This document shows, piece by piece, positions 1-48,117 of a DNA stretch of 48,117 nt; the first letter of the stretch is position 1; the number at the start of each line of letters is the position of its first letter. Where the stretch lies: contig CALVJO010000009.1 of the NCBI GenBank assembly GCA_944332225.1, forward strand, positions 1 to 48,117. The letters are read 5' to 3'. The translations under genes and the position numbers were made by a program. The notes beneath the pieces were generated by a model, which was not told the DNA's origin, did no database searches, and saw nothing but the letters and a program-made list of their open reading frames with translations. The DNA comes from an uncultured Bacilli bacterium. Lineage in GTDB: Bacteria; Bacillota_I; Bacilli_A; RFN20; CAG-449.

Positions 1-778
1 CGTCAGGGTTTTCGGTTAACAAATCCTGTAAAGTTATTTCCGTTTTAGGTTCAACGCAAGATATTCTGTAAAGCGTCGAAATTATTGCGTTATCGTAGAA
101 GAAATGTAGTTTTATGCAATCGATAATACCGTTTTTATCGCTATCAACGACTTCCCATTGTTCGATTTGAACGCAATTTACATCGTAATTATTACTAAGT
201 GTTTTATACAGCATATCTTCGAGCAAATGGTCGTTCAATGTTTTAACGACGACTGCCTGATACTTTTCGTTACCCTCTTGCATAAGTTCATTCAACGTAG
301 TAGGGAGAGTCTCTTCGGGTATAGCCCTATAACCGCACACGCAAACGCCGTCCGCATTATACGAATGTTCCGCTTTGCCGCTTATCTCGTCGCAGTTGAT
401 ACACTTGTGCCAATGGTGAGTGTCGTCGCTTTCCCATTTGTCAGAAAAGGTATGGCCTGTTGTTGCAATTTCTTCCGTTTTTGTCGCCTTACATACGGTG
501 CAGGTATAAGTCATTTCGCCCTTTGCCGTGCAGGTCGGCTCTTTCGTTATATTGCCGTTATCCCAAGTATGCGCGGCTTTGTCGATTACCTCGTCGCAGT
601 CCGCGCCCGTGCAGGTGTGCCAATGCTCGCTATCGTTATGCGACCATTGCTCCGAATAAGTATGCGTATGCGTGCCGTTCCCGCCCGTAGTTTCGTTGCC
701 GCCGTTGCAAGCCGCAAGAGAGAACGCGAAAACAACGCTCATTGCCGCCGTTATGAATGCAAGCAGTTTCTTTTTCAT
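1..778 (-). CDS. Secreted Cys/His-repeat lipoprotein, 3' end beyond window
   Basis: The reading frame is open from an ATG at 778 to the window edge (259 codons). A strong GGGGAGG ribosome-binding site lies at 786-792. The start shows a lipoprotein signal peptide: MKKKLLAF, a hydrophobic core, then the lipobox LAAC with Cys24. After a Gly/Thr/His-rich spacer come short repeats rich in Cys and His: HWHTC at about residue 52, YTCTVC at 91, HHWHKCINC at 121 and CVCGY at 146. Such repeats are common in surface proteins of gut Clostridia and may bind metal. Near residue 206 is DSDKNGIID, which resembles a calcium-binding loop. The function is unknown. Base composition and codons (GCG, GGC, ACG, GCC) are much richer in GC than the genes after 1,200, so this DNA is either imported or misjoined. 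Confidence 0.8.
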   Translation of the reverse strand, partial: MKKKLLAFITAAMSVVFAFSLAACNGGNETTGGNGTHTHTYSEQWSHNDSEHWHTCTGADCDEVIDKAAHTWDNGNITKEPTCTAKGEMTYTCTVCKATKTEEIATTGHTFSDKWESDDTHHWHKCINCDEISGKAEHSYNADGVCVCGYRAIPEETLPTTLNELMQEGNEKYQAVVVKTLNDHLLEDMLYKTLSNNYDVNCVQIEQWEVVDSDKNGIIDCIKLHFFYDNAIISTLYRISCVEPKTEITLQDLLTENPD

Positions 779-1075
779 TACTAAACCTCCCCCGACATTG
801 CAGTTTATGTGTAACTTTTACTGCAACGTCGAAAAAATATGATTTTACCCCGCAAACAGACACTATTTGCGTATTTATTATAGCATAACCGCCGTAAAAC
901 ACGCAAGCCCCTGAATTTAGCAAAAGTACACCCGTTTTAAGGATTTAACACCTCAAAATAGGGGTTGAGCCTGAATTCAGGTAATCGTTAAAGTCAAACG
1001 GTTCGAATTTTTTTGATAAAAAAGCAATATTATAGTGAAAATCGATATTATCGTATCAGACATATTCACATCAAA
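779..1075. other. Intergenic stretch at composition boundary
   Basis: This is the upstream region of the lipoprotein gene and the junction to the tRNA-Leu. The sequence shifts from GC-rich (779-910) to AT-rich (after about 990). It contains the palindrome CCTGAATTCAGG at 970-981 and a related half, CCTGAATT, near 910. I see no gene, integrase or convincing promoter here. Confidence 0.5.
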
Positions 1076-1160
1076 TGGTGGAAGCGAGGAGACTTGAACT
1101 CCCAAGCCGTGAGGCATTGGCTTCTGAGACCAACGCGTTTACCAGTTTCGCCACACTTCC
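1076..1160 (-). tRNA. tRNA-Leu (anticodon CAG)
   Basis: On the minus strand a class II tRNA folds cleanly. Acceptor GGAAGTG (1154-1160) pairs with CGCTTCC, followed by discriminator A and an encoded CCA at 1076-1078. The D arm is GCG/CGC. The anticodon stem TTGGT/GCCAA holds loop CTCAGAA, giving anticodon CAG, which reads CTG (Leu). A long variable arm and a T arm with TTCAAGT follow. The 3' end faces the GC-rich foreign DNA, the usual geometry for an integration site in a tRNA gene. Confidence 0.95.
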
Positions 1161-1194
1161 ATCATCAAAATAATAATAAATTCATTTATTCTTT

Positions 1195-1224
1195 TAAAGA
1201 AAAAGACGGCTAATTTAGCCGTCT
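1195..1224 (-). terminator. Rho-independent terminator of EF-G-like gene
   Basis: A perfect 9-bp stem, AGACGGCTA (1204-1212) with TAGCCGTCT (1216-1224), has a 3-nt loop. On the minus strand it is followed by a T-rich run (complement of 1195-1203). It lies 14 bp after the stop of the EF-G-like gene. Confidence 0.85.
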
Positions 1225-1237
1225 AATCTACTGTTAA

Positions 1238-3298
1238 TTATTGCTTTAATAAGCTATTTTCTTGAATGACTTTATCTTTTAAATACTCAGGAACCTGCTC
1301 ATAAGCTTCAAATGTTCTAGTGAAGAATCCTGATCCTTGAGTTAACGCTCTTAAAGAGGATGCGTAATCTAAGATTTCACTTTCAGGAACTAAGGCTACA
1401 ATTTCTTGTCTTCCGCCTTCATCTTCATCAAATGATAAGACTCTTCCTCTTCTAGATGATAAATCGGATAAGACATTTCCGATGAATTCTTGATTTACTG
1501 ATACTTTAACTCTAATAATCGGTTCAAGAATTATCGGTTTACATTTCATATAAGCATCTTTAAAGGCTAGAATTGCCGCCATCTTGAAGGATAGTTCATT
1601 TGAGTCAACCGGGTGATCCTTACCATCAACTAACACCCCTTTAATATTGATAACTGGGAATCCAGCTAGTAAACCTTGTTCAAGCGATTCAAAGAATCCT
1701 TTCTCTACCGCTGGGAAGTAATTTTTAGGAACCGCGCCACCAAAGACTTCTTCTTCAAATTTTTCGCCTTGGTATGGTTCAAATCTCATCTTGACGACTC
1801 CATAGAATCCGGAGCCTCCTGATTGTTTAACATATCTTCCATCACCTTCAGCAGTTTTTAAAATGCTCTCGCGATAGACCACTTTAACGTCGCTATCGAT
1901 GACATCGATCTTATAAGTATCATTGATTCTAGATAATAAATATTCAATATGCGATTTACTTAATCCACCTAAGAGAAGCTGCTTAGTTTCTACATTTCTC
2001 TTGATCTCGATAGAAGGGTCTTCGATCTTTAAATACTCTAATCCCTTCATCAATTTATTTTCATCATCTTTTTTCTTACAAGAAACCGCGCGATAGAGAC
2101 AAGCTGTCGGAAGCTTTAAAGCTGGATAAGTGATGATTCTCTTATCAGACGATAATGTCATTCCATTACGTAAATTCTCTAATCTACCTAATGCTACGAT
2201 TTCACCCGCGGAAGCTTCTTCAATATTATTTCTAGTTTTACCAACTAAAGAATAAATCGAGGTTATTTTAACTTTCTCAGTTAATGATGAGCAGCAAACT
2301 TCATCTCCGACATGCAAAGTTCCAGATAACACCTTAATATAAGATAAGAATCCAGAGAATTGGTCGTAAGTTACCTTAAATACATACCCTGAGAAAGGAT
2401 CATCAACCTTGGTTGCTATCTCAACTTTATTTGATGAAGAATCATAGGCAATATATGGATGAAGGTCCGTTGGCTTTGGTAAATAATCAATGATCATCTT
2501 TAAGATGGTATGCATTCCAATATTCTTTAACGCGCAGCCGACGATAACTGGCATCAATTCACCATTTAAAACTGCAACTCTAAGCCCGTTAGAGATTTCT
2601 TCGTGAGTTAATGGCTCATCGGAGAAGAATTTCTCTAATAAAGCTTCATCCGTGGTCGCAACAGCTTCACAGATGGTATTATGAAGTTCGAAAACTTTTA
2701 ATTTTTTATCTTCATAGATTTCGGCATCCACGCATTCTTTTCCGTTATAGATTCTTGCTTTTAATTCTACTACATTAACAAAGCCATCAAATTTATTCTC
2801 ATGGCCTAAAGGATAGGAAAATGGAACTGCTTCTTTTCCTAATTTTTCTCTGATATCTTCTAAGATAGTTTCAAAATCAACATCAGGTTTATCCATCTTG
2901 TTAACGAAGATTAAAGTAGGAATATTTCTCTTTTTTAACATTTGATAATGTCTTATCGTTCCCACTTGAACTGAAGAAGAAGCATCGATAACTAAGATAG
3001 CTCCCTTAACCATGGTAATTGAGGAAATCGCCTCAGTGATAAAATCATCATTACCAGGAATATCTAATAAATTAATTTGATTACCTAAATAATTAAAGGT
3101 GATGACTGAAGTTGATATAGATTGTAATCGTTTTTGTTCTTCAGGTAAAAAGTCAGAGATTGTGTTCTTCTTTTCAACAGAGCCTTTATCATTTAATTCA
3201 TTAGCAATTTGGTACATTGCTTCGACTAAGCTAGTCTTTCCTGAGCCCTGATGTCCAAGAACGACGATATTTCGAATTAATTCGGGATTTGTAGCCAT
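1238..3298 (-). CDS. Elongation factor G-like GTPase (EF-G2 type)
   Basis: This 686-residue protein has the full five-domain layout of translational GTPases. The P-loop GHQGSGKT is at residues 15-22, followed by DIPGNDDF (G3) and NKMDKPD (G4). Domain II and the EF-G domain IV and V signatures follow, including GGSGFYGVV and EPIIRVKV. The P-loop GHQGSGKT, in place of AHIDAGKT of canonical EF-G, marks the EF-G-like (FusA2) family that many Firmicutes carry besides the real fusA. Its substrate is the ribosome; the exact role is unclear in this family. The gene stands alone with its own terminator downstream. The start is supported by GGAGAACATATG. It contains several CGCG sites, so it belongs to the native backbone. 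Confidence 0.9.
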   Translation of the reverse strand: MATNPELIRNIVVLGHQGSGKTSLVEAMYQIANELNDKGSVEKKNTISDFLPEEQKRLQSISTSVITFNYLGNQINLLDIPGNDDFITEAISSITMVKGAILVIDASSSVQVGTIRHYQMLKKRNIPTLIFVNKMDKPDVDFETILEDIREKLGKEAVPFSYPLGHENKFDGFVNVVELKARIYNGKECVDAEIYEDKKLKVFELHNTICEAVATTDEALLEKFFSDEPLTHEEISNGLRVAVLNGELMPVIVGCALKNIGMHTILKMIIDYLPKPTDLHPYIAYDSSSNKVEIATKVDDPFSGYVFKVTYDQFSGFLSYIKVLSGTLHVGDEVCCSSLTEKVKITSIYSLVGKTRNNIEEASAGEIVALGRLENLRNGMTLSSDKRIITYPALKLPTACLYRAVSCKKKDDENKLMKGLEYLKIEDPSIEIKRNVETKQLLLGGLSKSHIEYLLSRINDTYKIDVIDSDVKVVYRESILKTAEGDGRYVKQSGGSGFYGVVKMRFEPYQGEKFEEEVFGGAVPKNYFPAVEKGFFESLEQGLLAGFPVINIKGVLVDGKDHPVDSNELSFKMAAILAFKDAYMKCKPIILEPIIRVKVSVNQEFIGNVLSDLSSRRGRVLSFDEDEGGRQEIVALVPESEILDYASSLRALTQGSGFFTRTFEAYEQVPEYLKDKVIQENSLLKQ

Positions 3299-3482
3299 AT
3301 TATGTTCTCCATTCTATTATGCTTGTAACCGCTTACTTGAGAGTATTGTAACATTATTTAATCAAGATAGATATAAATATTTTTATTTATTAAAATCCAA
3401 AAAAATGATAAATGACCATGAAAATTAAAACATAGTTTAATTTAGATACCTATGCTAATAAAAATAATTTATTATTAAGTGT

Positions 3483-3857
3483 ATGGTAAAACGAATTCGA
3501 AGATTATCCTATGCAAATTTGATTCTCTCCGCCTTAATTGGATTAGGTGAGATTTTAGCTTATTTAATTTTAAATGATAATGATATGGCATCTATCACAA
3601 TCGCGGCTCTAGTTGTCTCAGTTGCTTTTTCGATAATTTCAATCGTTAAAAAGAATCCTCATTTTCTAATTGGATCAATGCTACCATATCTATTTCTTTC
3701 ATTATTCTTTTTATTCTCTGATTTCACCGGTCATCCTCACTGGATATTCTATATCTATGATGTTGGGGTCATCATTCTATTAATAAATTATATTATTGCT
3801 ATCGTCTATCGCCATAAGCTAAAAAAGCAAATTAATAATTCAATAGATAATAAATAA
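3483..3857 (+). CDS. Small four-helix membrane protein, unknown
   Basis: A 124-residue protein that is almost entirely hydrophobic, with about four transmembrane segments: roughly 10-30, 38-55, 60-77 and 88-110. It has a basic start (MVKRIRR) and a basic tail (RHKLKKQ). I do not recognise a family. No clear Shine-Dalgarno sequence precedes the ATG, so the start is uncertain. It is transcribed convergently with galK, with only 4 bp between the stops, and I see no hairpin in that gap. Confidence 0.6.
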   Translation: MVKRIRRLSYANLILSALIGLGEILAYLILNDNDMASITIAALVVSVAFSIISIVKKNPHFLIGSMLPYLFLSLFFLFSDFTGHPHWIFYIYDVGVIILLINYIIAIVYRHKLKKQINNSIDNK

Positions 3858-3861
3858 TTAA

Positions 3862-5049
3862 TTAGATTTTACCTTCGTGATAGGTTCCGTGTTTTGAAAG
3901 GGAAACTAGCATCACATTATTTTTACCAAATCTTTCTCTTAAAGGAGGTAAATCAACATCTAGCTTTGATTTAGGAATAACCATCAACATAGTTCCTGCA
4001 AAGCCACCTCCATGGACTCTAATCGTCGCATCTTTATCTAACTTTCTGGTGAACTTTAAAGCTTGAGGTAATTTTTCATCTTCGCTTTCAACATAACAAT
4101 TTTGAAGTTGATAATATGATGATTCACCTGATTCATTCATCATTTGTAAAAATGTTTTATAATCTTTATTTAATAAAGCATCAAAAGCCTTATCCACGCG
4201 ATGATTCTCTTCAAAATAATGTTTAGCTCTTAAATACGCGCGTGAAGAAGTTTTTAAGATTATATCTTCTCCTTTAATATAGAAATCATTTTCATCTACT
4301 TCTCTTAAAACATTTTTAGAAAAATATTGAGCTACTTCATGCATTTCGTCTTTAATTGCCTTGTAGCAAGGAGTTAATTTAGTGTGATCATCTCCTGTGT
4401 TAATCAAGATAAATTGATAATCATCTAATTCAATCTCTAGATGATGAATAAGTGGCTTTTCAGTATCTTTAAAATCTATATAATTGATGCCACCTAAAGC
4501 GATTCCTGATTGATCTAATAATCCGCATGGTTTATTGAAATAGATTGATTCAGCGTATTGACCAACTTGGGCTAAAACAAAAGGTTCAATTTTATCATCA
4601 TTATAATAATATGATTCAATCTTACCAACTAAGCATTCAAATGCCGCGGAGGAAGAGACTCCCGCGCCTTTAAAAATCGTTGAATCACAGTAGCAAAGGA
4701 ATCCACCTATTTGATAATTAAGGTCTTTTAATTTTCTTAAGACTCCTCTTATCAAAGCTAAAGATGTTCCATATTCTCTTGGTCTTATTTGAAGCTCATC
4801 GATTCCTTTTTCTAGATCGATAATCATTGGGCGGTAACCTTCTGAGATAAATATAATTTTATTAGTTAATTTTTTCGTAACCGCGAGAATATTGCAATCA
4901 ACTGAAGAAACTAAGACCTTACCATTATTATGGTCGGTATGATTACCTAATAATTCGATTCTTCCTGGAGATGAAAAGATATCCTCAGGATAAGTTTCAA
5001 AATTTTTATAAAACTCTCTTTTTAATTTTTCGATTCTTTCTTGATTCAT
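3862..5049 (-). CDS. galK: Galactokinase
   Basis: Phosphorylates alpha-D-galactose to galactose 1-phosphate with ATP, the first committed step of the Leloir pathway; cytosolic. All three GHMP-kinase motifs are present: PGRIELLGNHTDHNNG at residues 28-43 (galactose binding), GAGVSSSAAFE at 128-138 (phosphate-binding loop) and RVHGGGFAGTM near 346. At 395 residues it has the normal length. It is the last gene of an AraC-galT-galK unit; its ATG follows the galT stop by 1 nt, so the two are probably translationally coupled. No galE or galactose transporter is in the window. Confidence 0.96.
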   Translation of the reverse strand: MNQERIEKLKREFYKNFETYPEDIFSSPGRIELLGNHTDHNNGKVLVSSVDCNILAVTKKLTNKIIFISEGYRPMIIDLEKGIDELQIRPREYGTSLALIRGVLRKLKDLNYQIGGFLCYCDSTIFKGAGVSSSAAFECLVGKIESYYYNDDKIEPFVLAQVGQYAESIYFNKPCGLLDQSGIALGGINYIDFKDTEKPLIHHLEIELDDYQFILINTGDDHTKLTPCYKAIKDEMHEVAQYFSKNVLREVDENDFYIKGEDIILKTSSRAYLRAKHYFEENHRVDKAFDALLNKDYKTFLQMMNESGESSYYQLQNCYVESEDEKLPQALKFTRKLDKDATIRVHGGGFAGTMLMVIPKSKLDVDLPPLRERFGKNNVMLVSLSKHGTYHEGKI

Positions 5050-5050
5050 T

Positions 5051-6562
5051 TTAATATCCTACTTTCTTCATGAAACGATCGATACCTAGTCTACCGTTTT
5101 CATCATCTTTAAACACCGCGGTGTTCTTTAAAATATTTTTACAAGTATCCGCGAGATAATCTTTTATTAATCTATCAGCTTCTTCCTCAGTTAAATTTCT
5201 TCTATTATTAGAAATTAACGTATTAACCATATCTCGATGCTTCTCTAAATCTGGATACTTTTCAAAATATGGTTCCACCTCATCATCAGAAGTTAAGATT
5301 TCACTTATATATGACATCTCTCTTTTTAATCTAGGAGGGAGAATAAATAAGCCCATCGCCTCAATTAAACCGATTCCTTCTTGTTTAATATGGAAATATT
5401 CTTTATGCGCGTGGAATATTCCATCCGGATACATCTCATTAGTTAAATTATTTCTTAAGATAAGATTAAGCGAATATACATCGTTAATCTTTCTAGCAAT
5501 CGGGGTGATAGTTGAATGTCTAACTCCATCAGTAAATGAAACAATAGAACATTTTTCATCATCATATTTAATCCATTCATCAAAGATTTTGTTAGCTTCT
5601 TTCAATACCGCGTCTTTAGAAGTAGATTCGATTCTAATAACTGTGTTATACCAATTTATTAAAGATACCTTAACATTTTGATCCTGATAGTATACTTTTC
5701 GATCTTTAGAGTAGAAAACTGGGAGCAAATGTAAACCGCCTTGATAATGCTCATGATTTAGTATCGATCCTCCAACGATTGGTAAATCAGCATTTGATCC
5801 AACGAAGAAAGTTGGATACTGATCAACAAATTCTAATAATTTTTTGAATGTTAGATGATCAATTACCATATTATGATGAGAATAATTGATGATAATCGCG
5901 TGATGATCAAAATAGGCATAAGGAGAATATTGTAAGAACCAATCTTCTCCGTTTAATTTTAAAGGAACGATTCTAATATTACCCCTTGAAGGATGGTCGC
6001 TTCTACCTTTATAACCTAAATTTTCAATACATAATTGGCAGGAAGGATATTTATCAACCTTTTGAACTTTTAATAATTTAGCTATGTCTGAATTCTTTTT
6101 TTCCGGCTTAGATAAATTAATGGTAACTTCGATAAAATTATCATCAAAATCTTTCTTAAAATAGATATTTTTATCAATCGCAGTTTTTTGAATATAGTTA
6201 TTAGAAATTGATAGATTAAATAGATAATCTAGTCCTTTACCTTTTTCTTCTTTTTCTAATTCATAGACTTTATTAGCTACTATTGATGGCATAGGAGAAA
6301 GTAATCCTAGAATTCTTGCTTCAATCAAGGAATCATAGCTTCCATCTCGCGACTCTAAAGCTTCTTTTAAATCATTTAAAAGAACATCTGCAACTTTAAG
6401 TGAAGAAATCTTTTCTTTATCGATCTCACCTTTATACACATTATCCTCATTTAAATAATCTAATAGCTCATTACGGACATAAACTGCATCTAAATCATTT
6501 AAATCTAGATGGCATTTACCATAGTAGATAAGCTCCTCAATAACCTGATTGACCGTTTTCAT
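5051..6562 (-). CDS. galT: UDP-glucose--hexose-1-phosphate uridylyltransferase, class II
   Basis: Exchanges UMP between UDP-glucose and galactose 1-phosphate, the second Leloir step. At 503 residues it is of the Firmicutes class II type, longer than the roughly 350-residue E. coli form. Recognisable blocks are CQLCIENLGYKGRSDHPSRG (nucleotide and substrate binding), the PYAYFDHHAIII stretch and GGSILNHEHYQGG near residue 270, which carries the histidine cluster (NHEHYQGG) expected at the active site. The ribosome-binding site GAGGAGGTAATGTAA precedes the ATG. The start overlaps the 3' end of the upstream AraC-type gene by 26 nt, which ties the regulator and the pathway into one transcript. 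Confidence 0.95.
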   Translation of the reverse strand: MKTVNQVIEELIYYGKCHLDLNDLDAVYVRNELLDYLNEDNVYKGEIDKEKISSLKVADVLLNDLKEALESRDGSYDSLIEARILGLLSPMPSIVANKVYELEKEEKGKGLDYLFNLSISNNYIQKTAIDKNIYFKKDFDDNFIEVTINLSKPEKKNSDIAKLLKVQKVDKYPSCQLCIENLGYKGRSDHPSRGNIRIVPLKLNGEDWFLQYSPYAYFDHHAIIINYSHHNMVIDHLTFKKLLEFVDQYPTFFVGSNADLPIVGGSILNHEHYQGGLHLLPVFYSKDRKVYYQDQNVKVSLINWYNTVIRIESTSKDAVLKEANKIFDEWIKYDDEKCSIVSFTDGVRHSTITPIARKINDVYSLNLILRNNLTNEMYPDGIFHAHKEYFHIKQEGIGLIEAMGLFILPPRLKREMSYISEILTSDDEVEPYFEKYPDLEKHRDMVNTLISNNRRNLTEEEADRLIKDYLADTCKNILKNTAVFKDDENGRLGIDRFMKKVGY

Positions 6563-7349
6563 TTACATTACCTCCTCTTTGAATAAACTCACGCGGCGAA
6601 CATTTATAATATTTTTTAAAAGCTGTTGAAAAATAAAACTCTGAAGAATAGCCAACCTCAAAGCTAGTCTTCTTTATCGATTTATTGTCTAATAATAATT
6701 CTTTAGCTTTTTCCATTCTAATCTTAGTCAAATACTCTTTTGGAGAAATCTCTTCGAAACGATGAAAGACATTAGCCAAGTAGTTAACATTGATTCCAAG
6801 AGATTTAGCTACCTCGCTGATGGTAATTTTATAATAATAATTATTTAGAATAAATTCCTTAGCTTGCTTTATATAATTATTTTTATAAATTTTTTCTTTC
6901 GTGTTAGTTAGAGAATTATTAAGCTCATCTAAGGCATTTAAGAATAAATAAGCTAATCCCTTCATCCCTAAAGATTGAGTCTCATAGTTAGAGTCAATTA
7001 TCTCTTCAACGATCTTCTTTACTTTAAAGTTTTGATCGTGAATGATCGGATTAAGAGAATTAATTCCGATTTTTGAGATGATTGAAGAAATTATCTCTCC
7101 ATCGATTCCAAGCCAAAAGTAATTCCAAGGTTTGATGGAAGAAGGATAATATTTACTTTCATAATGCTTAGGAATATAAAATATATCTCCTGCTTTTAAA
7201 TAATATTCTTTTCCATCTAAAACAAAATAACCGTTTCCTGACATAACATAATGAAAAAGATGATAGTCGCGAGGAAAAAACTTATTATTTTTTCCCTTGA
7301 GACATTGTTCCTTTCCATAATCTATAAACGTGATATCATGAAAATCCAT
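6537..7349 (-). CDS. AraC-family regulator, likely of galactose genes
   Basis: A 270-residue transcription factor. The N-terminal half is a cupin-like sugar-sensing domain (YFVLDGKEYYLKAGDIFYIP, about residues 43-62). The C-terminal half is an AraC double helix-turn-helix: ITISEVAKSLGINVNYLANV, then FEVGYSSEFYFSTAFKKYY and SPREFI. The frame stays open upstream to 7505, but I place the start at ATG 7349. It is preceded by AAGGTGAAAG, the protein then begins with the normal sensor domain, and a terminator (7411-7436) for hsp20 sits in the extra segment. Co-directional overlap with galT suggests that it controls galT and galK in response to galactose; this is inferred from context. Confidence 0.88.
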   Translation of the reverse strand: MDFHDITFIDYGKEQCLKGKNNKFFPRDYHLFHYVMSGNGYFVLDGKEYYLKAGDIFYIPKHYESKYYPSSIKPWNYFWLGIDGEIISSIISKIGINSLNPIIHDQNFKVKKIVEEIIDSNYETQSLGMKGLAYLFLNALDELNNSLTNTKEKIYKNNYIKQAKEFILNNYYYKITISEVAKSLGINVNYLANVFHRFEEISPKEYLTKIRMEKAKELLLDNKSIKKTSFEVGYSSEFYFSTAFKKYYKCSPREFIQRGGNVNENGQSGY

Positions 7350-7410
7350 TGAAAGCTCTTTCACCTTTTCAATTATCTTAAAAAAATAATTTTTTTTCAA
7401 GGTAAAGCAT

Positions 7411-7436
7411 AAAAAAACTAGGCCTAAGCCTAGTTT
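7411..7436 (-). terminator. Rho-independent terminator of hsp20
   Basis: Stem AAACTAGGC (7415-7423) pairs with GCCTAGTTT (7428-7436) around a 4-nt loop. On the minus strand a run of T follows (complement of 7411-7417). It lies between the hsp20 stop and the AraC-type start, so the two genes are separate transcription units. Confidence 0.85.
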
Positions 7437-7473
7437 AGAAAAGAGAAAGATAGAAAGGATATTCTCAAATGGT

Positions 7474-7896
7474 TTATTTAATTTCGATATATTTCTTCTT
7501 CTCAACTACTTTTTGTTCAGGTTTCTTGATATCTAATGACAAGATACCATTGTTTAAAGAAGCTTCAATATCTTTTTCTTCGACATCTTCACCTACATAG
7601 AAACTACGAGATAATTCAGAATAACGTCTCTCATGACGGATGTACTTACCATGATTTTTATTTTCATCTTCCTTATCGTTGAAGACAGCGTTGATGGTTA
7701 GATATCCATCTTCAAGACTTAACTTGATGTTTTCTTTCTTGACGGAAGGAACCTCGATAGTCAAGTTATAGTGATCACCTTCATCAGTGATATCGCATCT
7801 CATTAGATTAGATGTGCTAGGTGCGAAGAAATTATCGAAGAATGAATCGAATAAATCGTAAGAATTGTTGTGATGATATTTGTTAATGTTTGACAT
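7474..7896 (-). CDS. hsp20: Small heat shock protein, Hsp20/alpha-crystallin family
   Basis: ATP-independent holdase chaperone that binds unfolding proteins in the cytosol. The 140-residue protein has a short Asn/Phe-rich N-terminal arm (YDLFDSFFDNFFAP), then an alpha-crystallin domain of about 90 residues: YNLTIEVPSVKKENIKLSLE, then NNGILSLDIKKP, the conserved G-I-L/V-x-L motif. A C-terminal IEIK resembles the I-x-I tail motif. I chose ATG 7896 because GGAGGTTAAACTT directly precedes it; a longer frame would read through the operator. Expression is clearly controlled by a CIRCE operator in the promoter, meaning repression by HrcA. HrcA itself is not in this window. Confidence 0.94.
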   Translation of the reverse strand: MSNINKYHHNNSYDLFDSFFDNFFAPSTSNLMRCDITDEGDHYNLTIEVPSVKKENIKLSLEDGYLTINAVFNDKEDENKNHGKYIRHERRYSELSRSFYVGEDVEEKDIEASLNNGILSLDIKKPEQKVVEKKKYIEIK

Positions 7897-7916
7897 AAGT
7901 TTAACCTCCAAATTGT

Positions 7917-7943
7917 TTAGCACTCTTATTTCCCAAGTGCTAA
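7917..7943 (-). promoter_or_regulatory. CIRCE operator (HrcA binding site)
   Basis: Read on the minus strand: TTAGCACTT, 9 nt, GAGTGCTAA. This is the CIRCE consensus (TTAGCACTC-N9-GAGTGCTAA) with one mismatch, placed between the -10 box and the ribosome-binding site of hsp20. HrcA binding here would block transcription until heat stress. Confidence 0.95.
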
Positions 7944-7947
7944 GCAT

Positions 7948-7975
7948 AGTATACACCTCTTTAGCACTCTGTCAA
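7948..7975 (-). promoter_or_regulatory. hsp20 promoter with an extra CIRCE half-site
   Basis: On the minus strand TTGACA (7970-7975) is followed after 16 nt by TATACT (7948-7953), a near-consensus sigma-A promoter. The spacer begins with GAGTGCTAA (7961-7969), a third CIRCE half-site abutting the -35 box. Confidence 0.88.
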
Positions 7976-8023
7976 TAGGTTTGCTAAAACTTTTTTTAAA
8001 AAATTTTTTTAAGCTAATTTTTA

Positions 8024-8051
8024 TTAAAAAAGCATGAGACAAACCCATGCT
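8024..8051 (-). terminator. Rho-independent terminator of dxs
   Basis: AGCATG (8031-8036) pairs with CATGCT (8046-8051). On the minus strand a run of T follows. It is 9 bp beyond the dxs stop codon. Confidence 0.75.
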
Positions 8052-8059
8052 AGTTACTA

Positions 8060-9889
8060 TTAATTTTTGTTTAGTAATTTTATATTTTTAATAATTTCAT
8101 CTTTATTTAACTTAGCTAAGGTTCTAAGTTCTTCTCTTGTCCCACATGGCAAAGTTAAATTATCGTCAATTGCCATAGCTATAATTCGATTCTTAAAATT
8201 CATAAAGGCAAGATTTGAGGCTATCGCTTCACCTAAAGATCCATTCTTATAGACATTTTCATAAATTAAAACTGGCTTATCTTCTTTTATTAAATAATCG
8301 ATTAATCCTTTTGCTATAGGTTTAATTCTTCTTACATTAATTAATGTATAATCTAAATCATTATCATCTAAGCAAGATAAAACATAATCAACATTCTCTC
8401 CATAAGAAATAATTAACCCTAATTTACCTTCTTTAACTATCTCAAAATCTTTTGAAACATCAACATCCTTTAATATTTCTTTTTTAAAGCTGTCTTTAGA
8501 ATATCGAATAACCGTAGGAGATGATAAATTAAATTTTTCTTTGATTAAAGATCTAAGCTCACTTTGATTTCTTCCTTGGTAGATAGAAACATTAGGCATC
8601 AAAGAAAACATCGCAAGATCATAAATTCCTTGATGAGTATCTCCATCAGTTGGAACAATATCCGCGCGGTCAATTAAGATGGTGACTGGAGAATTAGTTC
8701 TACAGATATCATTTAAAAGAAAATCAAATGATCTTTGAGCAAAGGTAGAATAAAGAGTTAACACAACTTTTTGTCTTCTTGACATAGAAGAAGCTAAGCA
8801 AGCAGCAAGCTCTTCATTGATTCCGACATCGATTAAAGATGAAGGATACTCTTTTAAGAATTCTTCAAGCTCAGAACCTCTTATCATCGCAGGAGTAATT
8901 AAAGAAAATTCTTTTTGTTTACGAATTTCTAATAAAGTATTCGCGACTAATAGAGAATTAGAGATTGTTGATTCATCGATTTTAACTCCTTCTTCTTTAG
9001 AAAAAGGATTAACTCCGTGATATAAACCGATTTTATCATTTTCAGCAAAAGAATATCCTTTTCCTTTTTTAGTCACAAAATGAACGATGCATGGTTTATT
9101 TAACTTTTTTGCAGCCTTTAATGATTTAATCACTATTTTAATATTGTTCCCGTCATAAGGTCCCATATAGTCAAAGCCCATATCTTCAAAATAATTATCT
9201 TGTAAGATAAATCCTTTAATTGAACCTTTAATTCTATGAAAGACATTTCTAATCGCAGTAGGCGTGTGATTAGCAAAGAAATTATTAGTTTTCTGGTAAA
9301 GATTAGAAGTTCTAAGCTTAGAAAAAGAACGTGAAGCAAAGCCTTTAGAAGGAGATATTGACATATTATTATCATTTAAAATAATAATCGGATTAATACC
9401 TTTTAAACTCCCCATATAATTCAATGCTTCTAAAGCAATTCCGTTATTAATCGAAGCATCCCCGATTAAAGAAATCACCTTTTCATCTTTATTTGTCCTA
9501 GTTAAAAGATATCCCGCCTGCGCGGCTAAAGAAGTCGAGGAATGACCTGATTCCCAATGATCAAAAGATGATTCTTTATATGAAGCAAAGCCAGAGAGAC
9601 CATTATACTTTCTTAAATTATCAAAATCTTTTCCTCGCCCGGTTAAAATCTTATGAACATAAGCTTGATGAGAAACATCGAAGATAAATTTATCAACGTG
9701 ACAATCAAAGACATAATGCATCCCTAAAATAAGCTCAACCGAGCCTAAATTAGAGGCTAGATGGCCTCCATTTTTAGAAACTTTATCAATGATAAAATCT
9801 CTTAAGCACGAGGCTAAGTCCTTTAATTCATCTATAGTTAAATCTTTAATGAAGCTTGGATCTTTTATCTCATTTAAATCAAATTTCAT
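8060..9889 (-). CDS. dxs: 1-deoxy-D-xylulose-5-phosphate synthase
   Basis: Thiamine-diphosphate enzyme that condenses pyruvate with glyceraldehyde 3-phosphate; first step of the MEP isoprenoid pathway. At 609 residues it is close to the usual 620. Diagnostic stretches are GGHLASNLGSVEL, DVSHQAYVHKILTGR, the thiamine-diphosphate motif GDASINNG followed about 25 residues later by NDNNMSISPS, and a transketolase pyrimidine-binding region with DRADIVPTDGDTHQGIYD. The C-terminal transketolase domain is complete. The third residue of the usual GDG motif is Ala (GDA), a tolerated variant. I chose ATG 9889, which follows GAGGAGTAAA; that Shine-Dalgarno sequence sits in the last codons of the upstream gene. 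No other MEP gene is here. Confidence 0.93.
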   Translation of the reverse strand: MKFDLNEIKDPSFIKDLTIDELKDLASCLRDFIIDKVSKNGGHLASNLGSVELILGMHYVFDCHVDKFIFDVSHQAYVHKILTGRGKDFDNLRKYNGLSGFASYKESSFDHWESGHSSTSLAAQAGYLLTRTNKDEKVISLIGDASINNGIALEALNYMGSLKGINPIIILNDNNMSISPSKGFASRSFSKLRTSNLYQKTNNFFANHTPTAIRNVFHRIKGSIKGFILQDNYFEDMGFDYMGPYDGNNIKIVIKSLKAAKKLNKPCIVHFVTKKGKGYSFAENDKIGLYHGVNPFSKEEGVKIDESTISNSLLVANTLLEIRKQKEFSLITPAMIRGSELEEFLKEYPSSLIDVGINEELAACLASSMSRRQKVVLTLYSTFAQRSFDFLLNDICRTNSPVTILIDRADIVPTDGDTHQGIYDLAMFSLMPNVSIYQGRNQSELRSLIKEKFNLSSPTVIRYSKDSFKKEILKDVDVSKDFEIVKEGKLGLIISYGENVDYVLSCLDDNDLDYTLINVRRIKPIAKGLIDYLIKEDKPVLIYENVYKNGSLGEAIASNLAFMNFKNRIIAMAIDDNLTLPCGTREELRTLAKLNKDEIIKNIKLLNKN

Positions 9890-9890
9890 T

Positions 9891-11039
9891 TTACTCCTCA
9901 TGGTAAATATCGTCAGATAACCTTAATCTTTCCTTTGAGACTTTCTTATCTAATATTCTTCTAAAAAAGTTTTTGAAAAAAAGTTGGTTACCAAAATATT
10001 TTACCATCAACGGAGATATTTTATAGTAAATTTTAATAAATAACCTGCCTAGAATTGATTTAGACAAAACTTGGTCGCGGTAACGTCTTAAAACGTTAAC
10101 TTTATAGTAAGAATATCCTCCATAGACTGAAGTTGCAATATAGCATCCTCCCTTATGAATTTCCTCTTTAAAGCCTTCGTTTTGTAAAATATTAATGAAT
10201 CTATCTTTTTCATCTAAAGTCAGCTCATCAATTTTCTCGTCGCCTTCGTATTTATAATAGAAAATGAAACGATATTTACCGTTTTTATCAGGATATATAT
10301 CTACTTTCTTTTCTAAGATATTTAAATTTAAAAAGTGATTTAAGATATTGTTACTATCTAAAGAGAGCAAATAATTCTCAAAAACATATAATTTTGAATT
10401 ATCAAATTTTTCTTTAAAAGAAGATAAATCAATATCTAATTTCTTTAAAGTTTCTTCGTCTAATGATAGAGAACTTAATTCATCAACATTATCAGGATAG
10501 GAACAAGATAGATAAGTTAAACACGTTTGATAGAATATTTTTAATTTTGAATCTATAGGATTTGGCATGTTTTCAAATAAATAAGTAAAGTGCTCAAGCT
10601 TATAATTCTTTAACTCTCCTAAGAAAGTAGAGATGATTAAATCTTTAAACTCATCATCTTTAGAATTTTCATAGGAAAGCAGATAATATCTAATACCTTC
10701 TTCTTTCGAATAATTATCAGAGATAAAATAAGCTTTTAAGAGCAATCCTTCTTGAGAAGATGGATTAATCTTTAAAATATCATCCGCGTAAAAGCCGCAT
10801 TTCTCAGGATTCTTATCCTTTAAGGCTTGAATACCAAGCATAGCATAGTTAGAAGTCTCTCCTTCGACATGCAAAGTATCGACAAGAATGTTATCAGTTA
10901 GACTAGTTAAATAATTATTATATGCATCTATTCCTTCTTGAGGTTGAAAAGGAACCCCGCAGAAGAAGCAGTTGGTAAGAAATTCATTTTCATCAATTTC
11001 GATTAGTTTCCCGCAGTTAGGACATTTAGCTTTAACCAT
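9891..11039 (-). CDS. Zinc-ribbon protein with C-terminal CFI-box domain
   Basis: A 382-residue protein. Residues 6-28 form a zinc ribbon (CPNCG ... CFFCG). The middle (about 60-270) is predicted helical, acidic and Lys-rich, with spacing reminiscent of TPR repeats (AMLGIQALKDKNPEKCGFYA, then ILKINPSSQEGLLLKAYF). The C-terminus has the CFI-box pattern: GGCYIATSVYGGY, LRRYRDQVLSKSILGR, then YYKISPLMVKYFG. This domain occurs in many unrelated bacterial proteins and its function is not known. The gene ends 1 nt before dxs, so both are probably on one transcript, although no functional link is obvious. Confidence 0.75.
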   Translation of the reverse strand: MVKAKCPNCGKLIEIDENEFLTNCFFCGVPFQPQEGIDAYNNYLTSLTDNILVDTLHVEGETSNYAMLGIQALKDKNPEKCGFYADDILKINPSSQEGLLLKAYFISDNYSKEEGIRYYLLSYENSKDDEFKDLIISTFLGELKNYKLEHFTYLFENMPNPIDSKLKIFYQTCLTYLSCSYPDNVDELSSLSLDEETLKKLDIDLSSFKEKFDNSKLYVFENYLLSLDSNNILNHFLNLNILEKKVDIYPDKNGKYRFIFYYKYEGDEKIDELTLDEKDRFINILQNEGFKEEIHKGGCYIATSVYGGYSYYKVNVLRRYRDQVLSKSILGRLFIKIYYKISPLMVKYFGNQLFFKNFFRRILDKKVSKERLRLSDDIYHEE

Positions 11040-11222
11040 AAAAAACCTCTTTCTATTGAGAAAATTTTAAACGAAATCAATTCAAAAACAATATTTAATA
11101 AAGAATTTAATATCCATGTTCATATCTAAAAACATATTTTTAAGCTTTAATCGCCTTGATAACAGAAAAAACTGTTTTATCTGTCTTAAATAGTTGCTAA
11201 TATTGACTTGGAGGAATTCTTT
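11040..11222. promoter_or_regulatory. Divergent intergenic region with imperfect palindrome
   Basis: This 183-bp AT-rich spacer separates the divergent zinc-ribbon/dxs and degV units. It carries the imperfect inverted repeat GATAACAG-N6-CTGTTTTATC near 11157-11181, which could be an operator or a weak hairpin. I could not assign promoter boxes confidently. Confidence 0.35.
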
Positions 11223-12125
11223 ATGAAGGAAAATATCAATATCACTAACTCAAAAATCGCTATATCAACTGACACTTCTTGTACTATTTCTAAAGATTTA
11301 GCTTCTAAAGAAAATATCTTCGTCTTTCCTTTAAATGTCATAGTAAACGGTGAAGAATTTTTAGATGGAGTCACCATCACTCAAGATCAATTATTAAAGG
11401 ATATGCGAGGTGGAAAAAGCATCAAGACATCAACTCCACCTTTAAGTCAAATCGAAGATTATTTTAAAGATATCTTCGCTCAAGGTTATGATTATATCGT
11501 CCACTTTACTATCTCTAGCAAGCTATCATCCATGTTTAGTCTTTTCTCAAATGTTTCAAGAGATGTTTTTGATAATAAAGTGATCGTCATTGATTCTTAT
11601 TCAGTATGCTCACTTATGCTTTCTCACGTATTATTTTGTAAAGAAAGATTATCTAAAGGTTTCAACCTTGATATTGTAGTTAAAGAAATTAACGATAGAC
11701 TTAACGATAACTATGTTAGATTCATTCCAGAAAACTTAAACGCTTTAAAAAATGGAGGAAGAATCTCGCCTGCCGTCGCGGCTATCTGTAACACGATTGG
11801 ATTAAAGCCAGTTTTATCGATGCAAGAAGGTTCTTTAGGTAAAGATTCAATGGCGAGAAATCAAAGAAAGAAACTAAATGATCTCTTGCTTGAAAGCATG
11901 AAAGATTATCCATTAAACAGATATGATTTTACCTTAGTCTCCTTTGATGGAGATAAAAAGGTTATCGAAACTTTACAAGAAACCTTTAAAGAGCATAATC
12001 CTGATACGGAATTAAAAGTATTACCAATCGCGATTAATGTATGCGCCCACTGCGGACCTGGAACCATAGGATTGATCGTTTCTCCTAAAATCGATAATCA
12101 TTCTCTCAATGAATATCTAGATTAA
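11223..12125 (+). CDS. DegV family fatty-acid-binding protein
   Basis: DegV proteins bind fatty acids; in Firmicutes several act as FakB, presenting the fatty acid to the kinase FakA. The 300-residue protein shows the family pattern: ISTDTSCTISKDLA near the start, FPLNVIVNGEEFLDG, KTSTPPLSQIEDYF, HFTISSKLSSMF (lipid head-group loop) and a C-terminal CAHCGPGTIG in place of the usual H-x-G-PG-x-hG. I chose ATG 11223 because GGAGG at 11210-11214 has ideal spacing to it. It is monocistronic, with a terminator directly after. No fakA is in the window. Confidence 0.88.
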   Translation: MKENINITNSKIAISTDTSCTISKDLASKENIFVFPLNVIVNGEEFLDGVTITQDQLLKDMRGGKSIKTSTPPLSQIEDYFKDIFAQGYDYIVHFTISSKLSSMFSLFSNVSRDVFDNKVIVIDSYSVCSLMLSHVLFCKERLSKGFNLDIVVKEINDRLNDNYVRFIPENLNALKNGGRISPAVAAICNTIGLKPVLSMQEGSLGKDSMARNQRKKLNDLLLESMKDYPLNRYDFTLVSFDGDKKVIETLQETFKEHNPDTELKVLPIAINVCAHCGPGTIGLIVSPKIDNHSLNEYLD

Positions 12126-12128
12126 GAT

Positions 12129-12149
12129 GAGGCTATATGCCTCTTTTTT
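12129..12149 (+). terminator. Rho-independent terminator of degV
   Basis: GAGGC (12129-12133) pairs with GCCTC (12139-12143), followed by six T residues, 3 bp after the degV stop. Confidence 0.8.
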
Positions 12150-12177
12150 GATGACAAAAAATAAATAAGAAATTACC

Positions 12178-13089
12178 ATGATTTTCATGAAAAAAGATTA
12201 TTCTAAAGTAAATTTATTATCTAAATTTAATCCTCCATACAATCGTTTTATCTTCTTTTTTGCTAAGATCTTCATGAACCTTACTAACTATTTTCATCTA
12301 AAGAAATTTAAAGATATATTAGTTAAAAGAATATATTTTCCTTATAACAATCATAAAATTAAGGCTACATATTATTATAAAGATTCAAAAGTTTGTAGAC
12401 CCTTATTAATTTATATTCATGGAGGAGGATTTGCCTATAAAGAATCTACTTATCATCTAGACAATCTCTATTTATATTGTAAAGAAGGAAACGTAGATAT
12501 TCTAAGTATCGATTATCCTCTTATAAACGATAAATTATTTAAAAATCTAAATGAAATCTTATTAAAAATAACCTTAGATATCTTAAATAATTCTCAAATA
12601 AACAAATATTCATTTTTTATTTTAGGAGGTGACTCCGCGGGAGGTTACCTCTCTTTAAATCTATTAAATAACATTCATAAACTAAATATTTCTATCTTTA
12701 AAGGATTAATGTTAATTTATCCTGTTGTCACTGATTACCCTTATTTCACTTCTAAAAGAATCTATAAATCAACTAAGATGTGGAACTCTCTAGCTAATCA
12801 AAAAATGTGGAATTACTATAAAAAAGAAATATCTAATATCTATAATCCATTCTTAGATTATTTAAATTACTTTCCTTCTACCTATCTAGAAATATGTGAA
12901 CTTGACTGTCTTAAAGATGAAGGATTAGCCTTAAAAGATAAAATCGAAAAAGAATCTATAAATTCATTATCTTTTAATTGTGTAAAAGGATGTTTTCACG
13001 GATACGATTTCAATAGAAAAAATGATTCTTTTAAAGAATCAGTTAACTTACGACTTCAATTTCTTAAAAGCTTAAAAGATCGTCTTTAA
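12178..13089 (+). CDS. Alpha/beta hydrolase, HSL-type esterase/lipase
   Basis: A 303-residue carboxylesterase-like enzyme of the hormone-sensitive-lipase family. HGGGF after IYI (about residue 81) forms the oxyanion hole. GGDSAGGYLSL contains the nucleophile Ser. ELDCLKDEG supplies the likely catalytic Asp and CFHGYDF the His, so the triad is complete. The N-terminal 40 residues are hydrophobic and basic (FIFFFAKIFMNL), possibly a membrane-associated helix. The substrate is unknown. The start is not firm: there is no good Shine-Dalgarno sequence, and the ATG at 12187 is an alternative. The 3' end overlaps the convergent TetR gene by 18 nt. Confidence 0.85.
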   Translation: MIFMKKDYSKVNLLSKFNPPYNRFIFFFAKIFMNLTNYFHLKKFKDILVKRIYFPYNNHKIKATYYYKDSKVCRPLLIYIHGGGFAYKESTYHLDNLYLYCKEGNVDILSIDYPLINDKLFKNLNEILLKITLDILNNSQINKYSFFILGGDSAGGYLSLNLLNNIHKLNISIFKGLMLIYPVVTDYPYFTSKRIYKSTKMWNSLANQKMWNYYKKEISNIYNPFLDYLNYFPSTYLEICELDCLKDEGLALKDKIEKESINSLSFNCVKGCFHGYDFNRKNDSFKESVNLRLQFLKSLKDRL

Positions 13090-13692
13090 GGCTCCGATTA
13101 TAAAATTCTTAAAATCAAGATCTATTTGAAAAGAGGCTTGTTTCATCGCTTCAAGCTGCATCTTAGTTGGATGAGTTAAAGGATAGGCTCCATATAGAAA
13201 ACAAATAAATAAACCGTAAGATAAGGTTTTTTCTTCTTCTAACGTTATATTTTTTTGTTTTTCAACCAGCTCAAAATAAACTTCTTTAAATACTTTAAAA
13301 TCTTTTTTAAATTCTACCAGCTTATCTAAGGAGACATGATCTTCCATATCCGCGAGATTTTTAGAAAAGATTTTTAAGATGATAAAATGCTTCATTAAAA
13401 TCTCAGCAAGAGAAGAAATAAATTCATCTCTATCATTTAAAGATATTAAGTCTCTCATCTCTTCAGTCATCAATACAAAATGATGTTTTAAGACTCCTAA
13501 AAGCACCTCTTCTTTATTTTTATAGTATGAATAAAGGGAAGTTCTAGTAACCGAAGTTAATGAAGAAATATCGATCATTCTAATATCTTGGAATGATTTT
13601 TTTAAATATAAAGTCTCCATCGCTTTAAGTATTTCAATTTGTCTTTGCTCAATCTGCGTCTCAGTATGCGCGCGTTTAAAATCAATATTCAT
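13072..13692 (-). CDS. TetR-family transcriptional regulator
   Basis: A 206-residue repressor. The N-terminal DNA-binding domain contains the helix-turn-helix IDISSLTSVTRTSLYSYY at about residues 41-58, followed by the typical KNKEEVLLGVLKHHF. The rest is helical with no recognisable ligand signature. It is divergent from the aldo/keto reductase gene. Two TTGACAC-type palindromes in the 78-bp spacer each contain one -35 box, so the protein most likely represses both itself and the reductase unit. An inducer cannot be guessed from the sequence. Confidence 0.88.
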   Translation of the reverse strand: MNIDFKRAHTETQIEQRQIEILKAMETLYLKKSFQDIRMIDISSLTSVTRTSLYSYYKNKEEVLLGVLKHHFVLMTEEMRDLISLNDRDEFISSLAEILMKHFIILKIFSKNLADMEDHVSLDKLVEFKKDFKVFKEVYFELVEKQKNITLEEEKTLSYGLFICFLYGAYPLTHPTKMQLEAMKQASFQIDLDFKNFIIGALKTIF

Positions 13693-13711
13693 ACTAAGAT
13701 TTTATTTTTTT

Positions 13712-13728
13712 GTTGACACAATGTCAAC
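13712..13728. promoter_or_regulatory. TetR operator O1
   Basis: The palindrome GTTGACACAATGTCAAC encloses the -35 box (TTGACA, 13713-13718) of the rightward aldo/keto reductase promoter. It has the same core as O2, 34 bp away. Confidence 0.82.
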
Positions 13729-13760
13729 TTAAATTTAAAATCTAATTGACACGGTGTCAA
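13713..13760. promoter_or_regulatory. Face-to-face divergent promoters
   Basis: Rightward: TTGACA (13713-13718), 17-nt spacer, TAAAAT (13736-13741). Leftward, on the minus strand: TTGACA (13755-13760), 17-nt spacer, TAAATT (13732-13737). The two -10 boxes overlap by 2 bp and each -35 box is inside one operator. Confidence 0.8.
13746..13760. promoter_or_regulatory. TetR operator O2
   Basis: The palindrome TTGACACGGTGTCAA encloses the -35 box of the leftward tetR promoter and lies just after the -10 box of the rightward promoter. It is followed directly by the GGAGG of the reductase gene. Confidence 0.82.
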
Positions 13761-13770
13761 GGAGGTTAAC

Positions 13771-14745
13771 ATGGAATATTCATTTCTAGGTAAATCCGAT
13801 TTAAAAGTTTCTAAGATATGTCTAGGTTGCATGGGATTTGGAGATGGATCTTCCCTTCAACCTTACGCATTAGACTATGAATCATCAAAAAAGATCATCA
13901 AAATCGCTTTAGATAACGGAATTAATTTCTTTGATACAGCAAACTGCTACGGGAACGGTTCTTCTGAAATATATCTAGGTAAAGCAATTAAAGGATTAAC
14001 ATCTAGAGATAAAGTGATAATCGCAACTAAAGTATATTTTAACGAAGGAAAACTATCTAAAGAGGCTATCTTAAGGGAAGTTGAAGGATCTTTAAAAAGA
14101 TTAAATACTGATTATATCGATTTATTAATTATTCATAGATTTGATTATGATCATCCTATTGATGAGACTTTAGAAGCCTTAAATGAATTGATAGAAAAGA
14201 AAAAAGTAAGATATATTGGAGCCTCAGCAATGTATGCTTATCAGCTTCAAAAGATGTTAGATACTCAAGATAAGTATGGTTATAAACGATTTATCTCAAT
14301 GCAAGACCATTATAATTTAATATATCGAGAAGAAGAACGAGAGATGTTTAAGCTTCTAAAAGAAGAAGGATTATCCTCAACTCCATATTCACCCCTCGCG
14401 GCAGGACGATTAGCTAGATTATGGGATGGAGATACTCTTAGAAGCAAATTAGATAACGTTGGAAGAGGAAAATATGACTCAACAAAAGATATCGATCTTC
14501 CTATCGTCTTAAGAGTTAAAGAGATTGCTGATAAATATGAAGTCTCTATGGCAAAAGTCAGCCTTAGTTATATTCTTTCTCATGATGAAGTTGGTTCAGT
14601 GATAATTGGAGCAAGCAAGGAAAAGCATATTCTAGATGCTGTTGAAGCAGTTAACTTTCATTTAAATAATGATGAAATTAAATATTTAGAAGAACTATAT
14701 GTACCTCATAAAGTTGTAGGTGCTTTAGATAAACCAAATAAATAG
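13771..14745 (+). CDS. Aldo/keto reductase
   Basis: NAD(P)H-dependent oxidoreductase of the AKR superfamily with a (beta/alpha)8 barrel, 324 residues. The catalytic tetrad is intact: Asp55 and Tyr60 in FFDTANCYG, Lys87 in IATKVYF and His122 in LIIHRFD. SPLAAGRLARLW and a C-terminal IIGASKEKH provide the cofactor-binding loop. It resembles the YhdN/YccK-like group acting on small carbonyl compounds; the substrate is not predictable. A strong AAGGAGG precedes the ATG. It is first in a two-gene unit with a CMD-cupin protein and sits under the TetR operators, which suggests a response to a reactive or toxic carbonyl or quinone. Confidence 0.93.
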   Translation: MEYSFLGKSDLKVSKICLGCMGFGDGSSLQPYALDYESSKKIIKIALDNGINFFDTANCYGNGSSEIYLGKAIKGLTSRDKVIIATKVYFNEGKLSKEAILREVEGSLKRLNTDYIDLLIIHRFDYDHPIDETLEALNELIEKKKVRYIGASAMYAYQLQKMLDTQDKYGYKRFISMQDHYNLIYREEEREMFKLLKEEGLSSTPYSPLAAGRLARLWDGDTLRSKLDNVGRGKYDSTKDIDLPIVLRVKEIADKYEVSMAKVSLSYILSHDEVGSVIIGASKEKHILDAVEAVNFHLNNDEIKYLEELYVPHKVVGALDKPNK

Positions 14746-14754
14746 GAGAAACAC

Positions 14755-15489
14755 ATGAAAAAACAAGATGCTGGAAGAAAAAATTTATCTGATTTAGCTC
14801 CAAAATTTGCTGAATTGAATGATGATGTATTATTTGGAGAAGTATGGTCTAGAACTGATAAATTATCTTTAAAAGAAAGATCAATTGTAACGGTTACCTG
14901 CCTTATCTCTAGAGGAATCATCGATAATTCATTAAAAAGTCATCTATTGAATGCGAAAAATAACGGAGTCAGCAAAGAAGAGATGGTTGAACTTATAACT
15001 CAACTTGCTTTCTATGCTGGATGGCCTCTTGCCTGGGCAGCTTTTCCCTTAATCAGAGAAACTTATAAAGACGAGAAAACATCAATTGAACCAATGTTTG
15101 GTTTAGGAGTTAAAAATGATGCTTATAAAGATTACTTTATTGGGCAATCCTATATTAATCCTGTGGTAACAGAAGGAATCAAAATCTTTAATGTCACCTT
15201 TGAACCAGGATGCAGGAATAACTATCATGTCCATCACGCTAAAAGTGGAGGAGGGCAGATTCTTCTTGCAGTTGATGGAATTGGTTACTATCAAGAAGCA
15301 GGCAAAGAAGCTATTATTCTAAGACCTGGAGACTCAGTATTTATTAAACCTAATGTTAAGCATTGGCATGGGGCGACTAAACACAGCTATTTTTCTCATT
15401 TAGCTATCGATGTTCCTGGTGAAGACACGTCAAATGTATGGTTAGAGCCAGTGACTGATGAAGAGTATAATAAGTTACCTCAAGAATAA
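14755..15489 (+). CDS. Carboxymuconolactone decarboxylase-like plus cupin fusion
   Basis: A 244-residue, two-domain cytosolic protein. Residues 1-105 match the AhpD/CMD helical fold (LSLKERSIVTVTCLISRG, then SKEEMVELITQLAFYAGWP), but the CxxC redox pair of AhpD is missing, so peroxidase activity is unlikely. Residues 130-235 are a cupin: EPGCRNNYHVHHAKSGGGQ contains the first metal-binding motif and RPGDSVFIKPNVKHWHGA the second, with His residues to hold a metal. Such CMD-cupin proteins commonly sit beside aldo/keto reductases. It lies 9 bp after the reductase gene with its own AGGAG, so both are on one TetR-controlled transcript. The reaction is unknown. Confidence 0.87.
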   Translation: MKKQDAGRKNLSDLAPKFAELNDDVLFGEVWSRTDKLSLKERSIVTVTCLISRGIIDNSLKSHLLNAKNNGVSKEEMVELITQLAFYAGWPLAWAAFPLIRETYKDEKTSIEPMFGLGVKNDAYKDYFIGQSYINPVVTEGIKIFNVTFEPGCRNNYHVHHAKSGGGQILLAVDGIGYYQEAGKEAIILRPGDSVFIKPNVKHWHGATKHSYFSHLAIDVPGEDTSNVWLEPVTDEEYNKLPQE

Positions 15490-15523
15490 TTTTTAACCAC
15501 CTGGCGTAAAATTCCTTTCATAG

Positions 15524-15556
15524 AAAAAGATCTCATGAATTAACTGAGATCTTTTT
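15524..15556. terminator. Bidirectional terminator
   Basis: A perfect 12-bp stem, AAAAAGATCTCA (15524-15535) with TGAGATCTTTTT (15545-15556), lies between two convergent units. It can end both the reductase/CMD-cupin transcript and the leftward lipoprotein operon. Confidence 0.88.
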
Positions 15557-15593
15557 GTTTGTTTAAAATATTTGATTGCTTAATGATTGTTAA

Positions 15594-17348
15594 TTACATG
15601 ATTGGAAGAGAATAATTTCCATCAGAGCAAATTACAACATTTCCATCGATCGATGTTGATTCATGCCAAGATCCAACAAAATCTAAGCTTGAGAATTCAC
15701 TTACTGTTCCTTCATATCGTAAAATTAAACTTGAAGCACCAGTTGAATCAGAATACATAGATATAAAGCAATAATTTAAGGTAGTTACCGAAGTAGGAAT
15801 GGTGATATCAGTTACATAGATATCAAAGTAGAAGGATTCCTCACCAATCACTTTCGTGCCGTCTTTAATTCTAAAGGAAGAGTCATTTTTACCATAAGGA
15901 TAACAAATTAATGTAGGCTCATCACCCTTAGAATAAAGAACGTTATCGACGATTTCAAAGTTATCATTATCTTTAATCGTGAAGGAATCTTCTGAATAAC
16001 CAAGTCTAATGATTCCTGCAAAAGGATTAACTCCAATTTCTTTTAATGTGGAAGGAAGTTCGATCTTTTCAATGTTATTAGATCTAAAGAAAGCTCTATC
16101 CCCGATGACTTCTAATCCTTCCGAGAAGTTAACTTTTGTTAAAGAGGTGCAAGAATCAAAGGCGCTTTGATGAATTTCTGTTAAGGAAGAAGGGAAAGTA
16201 ATCTCTCTGATACCTGTGGTGATAAAGGCTTGCATTCCGATGATTACGGTTCCTTCATGCAAGGTTACTTCAGCAAGGTCGCGGCAATAATAGAAGCTAT
16301 ATTCAGTAACTTCTTTAACTGTGGAAGGAATATCGATAGATTCTAATCCGCAGGTGAAGAAAGAACCGATTCCGATAGTTTCTAAACCTTCATTTAAATC
16401 GATCTCTAGTAAAGCTTGACAGTTTCTAAAGCAGTAATCACCGATTGATTTTAAAGTGTAAGGAATCTCGACATTCCTCAATGCTTGACAGTAATAAAAG
16501 GAATAATTACCAAGAGATAATAGCCCTTCATTTAAATCAACTGAAGCGACTGAGTTAACATTGTTAAAAGCATAATCTCCGACATGTAAAGTACCATCCT
16601 TTACAACTACTGTGCTTCGAGAATAGTTTAATGGCACCTTAACTAAGGTTTTATCCACGATAGAATAGAGGACTCCGTCCGCGGCTTCATAATATTGATT
16701 TTCTTCATCAACCTCAAAGGAAGTTAATTCATTTAAGGAATCAAAGGTTGAATAGGATACATCATTAATATTCTTCCCGAGTTTTAAAGAAATAATTTGA
16801 GAAGAAGTTAAGGCATCCTCTTCAATTGAAGTTACAAGATACGTTTTACCCTCATGCTCAAGCTCATCAGGAATAATTAAAGGATTTAAATCATTAGTCG
16901 ATGAAGGAGAATAATTTGAAATGCTCGCGGTTAGATTTTCTTCATCATAGATGAAGGTAAAATCATCTGTTGAGATTTCTATTTCCGAGAAAGTAACTTC
17001 TAGATCATTAGATCCATTGATTGCTGTGAAAGTATAGTTAGCTCCCGTCAAGATTAAATTCTCTCCATTAAGCTTAACGCTTTGTAAAACGTAATTGGCC
17101 CCAGGAGTGATAACTAAAGTAATCTTGTCTCCGACATTAACTAAACTTTGAAAATTTTCTTCAGTAATTTTATGACCATCTTTATAGGCTTTAACAGTTC
17201 CTTCCCCGTTTATAGTTAAATGATAAGCAAACTGGTCTATAGGTAAAGTAACATCCCCACCTGTAGATGAAGAGGAAGTAGGCGTAGTTTGACATCCGAC
17301 AGTTAAGCTAACAAGAGATAAAAGAAGTAAGGTAGCAGCTCTCTTCAT
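15594..17348 (-). CDS. BspA-type leucine-rich-repeat lipoprotein
   Basis: Surface lipoprotein of 584 residues. The signal peptide MKRAATLLLLSLVSLTVGC ends in a lipobox, followed by the Ser/Thr linker QTTPTSSSS. Residues about 50-115 form a beta domain of bacterial-repeat type. Residues about 175-560 hold LRR_5 (BspA/TpLRR) repeats, for example SFYYCQALRNVEIPYTLKSI and AFDSCTSLTKVNFSEGLEVI. This repeat family mediates adhesion in Treponema, Tannerella and Trichomonas, so host or mucus binding is plausible. It is the last gene of the lipoprotein operon and overlaps the preceding stop region. I chose ATG 17348; a TTG at 17357 has a slightly better ribosome-binding-site spacing and cannot be excluded. 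Confidence 0.9.
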   Translation of the reverse strand: MKRAATLLLLSLVSLTVGCQTTPTSSSSTGGDVTLPIDQFAYHLTINGEGTVKAYKDGHKITEENFQSLVNVGDKITLVITPGANYVLQSVKLNGENLILTGANYTFTAINGSNDLEVTFSEIEISTDDFTFIYDEENLTASISNYSPSSTNDLNPLIIPDELEHEGKTYLVTSIEEDALTSSQIISLKLGKNINDVSYSTFDSLNELTSFEVDEENQYYEAADGVLYSIVDKTLVKVPLNYSRSTVVVKDGTLHVGDYAFNNVNSVASVDLNEGLLSLGNYSFYYCQALRNVEIPYTLKSIGDYCFRNCQALLEIDLNEGLETIGIGSFFTCGLESIDIPSTVKEVTEYSFYYCRDLAEVTLHEGTVIIGMQAFITTGIREITFPSSLTEIHQSAFDSCTSLTKVNFSEGLEVIGDRAFFRSNNIEKIELPSTLKEIGVNPFAGIIRLGYSEDSFTIKDNDNFEIVDNVLYSKGDEPTLICYPYGKNDSSFRIKDGTKVIGEESFYFDIYVTDITIPTSVTTLNYCFISMYSDSTGASSLILRYEGTVSEFSSLDFVGSWHESTSIDGNVVICSDGNYSLPIM

Positions 17349-17349
17349 A

Positions 17350-18900
17350 CTATCCAATAATATCCTCTAAAGTGACATCGCCTAACATAGAATATTCAAC
17401 GGAGATTGAACCATTATAACGATATCCTTGCATTGTGTCGGTAAAATTATATTCGCCTTCAATCGTGGAAACTGTTCCATTTGATAAATTGATAGTTAAA
17501 GGATCACTTTCTTCGAATCTATCAACTTTGAATGGTCGTTTAGAAATCACAAAGCAATCAGCAAGAGATTCCATCATTCCTTCCTTAACGGTGAATGTTG
17601 TCTCATCTACTTGATCAAAGAAGGTTCCAGAGATATCACTTATGATTGGTAATAAATCAGAATAGAGATAGTAGCCAACATAAGCTTGAGCAAATTCAAT
17701 AGTTCCATCTTCTAAGACAATCCCAGTATTTCTAACTGTGTATTCACCAGTTGAAGAATCATATGCATATGGATATAAATGCATGTCAGTTTCAGAAGAA
17801 GGAGCAAGATAGTAATCTCTTTCTAAATTGATATTAGAAGTTTCATTTCTTTGTCTAGTATGAACATAGATTTCTTTTCCAGTGAAGTAATAATCTGTAG
17901 TTACATCATCGGTAACAGTTAAATCAGATACATCAGAAGGGTAAAGAGAAATACCTTCATATTGATGTCTAACCGTCATCTTAAATGATTGTCCTTCGAA
18001 GGTTTTAAAAGCGTTAGTTAAAGTTTGTGATGCTTCTGTCTCTTCATAAGGAGTGATGTGTTCAATAGTCTGTTCACCTAAGTCATTGAAAGTAAAGACG
18101 ATTGAGTTAGTAATTAAAGTAACTTCTCCAGTCGTGTTGTCAATTGAGGTGATCGGATCTAATTCGATAGTTAAAGAAGTGAAGTTTCCATTATCGACTC
18201 TAAAATAAGCTTCATTTGGAACAGCGAAAGCTCCAGAGTTTAATGAGTATAATAAGTTGTTTGAGATAATCGCAGCTTTATTGACGTTTAAATCATAACG
18301 AGTGAAAGCTTGAACGCTTTCGTTTAATGTGAAGTCTTCTTCTAAAAGGATATAGACGAAATTATAAAAGCCATTATCCGCGAAAGTTAATCCGGTGTTA
18401 GTTGAAGCGTTGTAAGTTTGATAATTTCTAGAAATTTTATTAGAATAATCAATCGATTCAGTATAGGCATAGCCATTTTCATCTTCAAAGTAGGTATAAG
18501 GACCTTCCGCGGCTATTTCTACATTATCTACAAGACGATAAGAATATTTATAGAAGGCATTTTCATCTTTTGAATTGTAACCTACCCTCGTATAGTAAGT
18601 GTTGGTATCAATCGGATCACCGACAATTTCATAATTGCCATCGCTTGTAACCTTGGAAGCATATCTTCTTTGAATGACGTTTCCTTGCATCGTGAAGCCA
18701 TCACGCATCTTATTGATGTTTGCATTTAATATAGGATCAGTATAAGTTTCGACTTCATCATTAGGCACGGTTGGAATTTCAGAAGTGGTTGGAGATGAAG
18801 GAGAATCGCTAGAAGTTGGCTGCGATGAACTGCCTTCACCGGTACAGGATATTAATAAAATTGGTAATACTAATAATGTTGCAAATAAACTTTTTCTCAT
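17350..18900 (-). CDS. Lipoprotein of unknown function, paralogue of next gene
   Basis: A 516-residue exported lipoprotein: MRKSLFATLLVLPILLISC with Cys19 as lipidation site, then a Ser/Thr/Pro spacer. The remaining 460 residues are predicted beta-rich, high in Thr, Tyr, Asn and Asp, without a motif I know. Two features tie it to the neighbour at 18914-20437. The opening phrase DPILNANINKMRDGFTMQGN matches DPIYINDTLEALRNGVTIQG there, and both end with an EYNFTDT/CNFYYTD-like strand. The pair therefore arose by duplication. Its ATG follows GGAGGTATGAATC. Expected location is the outer face of the cytoplasmic membrane. Confidence 0.8.
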   Translation of the reverse strand: MRKSLFATLLVLPILLISCTGEGSSSQPTSSDSPSSPTTSEIPTVPNDEVETYTDPILNANINKMRDGFTMQGNVIQRRYASKVTSDGNYEIVGDPIDTNTYYTRVGYNSKDENAFYKYSYRLVDNVEIAAEGPYTYFEDENGYAYTESIDYSNKISRNYQTYNASTNTGLTFADNGFYNFVYILLEEDFTLNESVQAFTRYDLNVNKAAIISNNLLYSLNSGAFAVPNEAYFRVDNGNFTSLTIELDPITSIDNTTGEVTLITNSIVFTFNDLGEQTIEHITPYEETEASQTLTNAFKTFEGQSFKMTVRHQYEGISLYPSDVSDLTVTDDVTTDYYFTGKEIYVHTRQRNETSNINLERDYYLAPSSETDMHLYPYAYDSSTGEYTVRNTGIVLEDGTIEFAQAYVGYYLYSDLLPIISDISGTFFDQVDETTFTVKEGMMESLADCFVISKRPFKVDRFEESDPLTINLSNGTVSTIEGEYNFTDTMQGYRYNGSISVEYSMLGDVTLEDIIG

Positions 18901-18913
18901 GATTCATACCTCC

Positions 18914-20437
18914 TTAGCTAGCAAAGACAATATCGAAGCTTGGATGAGAATCTCCAAGATCGGTGTAATAGAAGTTACAAGTTCCTGAATATCCGACATG
19001 ATCTTCATAAGTGACTTCAACTTTTTCAATTTGGCTTTGATCTTCAGCAACATAGAATTTAACGTCTGTTACATATCCAGCATCGATAGGTGTGAAACTA
19101 TCGAAAGAAGACATTATTATTTCTCTTGCAATGTATGGAATATTATCTAAGTTAGGTGAATAGGTTCCATCATCGTTTAAGGTGAAGATATTTGCATCTA
19201 AGTAGGATAAGTCATATTTAGCTTCATCATATGTGAAGAGATTATCTAAATTAGAATATCCCGCGGATGACATATAGAATTGATTGCTTACTGAGTTAAG
19301 TAAATAAGTTCTCAATCTTCCTCCGATGGTTAATGATTTTAAAAGATAATCAGAAGCTGAAGGAGCAGTAGGTGCTTTTTGACCTTCTTCTAAGGAATAA
19401 GCTTGAGAATAGATTCCTTCATCTTCACCCATGTAGTACATCGCTAAATAAATATTGTATCCAACATATTCATCATCCATATAAGGGATGAGCTCTCTAG
19501 TTAAAGTAACTTCTTCTTTTTCAACCATGTTAGCTAAAGCATTCTTCAATGGTAAATTTTCTTCTTTTTCCTCTTCAGCTTTAATTAATGATTTACTTAC
19601 AGCTGTGCCGATGTTTGAGAATGATAAATCTAATTCATAATTATATCTAACATACGCGGTGTGATAAGGATTCTCAGCATTTCCTACAGTCGTAGCATAC
19701 GATAATTCCATATCATTAGAAATTAAGGTCGCAGAGGTAAGAGTTGTTCCATCAAAATCAAATAATCTCGTGCTGAAGGTGACATTTGAAAGATAATCAT
19801 CAGTGATTTGAGAACAAAGAGTAGAGAATAACAAACTTGCCTTAGTTGGAGAGAGGATAAATCCTTCTTCAACTTGAACAAAATCATTTCTAGTTAATAA
19901 AGTGAAAGGATTTAATAATCCGTTAGATCCATAAGGAATGTAATCTCCTTCAGAATCAACCGCGGCCACCTCAGTTACTTCGTTGTTGTAATCAAGGAAG
20001 ACCATAGTCGCATAGCCATTATCGTTATATGTGTTTTCACCATAATAGTAGCTGCGTCCAACAGTTGTTCCTTGTTCGTCTTTATCAACTTTATAATAAC
20101 GACGATCGACACCTTCAACTGTTTCTGAATTCTCATAATTTAAATCAAATTCATAATAAACTGTTTCAGTTTCAACAGTGGTGTCTGGAATTTGATACTC
20201 TGGGTCAGTGAAGTAAGAACGGGTTACCGCGAGTTCTCCTTGAATTGTGACTCCATTTCGTAAAGCTTCTAAAGTATCATTGATATAAATTGGGTCTACG
20301 TCGATAGGTGTTTCAGACGTAGTCGGGTCAGATGGGTTAGATGGAGTCGAGGAAACTGGAGAATCACCAGTATTACAAGAAACCATCAAAACCGAAGATA
20401 AAAGTAGAGGCAAAGTTAATAATAAATTTTTCTTCAT
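18914..20437 (-). CDS. Lipoprotein of unknown function, paralogue of previous gene
   Basis: A 507-residue exported lipoprotein: MKKNLLLTLPLLLSSVLMVSC with lipidated Cys21, then a Ser/Thr/Pro linker (about 22-45). The mature part is beta-rich and acidic, with many Tyr and Asp and no known motif. It shares layout and opening sequence with the gene immediately downstream, 13 bp away. The overall form (lipobox, low-complexity linker, about 450-residue beta domain beginning with a DGV/DGF-T-QG phrase) is reminiscent of LolA-like or substrate-binding lipoproteins of wall-poor Firmicutes, but I cannot assign it. The ribosome-binding site AGGAAAGG precedes the ATG. Confidence 0.8.
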   Translation of the reverse strand: MKKNLLLTLPLLLSSVLMVSCNTGDSPVSSTPSNPSDPTTSETPIDVDPIYINDTLEALRNGVTIQGELAVTRSYFTDPEYQIPDTTVETETVYYEFDLNYENSETVEGVDRRYYKVDKDEQGTTVGRSYYYGENTYNDNGYATMVFLDYNNEVTEVAAVDSEGDYIPYGSNGLLNPFTLLTRNDFVQVEEGFILSPTKASLLFSTLCSQITDDYLSNVTFSTRLFDFDGTTLTSATLISNDMELSYATTVGNAENPYHTAYVRYNYELDLSFSNIGTAVSKSLIKAEEEKEENLPLKNALANMVEKEEVTLTRELIPYMDDEYVGYNIYLAMYYMGEDEGIYSQAYSLEEGQKAPTAPSASDYLLKSLTIGGRLRTYLLNSVSNQFYMSSAGYSNLDNLFTYDEAKYDLSYLDANIFTLNDDGTYSPNLDNIPYIAREIIMSSFDSFTPIDAGYVTDVKFYVAEDQSQIEKVEVTYEDHVGYSGTCNFYYTDLGDSHPSFDIVFAS

Positions 20438-20475
20438 TTAAATCCTTTCCTTTCTAAAATTATTTTTTATGTACT

Positions 20476-22734
20476 TTACTCGCAAGTGATAACGATATTA
20501 ACGTCATGGCCTGGCATCGTGAAGCTATACATTGATCCGCTGCCTTCAATTGGTTCACCATCGAGAGTAACTGAAACGATGGTTGCTGTATCTGACCATG
20601 GGCTCACATAAACCATAGCACCTTCTTTTGCCGATGTGATTTCTGACATCATCATATCCATGAATACTACATCAACATTGCTAGGGTCAGTTCCAACTAT
20701 TGTGTATGATAATTTGTAACCAATAACTTCTAATTCAACTGCGAGAGTTGCATCTTCGCTAGGCATAACAAACTCATATAGTTCCATTCCGCCTTGATTA
20801 GTTAAAGTAGCTTCAACTCCATTGACGGTAACTTTAGAGATTGGTTGACCTGAATAGTAAATATCTAAATAGTATGTTTCGCCAGAAGTGAGAACATAAT
20901 TTCCAGAGTACATTCTAATTGGATTCAAGGTGGAATCGTATACTCCCCATAAACCAGTTACATCACCTTTATATAGATAATATTGATTTGCTTCTAAAGG
21001 AGTAACATCGACAGTTAGTTGAGTATCTTCCGCTAGAGCGTTGAAGACATAGTATTCTTCTCCGTTAACTGTTTCAGTATCAAGAGATTCTTCTTGTAAG
21101 ATAACATCATTAAGAATGTAACGATTTAATCCTGTTACTTTTGCATAAACTTTTTCTCCAGCGGTAGCTTTGGTTATCTCAGTAAGTTCTTCATCATAGA
21201 AAGTAACTTTGATGGTTGTTTCATGACCAGTTGGGTTAGTGACATATCCTAAGTTATATTCAACAGATAAATCAGCAAAAGTTGCAGTTAATACAAAGTC
21301 ATCTCTTAAATCATTTCTTCCCATCGTGAAGGTGTAAGTATTGCCTACGATAGTTCCTGTTCCTAAAGTTCCATTATGGAAAACTTGATAAAGAGCTAAG
21401 TTGCTTGAATTAGTGAATGTTGCAACTACTGTCTCTCCATATCCAGCAGTTTGAATTGGTTTTCCTTCAGCGTCAGCAAAGGTACATGCAGTGTAGACTG
21501 AATCACTTGTATCATCTTGATAGGATAATGGATATTGTTTTAGGCTGCTTAAGGCTTCAATTTCAACATCGTGATTTCCAACAATTACAGGATAATATCC
21601 AGTTTCATCAACAGTGACTACTTCTCCGTCTACGGTGACTGAATCTAATTCATAGATATCAGTGAATAAAGGCATTATTGAAACATCTAAATATAAGAGA
21701 GTTCCTTCTGGGAAGGTAGAAGTTTGGGCATAGAAGCCTTCTAATGGTGTAAATACTCCATTAGTCACATTACCAACATCTAAAGTAACGCCTTCACCTT
21801 CAGTGATTATGAGTTTATGAGATTCAAAGGTAGGTGCGATCGTGGTGATTGATAAGGTGACATTCTCGCTTGGCATAGTGAAGATATATCCATCTACAGT
21901 GTTTACAACTTCATCATCGTTAACAAACATTTGATTGATTTCATATCCATCGTTAAGAGTTGGTGATACTCCTACTTTAGTTCCTGGTTCAATCGCGTTA
22001 GAAGATAATTGAGCCCCAGTATCCGCATCTAATAGATAGATAGAGCTGATGGCCTCACTATCATATTCAAAAGTGATTGAATAGATAGTTACATAATCAA
22101 TGGCCATCGTTGAATCTTTAGATGGCATTCTAAAGGTGTAGTAACCTTCTGTAGGGATGATTCTTTCTCCATTAAGAGTGACTGAAACTGAAGAAGATGA
22201 GGACAATCTTAATAAATAAGATGTTCCTGGCTCTAATTCATAAGTTCCCTCTACCGCAGTGTACTCAGCTCCAGTATTATCCATCAATGAGACAATCTCA
22301 GCATCGGTATTATTTTGAATTGTTAAATCGTAGGTGGCTTGGATAGCTTCGCTCAAAGTACAAGAAATAGTGACATCACAGTTAGGCATAATAAAATAAT
22401 ATTCCGTTTCGGACAAGGCAACTAAACTCACACCTTCAACATCGGTGGTGATTTCTTCTAATTGTTGTCCTTCTGGAATATTACTTACTGTTACTGTTAC
22501 CCGTTCTCCTGAGGAGGCTGTTTTTTTATCCAAAGTCAATTTAGCCCCGTCTGTTTCTCCAATTGTAATAGTATGAGTCGTAATTGGAGTAGAGCTTGAT
22601 GAAGAGGATGAGCCTGGGCTCGATGTCTCTTGTGAGTCAGATGATGTAGGGCTTGAACTGGTTGGAGTCGTTTGACACGCAGTTACAAGCGATAAGGCTA
22701 AAAGGCCTGTTAATAAATAACGAGCTTTTTTCAT
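20476..22734 (-). CDS. Lipoprotein with InlB-type bacterial repeats
   Basis: A 752-residue lipoprotein and first gene of the four-gene operon. The signal peptide MKKARYLLTGLLALSLVTAC is followed by QTTPTSSSP, almost the same linker start as in the LRR lipoprotein, and about 30 Ser/Thr residues. The body is a chain of beta repeats, each ending in a strand like YIFTMPSENVTLSI. Variants recur at YYFIMPNCDVTIS, YYTFRMPSKDSTM, YTFTMGRNDL, YEFVMPSEDATLAV and YSFTMPGHDVNIVI, matching the divergent InlB B-repeat family of surface proteins. It probably acts as a stalk or adhesin. A ribosome-binding site AAAGGGGG precedes the ATG. Confidence 0.88.
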   Translation of the reverse strand: MKKARYLLTGLLALSLVTACQTTPTSSSPTSSDSQETSSPGSSSSSSSTPITTHTITIGETDGAKLTLDKKTASSGERVTVTVSNIPEGQQLEEITTDVEGVSLVALSETEYYFIMPNCDVTISCTLSEAIQATYDLTIQNNTDAEIVSLMDNTGAEYTAVEGTYELEPGTSYLLRLSSSSSVSVTLNGERIIPTEGYYTFRMPSKDSTMAIDYVTIYSITFEYDSEAISSIYLLDADTGAQLSSNAIEPGTKVGVSPTLNDGYEINQMFVNDDEVVNTVDGYIFTMPSENVTLSITTIAPTFESHKLIITEGEGVTLDVGNVTNGVFTPLEGFYAQTSTFPEGTLLYLDVSIMPLFTDIYELDSVTVDGEVVTVDETGYYPVIVGNHDVEIEALSSLKQYPLSYQDDTSDSVYTACTFADAEGKPIQTAGYGETVVATFTNSSNLALYQVFHNGTLGTGTIVGNTYTFTMGRNDLRDDFVLTATFADLSVEYNLGYVTNPTGHETTIKVTFYDEELTEITKATAGEKVYAKVTGLNRYILNDVILQEESLDTETVNGEEYYVFNALAEDTQLTVDVTPLEANQYYLYKGDVTGLWGVYDSTLNPIRMYSGNYVLTSGETYYLDIYYSGQPISKVTVNGVEATLTNQGGMELYEFVMPSEDATLAVELEVIGYKLSYTIVGTDPSNVDVVFMDMMMSEITSAKEGAMVYVSPWSDTATIVSVTLDGEPIEGSGSMYSFTMPGHDVNIVITCE

Positions 22735-22760
22735 TGTAAATTTCCCCCTTTTAAATAAAT

Positions 22761-22803
22761 AAGGAAACGCCTATTTCGTTAAGAATATATGTTTCGTTTC
22801 CTT
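22761..22803. other. Hairpin in 5' leader of lipoprotein operon
   Basis: AAGGAAACG (22761-22769) pairs with CGTTTCCTT (22795-22803) over a 25-nt loop. It lies between the leftward promoter and the ribosome-binding site of the first lipoprotein, so it would form in that mRNA leader. On the plus strand it is followed by a T run like a terminator, but no plus-strand gene precedes it. Confidence 0.55.
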
Positions 22804-22817
22804 TTTTTATTGAAAAA

Positions 22818-22846
22818 AAAGTAAAACTTTACAGCCTGCATTTCAA
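22818..22846 (-). promoter_or_regulatory. Promoter of the lipoprotein operon
   Basis: On the minus strand TTGAAA (22841-22846), 17-nt spacer, TACTTT (22818-22823), about 85 bp before the first lipoprotein ATG. It is the only well-spaced pair I found in this leader. Confidence 0.5.
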
Positions 22847-23013
22847 TAAAAAATTGTAAATTTTCTAAATTAATGCCATAAATGAAAAAAATCAAAATAT
22901 AGTTCAATTATAAAAATGCCTTAAAAAAGTGATAATTTACTACCTATAAAACTAATAAAAAACGATAAAAAAATTAATGAAAGTGCTTTCTAAATTTTAA
23001 TAAAATTTTCTAA

Positions 23014-23041
23014 TTGACAATAAAAAAGTCATATGTAAAAT
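23014..23041 (+). promoter_or_regulatory. Promoter of marR-ABC operon
   Basis: TTGACA (23014-23019), 16-nt spacer, TAAAAT (23036-23041), 44 bp before the marR ATG. Confidence 0.75.
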
Positions 23042-23054
23042 ATCAATGTATTTA

Positions 23055-23068
23055 GTTAGTAAGCTAAC
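23055..23068. promoter_or_regulatory. Putative MarR operator
   Basis: The inverted repeat GTTAG-TAAG-CTAAC begins 14 bp after the -10 box, over the likely transcription start. This TAGTTAG-type palindrome is typical of MarR repressors that control multidrug ABC exporters, so autoregulation of the operon is likely. Confidence 0.7.
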
Positions 23069-23084
23069 AATTATGAGGTGAAAG

Positions 23085-23531
23085 ATGGTCAATCACGGAT
23101 ACGAAATTGGATTCTTAATTCGAGAAATTAACAATCAGCTTTCTAGATGGTTAGTTAAAGCCTGCAAGGAAATCGAAGTCCGAGGCAGAATCCAAGGAAT
23201 GATTCTCCGTTACTTATCTTTAAACACGGATAAAAAGATCATTCAAAAGGATTTAGAAAAGCAGTTTGCAGTTCGCGCGCCTACTATGTCTAATCTTCTA
23301 TCTTCCTTAGAAAATGATGGCTTCATCTATCGAAGTAAGGGAGAAGATTCTCGTCAAAAATTAATTATTTTAACCGAGAAAGGCCTAAAAGAAGTAGATG
23401 TGATGAACTCTCAAATTGTTCTTTTTGAGGAAGTGATTAAAAAAGATCTTTCAAACAAGGAATGTGAAACTTTAATTAGCTACTTAACTAAAATTATTGA
23501 AAACATTAAAGAGGAACTTAGAAAGGAGTAA
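23085..23531 (+). CDS. MarR-family transcriptional regulator
   Basis: A 148-residue winged-helix regulator. The recognition region IIQKDLEKQFAVRAPTMSNL is followed by the wing with the characteristic DSRQK (R-x-D-x-R variant: YRSKGEDSRQKLIILTEKG). A GAGGTG ribosome-binding site precedes the ATG. It is first in an operon with two ABC half-transporters and sits behind its own probable operator. MarR proteins of this arrangement usually release DNA on binding a drug or bile-like compound and so turn on the exporter. Confidence 0.92.
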   Translation: MVNHGYEIGFLIREINNQLSRWLVKACKEIEVRGRIQGMILRYLSLNTDKKIIQKDLEKQFAVRAPTMSNLLSSLENDGFIYRSKGEDSRQKLIILTEKGLKEVDVMNSQIVLFEEVIKKDLSNKECETLISYLTKIIENIKEELRKE

Positions 23532-23536
23532 TAGGG

Positions 23537-25282
23537 ATGGATATTGTAAGAACCATTGCTAAATCAATTAGAGATTATAAAAAACAATCGATATTGACTA
23601 TCGTCATTGTTTTTTTCGAAGTTATAATCGAGTCTTTAGTTCCATTTGTGATGAGTATTTTAATTGACTATGGTATCAGAGAAAACAATTTAACTCTTTG
23701 CATTTGGCTTTCAGTTTGTTTAGTGGTCATGACCGTTATTTGTTTTATAACCGGCGTGGAAGCTGGATTTATGGCTTCAACAGCCGCATGCGGACTTACT
23801 AAAAACTTAAGACACGATTTATACTACAAACTTCAAACATATTCTTTTAAGAACATTGATAAGTTTCAAACTGCATCAATCGTCACAAGAATCACCACAG
23901 ACTGCACGAACGTTCAGCATGCTTATTTAATGCTGATAAGAACCGCGATCCGCGCGCCTATCATGCTCGTTCTCGCTTTAGTTTTAACATTTATAAGCAA
24001 CTGGGTGATCGGCTTAATCTATCTGGGGGTAGCTATCGTGCTCGGAATCATATTATTCTTACTTATTATTAAAGCTCACCCATATTTTGAAAAAGGTGTC
24101 TACACTTACGATGATTTAAACGGAGTCGTTCAAGAAAACTTACAAGGAATCAGAGTCGTTAAATCATTTAATAAAGAAGAGGTGGAGATGTCTAAATTTG
24201 ATAAAGTATCAACCAAAATCTTCTCATTATTCTCTAACGGAGAAAAAATTTCAGCCTTTGAAAGCCCAGTTTCTCAGCTAGCTATCTATATGATGATGGT
24301 TGTTCTTTGTTACTTTGGAACTCGATTTATCGTCTTAGAAGGATCGATGACTGTTGGAGTTTTATCATCTTTAATCTCCTACGCTTGGATGGTTTTAAAT
24401 ACCTTGATGCTCATCTCTATGGTATTTGTTAACATCATAATCGCCGCGTCATCTGCTGAAAGAATCTACGAGATGTTAAAAGAAGAAAGTGATATTGTAT
24501 CTAAACCTAATCCAGTTGTTGAAGTTACTTCAGGAGATGTTGAATTTAATCATGTTTCCTTCTCTTATGGTAAGCAAGGTGAAAAATTAGTCTTAGATGA
24601 TATTAACTTTAAAGTTAAAGAGGGAGATGTTGTTGGTATCTTAGGTGGTACAGGCTCTTCTAAAACATCATTAATTAATTTAATTGCTAGATTATATGAT
24701 GTCTCTAAAGGAGAAGTAAAAGTAGGTGGCATCAACGTTAAAGATTATGATTTAAAATCATTAAGAGATAAGATCGCTGTCGTTTTACAAAAGAACACTT
24801 TATTCTCTGGAACGATTAAGGACAATCTTAGATGGGGTAATGAAAATGCGACTGATGAAGAGATGATTGAAGCTTGTAAACTAGCTCAAGCTCATGACTT
24901 CATCATGCAGTTCCCTGATAAATACGATACATATATTGAGCAAGGAGGAACTAACGTCTCCGGAGGTCAAAAGCAAAGATTATGTATCGCAAGAGCCTTA
25001 TTAAAGAATCCTAAAGTATTAATCTTAGATGATTCAACTTCCGCGGTTGATACCAAAACCGATTCATTGATCAGGGAAGCTTTTAGAGAAAAGATCCCTA
25101 ACACCACGAAGTTTATAGTTGCTCAAAGAATTAATTCTATTCAAGATGCTGACTTAATCTTAGTGATGAATGCAGGAAAGATTGATGACATGGGAACTCA
25201 CGAAGAATTATTAAAGAGAAATAAGATCTATCAAGAAGTTTATTACACTCAAAATTCTCAAGGAGGTAGCATCGATGACTAA
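23537..25282 (+). CDS. ABC exporter half-transporter A (degenerate site subunit)
   Basis: Fused membrane and ATPase half-transporter (581 residues) of the heterodimeric LmrCD/BmrCD multidrug type. Six transmembrane helices lie within about residues 1-310. The nucleotide-binding domain has Walker A GGTGSSKTS (about 369), the signature VSGGQKQ (about 473) and Walker B LILDDSTS (about 494). The catalytic Glu after Walker B is Asp, and the switch His is Gln in IVAQRINS (about 528). These are the standard substitutions of the non-catalytic subunit, whose intact signature completes the active site of its partner. It is 5 bp after marR and overlaps the next gene by 8 nt. Confidence 0.94.
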   Translation: MDIVRTIAKSIRDYKKQSILTIVIVFFEVIIESLVPFVMSILIDYGIRENNLTLCIWLSVCLVVMTVICFITGVEAGFMASTAACGLTKNLRHDLYYKLQTYSFKNIDKFQTASIVTRITTDCTNVQHAYLMLIRTAIRAPIMLVLALVLTFISNWVIGLIYLGVAIVLGIILFLLIIKAHPYFEKGVYTYDDLNGVVQENLQGIRVVKSFNKEEVEMSKFDKVSTKIFSLFSNGEKISAFESPVSQLAIYMMMVVLCYFGTRFIVLEGSMTVGVLSSLISYAWMVLNTLMLISMVFVNIIIAASSAERIYEMLKEESDIVSKPNPVVEVTSGDVEFNHVSFSYGKQGEKLVLDDINFKVKEGDVVGILGGTGSSKTSLINLIARLYDVSKGEVKVGGINVKDYDLKSLRDKIAVVLQKNTLFSGTIKDNLRWGNENATDEEMIEACKLAQAHDFIMQFPDKYDTYIEQGGTNVSGGQKQRLCIARALLKNPKVLILDDSTSAVDTKTDSLIREAFREKIPNTTKFIVAQRINSIQDADLILVMNAGKIDDMGTHEELLKRNKIYQEVYYTQNSQGGSIDD

Positions 25283-27170
25283 TCCTAATAACAGAAAAAA
25301 TAATTTAACTCCTATTCAAGTTTTAAAGAGAATCTTTGGTTATATTTGGAGAGATTATAAAAAGATCTTCATCGTAGTTATTTTCGCTATTGTGATATCT
25401 GGAGTAGTTTCAGCAATCAATACTATCTTCATTCAAGTCTTAATCGATAACTATATCAATCCGATGATGAAGGATCCTACAATCATCGATACGACTATGA
25501 GCGAATTAAATATCGTCTTATTAGTTGTTGGAGGATTATATATTCTCGCGGTTATCGCTATTTATATCTACACAAGACTTATGGCTGTCATCTCTCAAGG
25601 AATCTTAAAGAATATTAGAGATGATATGTTCAATCACATGCAAAAGTTGCCGATTTCATATTTTGATGGTCATACTCACGGCGACATCATGTCTTATTAC
25701 ACGAATGATACTGATACTTTAAGACAATTCATCTCTATGTCATTACCTCAGATGATTAACTGTATCGTATTAATCGTCTGTAACTTAATTGCTATGTTCT
25801 ATCTTAACTGGATCTTAGCAATCGTGGTATTAGTCTTAACTTCATTAATTGTTTTATTCACAAGAGTGTTAGTTAAGAGATCCGCTAAATACTTCAAGGA
25901 AACTCAAATTTGCTTAGCTGAAGAAACTGGATTTATCGAAGAGTATACCGATGGTCAAAAAGTCATTAAGGTCTTCAATCATGAAAGAAAGGCTGAGCAA
26001 GCATTCGATGTATTAAATAATGAATTATGTAAAGCTGCCACCAGCGCGAATAAATATTCTAATATTTTGATGCCTGCTGCTAATAACTTAGGTAACTTAG
26101 CTTATATCTTAGTTGCCTTAATTGGAGCAATTCTCCTCATTCAATTCAATTTATTTGAGGTAGGTACCATCGTCGCTTTCGTTAACTTCACCAAAGCTTT
26201 CATCAATCCGATTGGTCAAGTAGCTCAACAATTATCCTTCGTGATTTTAGCCCTTGCTGGAGGTGGACGTATCTTTACATTCATGGATGAAAAAGTAGAA
26301 GAAGACGAAGGATATGTCACTTTAGTCAATGTTAACGTCAAAGAAGATGGAACAATTGAAGAATCTCCTAAGAGAACTGGAAAATGGGCTTGGAAACATT
26401 ATCATAAGGATACTAATACAGTTACCTATATTCCTCTTAAAGGAGATATCGTCTTTGAAGATGTCTGCTTTGGCTACACCAAAGAAAAAGAGATCTTGCA
26501 TCATATAAATCTATACGCAAGACCAGGTCAGAAGGTAGCCTTCGTTGGAGCTACAGGTGCTGGCAAAACTACGATTACTAACTTAATTAATCGATTCTAT
26601 GATATTAATTCAGGAAAGATTAGATATGATGGAATCAATATCGAAAAGATTAAAAAAGAAGATTTAAGACAATCTTTAGGAATCGTTTTACAAGATACTA
26701 ACCTCTTTACTGGAACAGTTATGGATAATATCCGTTATGGAAAAGAAGATGCAACCGATGAAGAATGTATAGCCGCGGCTAAACTAGCTAACGCAGATGA
26801 CTTCATCAGAATGTTACCTGATGGATATAATACTTTCTTAACAAATGGAGGAACATCTCTCTCTCAAGGTCAAAGACAGCTTCTAGCCATCGCAAGAGCT
26901 GCAGTCAGCAATCCTCCGGTTATGATTCTTGATGAAGCTACTTCCTCAATCGATACTAGAACTGAACGCTTAGTTCAAAAAGGTATGGATGCCTTGATGG
27001 AAAATAGAACAGTATTCGTCATCGCTCATAGATTATCAACTGTTCAAAACTCCGATGTAATCATGGTCTTAGATCACGGAACGATTATTGAAAGAGGAAC
27101 TCACGATCAATTAATCGCCCAAAAAGGTGTTTACTATCAACTCTATACCGGCGTGTTTGAATTAGAATAA
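25275..27170 (+). CDS. ABC exporter half-transporter B (catalytic subunit)
   Basis: Partner half-transporter of 631 residues with six transmembrane helices (about 35-330). The extended linker between membrane and ATPase parts (about 340-395, including KWAWKHYHKD) is typical of LmrD-like subunits. Walker A is GATGAGKTT (about 424), Walker B MILDEATSS with the catalytic Glu (about 549), and the switch His is present in VIAHRLS (about 582). The signature is LSQGQRQ, with Gln in place of the second Gly-facing residue, as expected in the partner of a degenerate subunit. Together the two form an asymmetric exporter of drugs or amphipathic compounds at the cytoplasmic membrane. A terminator follows at 27188-27210. 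Confidence 0.94.
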   Translation: MTNPNNRKNNLTPIQVLKRIFGYIWRDYKKIFIVVIFAIVISGVVSAINTIFIQVLIDNYINPMMKDPTIIDTTMSELNIVLLVVGGLYILAVIAIYIYTRLMAVISQGILKNIRDDMFNHMQKLPISYFDGHTHGDIMSYYTNDTDTLRQFISMSLPQMINCIVLIVCNLIAMFYLNWILAIVVLVLTSLIVLFTRVLVKRSAKYFKETQICLAEETGFIEEYTDGQKVIKVFNHERKAEQAFDVLNNELCKAATSANKYSNILMPAANNLGNLAYILVALIGAILLIQFNLFEVGTIVAFVNFTKAFINPIGQVAQQLSFVILALAGGGRIFTFMDEKVEEDEGYVTLVNVNVKEDGTIEESPKRTGKWAWKHYHKDTNTVTYIPLKGDIVFEDVCFGYTKEKEILHHINLYARPGQKVAFVGATGAGKTTITNLINRFYDINSGKIRYDGINIEKIKKEDLRQSLGIVLQDTNLFTGTVMDNIRYGKEDATDEECIAAAKLANADDFIRMLPDGYNTFLTNGGTSLSQGQRQLLAIARAAVSNPPVMILDEATSSIDTRTERLVQKGMDALMENRTVFVIAHRLSTVQNSDVIMVLDHGTIIERGTHDQLIAQKGVYYQLYTGVFELE

Positions 27171-27187
27171 TCATTCTTATGAAATTT

Positions 27188-27210
27188 AGAGGCTTAAATG
27201 CCTCTTTTTT
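27188..27210 (+). terminator. Rho-independent terminator of the marR-ABC operon
   Basis: AGAGGC (27188-27193) pairs with GCCTCT (27200-27205), followed by T residues, 18 bp after the last stop codon. Confidence 0.85.
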
Positions 27211-27288
27211 CTTGCCTTGATAAATGTAAATCTATATCTATAAATTCATATAAGTAAGACTTAATAACTTCATTGAATCTGGTGATGA

Positions 27289-27648
27289 TGTTTCGATGCT
27301 TGCGGATTATTCTTAGATGGAGACACATATACTGTTTATTATTTAAGTGTTGAAGACGCGAATATTAAAATTGGAGAAACTTACTCTAATATCGTTTTAA
27401 AACACGGAAACGTTGTAACCTTATCTTCAAAAGATTATGCCTATGAAGACACCGTCAAATGCGCGGAGATTCAAGATTTGAGCCTTGATGGAAATAAAGT
27501 ATATGATTATGAAGATTATTTATCTTCTCGACGTAATTCTAATCTTATAATTATTATTGGTTTTGCCGTCATGGGAGGAATAATGACCTTGGTTGGTTTG
27601 TTCGCTTTAATAAAGAGTTCCTCTAAAAAGAAAGATAAAATAGCTTAA
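27289..27648 (+). pseudogene. 3' remnant of a small membrane-protein gene
   Basis: The frame is open for 119 codons from a TGA at 27286-27288 to a TAA at 27646-27648, with no ATG, GTG or TTG near its 5' end and no ribosome-binding site. The translation looks real: GDTYTVYYLSVEDANIKIG, then a charged stretch, one transmembrane helix (NLIIIIGFAVMGGIMTLVGL) and a basic tail SSKKKDKIA. The N-terminal part is missing or shifted into another frame upstream. It has CGCG sites like the native genes, so it is probably a decaying backbone gene. I do not recognise the family. Confidence 0.6.
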
Positions 27649-27732
27649 ATTAATTCATTATTATTATTTTCACGATTAAATTAGGCATTAATTGCGATTA
27701 TTGAATAATTATCATTTAAAAGCTAGCTAAAC

Positions 27733-27764
27733 AAAAACCACGATTATTGCTTTCGTGGTTTTTT
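27733..27764. terminator. Bidirectional terminator after FGGY kinase gene
   Basis: AAAACCACGA (27734-27743) pairs with TCGTGGTTTT (27753-27762) and has T runs on both sides. It is 8 bp beyond the stop of the leftward kinase gene. Confidence 0.85.
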
Positions 27765-27771
27765 GATTCAA

Positions 27772-29322
27772 TTAGAATTTTTCGTTTACGATTGCCCGAA
27801 CATCTCCATAGACTTTTTTAAGCGACGGATAGAGTTTTAAATAGACATTTCGATAAATATATTCATATTGTTCATGCTTCTTCTTATCTGGATAGAAGAC
27901 ATTTTTATACTTTACCATGCTCTTTTTGCATTCTTCATATGAAGCAAATTTATTAATAGCCATGAACCCTACCATAGCTGCGCCGAGAGAGGAAGTTTCT
28001 GTGGTTATTGATTGATATACTGGAAGATTAAATATATCCGCGGTTATCTGTAAAATAACATTAGAATGAGAGCCTCCACCTGAAACAACTAAAGCATTAA
28101 CTTTACCTGGTTCTTTCTTTTCAATCCGTTCCATGCCTTCTCTTAAAGCAAAACCGATTCCTTCGATGATTGCTCTAAAAATATGGTATTTAGTATGACG
28201 TTCAGAAAAGCCAACGATTGAACCTCTTGCGTTAGGTCTTTCTAGACATGGTCCCCAATAAGGTTGTAAGACTAATCCTTCGCTTCCAGGAGGAATATCT
28301 TTTATTTTTTCATCTAGATAATCAAATAATTCATGATCTGATTTAAAATCTTTAGTCTCATCTTTGCAGCATTCATTTTTAAACCAGTTTAACATCCAGA
28401 ATCCTCGATAGACTTGAAGCTCAGAATTATAAGATCCATTCTGCGCGGAAGTATAGGCTGGGAGGAATGGAGATGGCTCAACATACTTTTTTGAAGTGAT
28501 TGCTACAGTTGAAGCCGTTCCATATGATATTGAAGCTAAAGAAGAATCGATGCATCCATTACCTAAACATTCTAATGATTTATCAGATCCTGAACCGAAT
28601 AATGGAATTGGTTTTGTTGCTCCAAGCATAGAAAGTATTTCAGGTTTTAAATACCCAATTATCTCACCAGGTTTTTTTAACTCACAGTAAGTTGATTTAT
28701 CGATATCGAAAACTTTAGATTTAATAGAATGCTTAGAATACCATGAAGCTTTCTTATAATCTATCGGATAATGACCTACAATAGAGGCAACAGTATCCGT
28801 TAAATTTCCAGTTAAGCAATAATTTATGTAAGTTGAGATATTTACATATTTTTTGGTTTTATCATAAATATCTCTTTGATATTGTTTGACCCAATGCGCG
28901 GCAGTTTTCATTCTTTGGAATCTAACAAAAGAAGACATGCCAACCATTTTAAATAAAAATTTTTGATATAAAGGTAAAGGTTTAATATCTGTTGCAATTC
29001 TTTGATCTAGCCAAAGGATGCAAGGTCTTAATACTTTATTATCTTTATCTAAGAACACCGCGGTGTCTCTAAAGGTGGTGACAACGCAGCCTTTAATATC
29101 ATCTACGAGGTCTACTATTTTTTGCTTAATTGACTTTATAGCTTTAACAATATATTCAAAATAGGTATCAGGATTTTGTTCGCATACTCCAGGTTCATTA
29201 TCTAAATATAAAGGATCGTATTTTTCCTTGCTTAAGGCAACTATCTCCCCGTGTTCATCAATAAGTGACGCGCGCGCGGATTGGGTCCCTAAATCTAGAC
29301 ACAATATTAAATCATTACTCAT
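27772..29322 (-). CDS. FGGY-family carbohydrate kinase
   Basis: ATP-dependent sugar or polyol kinase, 516 residues. The N-terminal phosphate-1 motif is LCLDLGTQSARASLID, with the typical GVCEQNPDTYFEYIV behind it. The C-terminal ATPase domain carries LVVSGGGSHSNVILQITADI and an ETSSLGAAMVG stretch, both family signatures. It resembles xylulokinase/YgcE-like members, but the substrate cannot be fixed from sequence alone. No transporter, isomerase or regulator lies next to it. A GAGGATATT ribosome-binding site precedes the ATG. Confidence 0.88.
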   Translation of the reverse strand: MSNDLILCLDLGTQSARASLIDEHGEIVALSKEKYDPLYLDNEPGVCEQNPDTYFEYIVKAIKSIKQKIVDLVDDIKGCVVTTFRDTAVFLDKDNKVLRPCILWLDQRIATDIKPLPLYQKFLFKMVGMSSFVRFQRMKTAAHWVKQYQRDIYDKTKKYVNISTYINYCLTGNLTDTVASIVGHYPIDYKKASWYSKHSIKSKVFDIDKSTYCELKKPGEIIGYLKPEILSMLGATKPIPLFGSGSDKSLECLGNGCIDSSLASISYGTASTVAITSKKYVEPSPFLPAYTSAQNGSYNSELQVYRGFWMLNWFKNECCKDETKDFKSDHELFDYLDEKIKDIPPGSEGLVLQPYWGPCLERPNARGSIVGFSERHTKYHIFRAIIEGIGFALREGMERIEKKEPGKVNALVVSGGGSHSNVILQITADIFNLPVYQSITTETSSLGAAMVGFMAINKFASYEECKKSMVKYKNVFYPDKKKHEQYEYIYRNVYLKLYPSLKKVYGDVRAIVNEKF

Positions 29323-29379
29323 AATATCCTCGTTTCTACTTCATAATTATAATAAATGTGACCTATTAGTCAATAATTG

Positions 29380-29416
29380 ATAATAGGCAGTAAAAACAAT
29401 ACTGCCTATTATTTTT
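29380..29416 (+). terminator. Terminator-like hairpin without an upstream gene
   Basis: ATAATAGGCAGTA (29380-29392) pairs perfectly over 13 bp with TACTGCCTATTAT (29400-29412), followed by TTTTA on the plus strand. Upstream on that strand lies only the start of a leftward gene. It stands about 160 bp before cdaA, so it could end a short leader or a small RNA. Confidence 0.6.
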
Positions 29417-29547
29417 AATAAAATCTAACGATAGTCATAATTTTGCAATATGATTTTTTTGCTTCACCTATTTTATTAATTTACATTAATAATTTGTAAA
29501 TCAATTATTCACTTTTTAAAAAAAATTATTTTTATTGCATTAACGTG

Positions 29548-29556
29548 TGTTATACT
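29548..29556 (+). promoter_or_regulatory. Extended -10 promoter of cdaA
   Basis: TGT-TATACT is an extended -10 element (TGn plus near-consensus hexamer), 18 bp before the cdaA ATG. The ribosome-binding site GAGG lies between. No good -35 hexamer is visible. Confidence 0.5.
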
Positions 29557-29574
29557 TGAATAGAGGTAACAAAA

Positions 29575-30414
29575 ATGCTTTTCTTCACGAATTCTTTAAT
29601 GTCAGCAATTCAAATTTCTAATATCGTAGTCGGAATCATCGTCTTTATCGCTTTTAGCGTTATTAATATCATCATATTTCATCAAATACCTGCAATATAT
29701 GCTTTATTATCTTCTTTATTAGTTGGATTAATTCTCACTTACTGCGGGCTTTCTATTCCTGGAACTATTTTATTAATTTTCTCGATAGTTCTTCTAACCA
29801 TATTCTATTTTGTTAATATAGCATCTATTCGTCATCTTCTTTCCTTGCCTGCAAAGAAGATTAAATCAAATCAAACTAAATATAATAAACAAGATTTATA
29901 TAGGAAAATTGATGACACCGTCCATTCTTTATCTAAATCTAAGACTGGCGCGTTAATCACTTTTGAAAGATCAACAAATCTTGATGATTATATGAAAAAC
30001 GGAACGATTATAAACGCGCCGGTATCTCAAGAATTATTAGAGACTATCTTCTATGAAGGAACCCGTCTCCATGATGGCGCGGTTATCATTCGAGGCAACA
30101 TGATAGTCGCTGCTTCAGTTTACTACACTCCTACCACCAGAGCCTTAAATGGTAAATTTGGTTCTCGTCACAGAGCAGCCTTTGGCATCAGCGAAGTTAC
30201 TGATTCAGTAACAGTCGTAGTCTCTGAGGAAACTGGAAGAGTCTCTATAGCCCATGAAGGTGTTCTTGAATCTATTCCATTAGATTCATTCTTATCTGAG
30301 TTTACTGACATGATGGCTTTAGATGAAAATAAGATATCTAATGATAATCAAAGTAATAAAACTAAGAAGAAAAGAAATCTCTTATCCTTTATTAGAAAAG
30401 GTGAACAAGAATAA
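29575..30414 (+). CDS. cdaA: Diadenylate cyclase, CdaA type
   Basis: Makes cyclic di-AMP from two ATP at the membrane; c-di-AMP controls potassium and osmolyte balance and cell-wall homeostasis. The protein has three hydrophobic segments in the first 85 residues, a basic linker, and a DAC domain with the two catalytic motifs LHDGA (DGA at 167-169) and GSRHR (RHR at 198-200), plus SEETGRVSIAHEG. At 279 residues it is normal for CdaA. The usual neighbours cdaR (ybbR) and glmM are absent: a terminator, a tandem repeat and an apparently imported ATPase gene follow directly. Confidence 0.95.
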   Translation: MLFFTNSLMSAIQISNIVVGIIVFIAFSVINIIIFHQIPAIYALLSSLLVGLILTYCGLSIPGTILLIFSIVLLTIFYFVNIASIRHLLSLPAKKIKSNQTKYNKQDLYRKIDDTVHSLSKSKTGALITFERSTNLDDYMKNGTIINAPVSQELLETIFYEGTRLHDGAVIIRGNMIVAASVYYTPTTRALNGKFGSRHRAAFGISEVTDSVTVVVSEETGRVSIAHEGVLESIPLDSFLSEFTDMMALDENKISNDNQSNKTKKKRNLLSFIRKGEQE

Positions 30415-30468
30415 TAAACACCATTAGAACTCTTTAATTAGGAAAAGAAAATATAAGCCTATGCTAAT

Positions 30469-30491
30469 AAGCGCGATGATTGCGCTTTTTT
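30469..30491 (+). terminator. Rho-independent terminator of cdaA
   Basis: AAGCGC (30469-30474) pairs with GCGCTT (30482-30487), followed by T residues. Its 3' arm and T run form the first of three 33-bp repeats. Confidence 0.75.
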
Positions 30492-30575
30492 AATATTTTC
30501 TCAATTTACTGATTGCGCTTTTTTAATATTTCTTAAGTTCCATGATTGCGCTTTTTAATTTTTTTGTATAATATA
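30477..30575. repeat. Three 33-bp tandem repeats
   Basis: Units start at 30477, 30510 and 30543, exactly 33 bp apart. Each begins TGATTGCGCTTTTT; units 1 and 2 agree over the first 22 bases and diverge afterwards. Unit 3 ends in TATAAT (30567-30572), the probable -10 box of the following ATPase gene. Confidence 0.85.
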
Positions 30576-30599
30576 ACTGCATAAAGAAGGTGTTCAAAT

Positions 30600-31958
30600 A
30601 TGTTTAAGAGAAAAATATATGAAAAATTGCTAAAATGGAAAAATGAGTCTAAAGGCGAAACAGCAATTCTTGTGGAAGGGGCACGAAGAATTGGTAAATC
30701 TACTATCGTAGAGGAGTTTGCAAAAGAAAATTATAAAAGTTACATTCTTATTGATTTTTCCAAAGTTTCAAATTCTGTTAAAGAAGCATTTAATAACCTT
30801 CTTAATGATTTAGACTCTCTATTTATGGTGCTATCACTAGAATTTGATACTCCATTATACCAACGAGAATCAGTAATTGTTTTTGATGAGGTACAAAAAT
30901 TCCCTAGAGCTAGGGAAGCTATTAAACATTTAGTTAAAGATGGAAGATATGATTATATTGAAACAGGTTCCTTAATATCAATAAAGGAGAATGTAAAAGA
31001 TATTCTTATTCCTTCAGAAGAACAAAGCATAAAGATGTTTCCAATGGATTTTGAAGAATTTGCTTGGGCATTAGGAGAAGGAATGATAATTGAATACATT
31101 AGAGATTGTTTTGAAAAGAGAGTCCCATTACATGATTCAATTCACAAAAAAGCAATGTTTCTATTTAAACAGTATATGCTTGTAGGCGGAATGCCTAAAG
31201 CAATAGATAAATTTATTTCTTACGGTAAGCAATTTGTTGAATGCGAAAAAGAAAAAAGAAATATATTAAAAACATATCGTGATGATATTCATAAAATAGA
31301 TAGAGCGTACAAAGCGAAAGTCCTATCAATTTTCGACCAAATCCCATCTTTTCTTTCTCAACATGAAAAACGAGTAAAAATTAAATCTATTTCTACTGAT
31401 ACTACCTCGATTGATTACGAGGAAACATTCTTTTGGCTAAGTGATTCGATGATTTGTAATGAATGCTTCCTATGTACAGATCCTAACTTAGGATTATCAT
31501 TAAATGAAAAAAGAAATTATGTAAAGTGCTATATGGGAGACACTGGATTACTTTTGACACATACATTTGATGAAAATAATGAAGGACAAACAAATTATCA
31601 TAAAGAATTATTATCAGATAAATTATCAATTAATAAAGGCATGTTTTTTGAAAACATGATTGCTCAAATGCTTGTTTCAAATGGACACAAATTATATTTT
31701 TATACTAGATATAATGAAGAAAAGCATAGAAATGACATAGAAATAGATTTTTTACTGACAACTGGGAATAAAGTATCTCAAAAGTTAATTCCATTAGAAG
31801 TCAAATCCTCCAAATCATATAAGGTAGAATCAATGAAAAAATTTATTGAGAAATTTAATGATAGAATTGATAAGGCATATATAATTCATCCCAAGAATTT
31901 ATCCATTAGAGAAGATGGAATTATATGTATTCCTGCATATATGACAATTTGCTTATAA
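30600..31958 (+). CDS. AAA_14/DUF4143 ATPase with nuclease-like C-terminus
   Basis: A 452-residue ATPase. Walker A GARRIGKST is at residues 27-35, Walker B VIVFDEVQ at about 92-99 and a sensor-like ETGSLIS follows. The C-terminal DUF4143 region has the PD-(D/E)XK-like pattern EIDFLL, then PLEVKSS, so its nuclease-like residues are intact. Family members are scattered through gut bacterial genomes and their role is unknown. The gene has its own promoter and terminator and no CGCG site, unlike its neighbours, suggesting recent import between cdaA and deoD. Two relatives are at 35359 and 40393. Confidence 0.85.
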   Translation: MFKRKIYEKLLKWKNESKGETAILVEGARRIGKSTIVEEFAKENYKSYILIDFSKVSNSVKEAFNNLLNDLDSLFMVLSLEFDTPLYQRESVIVFDEVQKFPRAREAIKHLVKDGRYDYIETGSLISIKENVKDILIPSEEQSIKMFPMDFEEFAWALGEGMIIEYIRDCFEKRVPLHDSIHKKAMFLFKQYMLVGGMPKAIDKFISYGKQFVECEKEKRNILKTYRDDIHKIDRAYKAKVLSIFDQIPSFLSQHEKRVKIKSISTDTTSIDYEETFFWLSDSMICNECFLCTDPNLGLSLNEKRNYVKCYMGDTGLLLTHTFDENNEGQTNYHKELLSDKLSINKGMFFENMIAQMLVSNGHKLYFYTRYNEEKHRNDIEIDFLLTTGNKVSQKLIPLEVKSSKSYKVESMKKFIEKFNDRIDKAYIIHPKNLSIREDGIICIPAYMTICL

Positions 31959-31970
31959 TATAGTAGAAAT

Positions 31971-32010
31971 AAAATGGATATTCACCTATATAAAGTGTCT
32001 ATCCATTTTT
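31971..32010 (+). terminator. Rho-independent terminator after the ATPase gene
   Basis: AAAATGGATA (31971-31980) pairs with TATCCATTTT (32000-32009). An inner CAC/GTG pair extends the stem, and T residues follow. Confidence 0.78.
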
Positions 32011-32108
32011 ATTTTTATCTATAATCCATTATTTAAAATGCCATTAGGTGTTTTTTTTACATCTTATTTTTGGTAAACTTTACCTAGGCAAATTTTTAGG
32101 AGGTAATT

Positions 32109-32813
32109 ATGCCAACTGCACATAATCAAGCAAAGTTAGGAGACTTTGGAAAAACTGTCTTATTGCCAGGAGATCCTTTAAGAGCAAAATTTATTGCTGA
32201 GACATTTTTAGAAGATGTTAAGCAAGTAAACTCAGTAAGAAACATGTTTGGATACACCGGTTACTATAAAGGTAAGAAAGTATCAGTCATGGGATCAGGC
32301 ATGGGAATGCCATCTTTAGGCATCTATGCAACTGAACTCTATAATGAATATGGAGTTGAATCAATTATCAGAGTCGGATCCGCGGGTTCCTATCAAAAGG
32401 AATGTGAAGTCTTTGATGTTATAATCGCTCAAGGCGCGTCAACGAATTCTTCATGGGCTTCTCAATATGATTTAAAAGGAACTTTCTCAGCCTTAGGATC
32501 CTTTGATTTATTAGAAAAAGCTTATCATAAAGCTAAAGACATGAACGTAAGAGTTCATGTCGGAAATATTCTTTCATCAGATATTTTCTATAACGATAAA
32601 CCTGAAGTTTGGAAAAATTGGGCAAGAATGGGTATCTTATGCGTTGAGATGGAAACTTATGCTTTATATTCAATCGCTGCCGCATTACATAAGAAAGCTT
32701 TAACCATTCTCACCATCTCTGATTCATTTGTCGATAGTAAGATCACTACCTCAGAAGAAAGAGAAAAATCTTTTAAAGAGATGATGGAAATTGCCTTAGA
32801 AATCGCAGAATAA
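32109..32813 (+). CDS. deoD: Purine nucleoside phosphorylase, DeoD type
   Basis: Cleaves purine (deoxy)nucleosides with phosphate into base and (deoxy)ribose 1-phosphate for purine salvage. It is a 234-residue hexameric-type enzyme. Signatures are HNQAKLGDFGKTVLLPGDPL (phosphate-binding GDPLRAK), MGMPSLGIYATEL, RVGSAGSY, VEMETYALY and a C-terminal TISDSF with the catalytic Asp. AGGAGG precedes the ATG. It heads a run of four closely spaced genes (deoD, NERD-like, HAD, membrane protein). Confidence 0.96.
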   Translation: MPTAHNQAKLGDFGKTVLLPGDPLRAKFIAETFLEDVKQVNSVRNMFGYTGYYKGKKVSVMGSGMGMPSLGIYATELYNEYGVESIIRVGSAGSYQKECEVFDVIIAQGASTNSSWASQYDLKGTFSALGSFDLLEKAYHKAKDMNVRVHVGNILSSDIFYNDKPEVWKNWARMGILCVEMETYALYSIAAALHKKALTILTISDSFVDSKITTSEEREKSFKEMMEIALEIAE

Positions 32814-32816
32814 ACC

Positions 32817-33422
32817 ATGATTTACTTTCTTATAGTCTTTATCGGTTTACTTGTATTAATATTTTTACTTGCTATTTTTTGTAAACCATTTAATCAGGCT
32901 ATCGAGAAAAAGACTTTTTCAAAGCGAGTCTATAAAAAAGTTTATAAAATAGCTAAGTATTATGACTTCTATCTACTTAATGAAGTCGCTTTAAATGTGG
33001 GTAATAAGACGATTCATTTTGATCATATCTTGTTTGGTGATAAATATATCTTCTGCATCGGAAAGAAATTTTATTCTAATGGATTAAATGGAAATGTTAG
33101 AGATGAAGAATTATTTCATCTATTAAAGAAAGATAAAACTGAATTAGTTAAAAATCCTCTTATTTTACATAATGAACGGGTTAGATATTTTCAATCTTTA
33201 TTAACAACTTCTAAAGATTTATTTGTCTCTATGGTAGTTATCAATAATTCTTGTAAATTAGATGAAAAATTAACTAAAGATCATGATTCTTTATTAGTTA
33301 ATTTAAAGAATTTAGAAAAATTAGTTAAAAGATATGAAAGAGATGAATCGGTATCAATTATTGATCCAGTTAAATTAAAAAAGCTGGTGAAAGATATCTA
33401 CGCAGTAGGAGTTAAAAACTGA
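32817..33422 (+). CDS. Membrane-anchored NERD-like protein
   Basis: A 201-residue protein with one N-terminal transmembrane helix (FLIVFIGLLVLIFLLAIF, residues 4-21), then a cytosolic domain. YYDFYLLNEVALNV, then IHFDHILFGDKYIFCIGKK, resembles the NERD (nuclease-related) domain, in which a D-H-I-L strand pair precedes a conserved Lys. The match is partial, so enzymatic activity is uncertain. The ATG is 4 nt after the deoD stop, and the 3' end overlaps the next start by 1 nt (TGATG), so it is co-translated with its neighbours. Confidence 0.6.
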   Translation: MIYFLIVFIGLLVLIFLLAIFCKPFNQAIEKKTFSKRVYKKVYKIAKYYDFYLLNEVALNVGNKTIHFDHILFGDKYIFCIGKKFYSNGLNGNVRDEELFHLLKKDKTELVKNPLILHNERVRYFQSLLTTSKDLFVSMVVINNSCKLDEKLTKDHDSLLVNLKNLEKLVKRYERDESVSIIDPVKLKKLVKDIYAVGVKN

Positions 33423-34063
33423 TGAAAGAGATTAAAAATATTATCTTTGATTTTAATGGTACCTTATTAGATGATGTAGATATCTGTTTTAATTTATTAA
33501 ATGAGATGTTAAACATGACTTCTCATCCTTCTATAAGCAAAGAAACCTATTTAAATATCTTCACTTTCCCAGTGATTGAATATTATAAAAAAGCTGGTTT
33601 CATTTTTCCTAAAGACGATTTTAAAACTTTAGCTAACTACTTTTTTAAAAAATATCATGAAAGCAAGTTTTCTCTTTCCTTATATAACGATGTCATCCCT
33701 GTATTAAATAAATTAAAAGAGGAACATTATCATTTATTTGTCTTATCTTCTTCAGAAAAAAACTTATTAGAAGAGCAATTAAAATATTATAACATCTTCT
33801 CTTACTTTGAACAGGTAATCGGACAAGATGATCTCTACGCGAAAGGTAAAGAAGAAACCTTAAAAGTCTTTATTAAAGATAACAATATCGATCCTAAACA
33901 AACTATTTTAGTCGGTGATACTGTTTATGATGGTAAGATTGCCATTAATAATAATATAACTCCTGTCTTAATAGCTAAGGGACATCAAAGCAAGGAAGTT
34001 TTAACTGAGTTAACAAAACCATTAAATAATATGAAAGAATTGTTAAAATTCTTGGAGGAATAA
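33422..34063 (+). CDS. HAD-superfamily hydrolase, phosphoglycolate phosphatase-like
   Basis: A 213-residue phosphatase with the HAD motifs in order: IIFDFNGTLLDD (motif I; the acid/base position after the nucleophile is Asn in place of the usual Asp), LFVLSSSEKNLL (motif II Ser), KGKEET (motif III Lys) and ILVGDTVYDGKIA (motif IV). A helical cap lies between motifs I and II. DFNGT variants are known in HAD phosphatases that use another general acid, so activity remains plausible. The start overlaps the previous stop (TGATG). Confidence 0.85.
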   Translation: MKEIKNIIFDFNGTLLDDVDICFNLLNEMLNMTSHPSISKETYLNIFTFPVIEYYKKAGFIFPKDDFKTLANYFFKKYHESKFSLSLYNDVIPVLNKLKEEHYHLFVLSSSEKNLLEEQLKYYNIFSYFEQVIGQDDLYAKGKEETLKVFIKDNNIDPKQTILVGDTVYDGKIAINNNITPVLIAKGHQSKEVLTELTKPLNNMKELLKFLEE

Positions 34064-34066
34064 ATC

Positions 34067-35317
34067 TTGAAAAATTATCTTAAAAATATATTTTATCTCT
34101 ATAAAAAGAATTTAAAGTACTTTTTGACTTTTACTATATCATATATCCTTTTAGCTATCCTTATGATCGTTGTTTACTATCTGATCGGTTCCTATGATAT
34201 AGGATTAACTGCCTTAATAATTGGCTACTTCTTATTCTTACCATTTTTATTTGGTTTATATTCATCATGTAACGTTGCTTCTTCAGGATCAGAAATAAAT
34301 TATTCTTCTTTAAATTATCTTCGAAAGAATTATTATTCCCCTAGATTTAAAGGAATATTTAATGGCCTTCTCACCTTTATCATCTTTCTATTAATCGAAT
34401 TAGGATGCTTAATTGTCTTTTCATCTATCTACTCTCTCATATTCTATGATGAAATTGCTTCAATCTATCAAACTATCATCGAGCAAAATGCGATTACAAG
34501 TGAAACTATAAACAGCATCATCAATCTTCCTTACTATGTTGTTATCTTCTTATTAAGCGACATTGTAAGCGTCTCTTTCTTCCTTTATAGATTGAACCAT
34601 TATGCTTTAGATTTAAACTTAGGATATATCTATCCTCTTCCATATCAAGTAACTAGAATGGTAGCTAAAAAAGTTAGAAAGCAAAGAGATCCAACAATCA
34701 TAAAAGCTTCTAGATTACTTTATGTTATATATTTTGCTTTATTTATTATAGGATCCGCTCTTGGAGGAACAATTGCCTATATCTATCGCGAAGCCTTATA
34801 TAATATTGCTATCTTAGAAATTATAACTATCTCTTCAGGAATCCTTCTTTCCTCCTTCTTGATTCCTATCTTAGGATTAAATAATGCATTTGATGCTGAT
34901 TATTTATCATTACCATTCCTTATTGAAGTAAAGAATCAAATAATCATGAATAATAAGAATCCATCTCTTAATAATGATATGGAAATTTCTATGCATCAGC
35001 TTCTAGAACAAACTGTTAAAGGAATTGATGAGAAGATTAATTCAATCTCAGAAACTAGAGAGAAAGCTTTCTTTACTAGCATCAATGTCTCTTATGACTT
35101 AGTTATCTATGCCTTAAATGAGCTTAAAGATGATCTCTTAACTCGTTATAAATACACCTTTACTTTATTAGAGAAAGGTGAATTTGAGAATCATTTAAAA
35201 GAGATTGAAAGTCTAGAAGAAGAATATTTAAAACAAGGATTTAATGATTCAAAGATTATCGATCTATTCTCTCAATTCAAAAAAGCAGATTCATTATTAA
35301 TTAACCATAATAAATAA
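34067..35317 (+). CDS. Polytopic membrane protein, unknown
   Basis: A 416-residue protein with about six to seven transmembrane helices (clusters at 20-70, 100-130, 155-175 and 215-275), then a 130-residue soluble helical tail rich in Glu and Lys (NDMEISMHQLLEQTVKGIDE). The start codon is TTG at 34067, supported by GGAGG 8 nt upstream inside the end of the HAD gene. The fold of the first 250 residues resembles YesL-like or DUF624-type membrane proteins, but the match is loose. It is the last gene of the deoD run. Confidence 0.65.
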   Translation: MKNYLKNIFYLYKKNLKYFLTFTISYILLAILMIVVYYLIGSYDIGLTALIIGYFLFLPFLFGLYSSCNVASSGSEINYSSLNYLRKNYYSPRFKGIFNGLLTFIIFLLIELGCLIVFSSIYSLIFYDEIASIYQTIIEQNAITSETINSIINLPYYVVIFLLSDIVSVSFFLYRLNHYALDLNLGYIYPLPYQVTRMVAKKVRKQRDPTIIKASRLLYVIYFALFIIGSALGGTIAYIYREALYNIAILEIITISSGILLSSFLIPILGLNNAFDADYLSLPFLIEVKNQIIMNNKNPSLNNDMEISMHQLLEQTVKGIDEKINSISETREKAFFTSINVSYDLVIYALNELKDDLLTRYKYTFTLLEKGEFENHLKEIESLEEEYLKQGFNDSKIIDLFSQFKKADSLLINHNK

Positions 35318-35358
35318 GGCTTCTTTATTATTTTTATTAATCAAAATAAATTAATTTA

Positions 35359-36612
35359 TTAATAATTTAAACTATCAAAATCGAGTAAAAAATCGAATAG
35401 ATTTAATAGATATATTCCTTCATCAGTATAATGAGAACGAATTAAATCTTTTACAATTATGATTTTTTTAAACGAATCATCGATTCTAAGAAGCGAATTT
35501 TGTTCTTGCTCTAACTTTTCTTTTGTCGGAATAGAATAAGCCACTTGAATATAGTATCTTCTATCTATTAAATTACATACAAAATCAACTTCGGAAGCAT
35601 TTAGGACGCTTTTATTGTTTTCATTTTTAGAATAATATCTAACGACTCCAACATCTACGTTGTATCCTCGTCTTTTTAATTCATTATAAACAATATTTTC
35701 CATCAAATAAGTTTCTTCGACTTGTCTAAAATTCAATCTTGCGTTTCTTAAGCCAATATCAGTGAAGTAATACTTTGAAGGAGTATTTATGTATTTTTTC
35801 CCCTTGATATCATATCTTAATGCTTTCTCAATCAAGAATGAGTCAATAAAATAGTCTAGATAGTCCTTTAATGTTTCTGATTTTATATTAATTTGCTTTA
35901 CTGATTTAAACGTATCAGATAATTTTTTAGGATTAGTAAGTGAGCCTATCGATGATGATAACATGTCTAATAACTCTTCAAGCTCAGCATTATTTTTTAT
36001 ATTATTTCTTTCTTTAATATCTTTAATATAGGTTTCCGTAATAACATTTTTTAAATAATTTGATTTATCTTCATCAGTTTCAAAATCAAAAAGTTTAGGT
36101 AAACCTCCAAAATTCATATATTCTTTCCAGCCATCTTCCTTTGATCCTTTATAAGCAGTCATGAATTCTTTAAATGAAAGAGGATAGATGTGAATTTGGT
36201 CATCACGTCCCCGAAATTCTGTAATTATGTCTTTTGATAAAAACTTAGCATTACTTCCAGTTACATACGTATCAATGTTTTTAATATGAAGAAAACTATT
36301 AAGTACGTCTTCAAACTCACTTAACATTTGAACTTCATCAATAAGAATATAGTACATATCATCATCTATTATCTTCTTCATGACATAATCATAGAGATAA
36401 TCAGGATCCCTAAAGTCTTTATTACGTCTATCATCAAGAGCGATCTTTATAATATGGTCATTATTAATTCCCGTGGATATTAAATACTTGTAAAAGAGTT
36501 CGAATAGTAAATATGATTTGCCGCAGCGTCTAATACCTGTAATTACTTTAATTAATCCATTATGCCTATGTCTAATAAGCTTGTTAAGATATAAATCTCT
36601 TTTTATTTCCAT
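35359..36612 (-). CDS. AAA_14/DUF4143 ATPase
   Basis: A 417-residue ATPase with Walker A GIRRCGKSY (26-34), Walker B YILIDEVQ (about 88-95), the sensor TGSNAKFLS and the family hallmark PLSFKEFM. In its C-terminal DUF4143 part the nuclease-like pattern reads SEVDFVC, then YYIQVAYS: the E-x-K of active PD-(D/E)XK enzymes is Q-V-A, so it is probably inactive as a nuclease. AGAGGAATTAATAT precedes the ATG. The gene is free of CGCG, points opposite to the deoD run and lies beside the palindromic repeat at 36668, so it is probably imported. Confidence 0.88.
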   Translation of the reverse strand: MEIKRDLYLNKLIRHRHNGLIKVITGIRRCGKSYLLFELFYKYLISTGINNDHIIKIALDDRRNKDFRDPDYLYDYVMKKIIDDDMYYILIDEVQMLSEFEDVLNSFLHIKNIDTYVTGSNAKFLSKDIITEFRGRDDQIHIYPLSFKEFMTAYKGSKEDGWKEYMNFGGLPKLFDFETDEDKSNYLKNVITETYIKDIKERNNIKNNAELEELLDMLSSSIGSLTNPKKLSDTFKSVKQINIKSETLKDYLDYFIDSFLIEKALRYDIKGKKYINTPSKYYFTDIGLRNARLNFRQVEETYLMENIVYNELKRRGYNVDVGVVRYYSKNENNKSVLNASEVDFVCNLIDRRYYIQVAYSIPTKEKLEQEQNSLLRIDDSFKKIIIVKDLIRSHYTDEGIYLLNLFDFLLDFDSLNY

Positions 36613-37034
36613 ATATTAATTCCTCTTAATTGATTTTTATTATACATAATAATGAGTAAAAGCTAAAGCTTTAGAGGAAATTTTTATGGTAAACCCGAAA
36701 AATTTCCTCTAAAGCAATAAATCAACTTCAAAACAGTAATTCTATCTTAATTATTGATAGTCTAATGGTGATTTAATTAAGAAGTAAGTATACTACATTA
36801 ATAACAGCTTTGGTTTCCTTACGAAATTATTAATAAAGCTATATTAATATAATAATGTTATGATCATTGTAGAGATGAGAACTCTTAGTCTTGCTCTAAT
36901 GAAGAATAGCTAGATAAAATGTTTAATATTATGCATAAATAAGAGGAAGGATATAAAACCTATAAGATAGAATTGGATATTGTTTTATTTTAAATTTGCT
37001 TTATTTTAGTTAATACTTAGACATGGAGGCATTC
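36613..37034. other. Intergenic region with palindromic repeat copy 1
   Basis: This very AT-rich region separates the divergent ATPase gene and the small membrane-protein gene. It holds the 48-bp palindromic element at 36668-36715. The remainder shows no ORF with a ribosome-binding site and no clear promoter pair. Confidence 0.5.
36668..36715. repeat. Palindromic repeat, copy 1
   Basis: An 18-bp stem, GCTTTAGAGGAAATTTTT (36668-36685) with its complement at 36698-36715, encloses a 12-nt loop containing GGTAAAC. The inner 40 bp match the reverse complement of copy 2 (37749-37790) with only four differences. It cannot serve as a terminator here because both flanking genes start on either side of it. 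Confidence 0.85.
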
Positions 37035-37673
37035 ATGGGAACCTTATTACTGATTTTGTTCATAATATATGTTATTTCAATACCAACTTTTGCTGGAGGA
37101 ATAATATATGGTTGTTTATCAGGAAACGAGTTGTTAATTATTCTTCCTGTCTTTCTATTTTTGATAACTCATCTATTACTAATGTTCACATTTTCAAAAT
37201 TCATTTTGAAAAGAAAAATACAATTATCTAATTATAATTTTTTTAATTTTAATAAAGATGAAAATGTTGAAATAATAGTTAAACAAGAGAACAACAAATT
37301 CATTATGACTTATAAAGATAAGCAAATTATTTTTGAAAGTGATATACCAATATTTAAAAAAGGCATGTTTATTGCATATGTAGTTAGAAATATTAGATAT
37401 AAAGAAGTCTCGTGTAGATTGCCATTAGGTAAACTTTTTAAACGTAGAATTAAACTAACAACGTCAAAAACTAAAGATCTGATTTTAAATCTAGATGGGA
37501 AAAAGATTATTCTTATAAAAGATGGAATATCAATAAATAAATTTACATTCATAAATAAAGCTTTTTATTATAAATATTTGTCCATGTCTGGAAGGGTATC
37601 TTTTCACATTTCTAGAACTATATGCAAGATAAACGAAGAAATATTTCAAAAAGGAAAAATGATATTACCATGA
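37035..37673 (+). CDS. Small membrane protein in palindrome-flanked cassette
   Basis: A 212-residue protein with two N-terminal transmembrane helices (about 2-25 and 33-56), then a basic beta-rich soluble domain of 150 residues (many Lys and Ile; for example KGMFIAYVVRNIRYKEV). I do not recognise it. I chose ATG 37035 because GGAGG at 37025-37029 has the right spacing; an in-frame ATG at 37023 overlaps that motif. The gene is flanked by inverted copies of a 40-bp palindrome (36668-36715 and 37749-37790) and has no CGCG, so it looks like cargo of a small mobile or repeat-bounded cassette. Confidence 0.6.
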   Translation: MGTLLLILFIIYVISIPTFAGGIIYGCLSGNELLIILPVFLFLITHLLLMFTFSKFILKRKIQLSNYNFFNFNKDENVEIIVKQENNKFIMTYKDKQIIFESDIPIFKKGMFIAYVVRNIRYKEVSCRLPLGKLFKRRIKLTTSKTKDLILNLDGKKIILIKDGISINKFTFINKAFYYKYLSMSGRVSFHISRTICKINEEIFQKGKMILP

Positions 37674-37748
37674 GATACAATCTATTTATCAAGGTAAATA
37701 AAAGAAAATAACAATCTATCTTAGAAATTTAAGAAAGGAAATAAAAAA

Positions 37749-37790
37749 CTAGAGGAAATTTTCTAAGTTTACCATAAAAATTTCCTCTAG
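37749..37790. repeat. Palindromic repeat, copy 2 (inverted)
   Basis: CTAGAGGAAATTTT (37749-37762) pairs with AAAATTTCCTCTAG (37777-37790). The loop contains GTTTACC, the complement of GGTAAAC in copy 1, which shows that the copies are in opposite orientation. It lies between convergent genes and could also act as a weak terminator. Confidence 0.85.
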
Positions 37791-37814
37791 AATAAAGATT
37801 GTTTATTTTTTACA

Positions 37815-39560
37815 TTAATAATATTTCTTTTTAATATCTTCGATGTTCTCTTTTAACCTTTCGCTAGGTTTAGAAGATAAAGTTTGCTTTAATTCAGAAT
37901 ATGTTCCTTCTAAAGAGAATATTCCTTGATACAACAAAGTTTCAACATCATCTAAATTAGTCACATTAGATATGATGATATCAAGATTTAAACTATTTAA
38001 TTGATCAATTAAAGAATGGTAGAGAATCTTCTCGTTTATATTAGTAGAATTAATCGAATATGGAGTGTTAGAGACAATTACTCCTTCGCACTTTTTTAAT
38101 ATATTTAAAGGAGGAGCAATCGGAGAAGATAGGGATAAATACATCTTACAATTATCACCCTTTTTATTTAAAAACTCTTGGAACAACGTATAATCATCAT
38201 TAGATAGAGATGATAATTCTTCATTTCTAACAACGAGATTCAATGAATAAGAATCTGAAACAAGATATTTAGTTAATGATTGATTCAAAACAAAGTTAAT
38301 TGGTAAAGGAATAAATACTTCCTTAGATATATCATTTTTATTAATTAAAGCTTTAGAATTAAAATCATGAGTTAATCTAATTTGAATGAGTTTAAAAAAT
38401 GCATCATAGAGATTATTTCTAGCTACAGTTTTAAAGAAATATGGATGGTCAATAAATGTTTTGGTGTTAGCTTCTATTTTTAAGATATAACCTCTTATAA
38501 CAATATTATGTAAATTTAAAATCGGTCGATAAGTAAAGGTGAAATCTCCTTTTTCAATAATCTCTTTAGCTTCATTATCTAAAATTTCTTGTAAGGTGGT
38601 ATCATAAGTCTTCTCAGATTCAGGAACATAATAGAAGGCTTGATTGTTTTCTAACTTATTATTGATTTTATAATTAGATAAGCCGCGACATTTTGATAAA
38701 AGGACTTTATAGTTAATTGAATTTCCTTTACCAAAGGCAATTGCCATATTAAAGCAAATCGGCGCGAGATTATTAATAGTAAAATATCTTGATAAAGCAT
38801 GTTCAATATGGGTAATTAAATCTCTATCAGTTTGAATATTATCAATAGAAGCGATGATAAAATCAGAATTCTTAAGTTTAACGATGAATCTATTCTTTTT
38901 AGTTTTTAATCTTTTTAAGACTAAATCTATAATTTTTCTTTCTTCAATTTTATCTAATAGCTCTTCATTATTTTTAATTAATTCTTGGTTATAGAAGGAA
39001 ACTAAACAAAACATCACCGATGATGTTTCCTTTAGATTCCTTAAGATCTCTTCTAAAGAATCTTTAGTTTTAATGTAAGTATCATCATGACGATTCTTCA
39101 ATAATTCAGAAGATCGATACTCTTCGATATGAATTAAATTTCTTTCTCGATTGATTTTAGATACTTGCAAAAGTAAATACATGATTTTTGCATTTCTAGT
39201 TTTACCATTATTAATATAAAGCTCTAAAGATTTACTAGTTAATAACGAAACACTTAATTGATTATAAAGCCATTGTTTAACTTGATTATCATAAGGGGCT
39301 AAAGTAGCTAAATACTCATCTAAAGTCATGATTTTAAAGATATCTTTAGTCTTAATATTCACGAGTTTAGCTGTCTTATTATATAAATCTATAGTCACTT
39401 GAGTTAAATTCTTAGTTTCATCGATTGCCTGGCTCATCTTTTGATTTCTATTTCGATAAAATAAAAAGAAAACTAACAAGATCAAAAAGAAAGCTAAAAA
39501 TAAAAGGAAGACGATTAGGAAGTGAAATGGTTGAATAACTAAATCAAGATAAATGCTCAT
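37815..39560 (-). CDS. Membrane protein with degenerate GGDEF and EAL domains
   Basis: A 581-residue protein. One strong transmembrane helix (about 12-36, very Phe/Leu-rich) is followed by a helical linker, a GGDEF-fold region (about 155-310) without a GG(D/E)EF motif, and an EAL-fold region (about 335-570). The EAL part begins FTYRPILNLHN, like the YQPI start of active domains, but where E-A-L should be it reads GYILKIE. It ends with LDIIISNVTNLDDVETLLYQ, the usual last helix. Both domains appear catalytically dead, so it may be a c-di-GMP receptor or a scaffold. GAGG precedes the ATG, and CGCG sites show it is native. Confidence 0.75.
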   Translation of the reverse strand: MSIYLDLVIQPFHFLIVFLLFLAFFLILLVFFLFYRNRNQKMSQAIDETKNLTQVTIDLYNKTAKLVNIKTKDIFKIMTLDEYLATLAPYDNQVKQWLYNQLSVSLLTSKSLELYINNGKTRNAKIMYLLLQVSKINRERNLIHIEEYRSSELLKNRHDDTYIKTKDSLEEILRNLKETSSVMFCLVSFYNQELIKNNEELLDKIEERKIIDLVLKRLKTKKNRFIVKLKNSDFIIASIDNIQTDRDLITHIEHALSRYFTINNLAPICFNMAIAFGKGNSINYKVLLSKCRGLSNYKINNKLENNQAFYYVPESEKTYDTTLQEILDNEAKEIIEKGDFTFTYRPILNLHNIVIRGYILKIEANTKTFIDHPYFFKTVARNNLYDAFFKLIQIRLTHDFNSKALINKNDISKEVFIPLPINFVLNQSLTKYLVSDSYSLNLVVRNEELSSLSNDDYTLFQEFLNKKGDNCKMYLSLSSPIAPPLNILKKCEGVIVSNTPYSINSTNINEKILYHSLIDQLNSLNLDIIISNVTNLDDVETLLYQGIFSLEGTYSELKQTLSSKPSERLKENIEDIKKKYY

Positions 39561-39642
39561 AAAAACCTCGAAAACATTTTACTACATTAAAAATTTTTTT
39601 AATAGCATTTATATTTTGATATTGTTATAATCCTAAATGCAC

Positions 39643-39733
39643 GGAGGAATACCCAAGAGGCTGAAGGGACTAGTTTCGAAAACTAGCAGTGGATTCGCGT
39701 CCAGCGGGGGTTCAAATCCCTCTTCCTCCGCCA
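39643..39733 (+). tRNA. tRNA-Ser (anticodon CGA)
   Basis: A class II tRNA. Acceptor GGAGGAA (39643-39649) pairs with TTCCTCC (39723-39729), followed by discriminator G and encoded CCA (39731-39733). Anticodon stem CTAGT/ACTAG holds loop TTCGAAA, giving anticodon CGA, which reads TCG (Ser). There is a long variable arm, and the T loop has TTCAAAT. Its 3' end faces the CGCG-poor accessory region, so it is a candidate integration site. Confidence 0.96.
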
Positions 39734-39850
39734 AGATTTAATTAATATTTTGATGCGATTTATGGACTGAAAAAACATAATCGAATAAGTGATAAGTTTT
39801 CTAATTCCTTGTGGTATCAATAGATTAATTATTTTATGGGAGATAATTAT

Positions 39851-40249
39851 ATGATAAATTCAAAACATTTCACTGATTTTGAAGCGTTAATATATGCTAC
39901 ATATCATGATTTAGATATAAAAGTATTAAAGAAAAATGAGAGCTATATTATTCAAGATATAAACAAAAGCAATAGCGCTTTTTTCATATTTATGGATGAT
40001 GATGTACCTGAAGGATATGAAATAGAAATAATGAAGATGTCTAAACTTATAAAGATAGTTGAAGATTATCGTGACAAGGATAAAGAAACTGATTCTCACT
40101 TTGCTATAACATATTTCTATATTTGTGATTGGCCATATAATATCGATGCATTCTCTGCATTTACTAAAGAAGAATTAGACAAATTTATAGCAAAACAATC
40201 TAATATAGAACCAGATATTCTTAAACAATATGAGTTCTTAAATTGGTAA
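39851..40249 (+). CDS. Small acidic protein, unknown
   Basis: A 132-residue soluble protein, acidic (EIEIMKMSKLIKIVEDYRDK, then a C-terminal TKEELDKFIAKQS) with no membrane segment and no motif I recognise. I chose ATG 39851 because GGGAG at 39838-39842 has the right spacing. It is the first gene after tRNA-Ser and has its own terminator at 40288-40310. It lacks CGCG, like the rest of the accessory region. Confidence 0.6.
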   Translation: MINSKHFTDFEALIYATYHDLDIKVLKKNESYIIQDINKSNSAFFIFMDDDVPEGYEIEIMKMSKLIKIVEDYRDKDKETDSHFAITYFYICDWPYNIDAFSAFTKEELDKFIAKQSNIEPDILKQYEFLNW

Positions 40250-40287
40250 TAAAAAGGTTAAATTGACGTTTAAAAATATGAGATATT

Positions 40288-40310
40288 TGTCTGAGAAATC
40301 AGACATTTTT
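40288..40310 (+). terminator. Rho-independent terminator with GAAA tetraloop
   Basis: TGTCTGA (40288-40294) pairs with TCAGACA (40299-40305) around a GAAA loop, followed by five T residues, 39 bp after the small acidic-protein gene. Confidence 0.82.
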
Positions 40311-40392
40311 AATTTTTTGCCTTTTGTTTTTAGATATCTTAACTACCCTTATATGTATTTACAGCACATTGCTATATTCATCCAGTTCTTAT

Positions 40393-41598
40393 TTAGGATA
40401 GAAGAAAATCGATAATATTAACAATTTTTATGCCATTTATATTAGTAATATAAGTTTTATCCATAGTGAAAATCGTTTTTTCATAAAAATCATTCGTAGA
40501 ATAAAAAGCGCTGATTTCTCGTTCTTGAGTTACTTTATCTTTGATAGTTTCACTGACTTGAAAATAATGAGTTTCTTCTTTATTTATACAAACAAAATCT
40601 ATTTCTTTAGTATCGTTTTTACCAACATAAACTTGATATCCTCGACGTAATAATTCTAAATAGATAACGTTTTCTAATGTATGTCCATAATTTTCAAGAT
40701 TGTATCCGACGATAGTGTTCTTTAATCCTGTGTCGGCAAGATAATACTTTTCAAGTGATTTTAATACTTCTTTACCCCTGACATCATATCGATTAGCTCG
40801 ATAGATAATAAAGGCGTTTTCAAACATTTCAAGTATGTTAGCAATTGACGCAGGTCGTAATGAAGCATCTAGTTTAGCTTCATTAGCAACATATTTTGCT
40901 ATTTTATTAGCAGAAGTAATACTTCCTACATTATTACAAATAAAAGCAAAAATACGTTTTAATAAATCGATATCTTTAAGCTTATTTCTATAAAGGGCAT
41001 CTTTTAAAATAACCGTATCATAAATGCTAGATAAAAAAGACCCTATAGTTTGTTCATCTTGAGGCAAAGATAGAAGCTGAGGTAAGCCTCCATATTTAAG
41101 ATAATTATTAAATAGTTCTTCTTTGCTAATGCCTGTAGAAGAATAATATTCATAATATTCTTTAAAAGATAAAGGTAGTATTTTGATTTCAACATATCTA
41201 CCAGATATTAATGTTGATAGTTCTGAAGACAGTAAGTAGGCATTAGATCCTGTAACATATATATCTACATCATATTCAAGTGATAGAGAATTGACAGTTT
41301 TCTCCCATCCATTTACTTGCTGTATTTCATCAAAAAATAAATAATTCTTCTTATTTGGTAATATATTTTCTATAACTAAATCATAAAACTGTTTGTAATC
41401 ACGAATATTATCATATTTCATTAATTCAAAATTTATATATTGTATTTGTTCATTTAAAACTCCATTCTCTAAGAGTTCATCTTTAAACATTTGGAGTAAG
41501 GTTGATTTTCCTGATCTTCGTAATCCTGTGATAACTTTAATGATTTTGTTGTCCTTAAACGATTTTAATCGTTGCATATATTCAGTTCGATATATCAT
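40393..41598 (-). CDS. AAA_14/DUF4143 ATPase
   Basis: A 401-residue ATPase with Walker A GLRRSGKST (25-33), Walker B YLFFDEIQ (about 86-93), the sensor VTGSNAYLLS and PLSFKEYYEYY. The C-terminal nuclease-like pattern is EIDFVC, then YFQVSETI, so the E-x-K is replaced by Q-V-S as in the copy at 35359. AAGGAGG precedes the ATG. It lies between tRNA-Ser and the restriction-modification-like operon, transcribed away from the operon. It has no CGCG and is presumably part of the accessory DNA. Confidence 0.88.
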   Translation of the reverse strand: MIYRTEYMQRLKSFKDNKIIKVITGLRRSGKSTLLQMFKDELLENGVLNEQIQYINFELMKYDNIRDYKQFYDLVIENILPNKKNYLFFDEIQQVNGWEKTVNSLSLEYDVDIYVTGSNAYLLSSELSTLISGRYVEIKILPLSFKEYYEYYSSTGISKEELFNNYLKYGGLPQLLSLPQDEQTIGSFLSSIYDTVILKDALYRNKLKDIDLLKRIFAFICNNVGSITSANKIAKYVANEAKLDASLRPASIANILEMFENAFIIYRANRYDVRGKEVLKSLEKYYLADTGLKNTIVGYNLENYGHTLENVIYLELLRRGYQVYVGKNDTKEIDFVCINKEETHYFQVSETIKDKVTQEREISAFYSTNDFYEKTIFTMDKTYITNINGIKIVNIIDFLLS

Positions 41599-42126
41599 GA
41601 TGCAATCCTCCTTTATTTAAATTATAGTAAAAAAGTATAAAATATCATTAGTTTTTACGTTATAGAGTAAAAATAATAAATAGTAAAAGATTTTATACAC
41701 TATGTAGTTAATAATATTGCACAAACCAAGAACATTGAGTTAATTTAGGATTAAAGCAATAAAAATTATGACGCTTTTTTAAATGAATTTATATTGCATA
41801 GAAAATTAACTTGATATTATTTAGATAATATTCCAAATTATGAATAAATATTTTTTCATAACGATGCTACTGTTACTTTAACGATTACTGCAATAGCAAT
41901 ATTAGGCGCTCTTGCAGGGATTTTAATTTTTAAAGCTAACTACAGTATGAAACTTAATTATTTTAGATTGTTTGAGTGTAAACAAATTTACTATTGGTAA
42001 ATGATTATTGTTTCGGATAAAAGGATAAATATTCTCAAATAAATCCTATAAATGTATTAAAATGGTATTGACATACCAAATTAATGGTATATTATATTGT
42101 TATCGTTAAATATAGGAGGTATTCAG
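41599..42126. other. 528-bp intergenic region with a coding remnant and operon promoter
   Basis: Mostly AT-rich. At 41848-42000 a 50-codon open frame without a start codon reads NDATVTLTITAIAILGALAG, then IF and a Lys-rich tail. It resembles the membrane anchor of a surface or lipoprotein gene and may be the last trace of one, but could be chance. The right end contains the promoter and operator of the restriction-modification-like operon (42063-42095). Confidence 0.4.
42063..42095 (+). promoter_or_regulatory. Promoter with three TGGTAT half-sites
   Basis: TTGACA (42068-42073), 16-nt spacer, TATTAT (42090-42095). Three half-sites overlap it: TGGTAT (42063-42068), ATACCA (42073-42078) and TGGTAT (42085-42090). 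The middle and right ones form a palindrome around AATTAA inside the spacer, which strongly suggests repressor control of the operon. Confidence 0.7.
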
Positions 42127-43692
42127 GTGATTAATACGAAGTTTTGGGAATTGGCAAGTCTCGAAAAAGGGTTAAATTTAGACTCTAGCGAATCGTTATA
42201 CAATATATTTAGAACATTAAAAATTAATGAAGATTTGAAAGGAAAAACGGCAAACAATCCATATGAAACTCTTGAATCGTTAAAAAAAATAGATGCGCCT
42301 TATATTAAAGGTGACGAAAATCTTTTCTATGAGATTTATAGAAGATTAAATGAAATGTCCAACAGAACGCTTGTAGAGTATCTATACTTTGTTTTATCGC
42401 AAGAACGTAAAAATGTTATGGTTCCTGAATATTTGTTTCCGCTTATGTTCAAACACGTAAGTTGCGCAAAAACAGTGTTCGTCAATGATTGCGATAAGTA
42501 TGGCGTTAAACTTTACGATCTAATTTGTGAAAATACAAATACAACATTTTATCTTACCGTAAAAAACAATGTTCTATCCAAGCTGTTGCCTATATTGTAT
42601 AAAAGCAAAAACATTGAATTCATAAGTCCTGAAATTTATACTGATACTTTTACGCTTAAAAAATTCGACTTGATTGTTTCTTTTCCAATTATGGGTGGAA
42701 GAGAGCTTAATAGTTCTAGTGATTTCATTAGCAGAGAATTGAGTTTTATTGCCGCACAAAATCTTTTGTACCATTTGACCACGTCTGGGAAACTTGTCAT
42801 TTTGCTTCCTGCCAAGATTGGTTTCGGCAGTGGTGACGCAGAGATCTTAAGACATTATATATCAGAAAATTATAAGGTTGAGGAAATATCCTCACTTCCT
42901 TCTCGAGTATTTTATCCATACATGTCGATAAACACTTACCTTTTGACTATTTCAACTGGGACAACCGAAAATATATGCGTAAAAAAATATGATTTAAATG
43001 ATAAGAATCTAGTAGAAAAAGACACTAGACTTATCTTCTCTGATGAACTAGAAGAATTGAATGCTTGGAACGTGGATATATTATTTTCTGCTACTGATGA
43101 AACTATATTAGCTTACAAGAATTCACCAGTAAAGAAGGCCCCTTTGAGTGAGGTAGCAGAAGTATTTAGAGGCAAGGCAATAACAGAAAAAGTAGACGGT
43201 GGTAACGTTTCGGTTATTAACATTTCAAACATAAGTAATATCGGTATAGATTACGGTAACCTCGAAACTATAAATGAGGAAGAAAGAAAAGTTGCGAGGT
43301 ATCTTCTTCAAGATGGTGATGTTTTAATAACGACAAAAGGTTTTTCCATAAAGGTTGCTGTTTTTGAAAAACAACCAAAAATGTGCGTAGCCTCTTCTAA
43401 TCTTTGTGTAATAAGAACTCAATCAAAGCTACTTAATGGAACTTATCTTAAATTATTCTTGGAGTCAGACGTAGGGATAAAGTTGCTAAAGAGCCTTCAA
43501 AGAGGGACAGCAATTATAAACATAAATTATCAAGATATTAATCAACTAGAGGTTCCTATTCCACCATTAGACGATCAAATGGAAGTGGTCTATGAATATA
43601 GGCAAGGCTTGGATTTATATGTAAAAACTATCAATGCTGCTGAAAGTGCATGGAAAGCTATAAAAGCAGATGTACAAAAAAAATTATTTTAA
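42127..43692 (+). CDS. Fused degenerate adenine-methylase and type I specificity protein
   Basis: A 521-residue protein starting at GTG 42127, with GGAGG at 42115-42119. Residues 1 to about 320 follow the fold of N6-adenine methylases, with a helical start, YLYFVLSQERKNVMVPEYLF and LLYHLTTSGKLVILLP. The catalytic NPPF/Y motif, however, reads SFPIMGG after FDLIV (about 185-188), and no F-x-G-x-G SAM motif is visible. Residues about 338-521 are a type I specificity (HsdS) target-recognition half: KAPLSEVAEVFRGKAI, ending in IPPLDDQMEVVYEY. It may contribute a DNA-recognition arm instead of methylation. It is first in the operon, 11 bp before the ADP-ribosylglycohydrolase-HsdM gene. Confidence 0.75.
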   Translation: MINTKFWELASLEKGLNLDSSESLYNIFRTLKINEDLKGKTANNPYETLESLKKIDAPYIKGDENLFYEIYRRLNEMSNRTLVEYLYFVLSQERKNVMVPEYLFPLMFKHVSCAKTVFVNDCDKYGVKLYDLICENTNTTFYLTVKNNVLSKLLPILYKSKNIEFISPEIYTDTFTLKKFDLIVSFPIMGGRELNSSSDFISRELSFIAAQNLLYHLTTSGKLVILLPAKIGFGSGDAEILRHYISENYKVEEISSLPSRVFYPYMSINTYLLTISTGTTENICVKKYDLNDKNLVEKDTRLIFSDELEELNAWNVDILFSATDETILAYKNSPVKKAPLSEVAEVFRGKAITEKVDGGNVSVINISNISNIGIDYGNLETINEEERKVARYLLQDGDVLITTKGFSIKVAVFEKQPKMCVASSNLCVIRTQSKLLNGTYLKLFLESDVGIKLLKSLQRGTAIININYQDINQLEVPIPPLDDQMEVVYEYRQGLDLYVKTINAAESAWKAIKADVQKKLF

Positions 43693-43703
43693 GGAGACTT
43701 ACA

Positions 43704-46106
43704 ATGCTAGGTGTAATTATTGGTGATATTGTTGGCTCAAGATTTGAGTGGAACAATACCAAAAGCAAAGAATTTGAATTTTTTAATTATAAATGTGAGT
43801 TTACCGATGATTCTGTGATGTCGCTCGCTATTGCCAAGGCGATTCTGGATTCCAAAGAAGATTACAGCAATTTGGGTGAACTCGCAGTCAAATACATGCA
43901 GGAAGTCGGAAGACACTATCCTCACTGCGGCTATGGTGGATATTTCTCTAAGTGGATGATGTCGGACAATCCGAAGCCATATAACAGTTTCGGCAACGGA
44001 GCCGCAATGAGAGTAAGTTCTGTCGGTTTTGCTGCAAACAGCATGGAAGAGGCAATCAGCCTATCTCGAAAAGTCACAGAGGTCACGCATAATCATCCAG
44101 AGGGAATAAAAGGTGCAGAGGCTACTGCAGTTGCGATATATTTGGCAAAAACAGGTTCAAATATTCTCGAAATACGGGACTATATTAACAAGCACTATTA
44201 CCAGATGAACTTCAGACTAGATGACATTAGGGAAAGCTATAAGTTTAACGAAACTTGTCAAGATACTGTTCCTCAAGCGATAGAAGCCTTCCTTGAATCA
44301 AAGAATTTCGAAGATGCCATTAGAAACGCAATCTCTATTGGTGGCGATTCTGATACTCTTGCTGCGATAACGGGAGGAATTGCTGAGGCTTACTACGGCA
44401 TTCCAACGGATATAAGGAAACATGCATTGACTTTCCTTGACGAAAGACTGCTTACCATTCTTTTAGAATTTGAAAACGAATATGGAGTCTTGATGGAAAA
44501 AGGGACTCAAAAAGTAAAAACAAAAAAGAGAAAAATTAAAAAAGGAGAGCGATCTGCAATGATAGAAGAAGCTGTTGACAAAGCTGATAGCGATTTGCAA
44601 GAAACAGAAGTTGATTCAGAAGAAACGACAAGTAAAAAGCTATTTAATCACCTTTTTGAAGCATGCAATATCTTAAGAGGGCCAATCAATCAGGATGAGT
44701 ATAAATCCTATGTAACGCCTATATTGTTTTTCAAAAGAATATCTGATGTTTACGACGAAGAAACCGAAGCTGCAATAAGAGAATATGGCGAAGAGGCGGC
44801 CAACTTTGATGAACAACACTCGTTTGTTATTCCTGACGGATGCCATTGGAACGATGTGAGAAACACAAGCGTAAATGTTGGAATGGCTATCGTTAATGCA
44901 ATGAGCGGAATCGAAAGGGCTAACCCTGATACTTTGAGTGGCGTGTTCAGCTCCTTTGATGACGCAACTTGGACGGATAAAACGAAATTAGATGATGAAA
45001 GGCTCAAAAACCTCGTTGAGCATATGTCAAAAATCAAAGTTGGAAACAACAATTATTCCAACGATGTAATGGGCGATGCCTATGAATTCCTAATCAAGAA
45101 ATTTGCAGACTTGTCAAAGAAGAATGCAGGCGAGTTTTATACCCCAAGAACAATAGTCAAATTACTAGTCAAATTACTAGATCCGAAGCCAGGAGATGAA
45201 GTTTACGATCCTGCCTGTGGAACGGGTGGTATGCTAATAGAAGCTATTCATCACATAAACAATGATAGATTGACTTATGGACGAATTTATGGCCAAGAAA
45301 AGAATCTATCGACTTCTGCTATTGCGAGAATGAATCTTTTCTTACATGGCGCAAAGGATTTTAAGATTGTTCAGGGAGACACACTTAGAGATCCAAAATT
45401 CTTACGAGCAGGTAAGGTTCAGCAATTTGACTGCGTTATAGCGAATCCGCCGTTTTCATTAGATAATTGGGGCTCTACTCAGTTTGCAAGTGATCCTTAC
45501 GGAAGAAACATATGGGGATGTCCTACTGATTCCAATGGTGATTTTGCTTGGCTTCAACACATGGTTTCTTCTATGAAGAAAGATACAGGCAGATGTGCAG
45601 TTGTCTTGCCGCAAGGAGTTTTATTTAGATGCGGAAAAGAAGCTGACATGAGAAGACAACTTATAGAATCTGATAAGTTGGAATGCGTCATTACATTAGT
45701 TAGTGGTGTCTTTTATTCGACAGGAGTTTCAGCTTGCATTCTTTTACTGAACAACCACAAAGAAGCAGCTCATAAAGGCAAAATTTGCTTGGTAGATGGT
45801 TCGAAGTTTTATACTCCTAAAAGAGCACAGGTGTTGATGACTGAAGAAGATATAGACAAAGTTTTCAAAATTTATCAAAGTTATAGTGACGAAGTCGAGG
45901 TTTCTAAGGTAATCACAATAGAAGATGCTAAAAAGAATGGCTATACATTAGCTTTGAACAATTACATAGAAAAAAAGAAAACGGAGTCAGCTACTCCCGA
46001 GGAAATAAGGCGTCAATATTTTGATGCTTTCAGCAAGACGATTGAAGCCGAAAACAAAATGAGAAAATTGTTATTGGAAGGAGGATATATAAAAAATGAG
46101 CAATAA
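43704..46106 (+). CDS. ADP-ribosylglycohydrolase fused to HsdM methyltransferase
   Basis: An 800-residue fusion, with AAGGAG before ATG 43704. Residues 1-265 are a complete ADP-ribosylglycohydrolase (DraG/ARH family): GVIIGDIVGSRFE, FTDDS (33-37), FGNGAAMR and GGDSDTLAAI (213-222), so the metal-binding aspartates are all present. A charged linker (about 266-310) leads to a full HsdM: N-terminal helical domain, motif I DPACGTGGM (502-510) and motif IV NPPF (581-584), both intact. Inside the linker AAGGAG precedes ATG 44559 (Met286), so a free HsdM of 515 residues could also be made. The methylase half would modify adenine; the role of the ADP-ribose hydrolase is unknown. It overlaps the next gene by 11 nt. 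Confidence 0.9.
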   Translation: MLGVIIGDIVGSRFEWNNTKSKEFEFFNYKCEFTDDSVMSLAIAKAILDSKEDYSNLGELAVKYMQEVGRHYPHCGYGGYFSKWMMSDNPKPYNSFGNGAAMRVSSVGFAANSMEEAISLSRKVTEVTHNHPEGIKGAEATAVAIYLAKTGSNILEIRDYINKHYYQMNFRLDDIRESYKFNETCQDTVPQAIEAFLESKNFEDAIRNAISIGGDSDTLAAITGGIAEAYYGIPTDIRKHALTFLDERLLTILLEFENEYGVLMEKGTQKVKTKKRKIKKGERSAMIEEAVDKADSDLQETEVDSEETTSKKLFNHLFEACNILRGPINQDEYKSYVTPILFFKRISDVYDEETEAAIREYGEEAANFDEQHSFVIPDGCHWNDVRNTSVNVGMAIVNAMSGIERANPDTLSGVFSSFDDATWTDKTKLDDERLKNLVEHMSKIKVGNNNYSNDVMGDAYEFLIKKFADLSKKNAGEFYTPRTIVKLLVKLLDPKPGDEVYDPACGTGGMLIEAIHHINNDRLTYGRIYGQEKNLSTSAIARMNLFLHGAKDFKIVQGDTLRDPKFLRAGKVQQFDCVIANPPFSLDNWGSTQFASDPYGRNIWGCPTDSNGDFAWLQHMVSSMKKDTGRCAVVLPQGVLFRCGKEADMRRQLIESDKLECVITLVSGVFYSTGVSACILLLNNHKEAAHKGKICLVDGSKFYTPKRAQVLMTEEDIDKVFKIYQSYSDEVEVSKVITIEDAKKNGYTLALNNYIEKKKTESATPEEIRRQYFDAFSKTIEAENKMRKLLLEGGYIKNEQ

Positions 46107-47592
46107 TATACCACTTGAAGAATTAGAAAGCTATTTGTGGGGTTCTGCACAATTATTAAGAACAAACATTGATGCTGGTGCCTATAAGCAATATATCTTC
46201 CCTTTGTTATTCTTTAAAAGGATCTGCGATGTTTATGATGAAGAAACTCAAAAAGCGTTTGAAAAATATGGTGATGATTATAAAGAGTTCTCTGATGATG
46301 AATTACATACATTCATTGTTCCAACTGGATATCATTGGAACGACGTTAGAGAAACTGCAAGTAATGTTGGACTTGCGATAGTCACTGCTTTTAGAAAAAT
46401 TGAAAAAGCAAATGGCAACAAACTAACTGGAGTATTCGGAGATGCTGCTTGGACAAATAAAAACAGGTTACCAGATAGACTTTTGAAGGATATTCTTGAA
46501 CATTTTAGTACAAAGACGCTGTCAATTGAGAATTGTCCAGAAGACGAGCTTGGGCAAGGTTATGAATACTTAATAAAGAAATTTGCAGACGATAGTGGGC
46601 ATACAGCACAAGAGTTCTATACAAATAGAACTGTAGTTCATTTAATGACTGAGTTACTGCAACCAAAATCAGGTGAAAGCATTTATGATCCGACATGTGG
46701 TAGTGCAGGAATGCTTATTTCGTGTATCGCATATCTAAAAAACAAAGGTGCTGAATGGCGAAATGTTTCTGCATATGGGCAAGAAATAAACTCTCTTACT
46801 TCTGCTATAGGCAAAATGAATCTGTTTTTGCACGGAATTAAGGACTTCAATATTGTAAATGATGACACGCTCAAGAATCCTGCATTCATTGAATTTGGAC
46901 AGCTAAAACAATTCGATATAGTTCTTGCAAATCCTCCTTATTCAATATCTCAGTGGGATAGAACAGCATTTGAACATGATAAATATGGTCGTAACTTCTT
47001 AGGTGTTCCACCACAAGGAAGGGCTGATTATGCGTTTATACAGCATATCTTAAAAAGCCTTAAAAAGGATACTGGTAGATGCGCGATATTGTTGCCTCAT
47101 GGAGTACTATTCAGAAACGAAGAAGAAAAGGTAAGAGCTGAATTAGTTAAGAGCGATTTGCTAGAATGCATTATCGGTTTAGGACCTAACTTGTTCTACA
47201 ATGCACCAATGGAAGCTTGCATAATGATCTGTAGAACTCCGACACAAAAAGCAAAAAGACGTGGACAAGTTTTGTTTATAAATGCTGTAAATGAAATCAC
47301 TCGAAAAAACGCTCAAAGTTATCTTGAGGATAAACATATAGATAAGATTGCGTCAGCATACAAAGAATACAAAGAAATCGAAGGTTTCTCAAAAATTGCA
47401 ACAATCGATGATATTGCACGAAATAACTATTCGTTGAGTATTCCTTTATATGTAAGAACAAATGACATAGAAACTCAAAAAGAAGATATCTCATTGGAAG
47501 AACAATTTAATCAATGGGATTCTTCATCTACAAGAATGAGAAAGAATTACGAATTATTGAATGATTTGATTGCAAAGGAGGCCAAGAAATGA
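46096..47592 (+). CDS. hsdM: Type I restriction-modification methyltransferase subunit
   Basis: N6-adenine methyltransferase subunit of 498 residues, of normal length. The HsdM N-terminal domain (LEELESYLWGSAQLLR, then YKQYIFPLLFFKRICDVYDE) is followed by the SAM motif DPTCGSAGM and the catalytic NPPYS. The C-terminal region ends with a helical tail, RMRKNYELLNDLIAKEAKK, that should contact HsdS. It is clearly related to the HsdM half of the preceding gene but diverged, so it is an old duplicate or was acquired separately. AAGGAGG precedes the ATG, and the stop overlaps the hsdS start (ATGA). Confidence 0.94.
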   Translation: MSNNIPLEELESYLWGSAQLLRTNIDAGAYKQYIFPLLFFKRICDVYDEETQKAFEKYGDDYKEFSDDELHTFIVPTGYHWNDVRETASNVGLAIVTAFRKIEKANGNKLTGVFGDAAWTNKNRLPDRLLKDILEHFSTKTLSIENCPEDELGQGYEYLIKKFADDSGHTAQEFYTNRTVVHLMTELLQPKSGESIYDPTCGSAGMLISCIAYLKNKGAEWRNVSAYGQEINSLTSAIGKMNLFLHGIKDFNIVNDDTLKNPAFIEFGQLKQFDIVLANPPYSISQWDRTAFEHDKYGRNFLGVPPQGRADYAFIQHILKSLKKDTGRCAILLPHGVLFRNEEEKVRAELVKSDLLECIIGLGPNLFYNAPMEACIMICRTPTQKAKRRGQVLFINAVNEITRKNAQSYLEDKHIDKIASAYKEYKEIEGFSKIATIDDIARNNYSLSIPLYVRTNDIETQKEDISLEEQFNQWDSSSTRMRKNYELLNDLIAKEAKK

Positions 47593-48117
47593 GCAGAGTA
47601 AAGCTGAGTGATGTTGCTAGAGAGCACAAAGAAACCGTAAAAGGTGATAAGTCTAATTATCCTATTGTCGGCCTTGAGCATTTGATTCCTGAAAATATCA
47701 GATTAACTCAATGGGATTTAAATAAAGAAAATACATTCACCAAGATCTTTAGAAAAGGATGTGTTTTGTTTGGCAGGAGAAGAGCTTATCTCAAAAAAGC
47801 AGTATATGCTGATTTTGATGGAATTTGTTCTGGCGATATAACTGTAATCGAAGCAATACCAGAAAAAATACTTCCTGAATTACTTCCGTTCGTTATTCAA
47901 AACGATGATTTGTTTGATTATGCTGTAGGCAAATCTGCTGGTTCTCTATCACCAAGAGTCAAATGGGAGCATTTGAAGAATTACGAGTTTGAACTTCCTG
48001 ATATAGAAAGACAACTTGAATTAGCCAAAATGCTATGGTCGATTGTAGAAACAAAGGAGTCATACGAGAGATTAATGGCAGCAACCGATGAGTTGGTGAA
48101 ATCTCAATTTATCGAGC
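47589..48117 (+). CDS. hsdS: Type I specificity subunit HsdS, 3' end beyond window
   Basis: The frame starts at ATG 47589, overlapping the hsdM stop by 4 nt (ATGA), and stays open to the window edge (176 codons). The translation begins MSRVKLSDVAREHKETVKGD and has target-recognition-domain landmarks: YPIVGLEHLIPENIRL, FRKGCVLFGRRRAYLKKA, SGDITVIE, SPRVKWEHLKNYEFELPDIE and a coiled coil (MLWSIVETKESYERLMAA). It supplies the DNA sequence specificity of the complex with HsdM. At least one more target-recognition domain is expected after the edge, and hsdR may follow. Confidence 0.9.
   Translation, partial: MSRVKLSDVAREHKETVKGDKSNYPIVGLEHLIPENIRLTQWDLNKENTFTKIFRKGCVLFGRRRAYLKKAVYADFDGICSGDITVIEAIPEKILPELLPFVIQNDDLFDYAVGKSAGSLSPRVKWEHLKNYEFELPDIERQLELAKMLWSIVETKESYERLMAATDELVKSQFIE

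Follow-up and report, generated by a model that had tools for sequence, protein, structure and literature searches.

MS is a probable autorepressor of type I restriction operons

The gene at 42127-43692 (plus strand) in a contig from an uncultured Bacilli bacterium encodes a 521-residue protein, here called MS, that is very probably (we put the probability at about 0.8) a transcriptional autoregulator acting by repression and derived from a catalytically dead type I methyltransferase. From sequence comparisons and a predicted structure, we infer that MS binds a palindrome at its own promoter, that it does so as a dimer, and that this binding represses the operon. The window, meaning the whole stretch of DNA analysed, is an entire contig of 48117 bases.

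Structure and lost catalytic motifs of MS

The MS reading frame runs without interruption from a GTG start at 42127 to 43692, and a ribosome-binding site, AGGAGG, can be read directly upstream of this start at 42114-42119 (plus strand); a mechanically called alternative TTG start at 42097 lies 5′ of that site and is unlikely. In a structure model with a mean pLDDT of 85, residues 1-321 (42127-43089, plus strand) form a pseudo-methylase domain with the predicted fold of HsdM, aligning to the HsdM structure 3lkd_B with a VIA-align Z-score of 24.2 (rmsd 3.3, 318 residues aligned), which bears out the first-pass annotation's reading of residues 1-320. Residues 325-521 (43099-43689, plus strand) correspond to half of a specificity subunit, with one recognition domain (TRD) and a C-terminal dimer helix, and align closely with Esub1 (8vsq; Z 26.3, rmsd 1.9, 196 residues aligned, 41% identity). 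Pfam detects only the C-terminal part of N6_Mtase (residues 202-297, E 6.8e-6) together with Methylase_S (PF01420, residues 333-486, E 5.9e-13), and no other domain; neither Pfam nor fold comparison reveals a helix-turn-helix. The conserved helix that follows the recognition domain in HsdS is present in the model at residues 481-520, and by both Pfam and fold comparison the second recognition domain of a full HsdS is absent from the chain. The specificity half had been described as intact, and as a half domain it is.

Both catalytic motifs of the methylase half are lost. At motif IV (residues 186-189; 42682-42693, plus strand), alignment with the window's own HsdM proteins places FPIM opposite NPPY, outside the pattern (N/D/S)PP(Y/F) of HsdM motif IV; the loss of NPPY reported in the first-pass annotation therefore stands, while the tetrapeptide given there, SFPI, is one residue off. 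At the SAM-binding motif I (residues 119-128; 42481-42510, plus strand), alignments show a conserved [ED]x[ED]K in place of the glycine-rich loop, in agreement with the earlier claim that the loop is missing. Homologues with the same degenerate motif, which had been suggested as worth a search, do exist: there are 49 distinct relatives, the window protein included. Among them the motif IV Asn position holds Leu in 25, Val in 11, Phe in six, Ile in four, Ser in two and Cys in one, and never Asn or Asp; the first proline is kept in all 49 and the second in none. Both acidic positions of the motif I replacement are likewise present in 49 of 49, and its lysine in 45. Because 49 relatives share the loss, it lies beyond chance or a single sequencing error. 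Alignments and model together confirm MS as an HsdM fold without catalytic motifs joined to half a specificity subunit.

Conservation and distribution of MS

A search of 395 genomes of the class, with a match threshold of E 1e-20, gave MS matches in 12, counting the window's own genome. A scan of named genomes yielded 54 MS loci, mostly in Bacillota, with a few in Proteobacteria, Spirochaetales and Fibrobacteraceae MAGs; a phylum sample contained no further member, and a search of a phage collection gave no useful result. Of the 54 scan loci, 47 entered the alignment. Seven loci that are cut by contig ends or broken (L062, L089, L090, L091, L092, L095 and L096) stand outside it, and three copies (L045, L049 and L088, equal to L031, L032 and L034) were removed. 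We refer to the 49 distinct aligned members with motif IV loss as clade A, and to a looser group of eight members, 19-23% identical to the window MS, as clade B. Most clade B members retain a motif-I-like stretch, and NPPY is mostly not kept.

For sampled pairs, NG86 omega ranges from 0.07 to 0.29 in the pseudo-methylase (computable for 7/9 pairs) and from 0.03 to 0.14 in the TRD (8/9 pairs), values indicating that these MS proteins are under purifying selection. This selection, with the identical loss in 49 relatives, rules out a recent pseudogene. Recent duplication of the operon's HsdM is ruled out as well, this time by the phylogenetic tree, where a branch with 100/100 support separates clade A from the operons' cognate HsdM proteins.

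Operon context

In the window, MS is co-oriented with two HsdM genes downstream, all on the plus strand. The nearer (43704-46106) encodes an ADP-ribosylglycohydrolase-HsdM fusion (PF03747, E 5.3e-37; PF02384, E 1.6e-94; PF12161), whose start codon is uncertain, the mechanical reading frame opening at 43650. The second HsdM gene (46096-47592; PF02384, E 7.8e-94) retains NPPY and is followed by an HsdS gene (47589-48116; PF01420, E 5.7e-6) truncated by the contig end. At least 1 kb of downstream sequence is available for 46 of the 49 distinct MS loci; in 41 of these 46 an Hsd gene lies behind MS on the same strand within 9 kb, and in 30 HsdM, HsdS and HsdR all do. MS thus belongs to the operon, as had been proposed from the window alone, and gene order normally puts it first in a type I operon. 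Relatives on plasmids of Salimicrobium, Lactococcus and Lactobacillus, annotated as 'N-6 DNA methylase', have a similar arrangement, and a Paenibacillus plasmid relative is solitary. A few loci in which MS stands beside genes unrelated to restriction-modification (L082, L084, L085) count against a role as operon repressor.

Several features of these loci merit mention in their own right. The ADP-ribosylglycohydrolase sits at the N-terminus of the first of the two HsdM proteins, and such a gene follows MS in 11/46 loci. The contig end falls within hsdS both in the window (47589-48117) and in L031 (1-529), and a tyrosine recombinase adjoins extra hsdS genes in L033 (1606-4418), L032 (13917-17251) and L065; together, these contig ends and recombinases suggest that the hsdS locus is phase-variable and causes assemblies to break. 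At L061 13345-14448, a RhuM-family gene (PF13310, E 2e-112) lies between HsdM and HsdS, and clade B operons encode, behind MS, a protein of roughly 175 residues that looks conserved (L036 8978-9505, L038 10110-10631, L040 10475-10990). Pfam gave no match above cut-off for five small accessory genes (in L036 and L038, and at L061 11400, L075 1871 and L054 11264). Upstream in the window, three AAA ATPases that look similar lie within 11 kb; the one adjoining the operon (40393-41598) matches the PADLOC model PDC-S01 (E 9e-150), and the other two (30600-31958 and 35359-36612) were judged by eye only. The protein at 37815-39560 has a hydrophobic stretch at its N-terminus and matches an EAL domain only faintly (E 0.004, below cut-off); it is perhaps a degenerate cyclic-di-GMP protein.

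A palindrome at the MS promoter

Although the regions upstream of MS genes hardly align otherwise, they share the palindrome TTTRGTA-N6-TACYAAA. The proposed operator of the window, AATGGTA-TTGACA-TACCAAA, lies at 42061-42080 (plus strand), with its core GGTATTGACATACC at 42064-42077, and scores 14 of 16 against the family consensus. Its spacer is exactly the -35 hexamer TTGACA (42068-42073, plus strand) of the best promoter match in 41560-43800, whose -10 hexamer, TATTAT, lies at 42090-42095 (plus strand). This promoter matches the consensus at 11 of 12 positions with a 16-nt spacer, and its -35 centre coincides with the operator centre.

The strict form RGTAN6TACY occurs in 41 of 57 MS promoters, with 0.7 expected from dinucleotide shuffles, and elsewhere in the MS loci at 0.011 per 260 bases. 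Scores refer to the consensus TTTRGTATNNNNATACYAAA, of which 16 positions are informative and which was derived from the same promoters as those scored, except for the later-found members: 36/57 promoters reach at least 15, compared with 0/3596 background windows, and 44/57 reach at least 14, compared with 2/3596. The later-found set comprises ten members, two of which (L132 and L138) are identical to known ones and were left uncounted; of the eight that differ from earlier members, five score 15-16/16 and three, all from the L093 subclade, have a 7-nt spacer. Two loci on viral contigs (L097, L098) score 16. By comparison, nine type I loci in which we found no MS score only 12-13 at best anywhere. 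A sigma-70-type promoter could be placed for 49 promoters, a list that includes the near-copies L100 and L101 and spurious clade B rows for L037 and L038; in 31 of them the operator centre lies no more than 1 bp from the -35 centre, and in 15 a second layout places the site 18-33 bp upstream of it.

Against a reversed-pattern control, the site shows no clear genome-wide excess in ten genomes, and the window's own genome holds 43 loose sites versus 177 for the control. There is therefore no regulon to speak of, and these counts rule out a global regulator.

Thirteen of the 57 promoters score below 14. Six of them belong to the eight clade B members (L035-L038, L041 and L042); L067 and L072 contain N-gaps, L093 has the 7-nt spacer, and the other four, L031, L034, L050 and L066, are simply weaker, at 12-13. 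A 7-bp spacing between half-sites characterises a subclade formed by L093, L136, L137 and L139; a longer C-terminal helix was considered as its cause and rejected, as no indel was found. Where the TRD itself is different, in clade B L035, L037 and L038, the palindrome becomes TTACGTTT-N4-AAACTTAA or close to that, and two copies, separated by about 40 bp, lie around the -35 box. The candidate operator thus follows the TRD, a differing recognition domain going with a differing site. Two TTTGGTA-N6-TACCAAA sites surround the promoter in L039, as do two TTTGGTA-type sites in L040, and two [AT]TAGTA-N7-TACTAA sites are present in the relative on the Lactococcus plasmid. The clade B relative at L041 9397-11112 has no restriction genes nearby and carries a ATAAGGTA-N8-TACCTTAT palindrome just before its start; it might control something other than restriction genes.

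Proposed mechanism and alternative explanations

We propose that MS forms a dimer through its C-terminal helices, in the manner of half-HsdS proteins, and that the two identical recognition domains of the dimer would read the half-sites TTTRGTA and TACYAAA, 6 bp apart. Because a dimer on 42061-42080 would cover the -35 box that the palindrome overlies in the operon's own promoter, exclusion of RNA polymerase is the simplest reading of its effect. Such exclusion would limit expression of MS together with that of the downstream HsdM, HsdS and HsdR genes. There is precedent for this geometry: the portion of PMC6158711 that we draw on reports an engineered fusion of HsdM with half an HsdS whose dimers read the palindrome ACCN5GGT, and a pneumococcal paper (PMC6265443), in the part relevant here, infers symmetric split-palindrome reading for an N-terminal recognition domain.

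The first-pass annotation had instead suggested that MS may be a stand-alone DNA-targeting subunit of the operon, its methylase fold kept only as a docking platform; we took this to mean a subunit added to the restriction-modification complex that docks with the two HsdM proteins through the dead fold. The intact HsdM fold and half-S domain, and a gene co-oriented with two HsdM genes, speak for this reading, which we nevertheless consider quite unlikely. The operons have their own HsdS, and a targeting subunit must change with the specificity of the enzyme. Among the 70 closest of 138 related pairs of systems (pairs that are not independent), the recognition half of MS has a median identity of 75% and its dead domain one of 65%, compared with 34% for HsdS; HsdM (67 pairs) and HsdR (55 pairs) have medians of 86% and 85%, the HsdM value for L033 (44-46%) coming from a comparison of two different HsdM genes. 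MS thus lacks the variability of an HsdS specificity domain among close systems, and its recognition half stays constant while HsdS drifts, so that MS does not set the enzyme's target and a targeting role is unsupported. The contrast is sharpest in four loci from Alphaproteobacteria MAGs (L052, L053, L080 and L081), where MS, HsdM and HsdR are 97-100% identical and HsdS only 37-64%; MS must thus read something fixed, whichever target the enzyme has at the time. The docking platform finds no more support, since a dimer-type palindrome at the operon promoter, without genome-wide excess, indicates the operon's control region as the target. Contact with HsdM or HsdS may instead be how MS itself is controlled.

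If MS is an autoregulator, it could also activate its operon, or both activate and repress it in the manner of a C protein. Activators also work from sites upstream of the -35 box, as in the second layout; L033, L051, L057, L060, L065 and L101 have it some 25-27 bp ahead of the -35 centre, and five clade B loci (L035, L037, L038, L039 and L040) carry paired sites around the promoter. Activation, alone or mixed with repression, is nonetheless unlikely, because a site centred on the -35 box, the arrangement of the window and of the majority of placeable promoters, fits occlusion, and a promoter as close to consensus as that of the window should need no help. The palindrome might also be the site of an unrelated regulator of the host, with MS serving some other task, given that the pairing of protein and site is deduced from their association. 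We regard this as very improbable: the site accompanies MS across very different hosts, from several Bacillota groups to Alphaproteobacteria MAGs, is absent from the nine type I loci in which no MS was found, and differs where the MS recognition domain differs (L035, L037 and L038).

An extension of the repressor model, possible though doubtful, is that MS also works as a decoy sensor, with phage-encoded DNA mimics (Ocr, ArdA and others) pulling it off the operator. As MS copies the shape of a type I methylase, mimics that block restriction would bind MS too, and phage counter-defence would itself turn the restriction operon on. The idea is attractive in view of Prx, a streptococcal prophage protein that, according to the title of the 8vsr entry, was co-crystallised with Esub1, the nearest solved relative of the MS recognition half. 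We take this Prx to be paratox, which PMC11129628 describes as binding ComR on the positively charged face that contacts DNA. A clade B repressor with a kept SAM motif could, in addition, sense SAM.

Relation to known systems and significance

Autogenous control of restriction operons is already known, from C proteins, methylase-repressor fusions and RptR. As the relevant part of a review (PMC12707154) describes, C proteins act through operators at their own promoters, and one precedes a type I locus of Mycoplasma gallisepticum. MS loci likewise carry a candidate palindromic operator at their own promoter, but C proteins are small helix-turn-helix proteins, unlike the 521-residue MS, which shows no such motif. 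The same part of the review covers EcoRII, SsoII and Ecl18kI, in which the methylase chain also represses its own operon; these are active enzymes with a fused repressor domain, whereas in MS catalysis is lost and the type I recognition domain would itself read the operator. RptR, in the portion of PMC12255303 used here, is like MS encoded just before type I operons, yet it is a 79-residue, all-helical gammaproteobacterial protein that recognises TAGCTA repeats and has no methylase or specificity domain; MS departs from this helical dimer in size, fold and operator.

Closest to MS in architecture is the engineered CC398 type I fusion of 2018, which, as far as the excerpted text of PMC6158711 goes, joins HsdM and half an HsdS in one chain and acts as a dimer on a two-part palindrome, as we propose for MS. 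That fusion is an active, laboratory-made methylase, while MS occurs naturally, without the catalytic residues, and has its own promoter as its proposed site. Esub1 (8vsq; with Prx, 8vsr), whose recognition domain is the nearest solved structure to that of MS, is represented in its entry by a domain of about 200 residues, without the methylase half; its parent protein was not found in the literature, plasmids, phages, class genomes or viral contigs. Adenine methylases of the CamA and M.BseCI type also hold a methylase and a recognition domain in one chain with a fold like that of MS, but they were solved as methylases on cognate DNA, and MS lacks motifs I and IV. Our literature search, which covered few subscription papers, returned no regulator in which a dead methylase carries a type I specificity domain as its operator reader. 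To our knowledge, no known regulator class combines such a reader with a dead methylase body.

If the proposal is correct, Bacillota type I systems would have dedicated transcriptional control, of a kind that the consulted parts of the literature describe for RptR and for one Mycoplasma C protein. Annotation would also need correcting for the plasmid relatives now called 'N-6 DNA methylase'. Moreover, with both the protein and its proposed site known, and each of them variable, the MS family would lend itself to a clean test, in natural proteins, of the way in which specificity domains pair on DNA.
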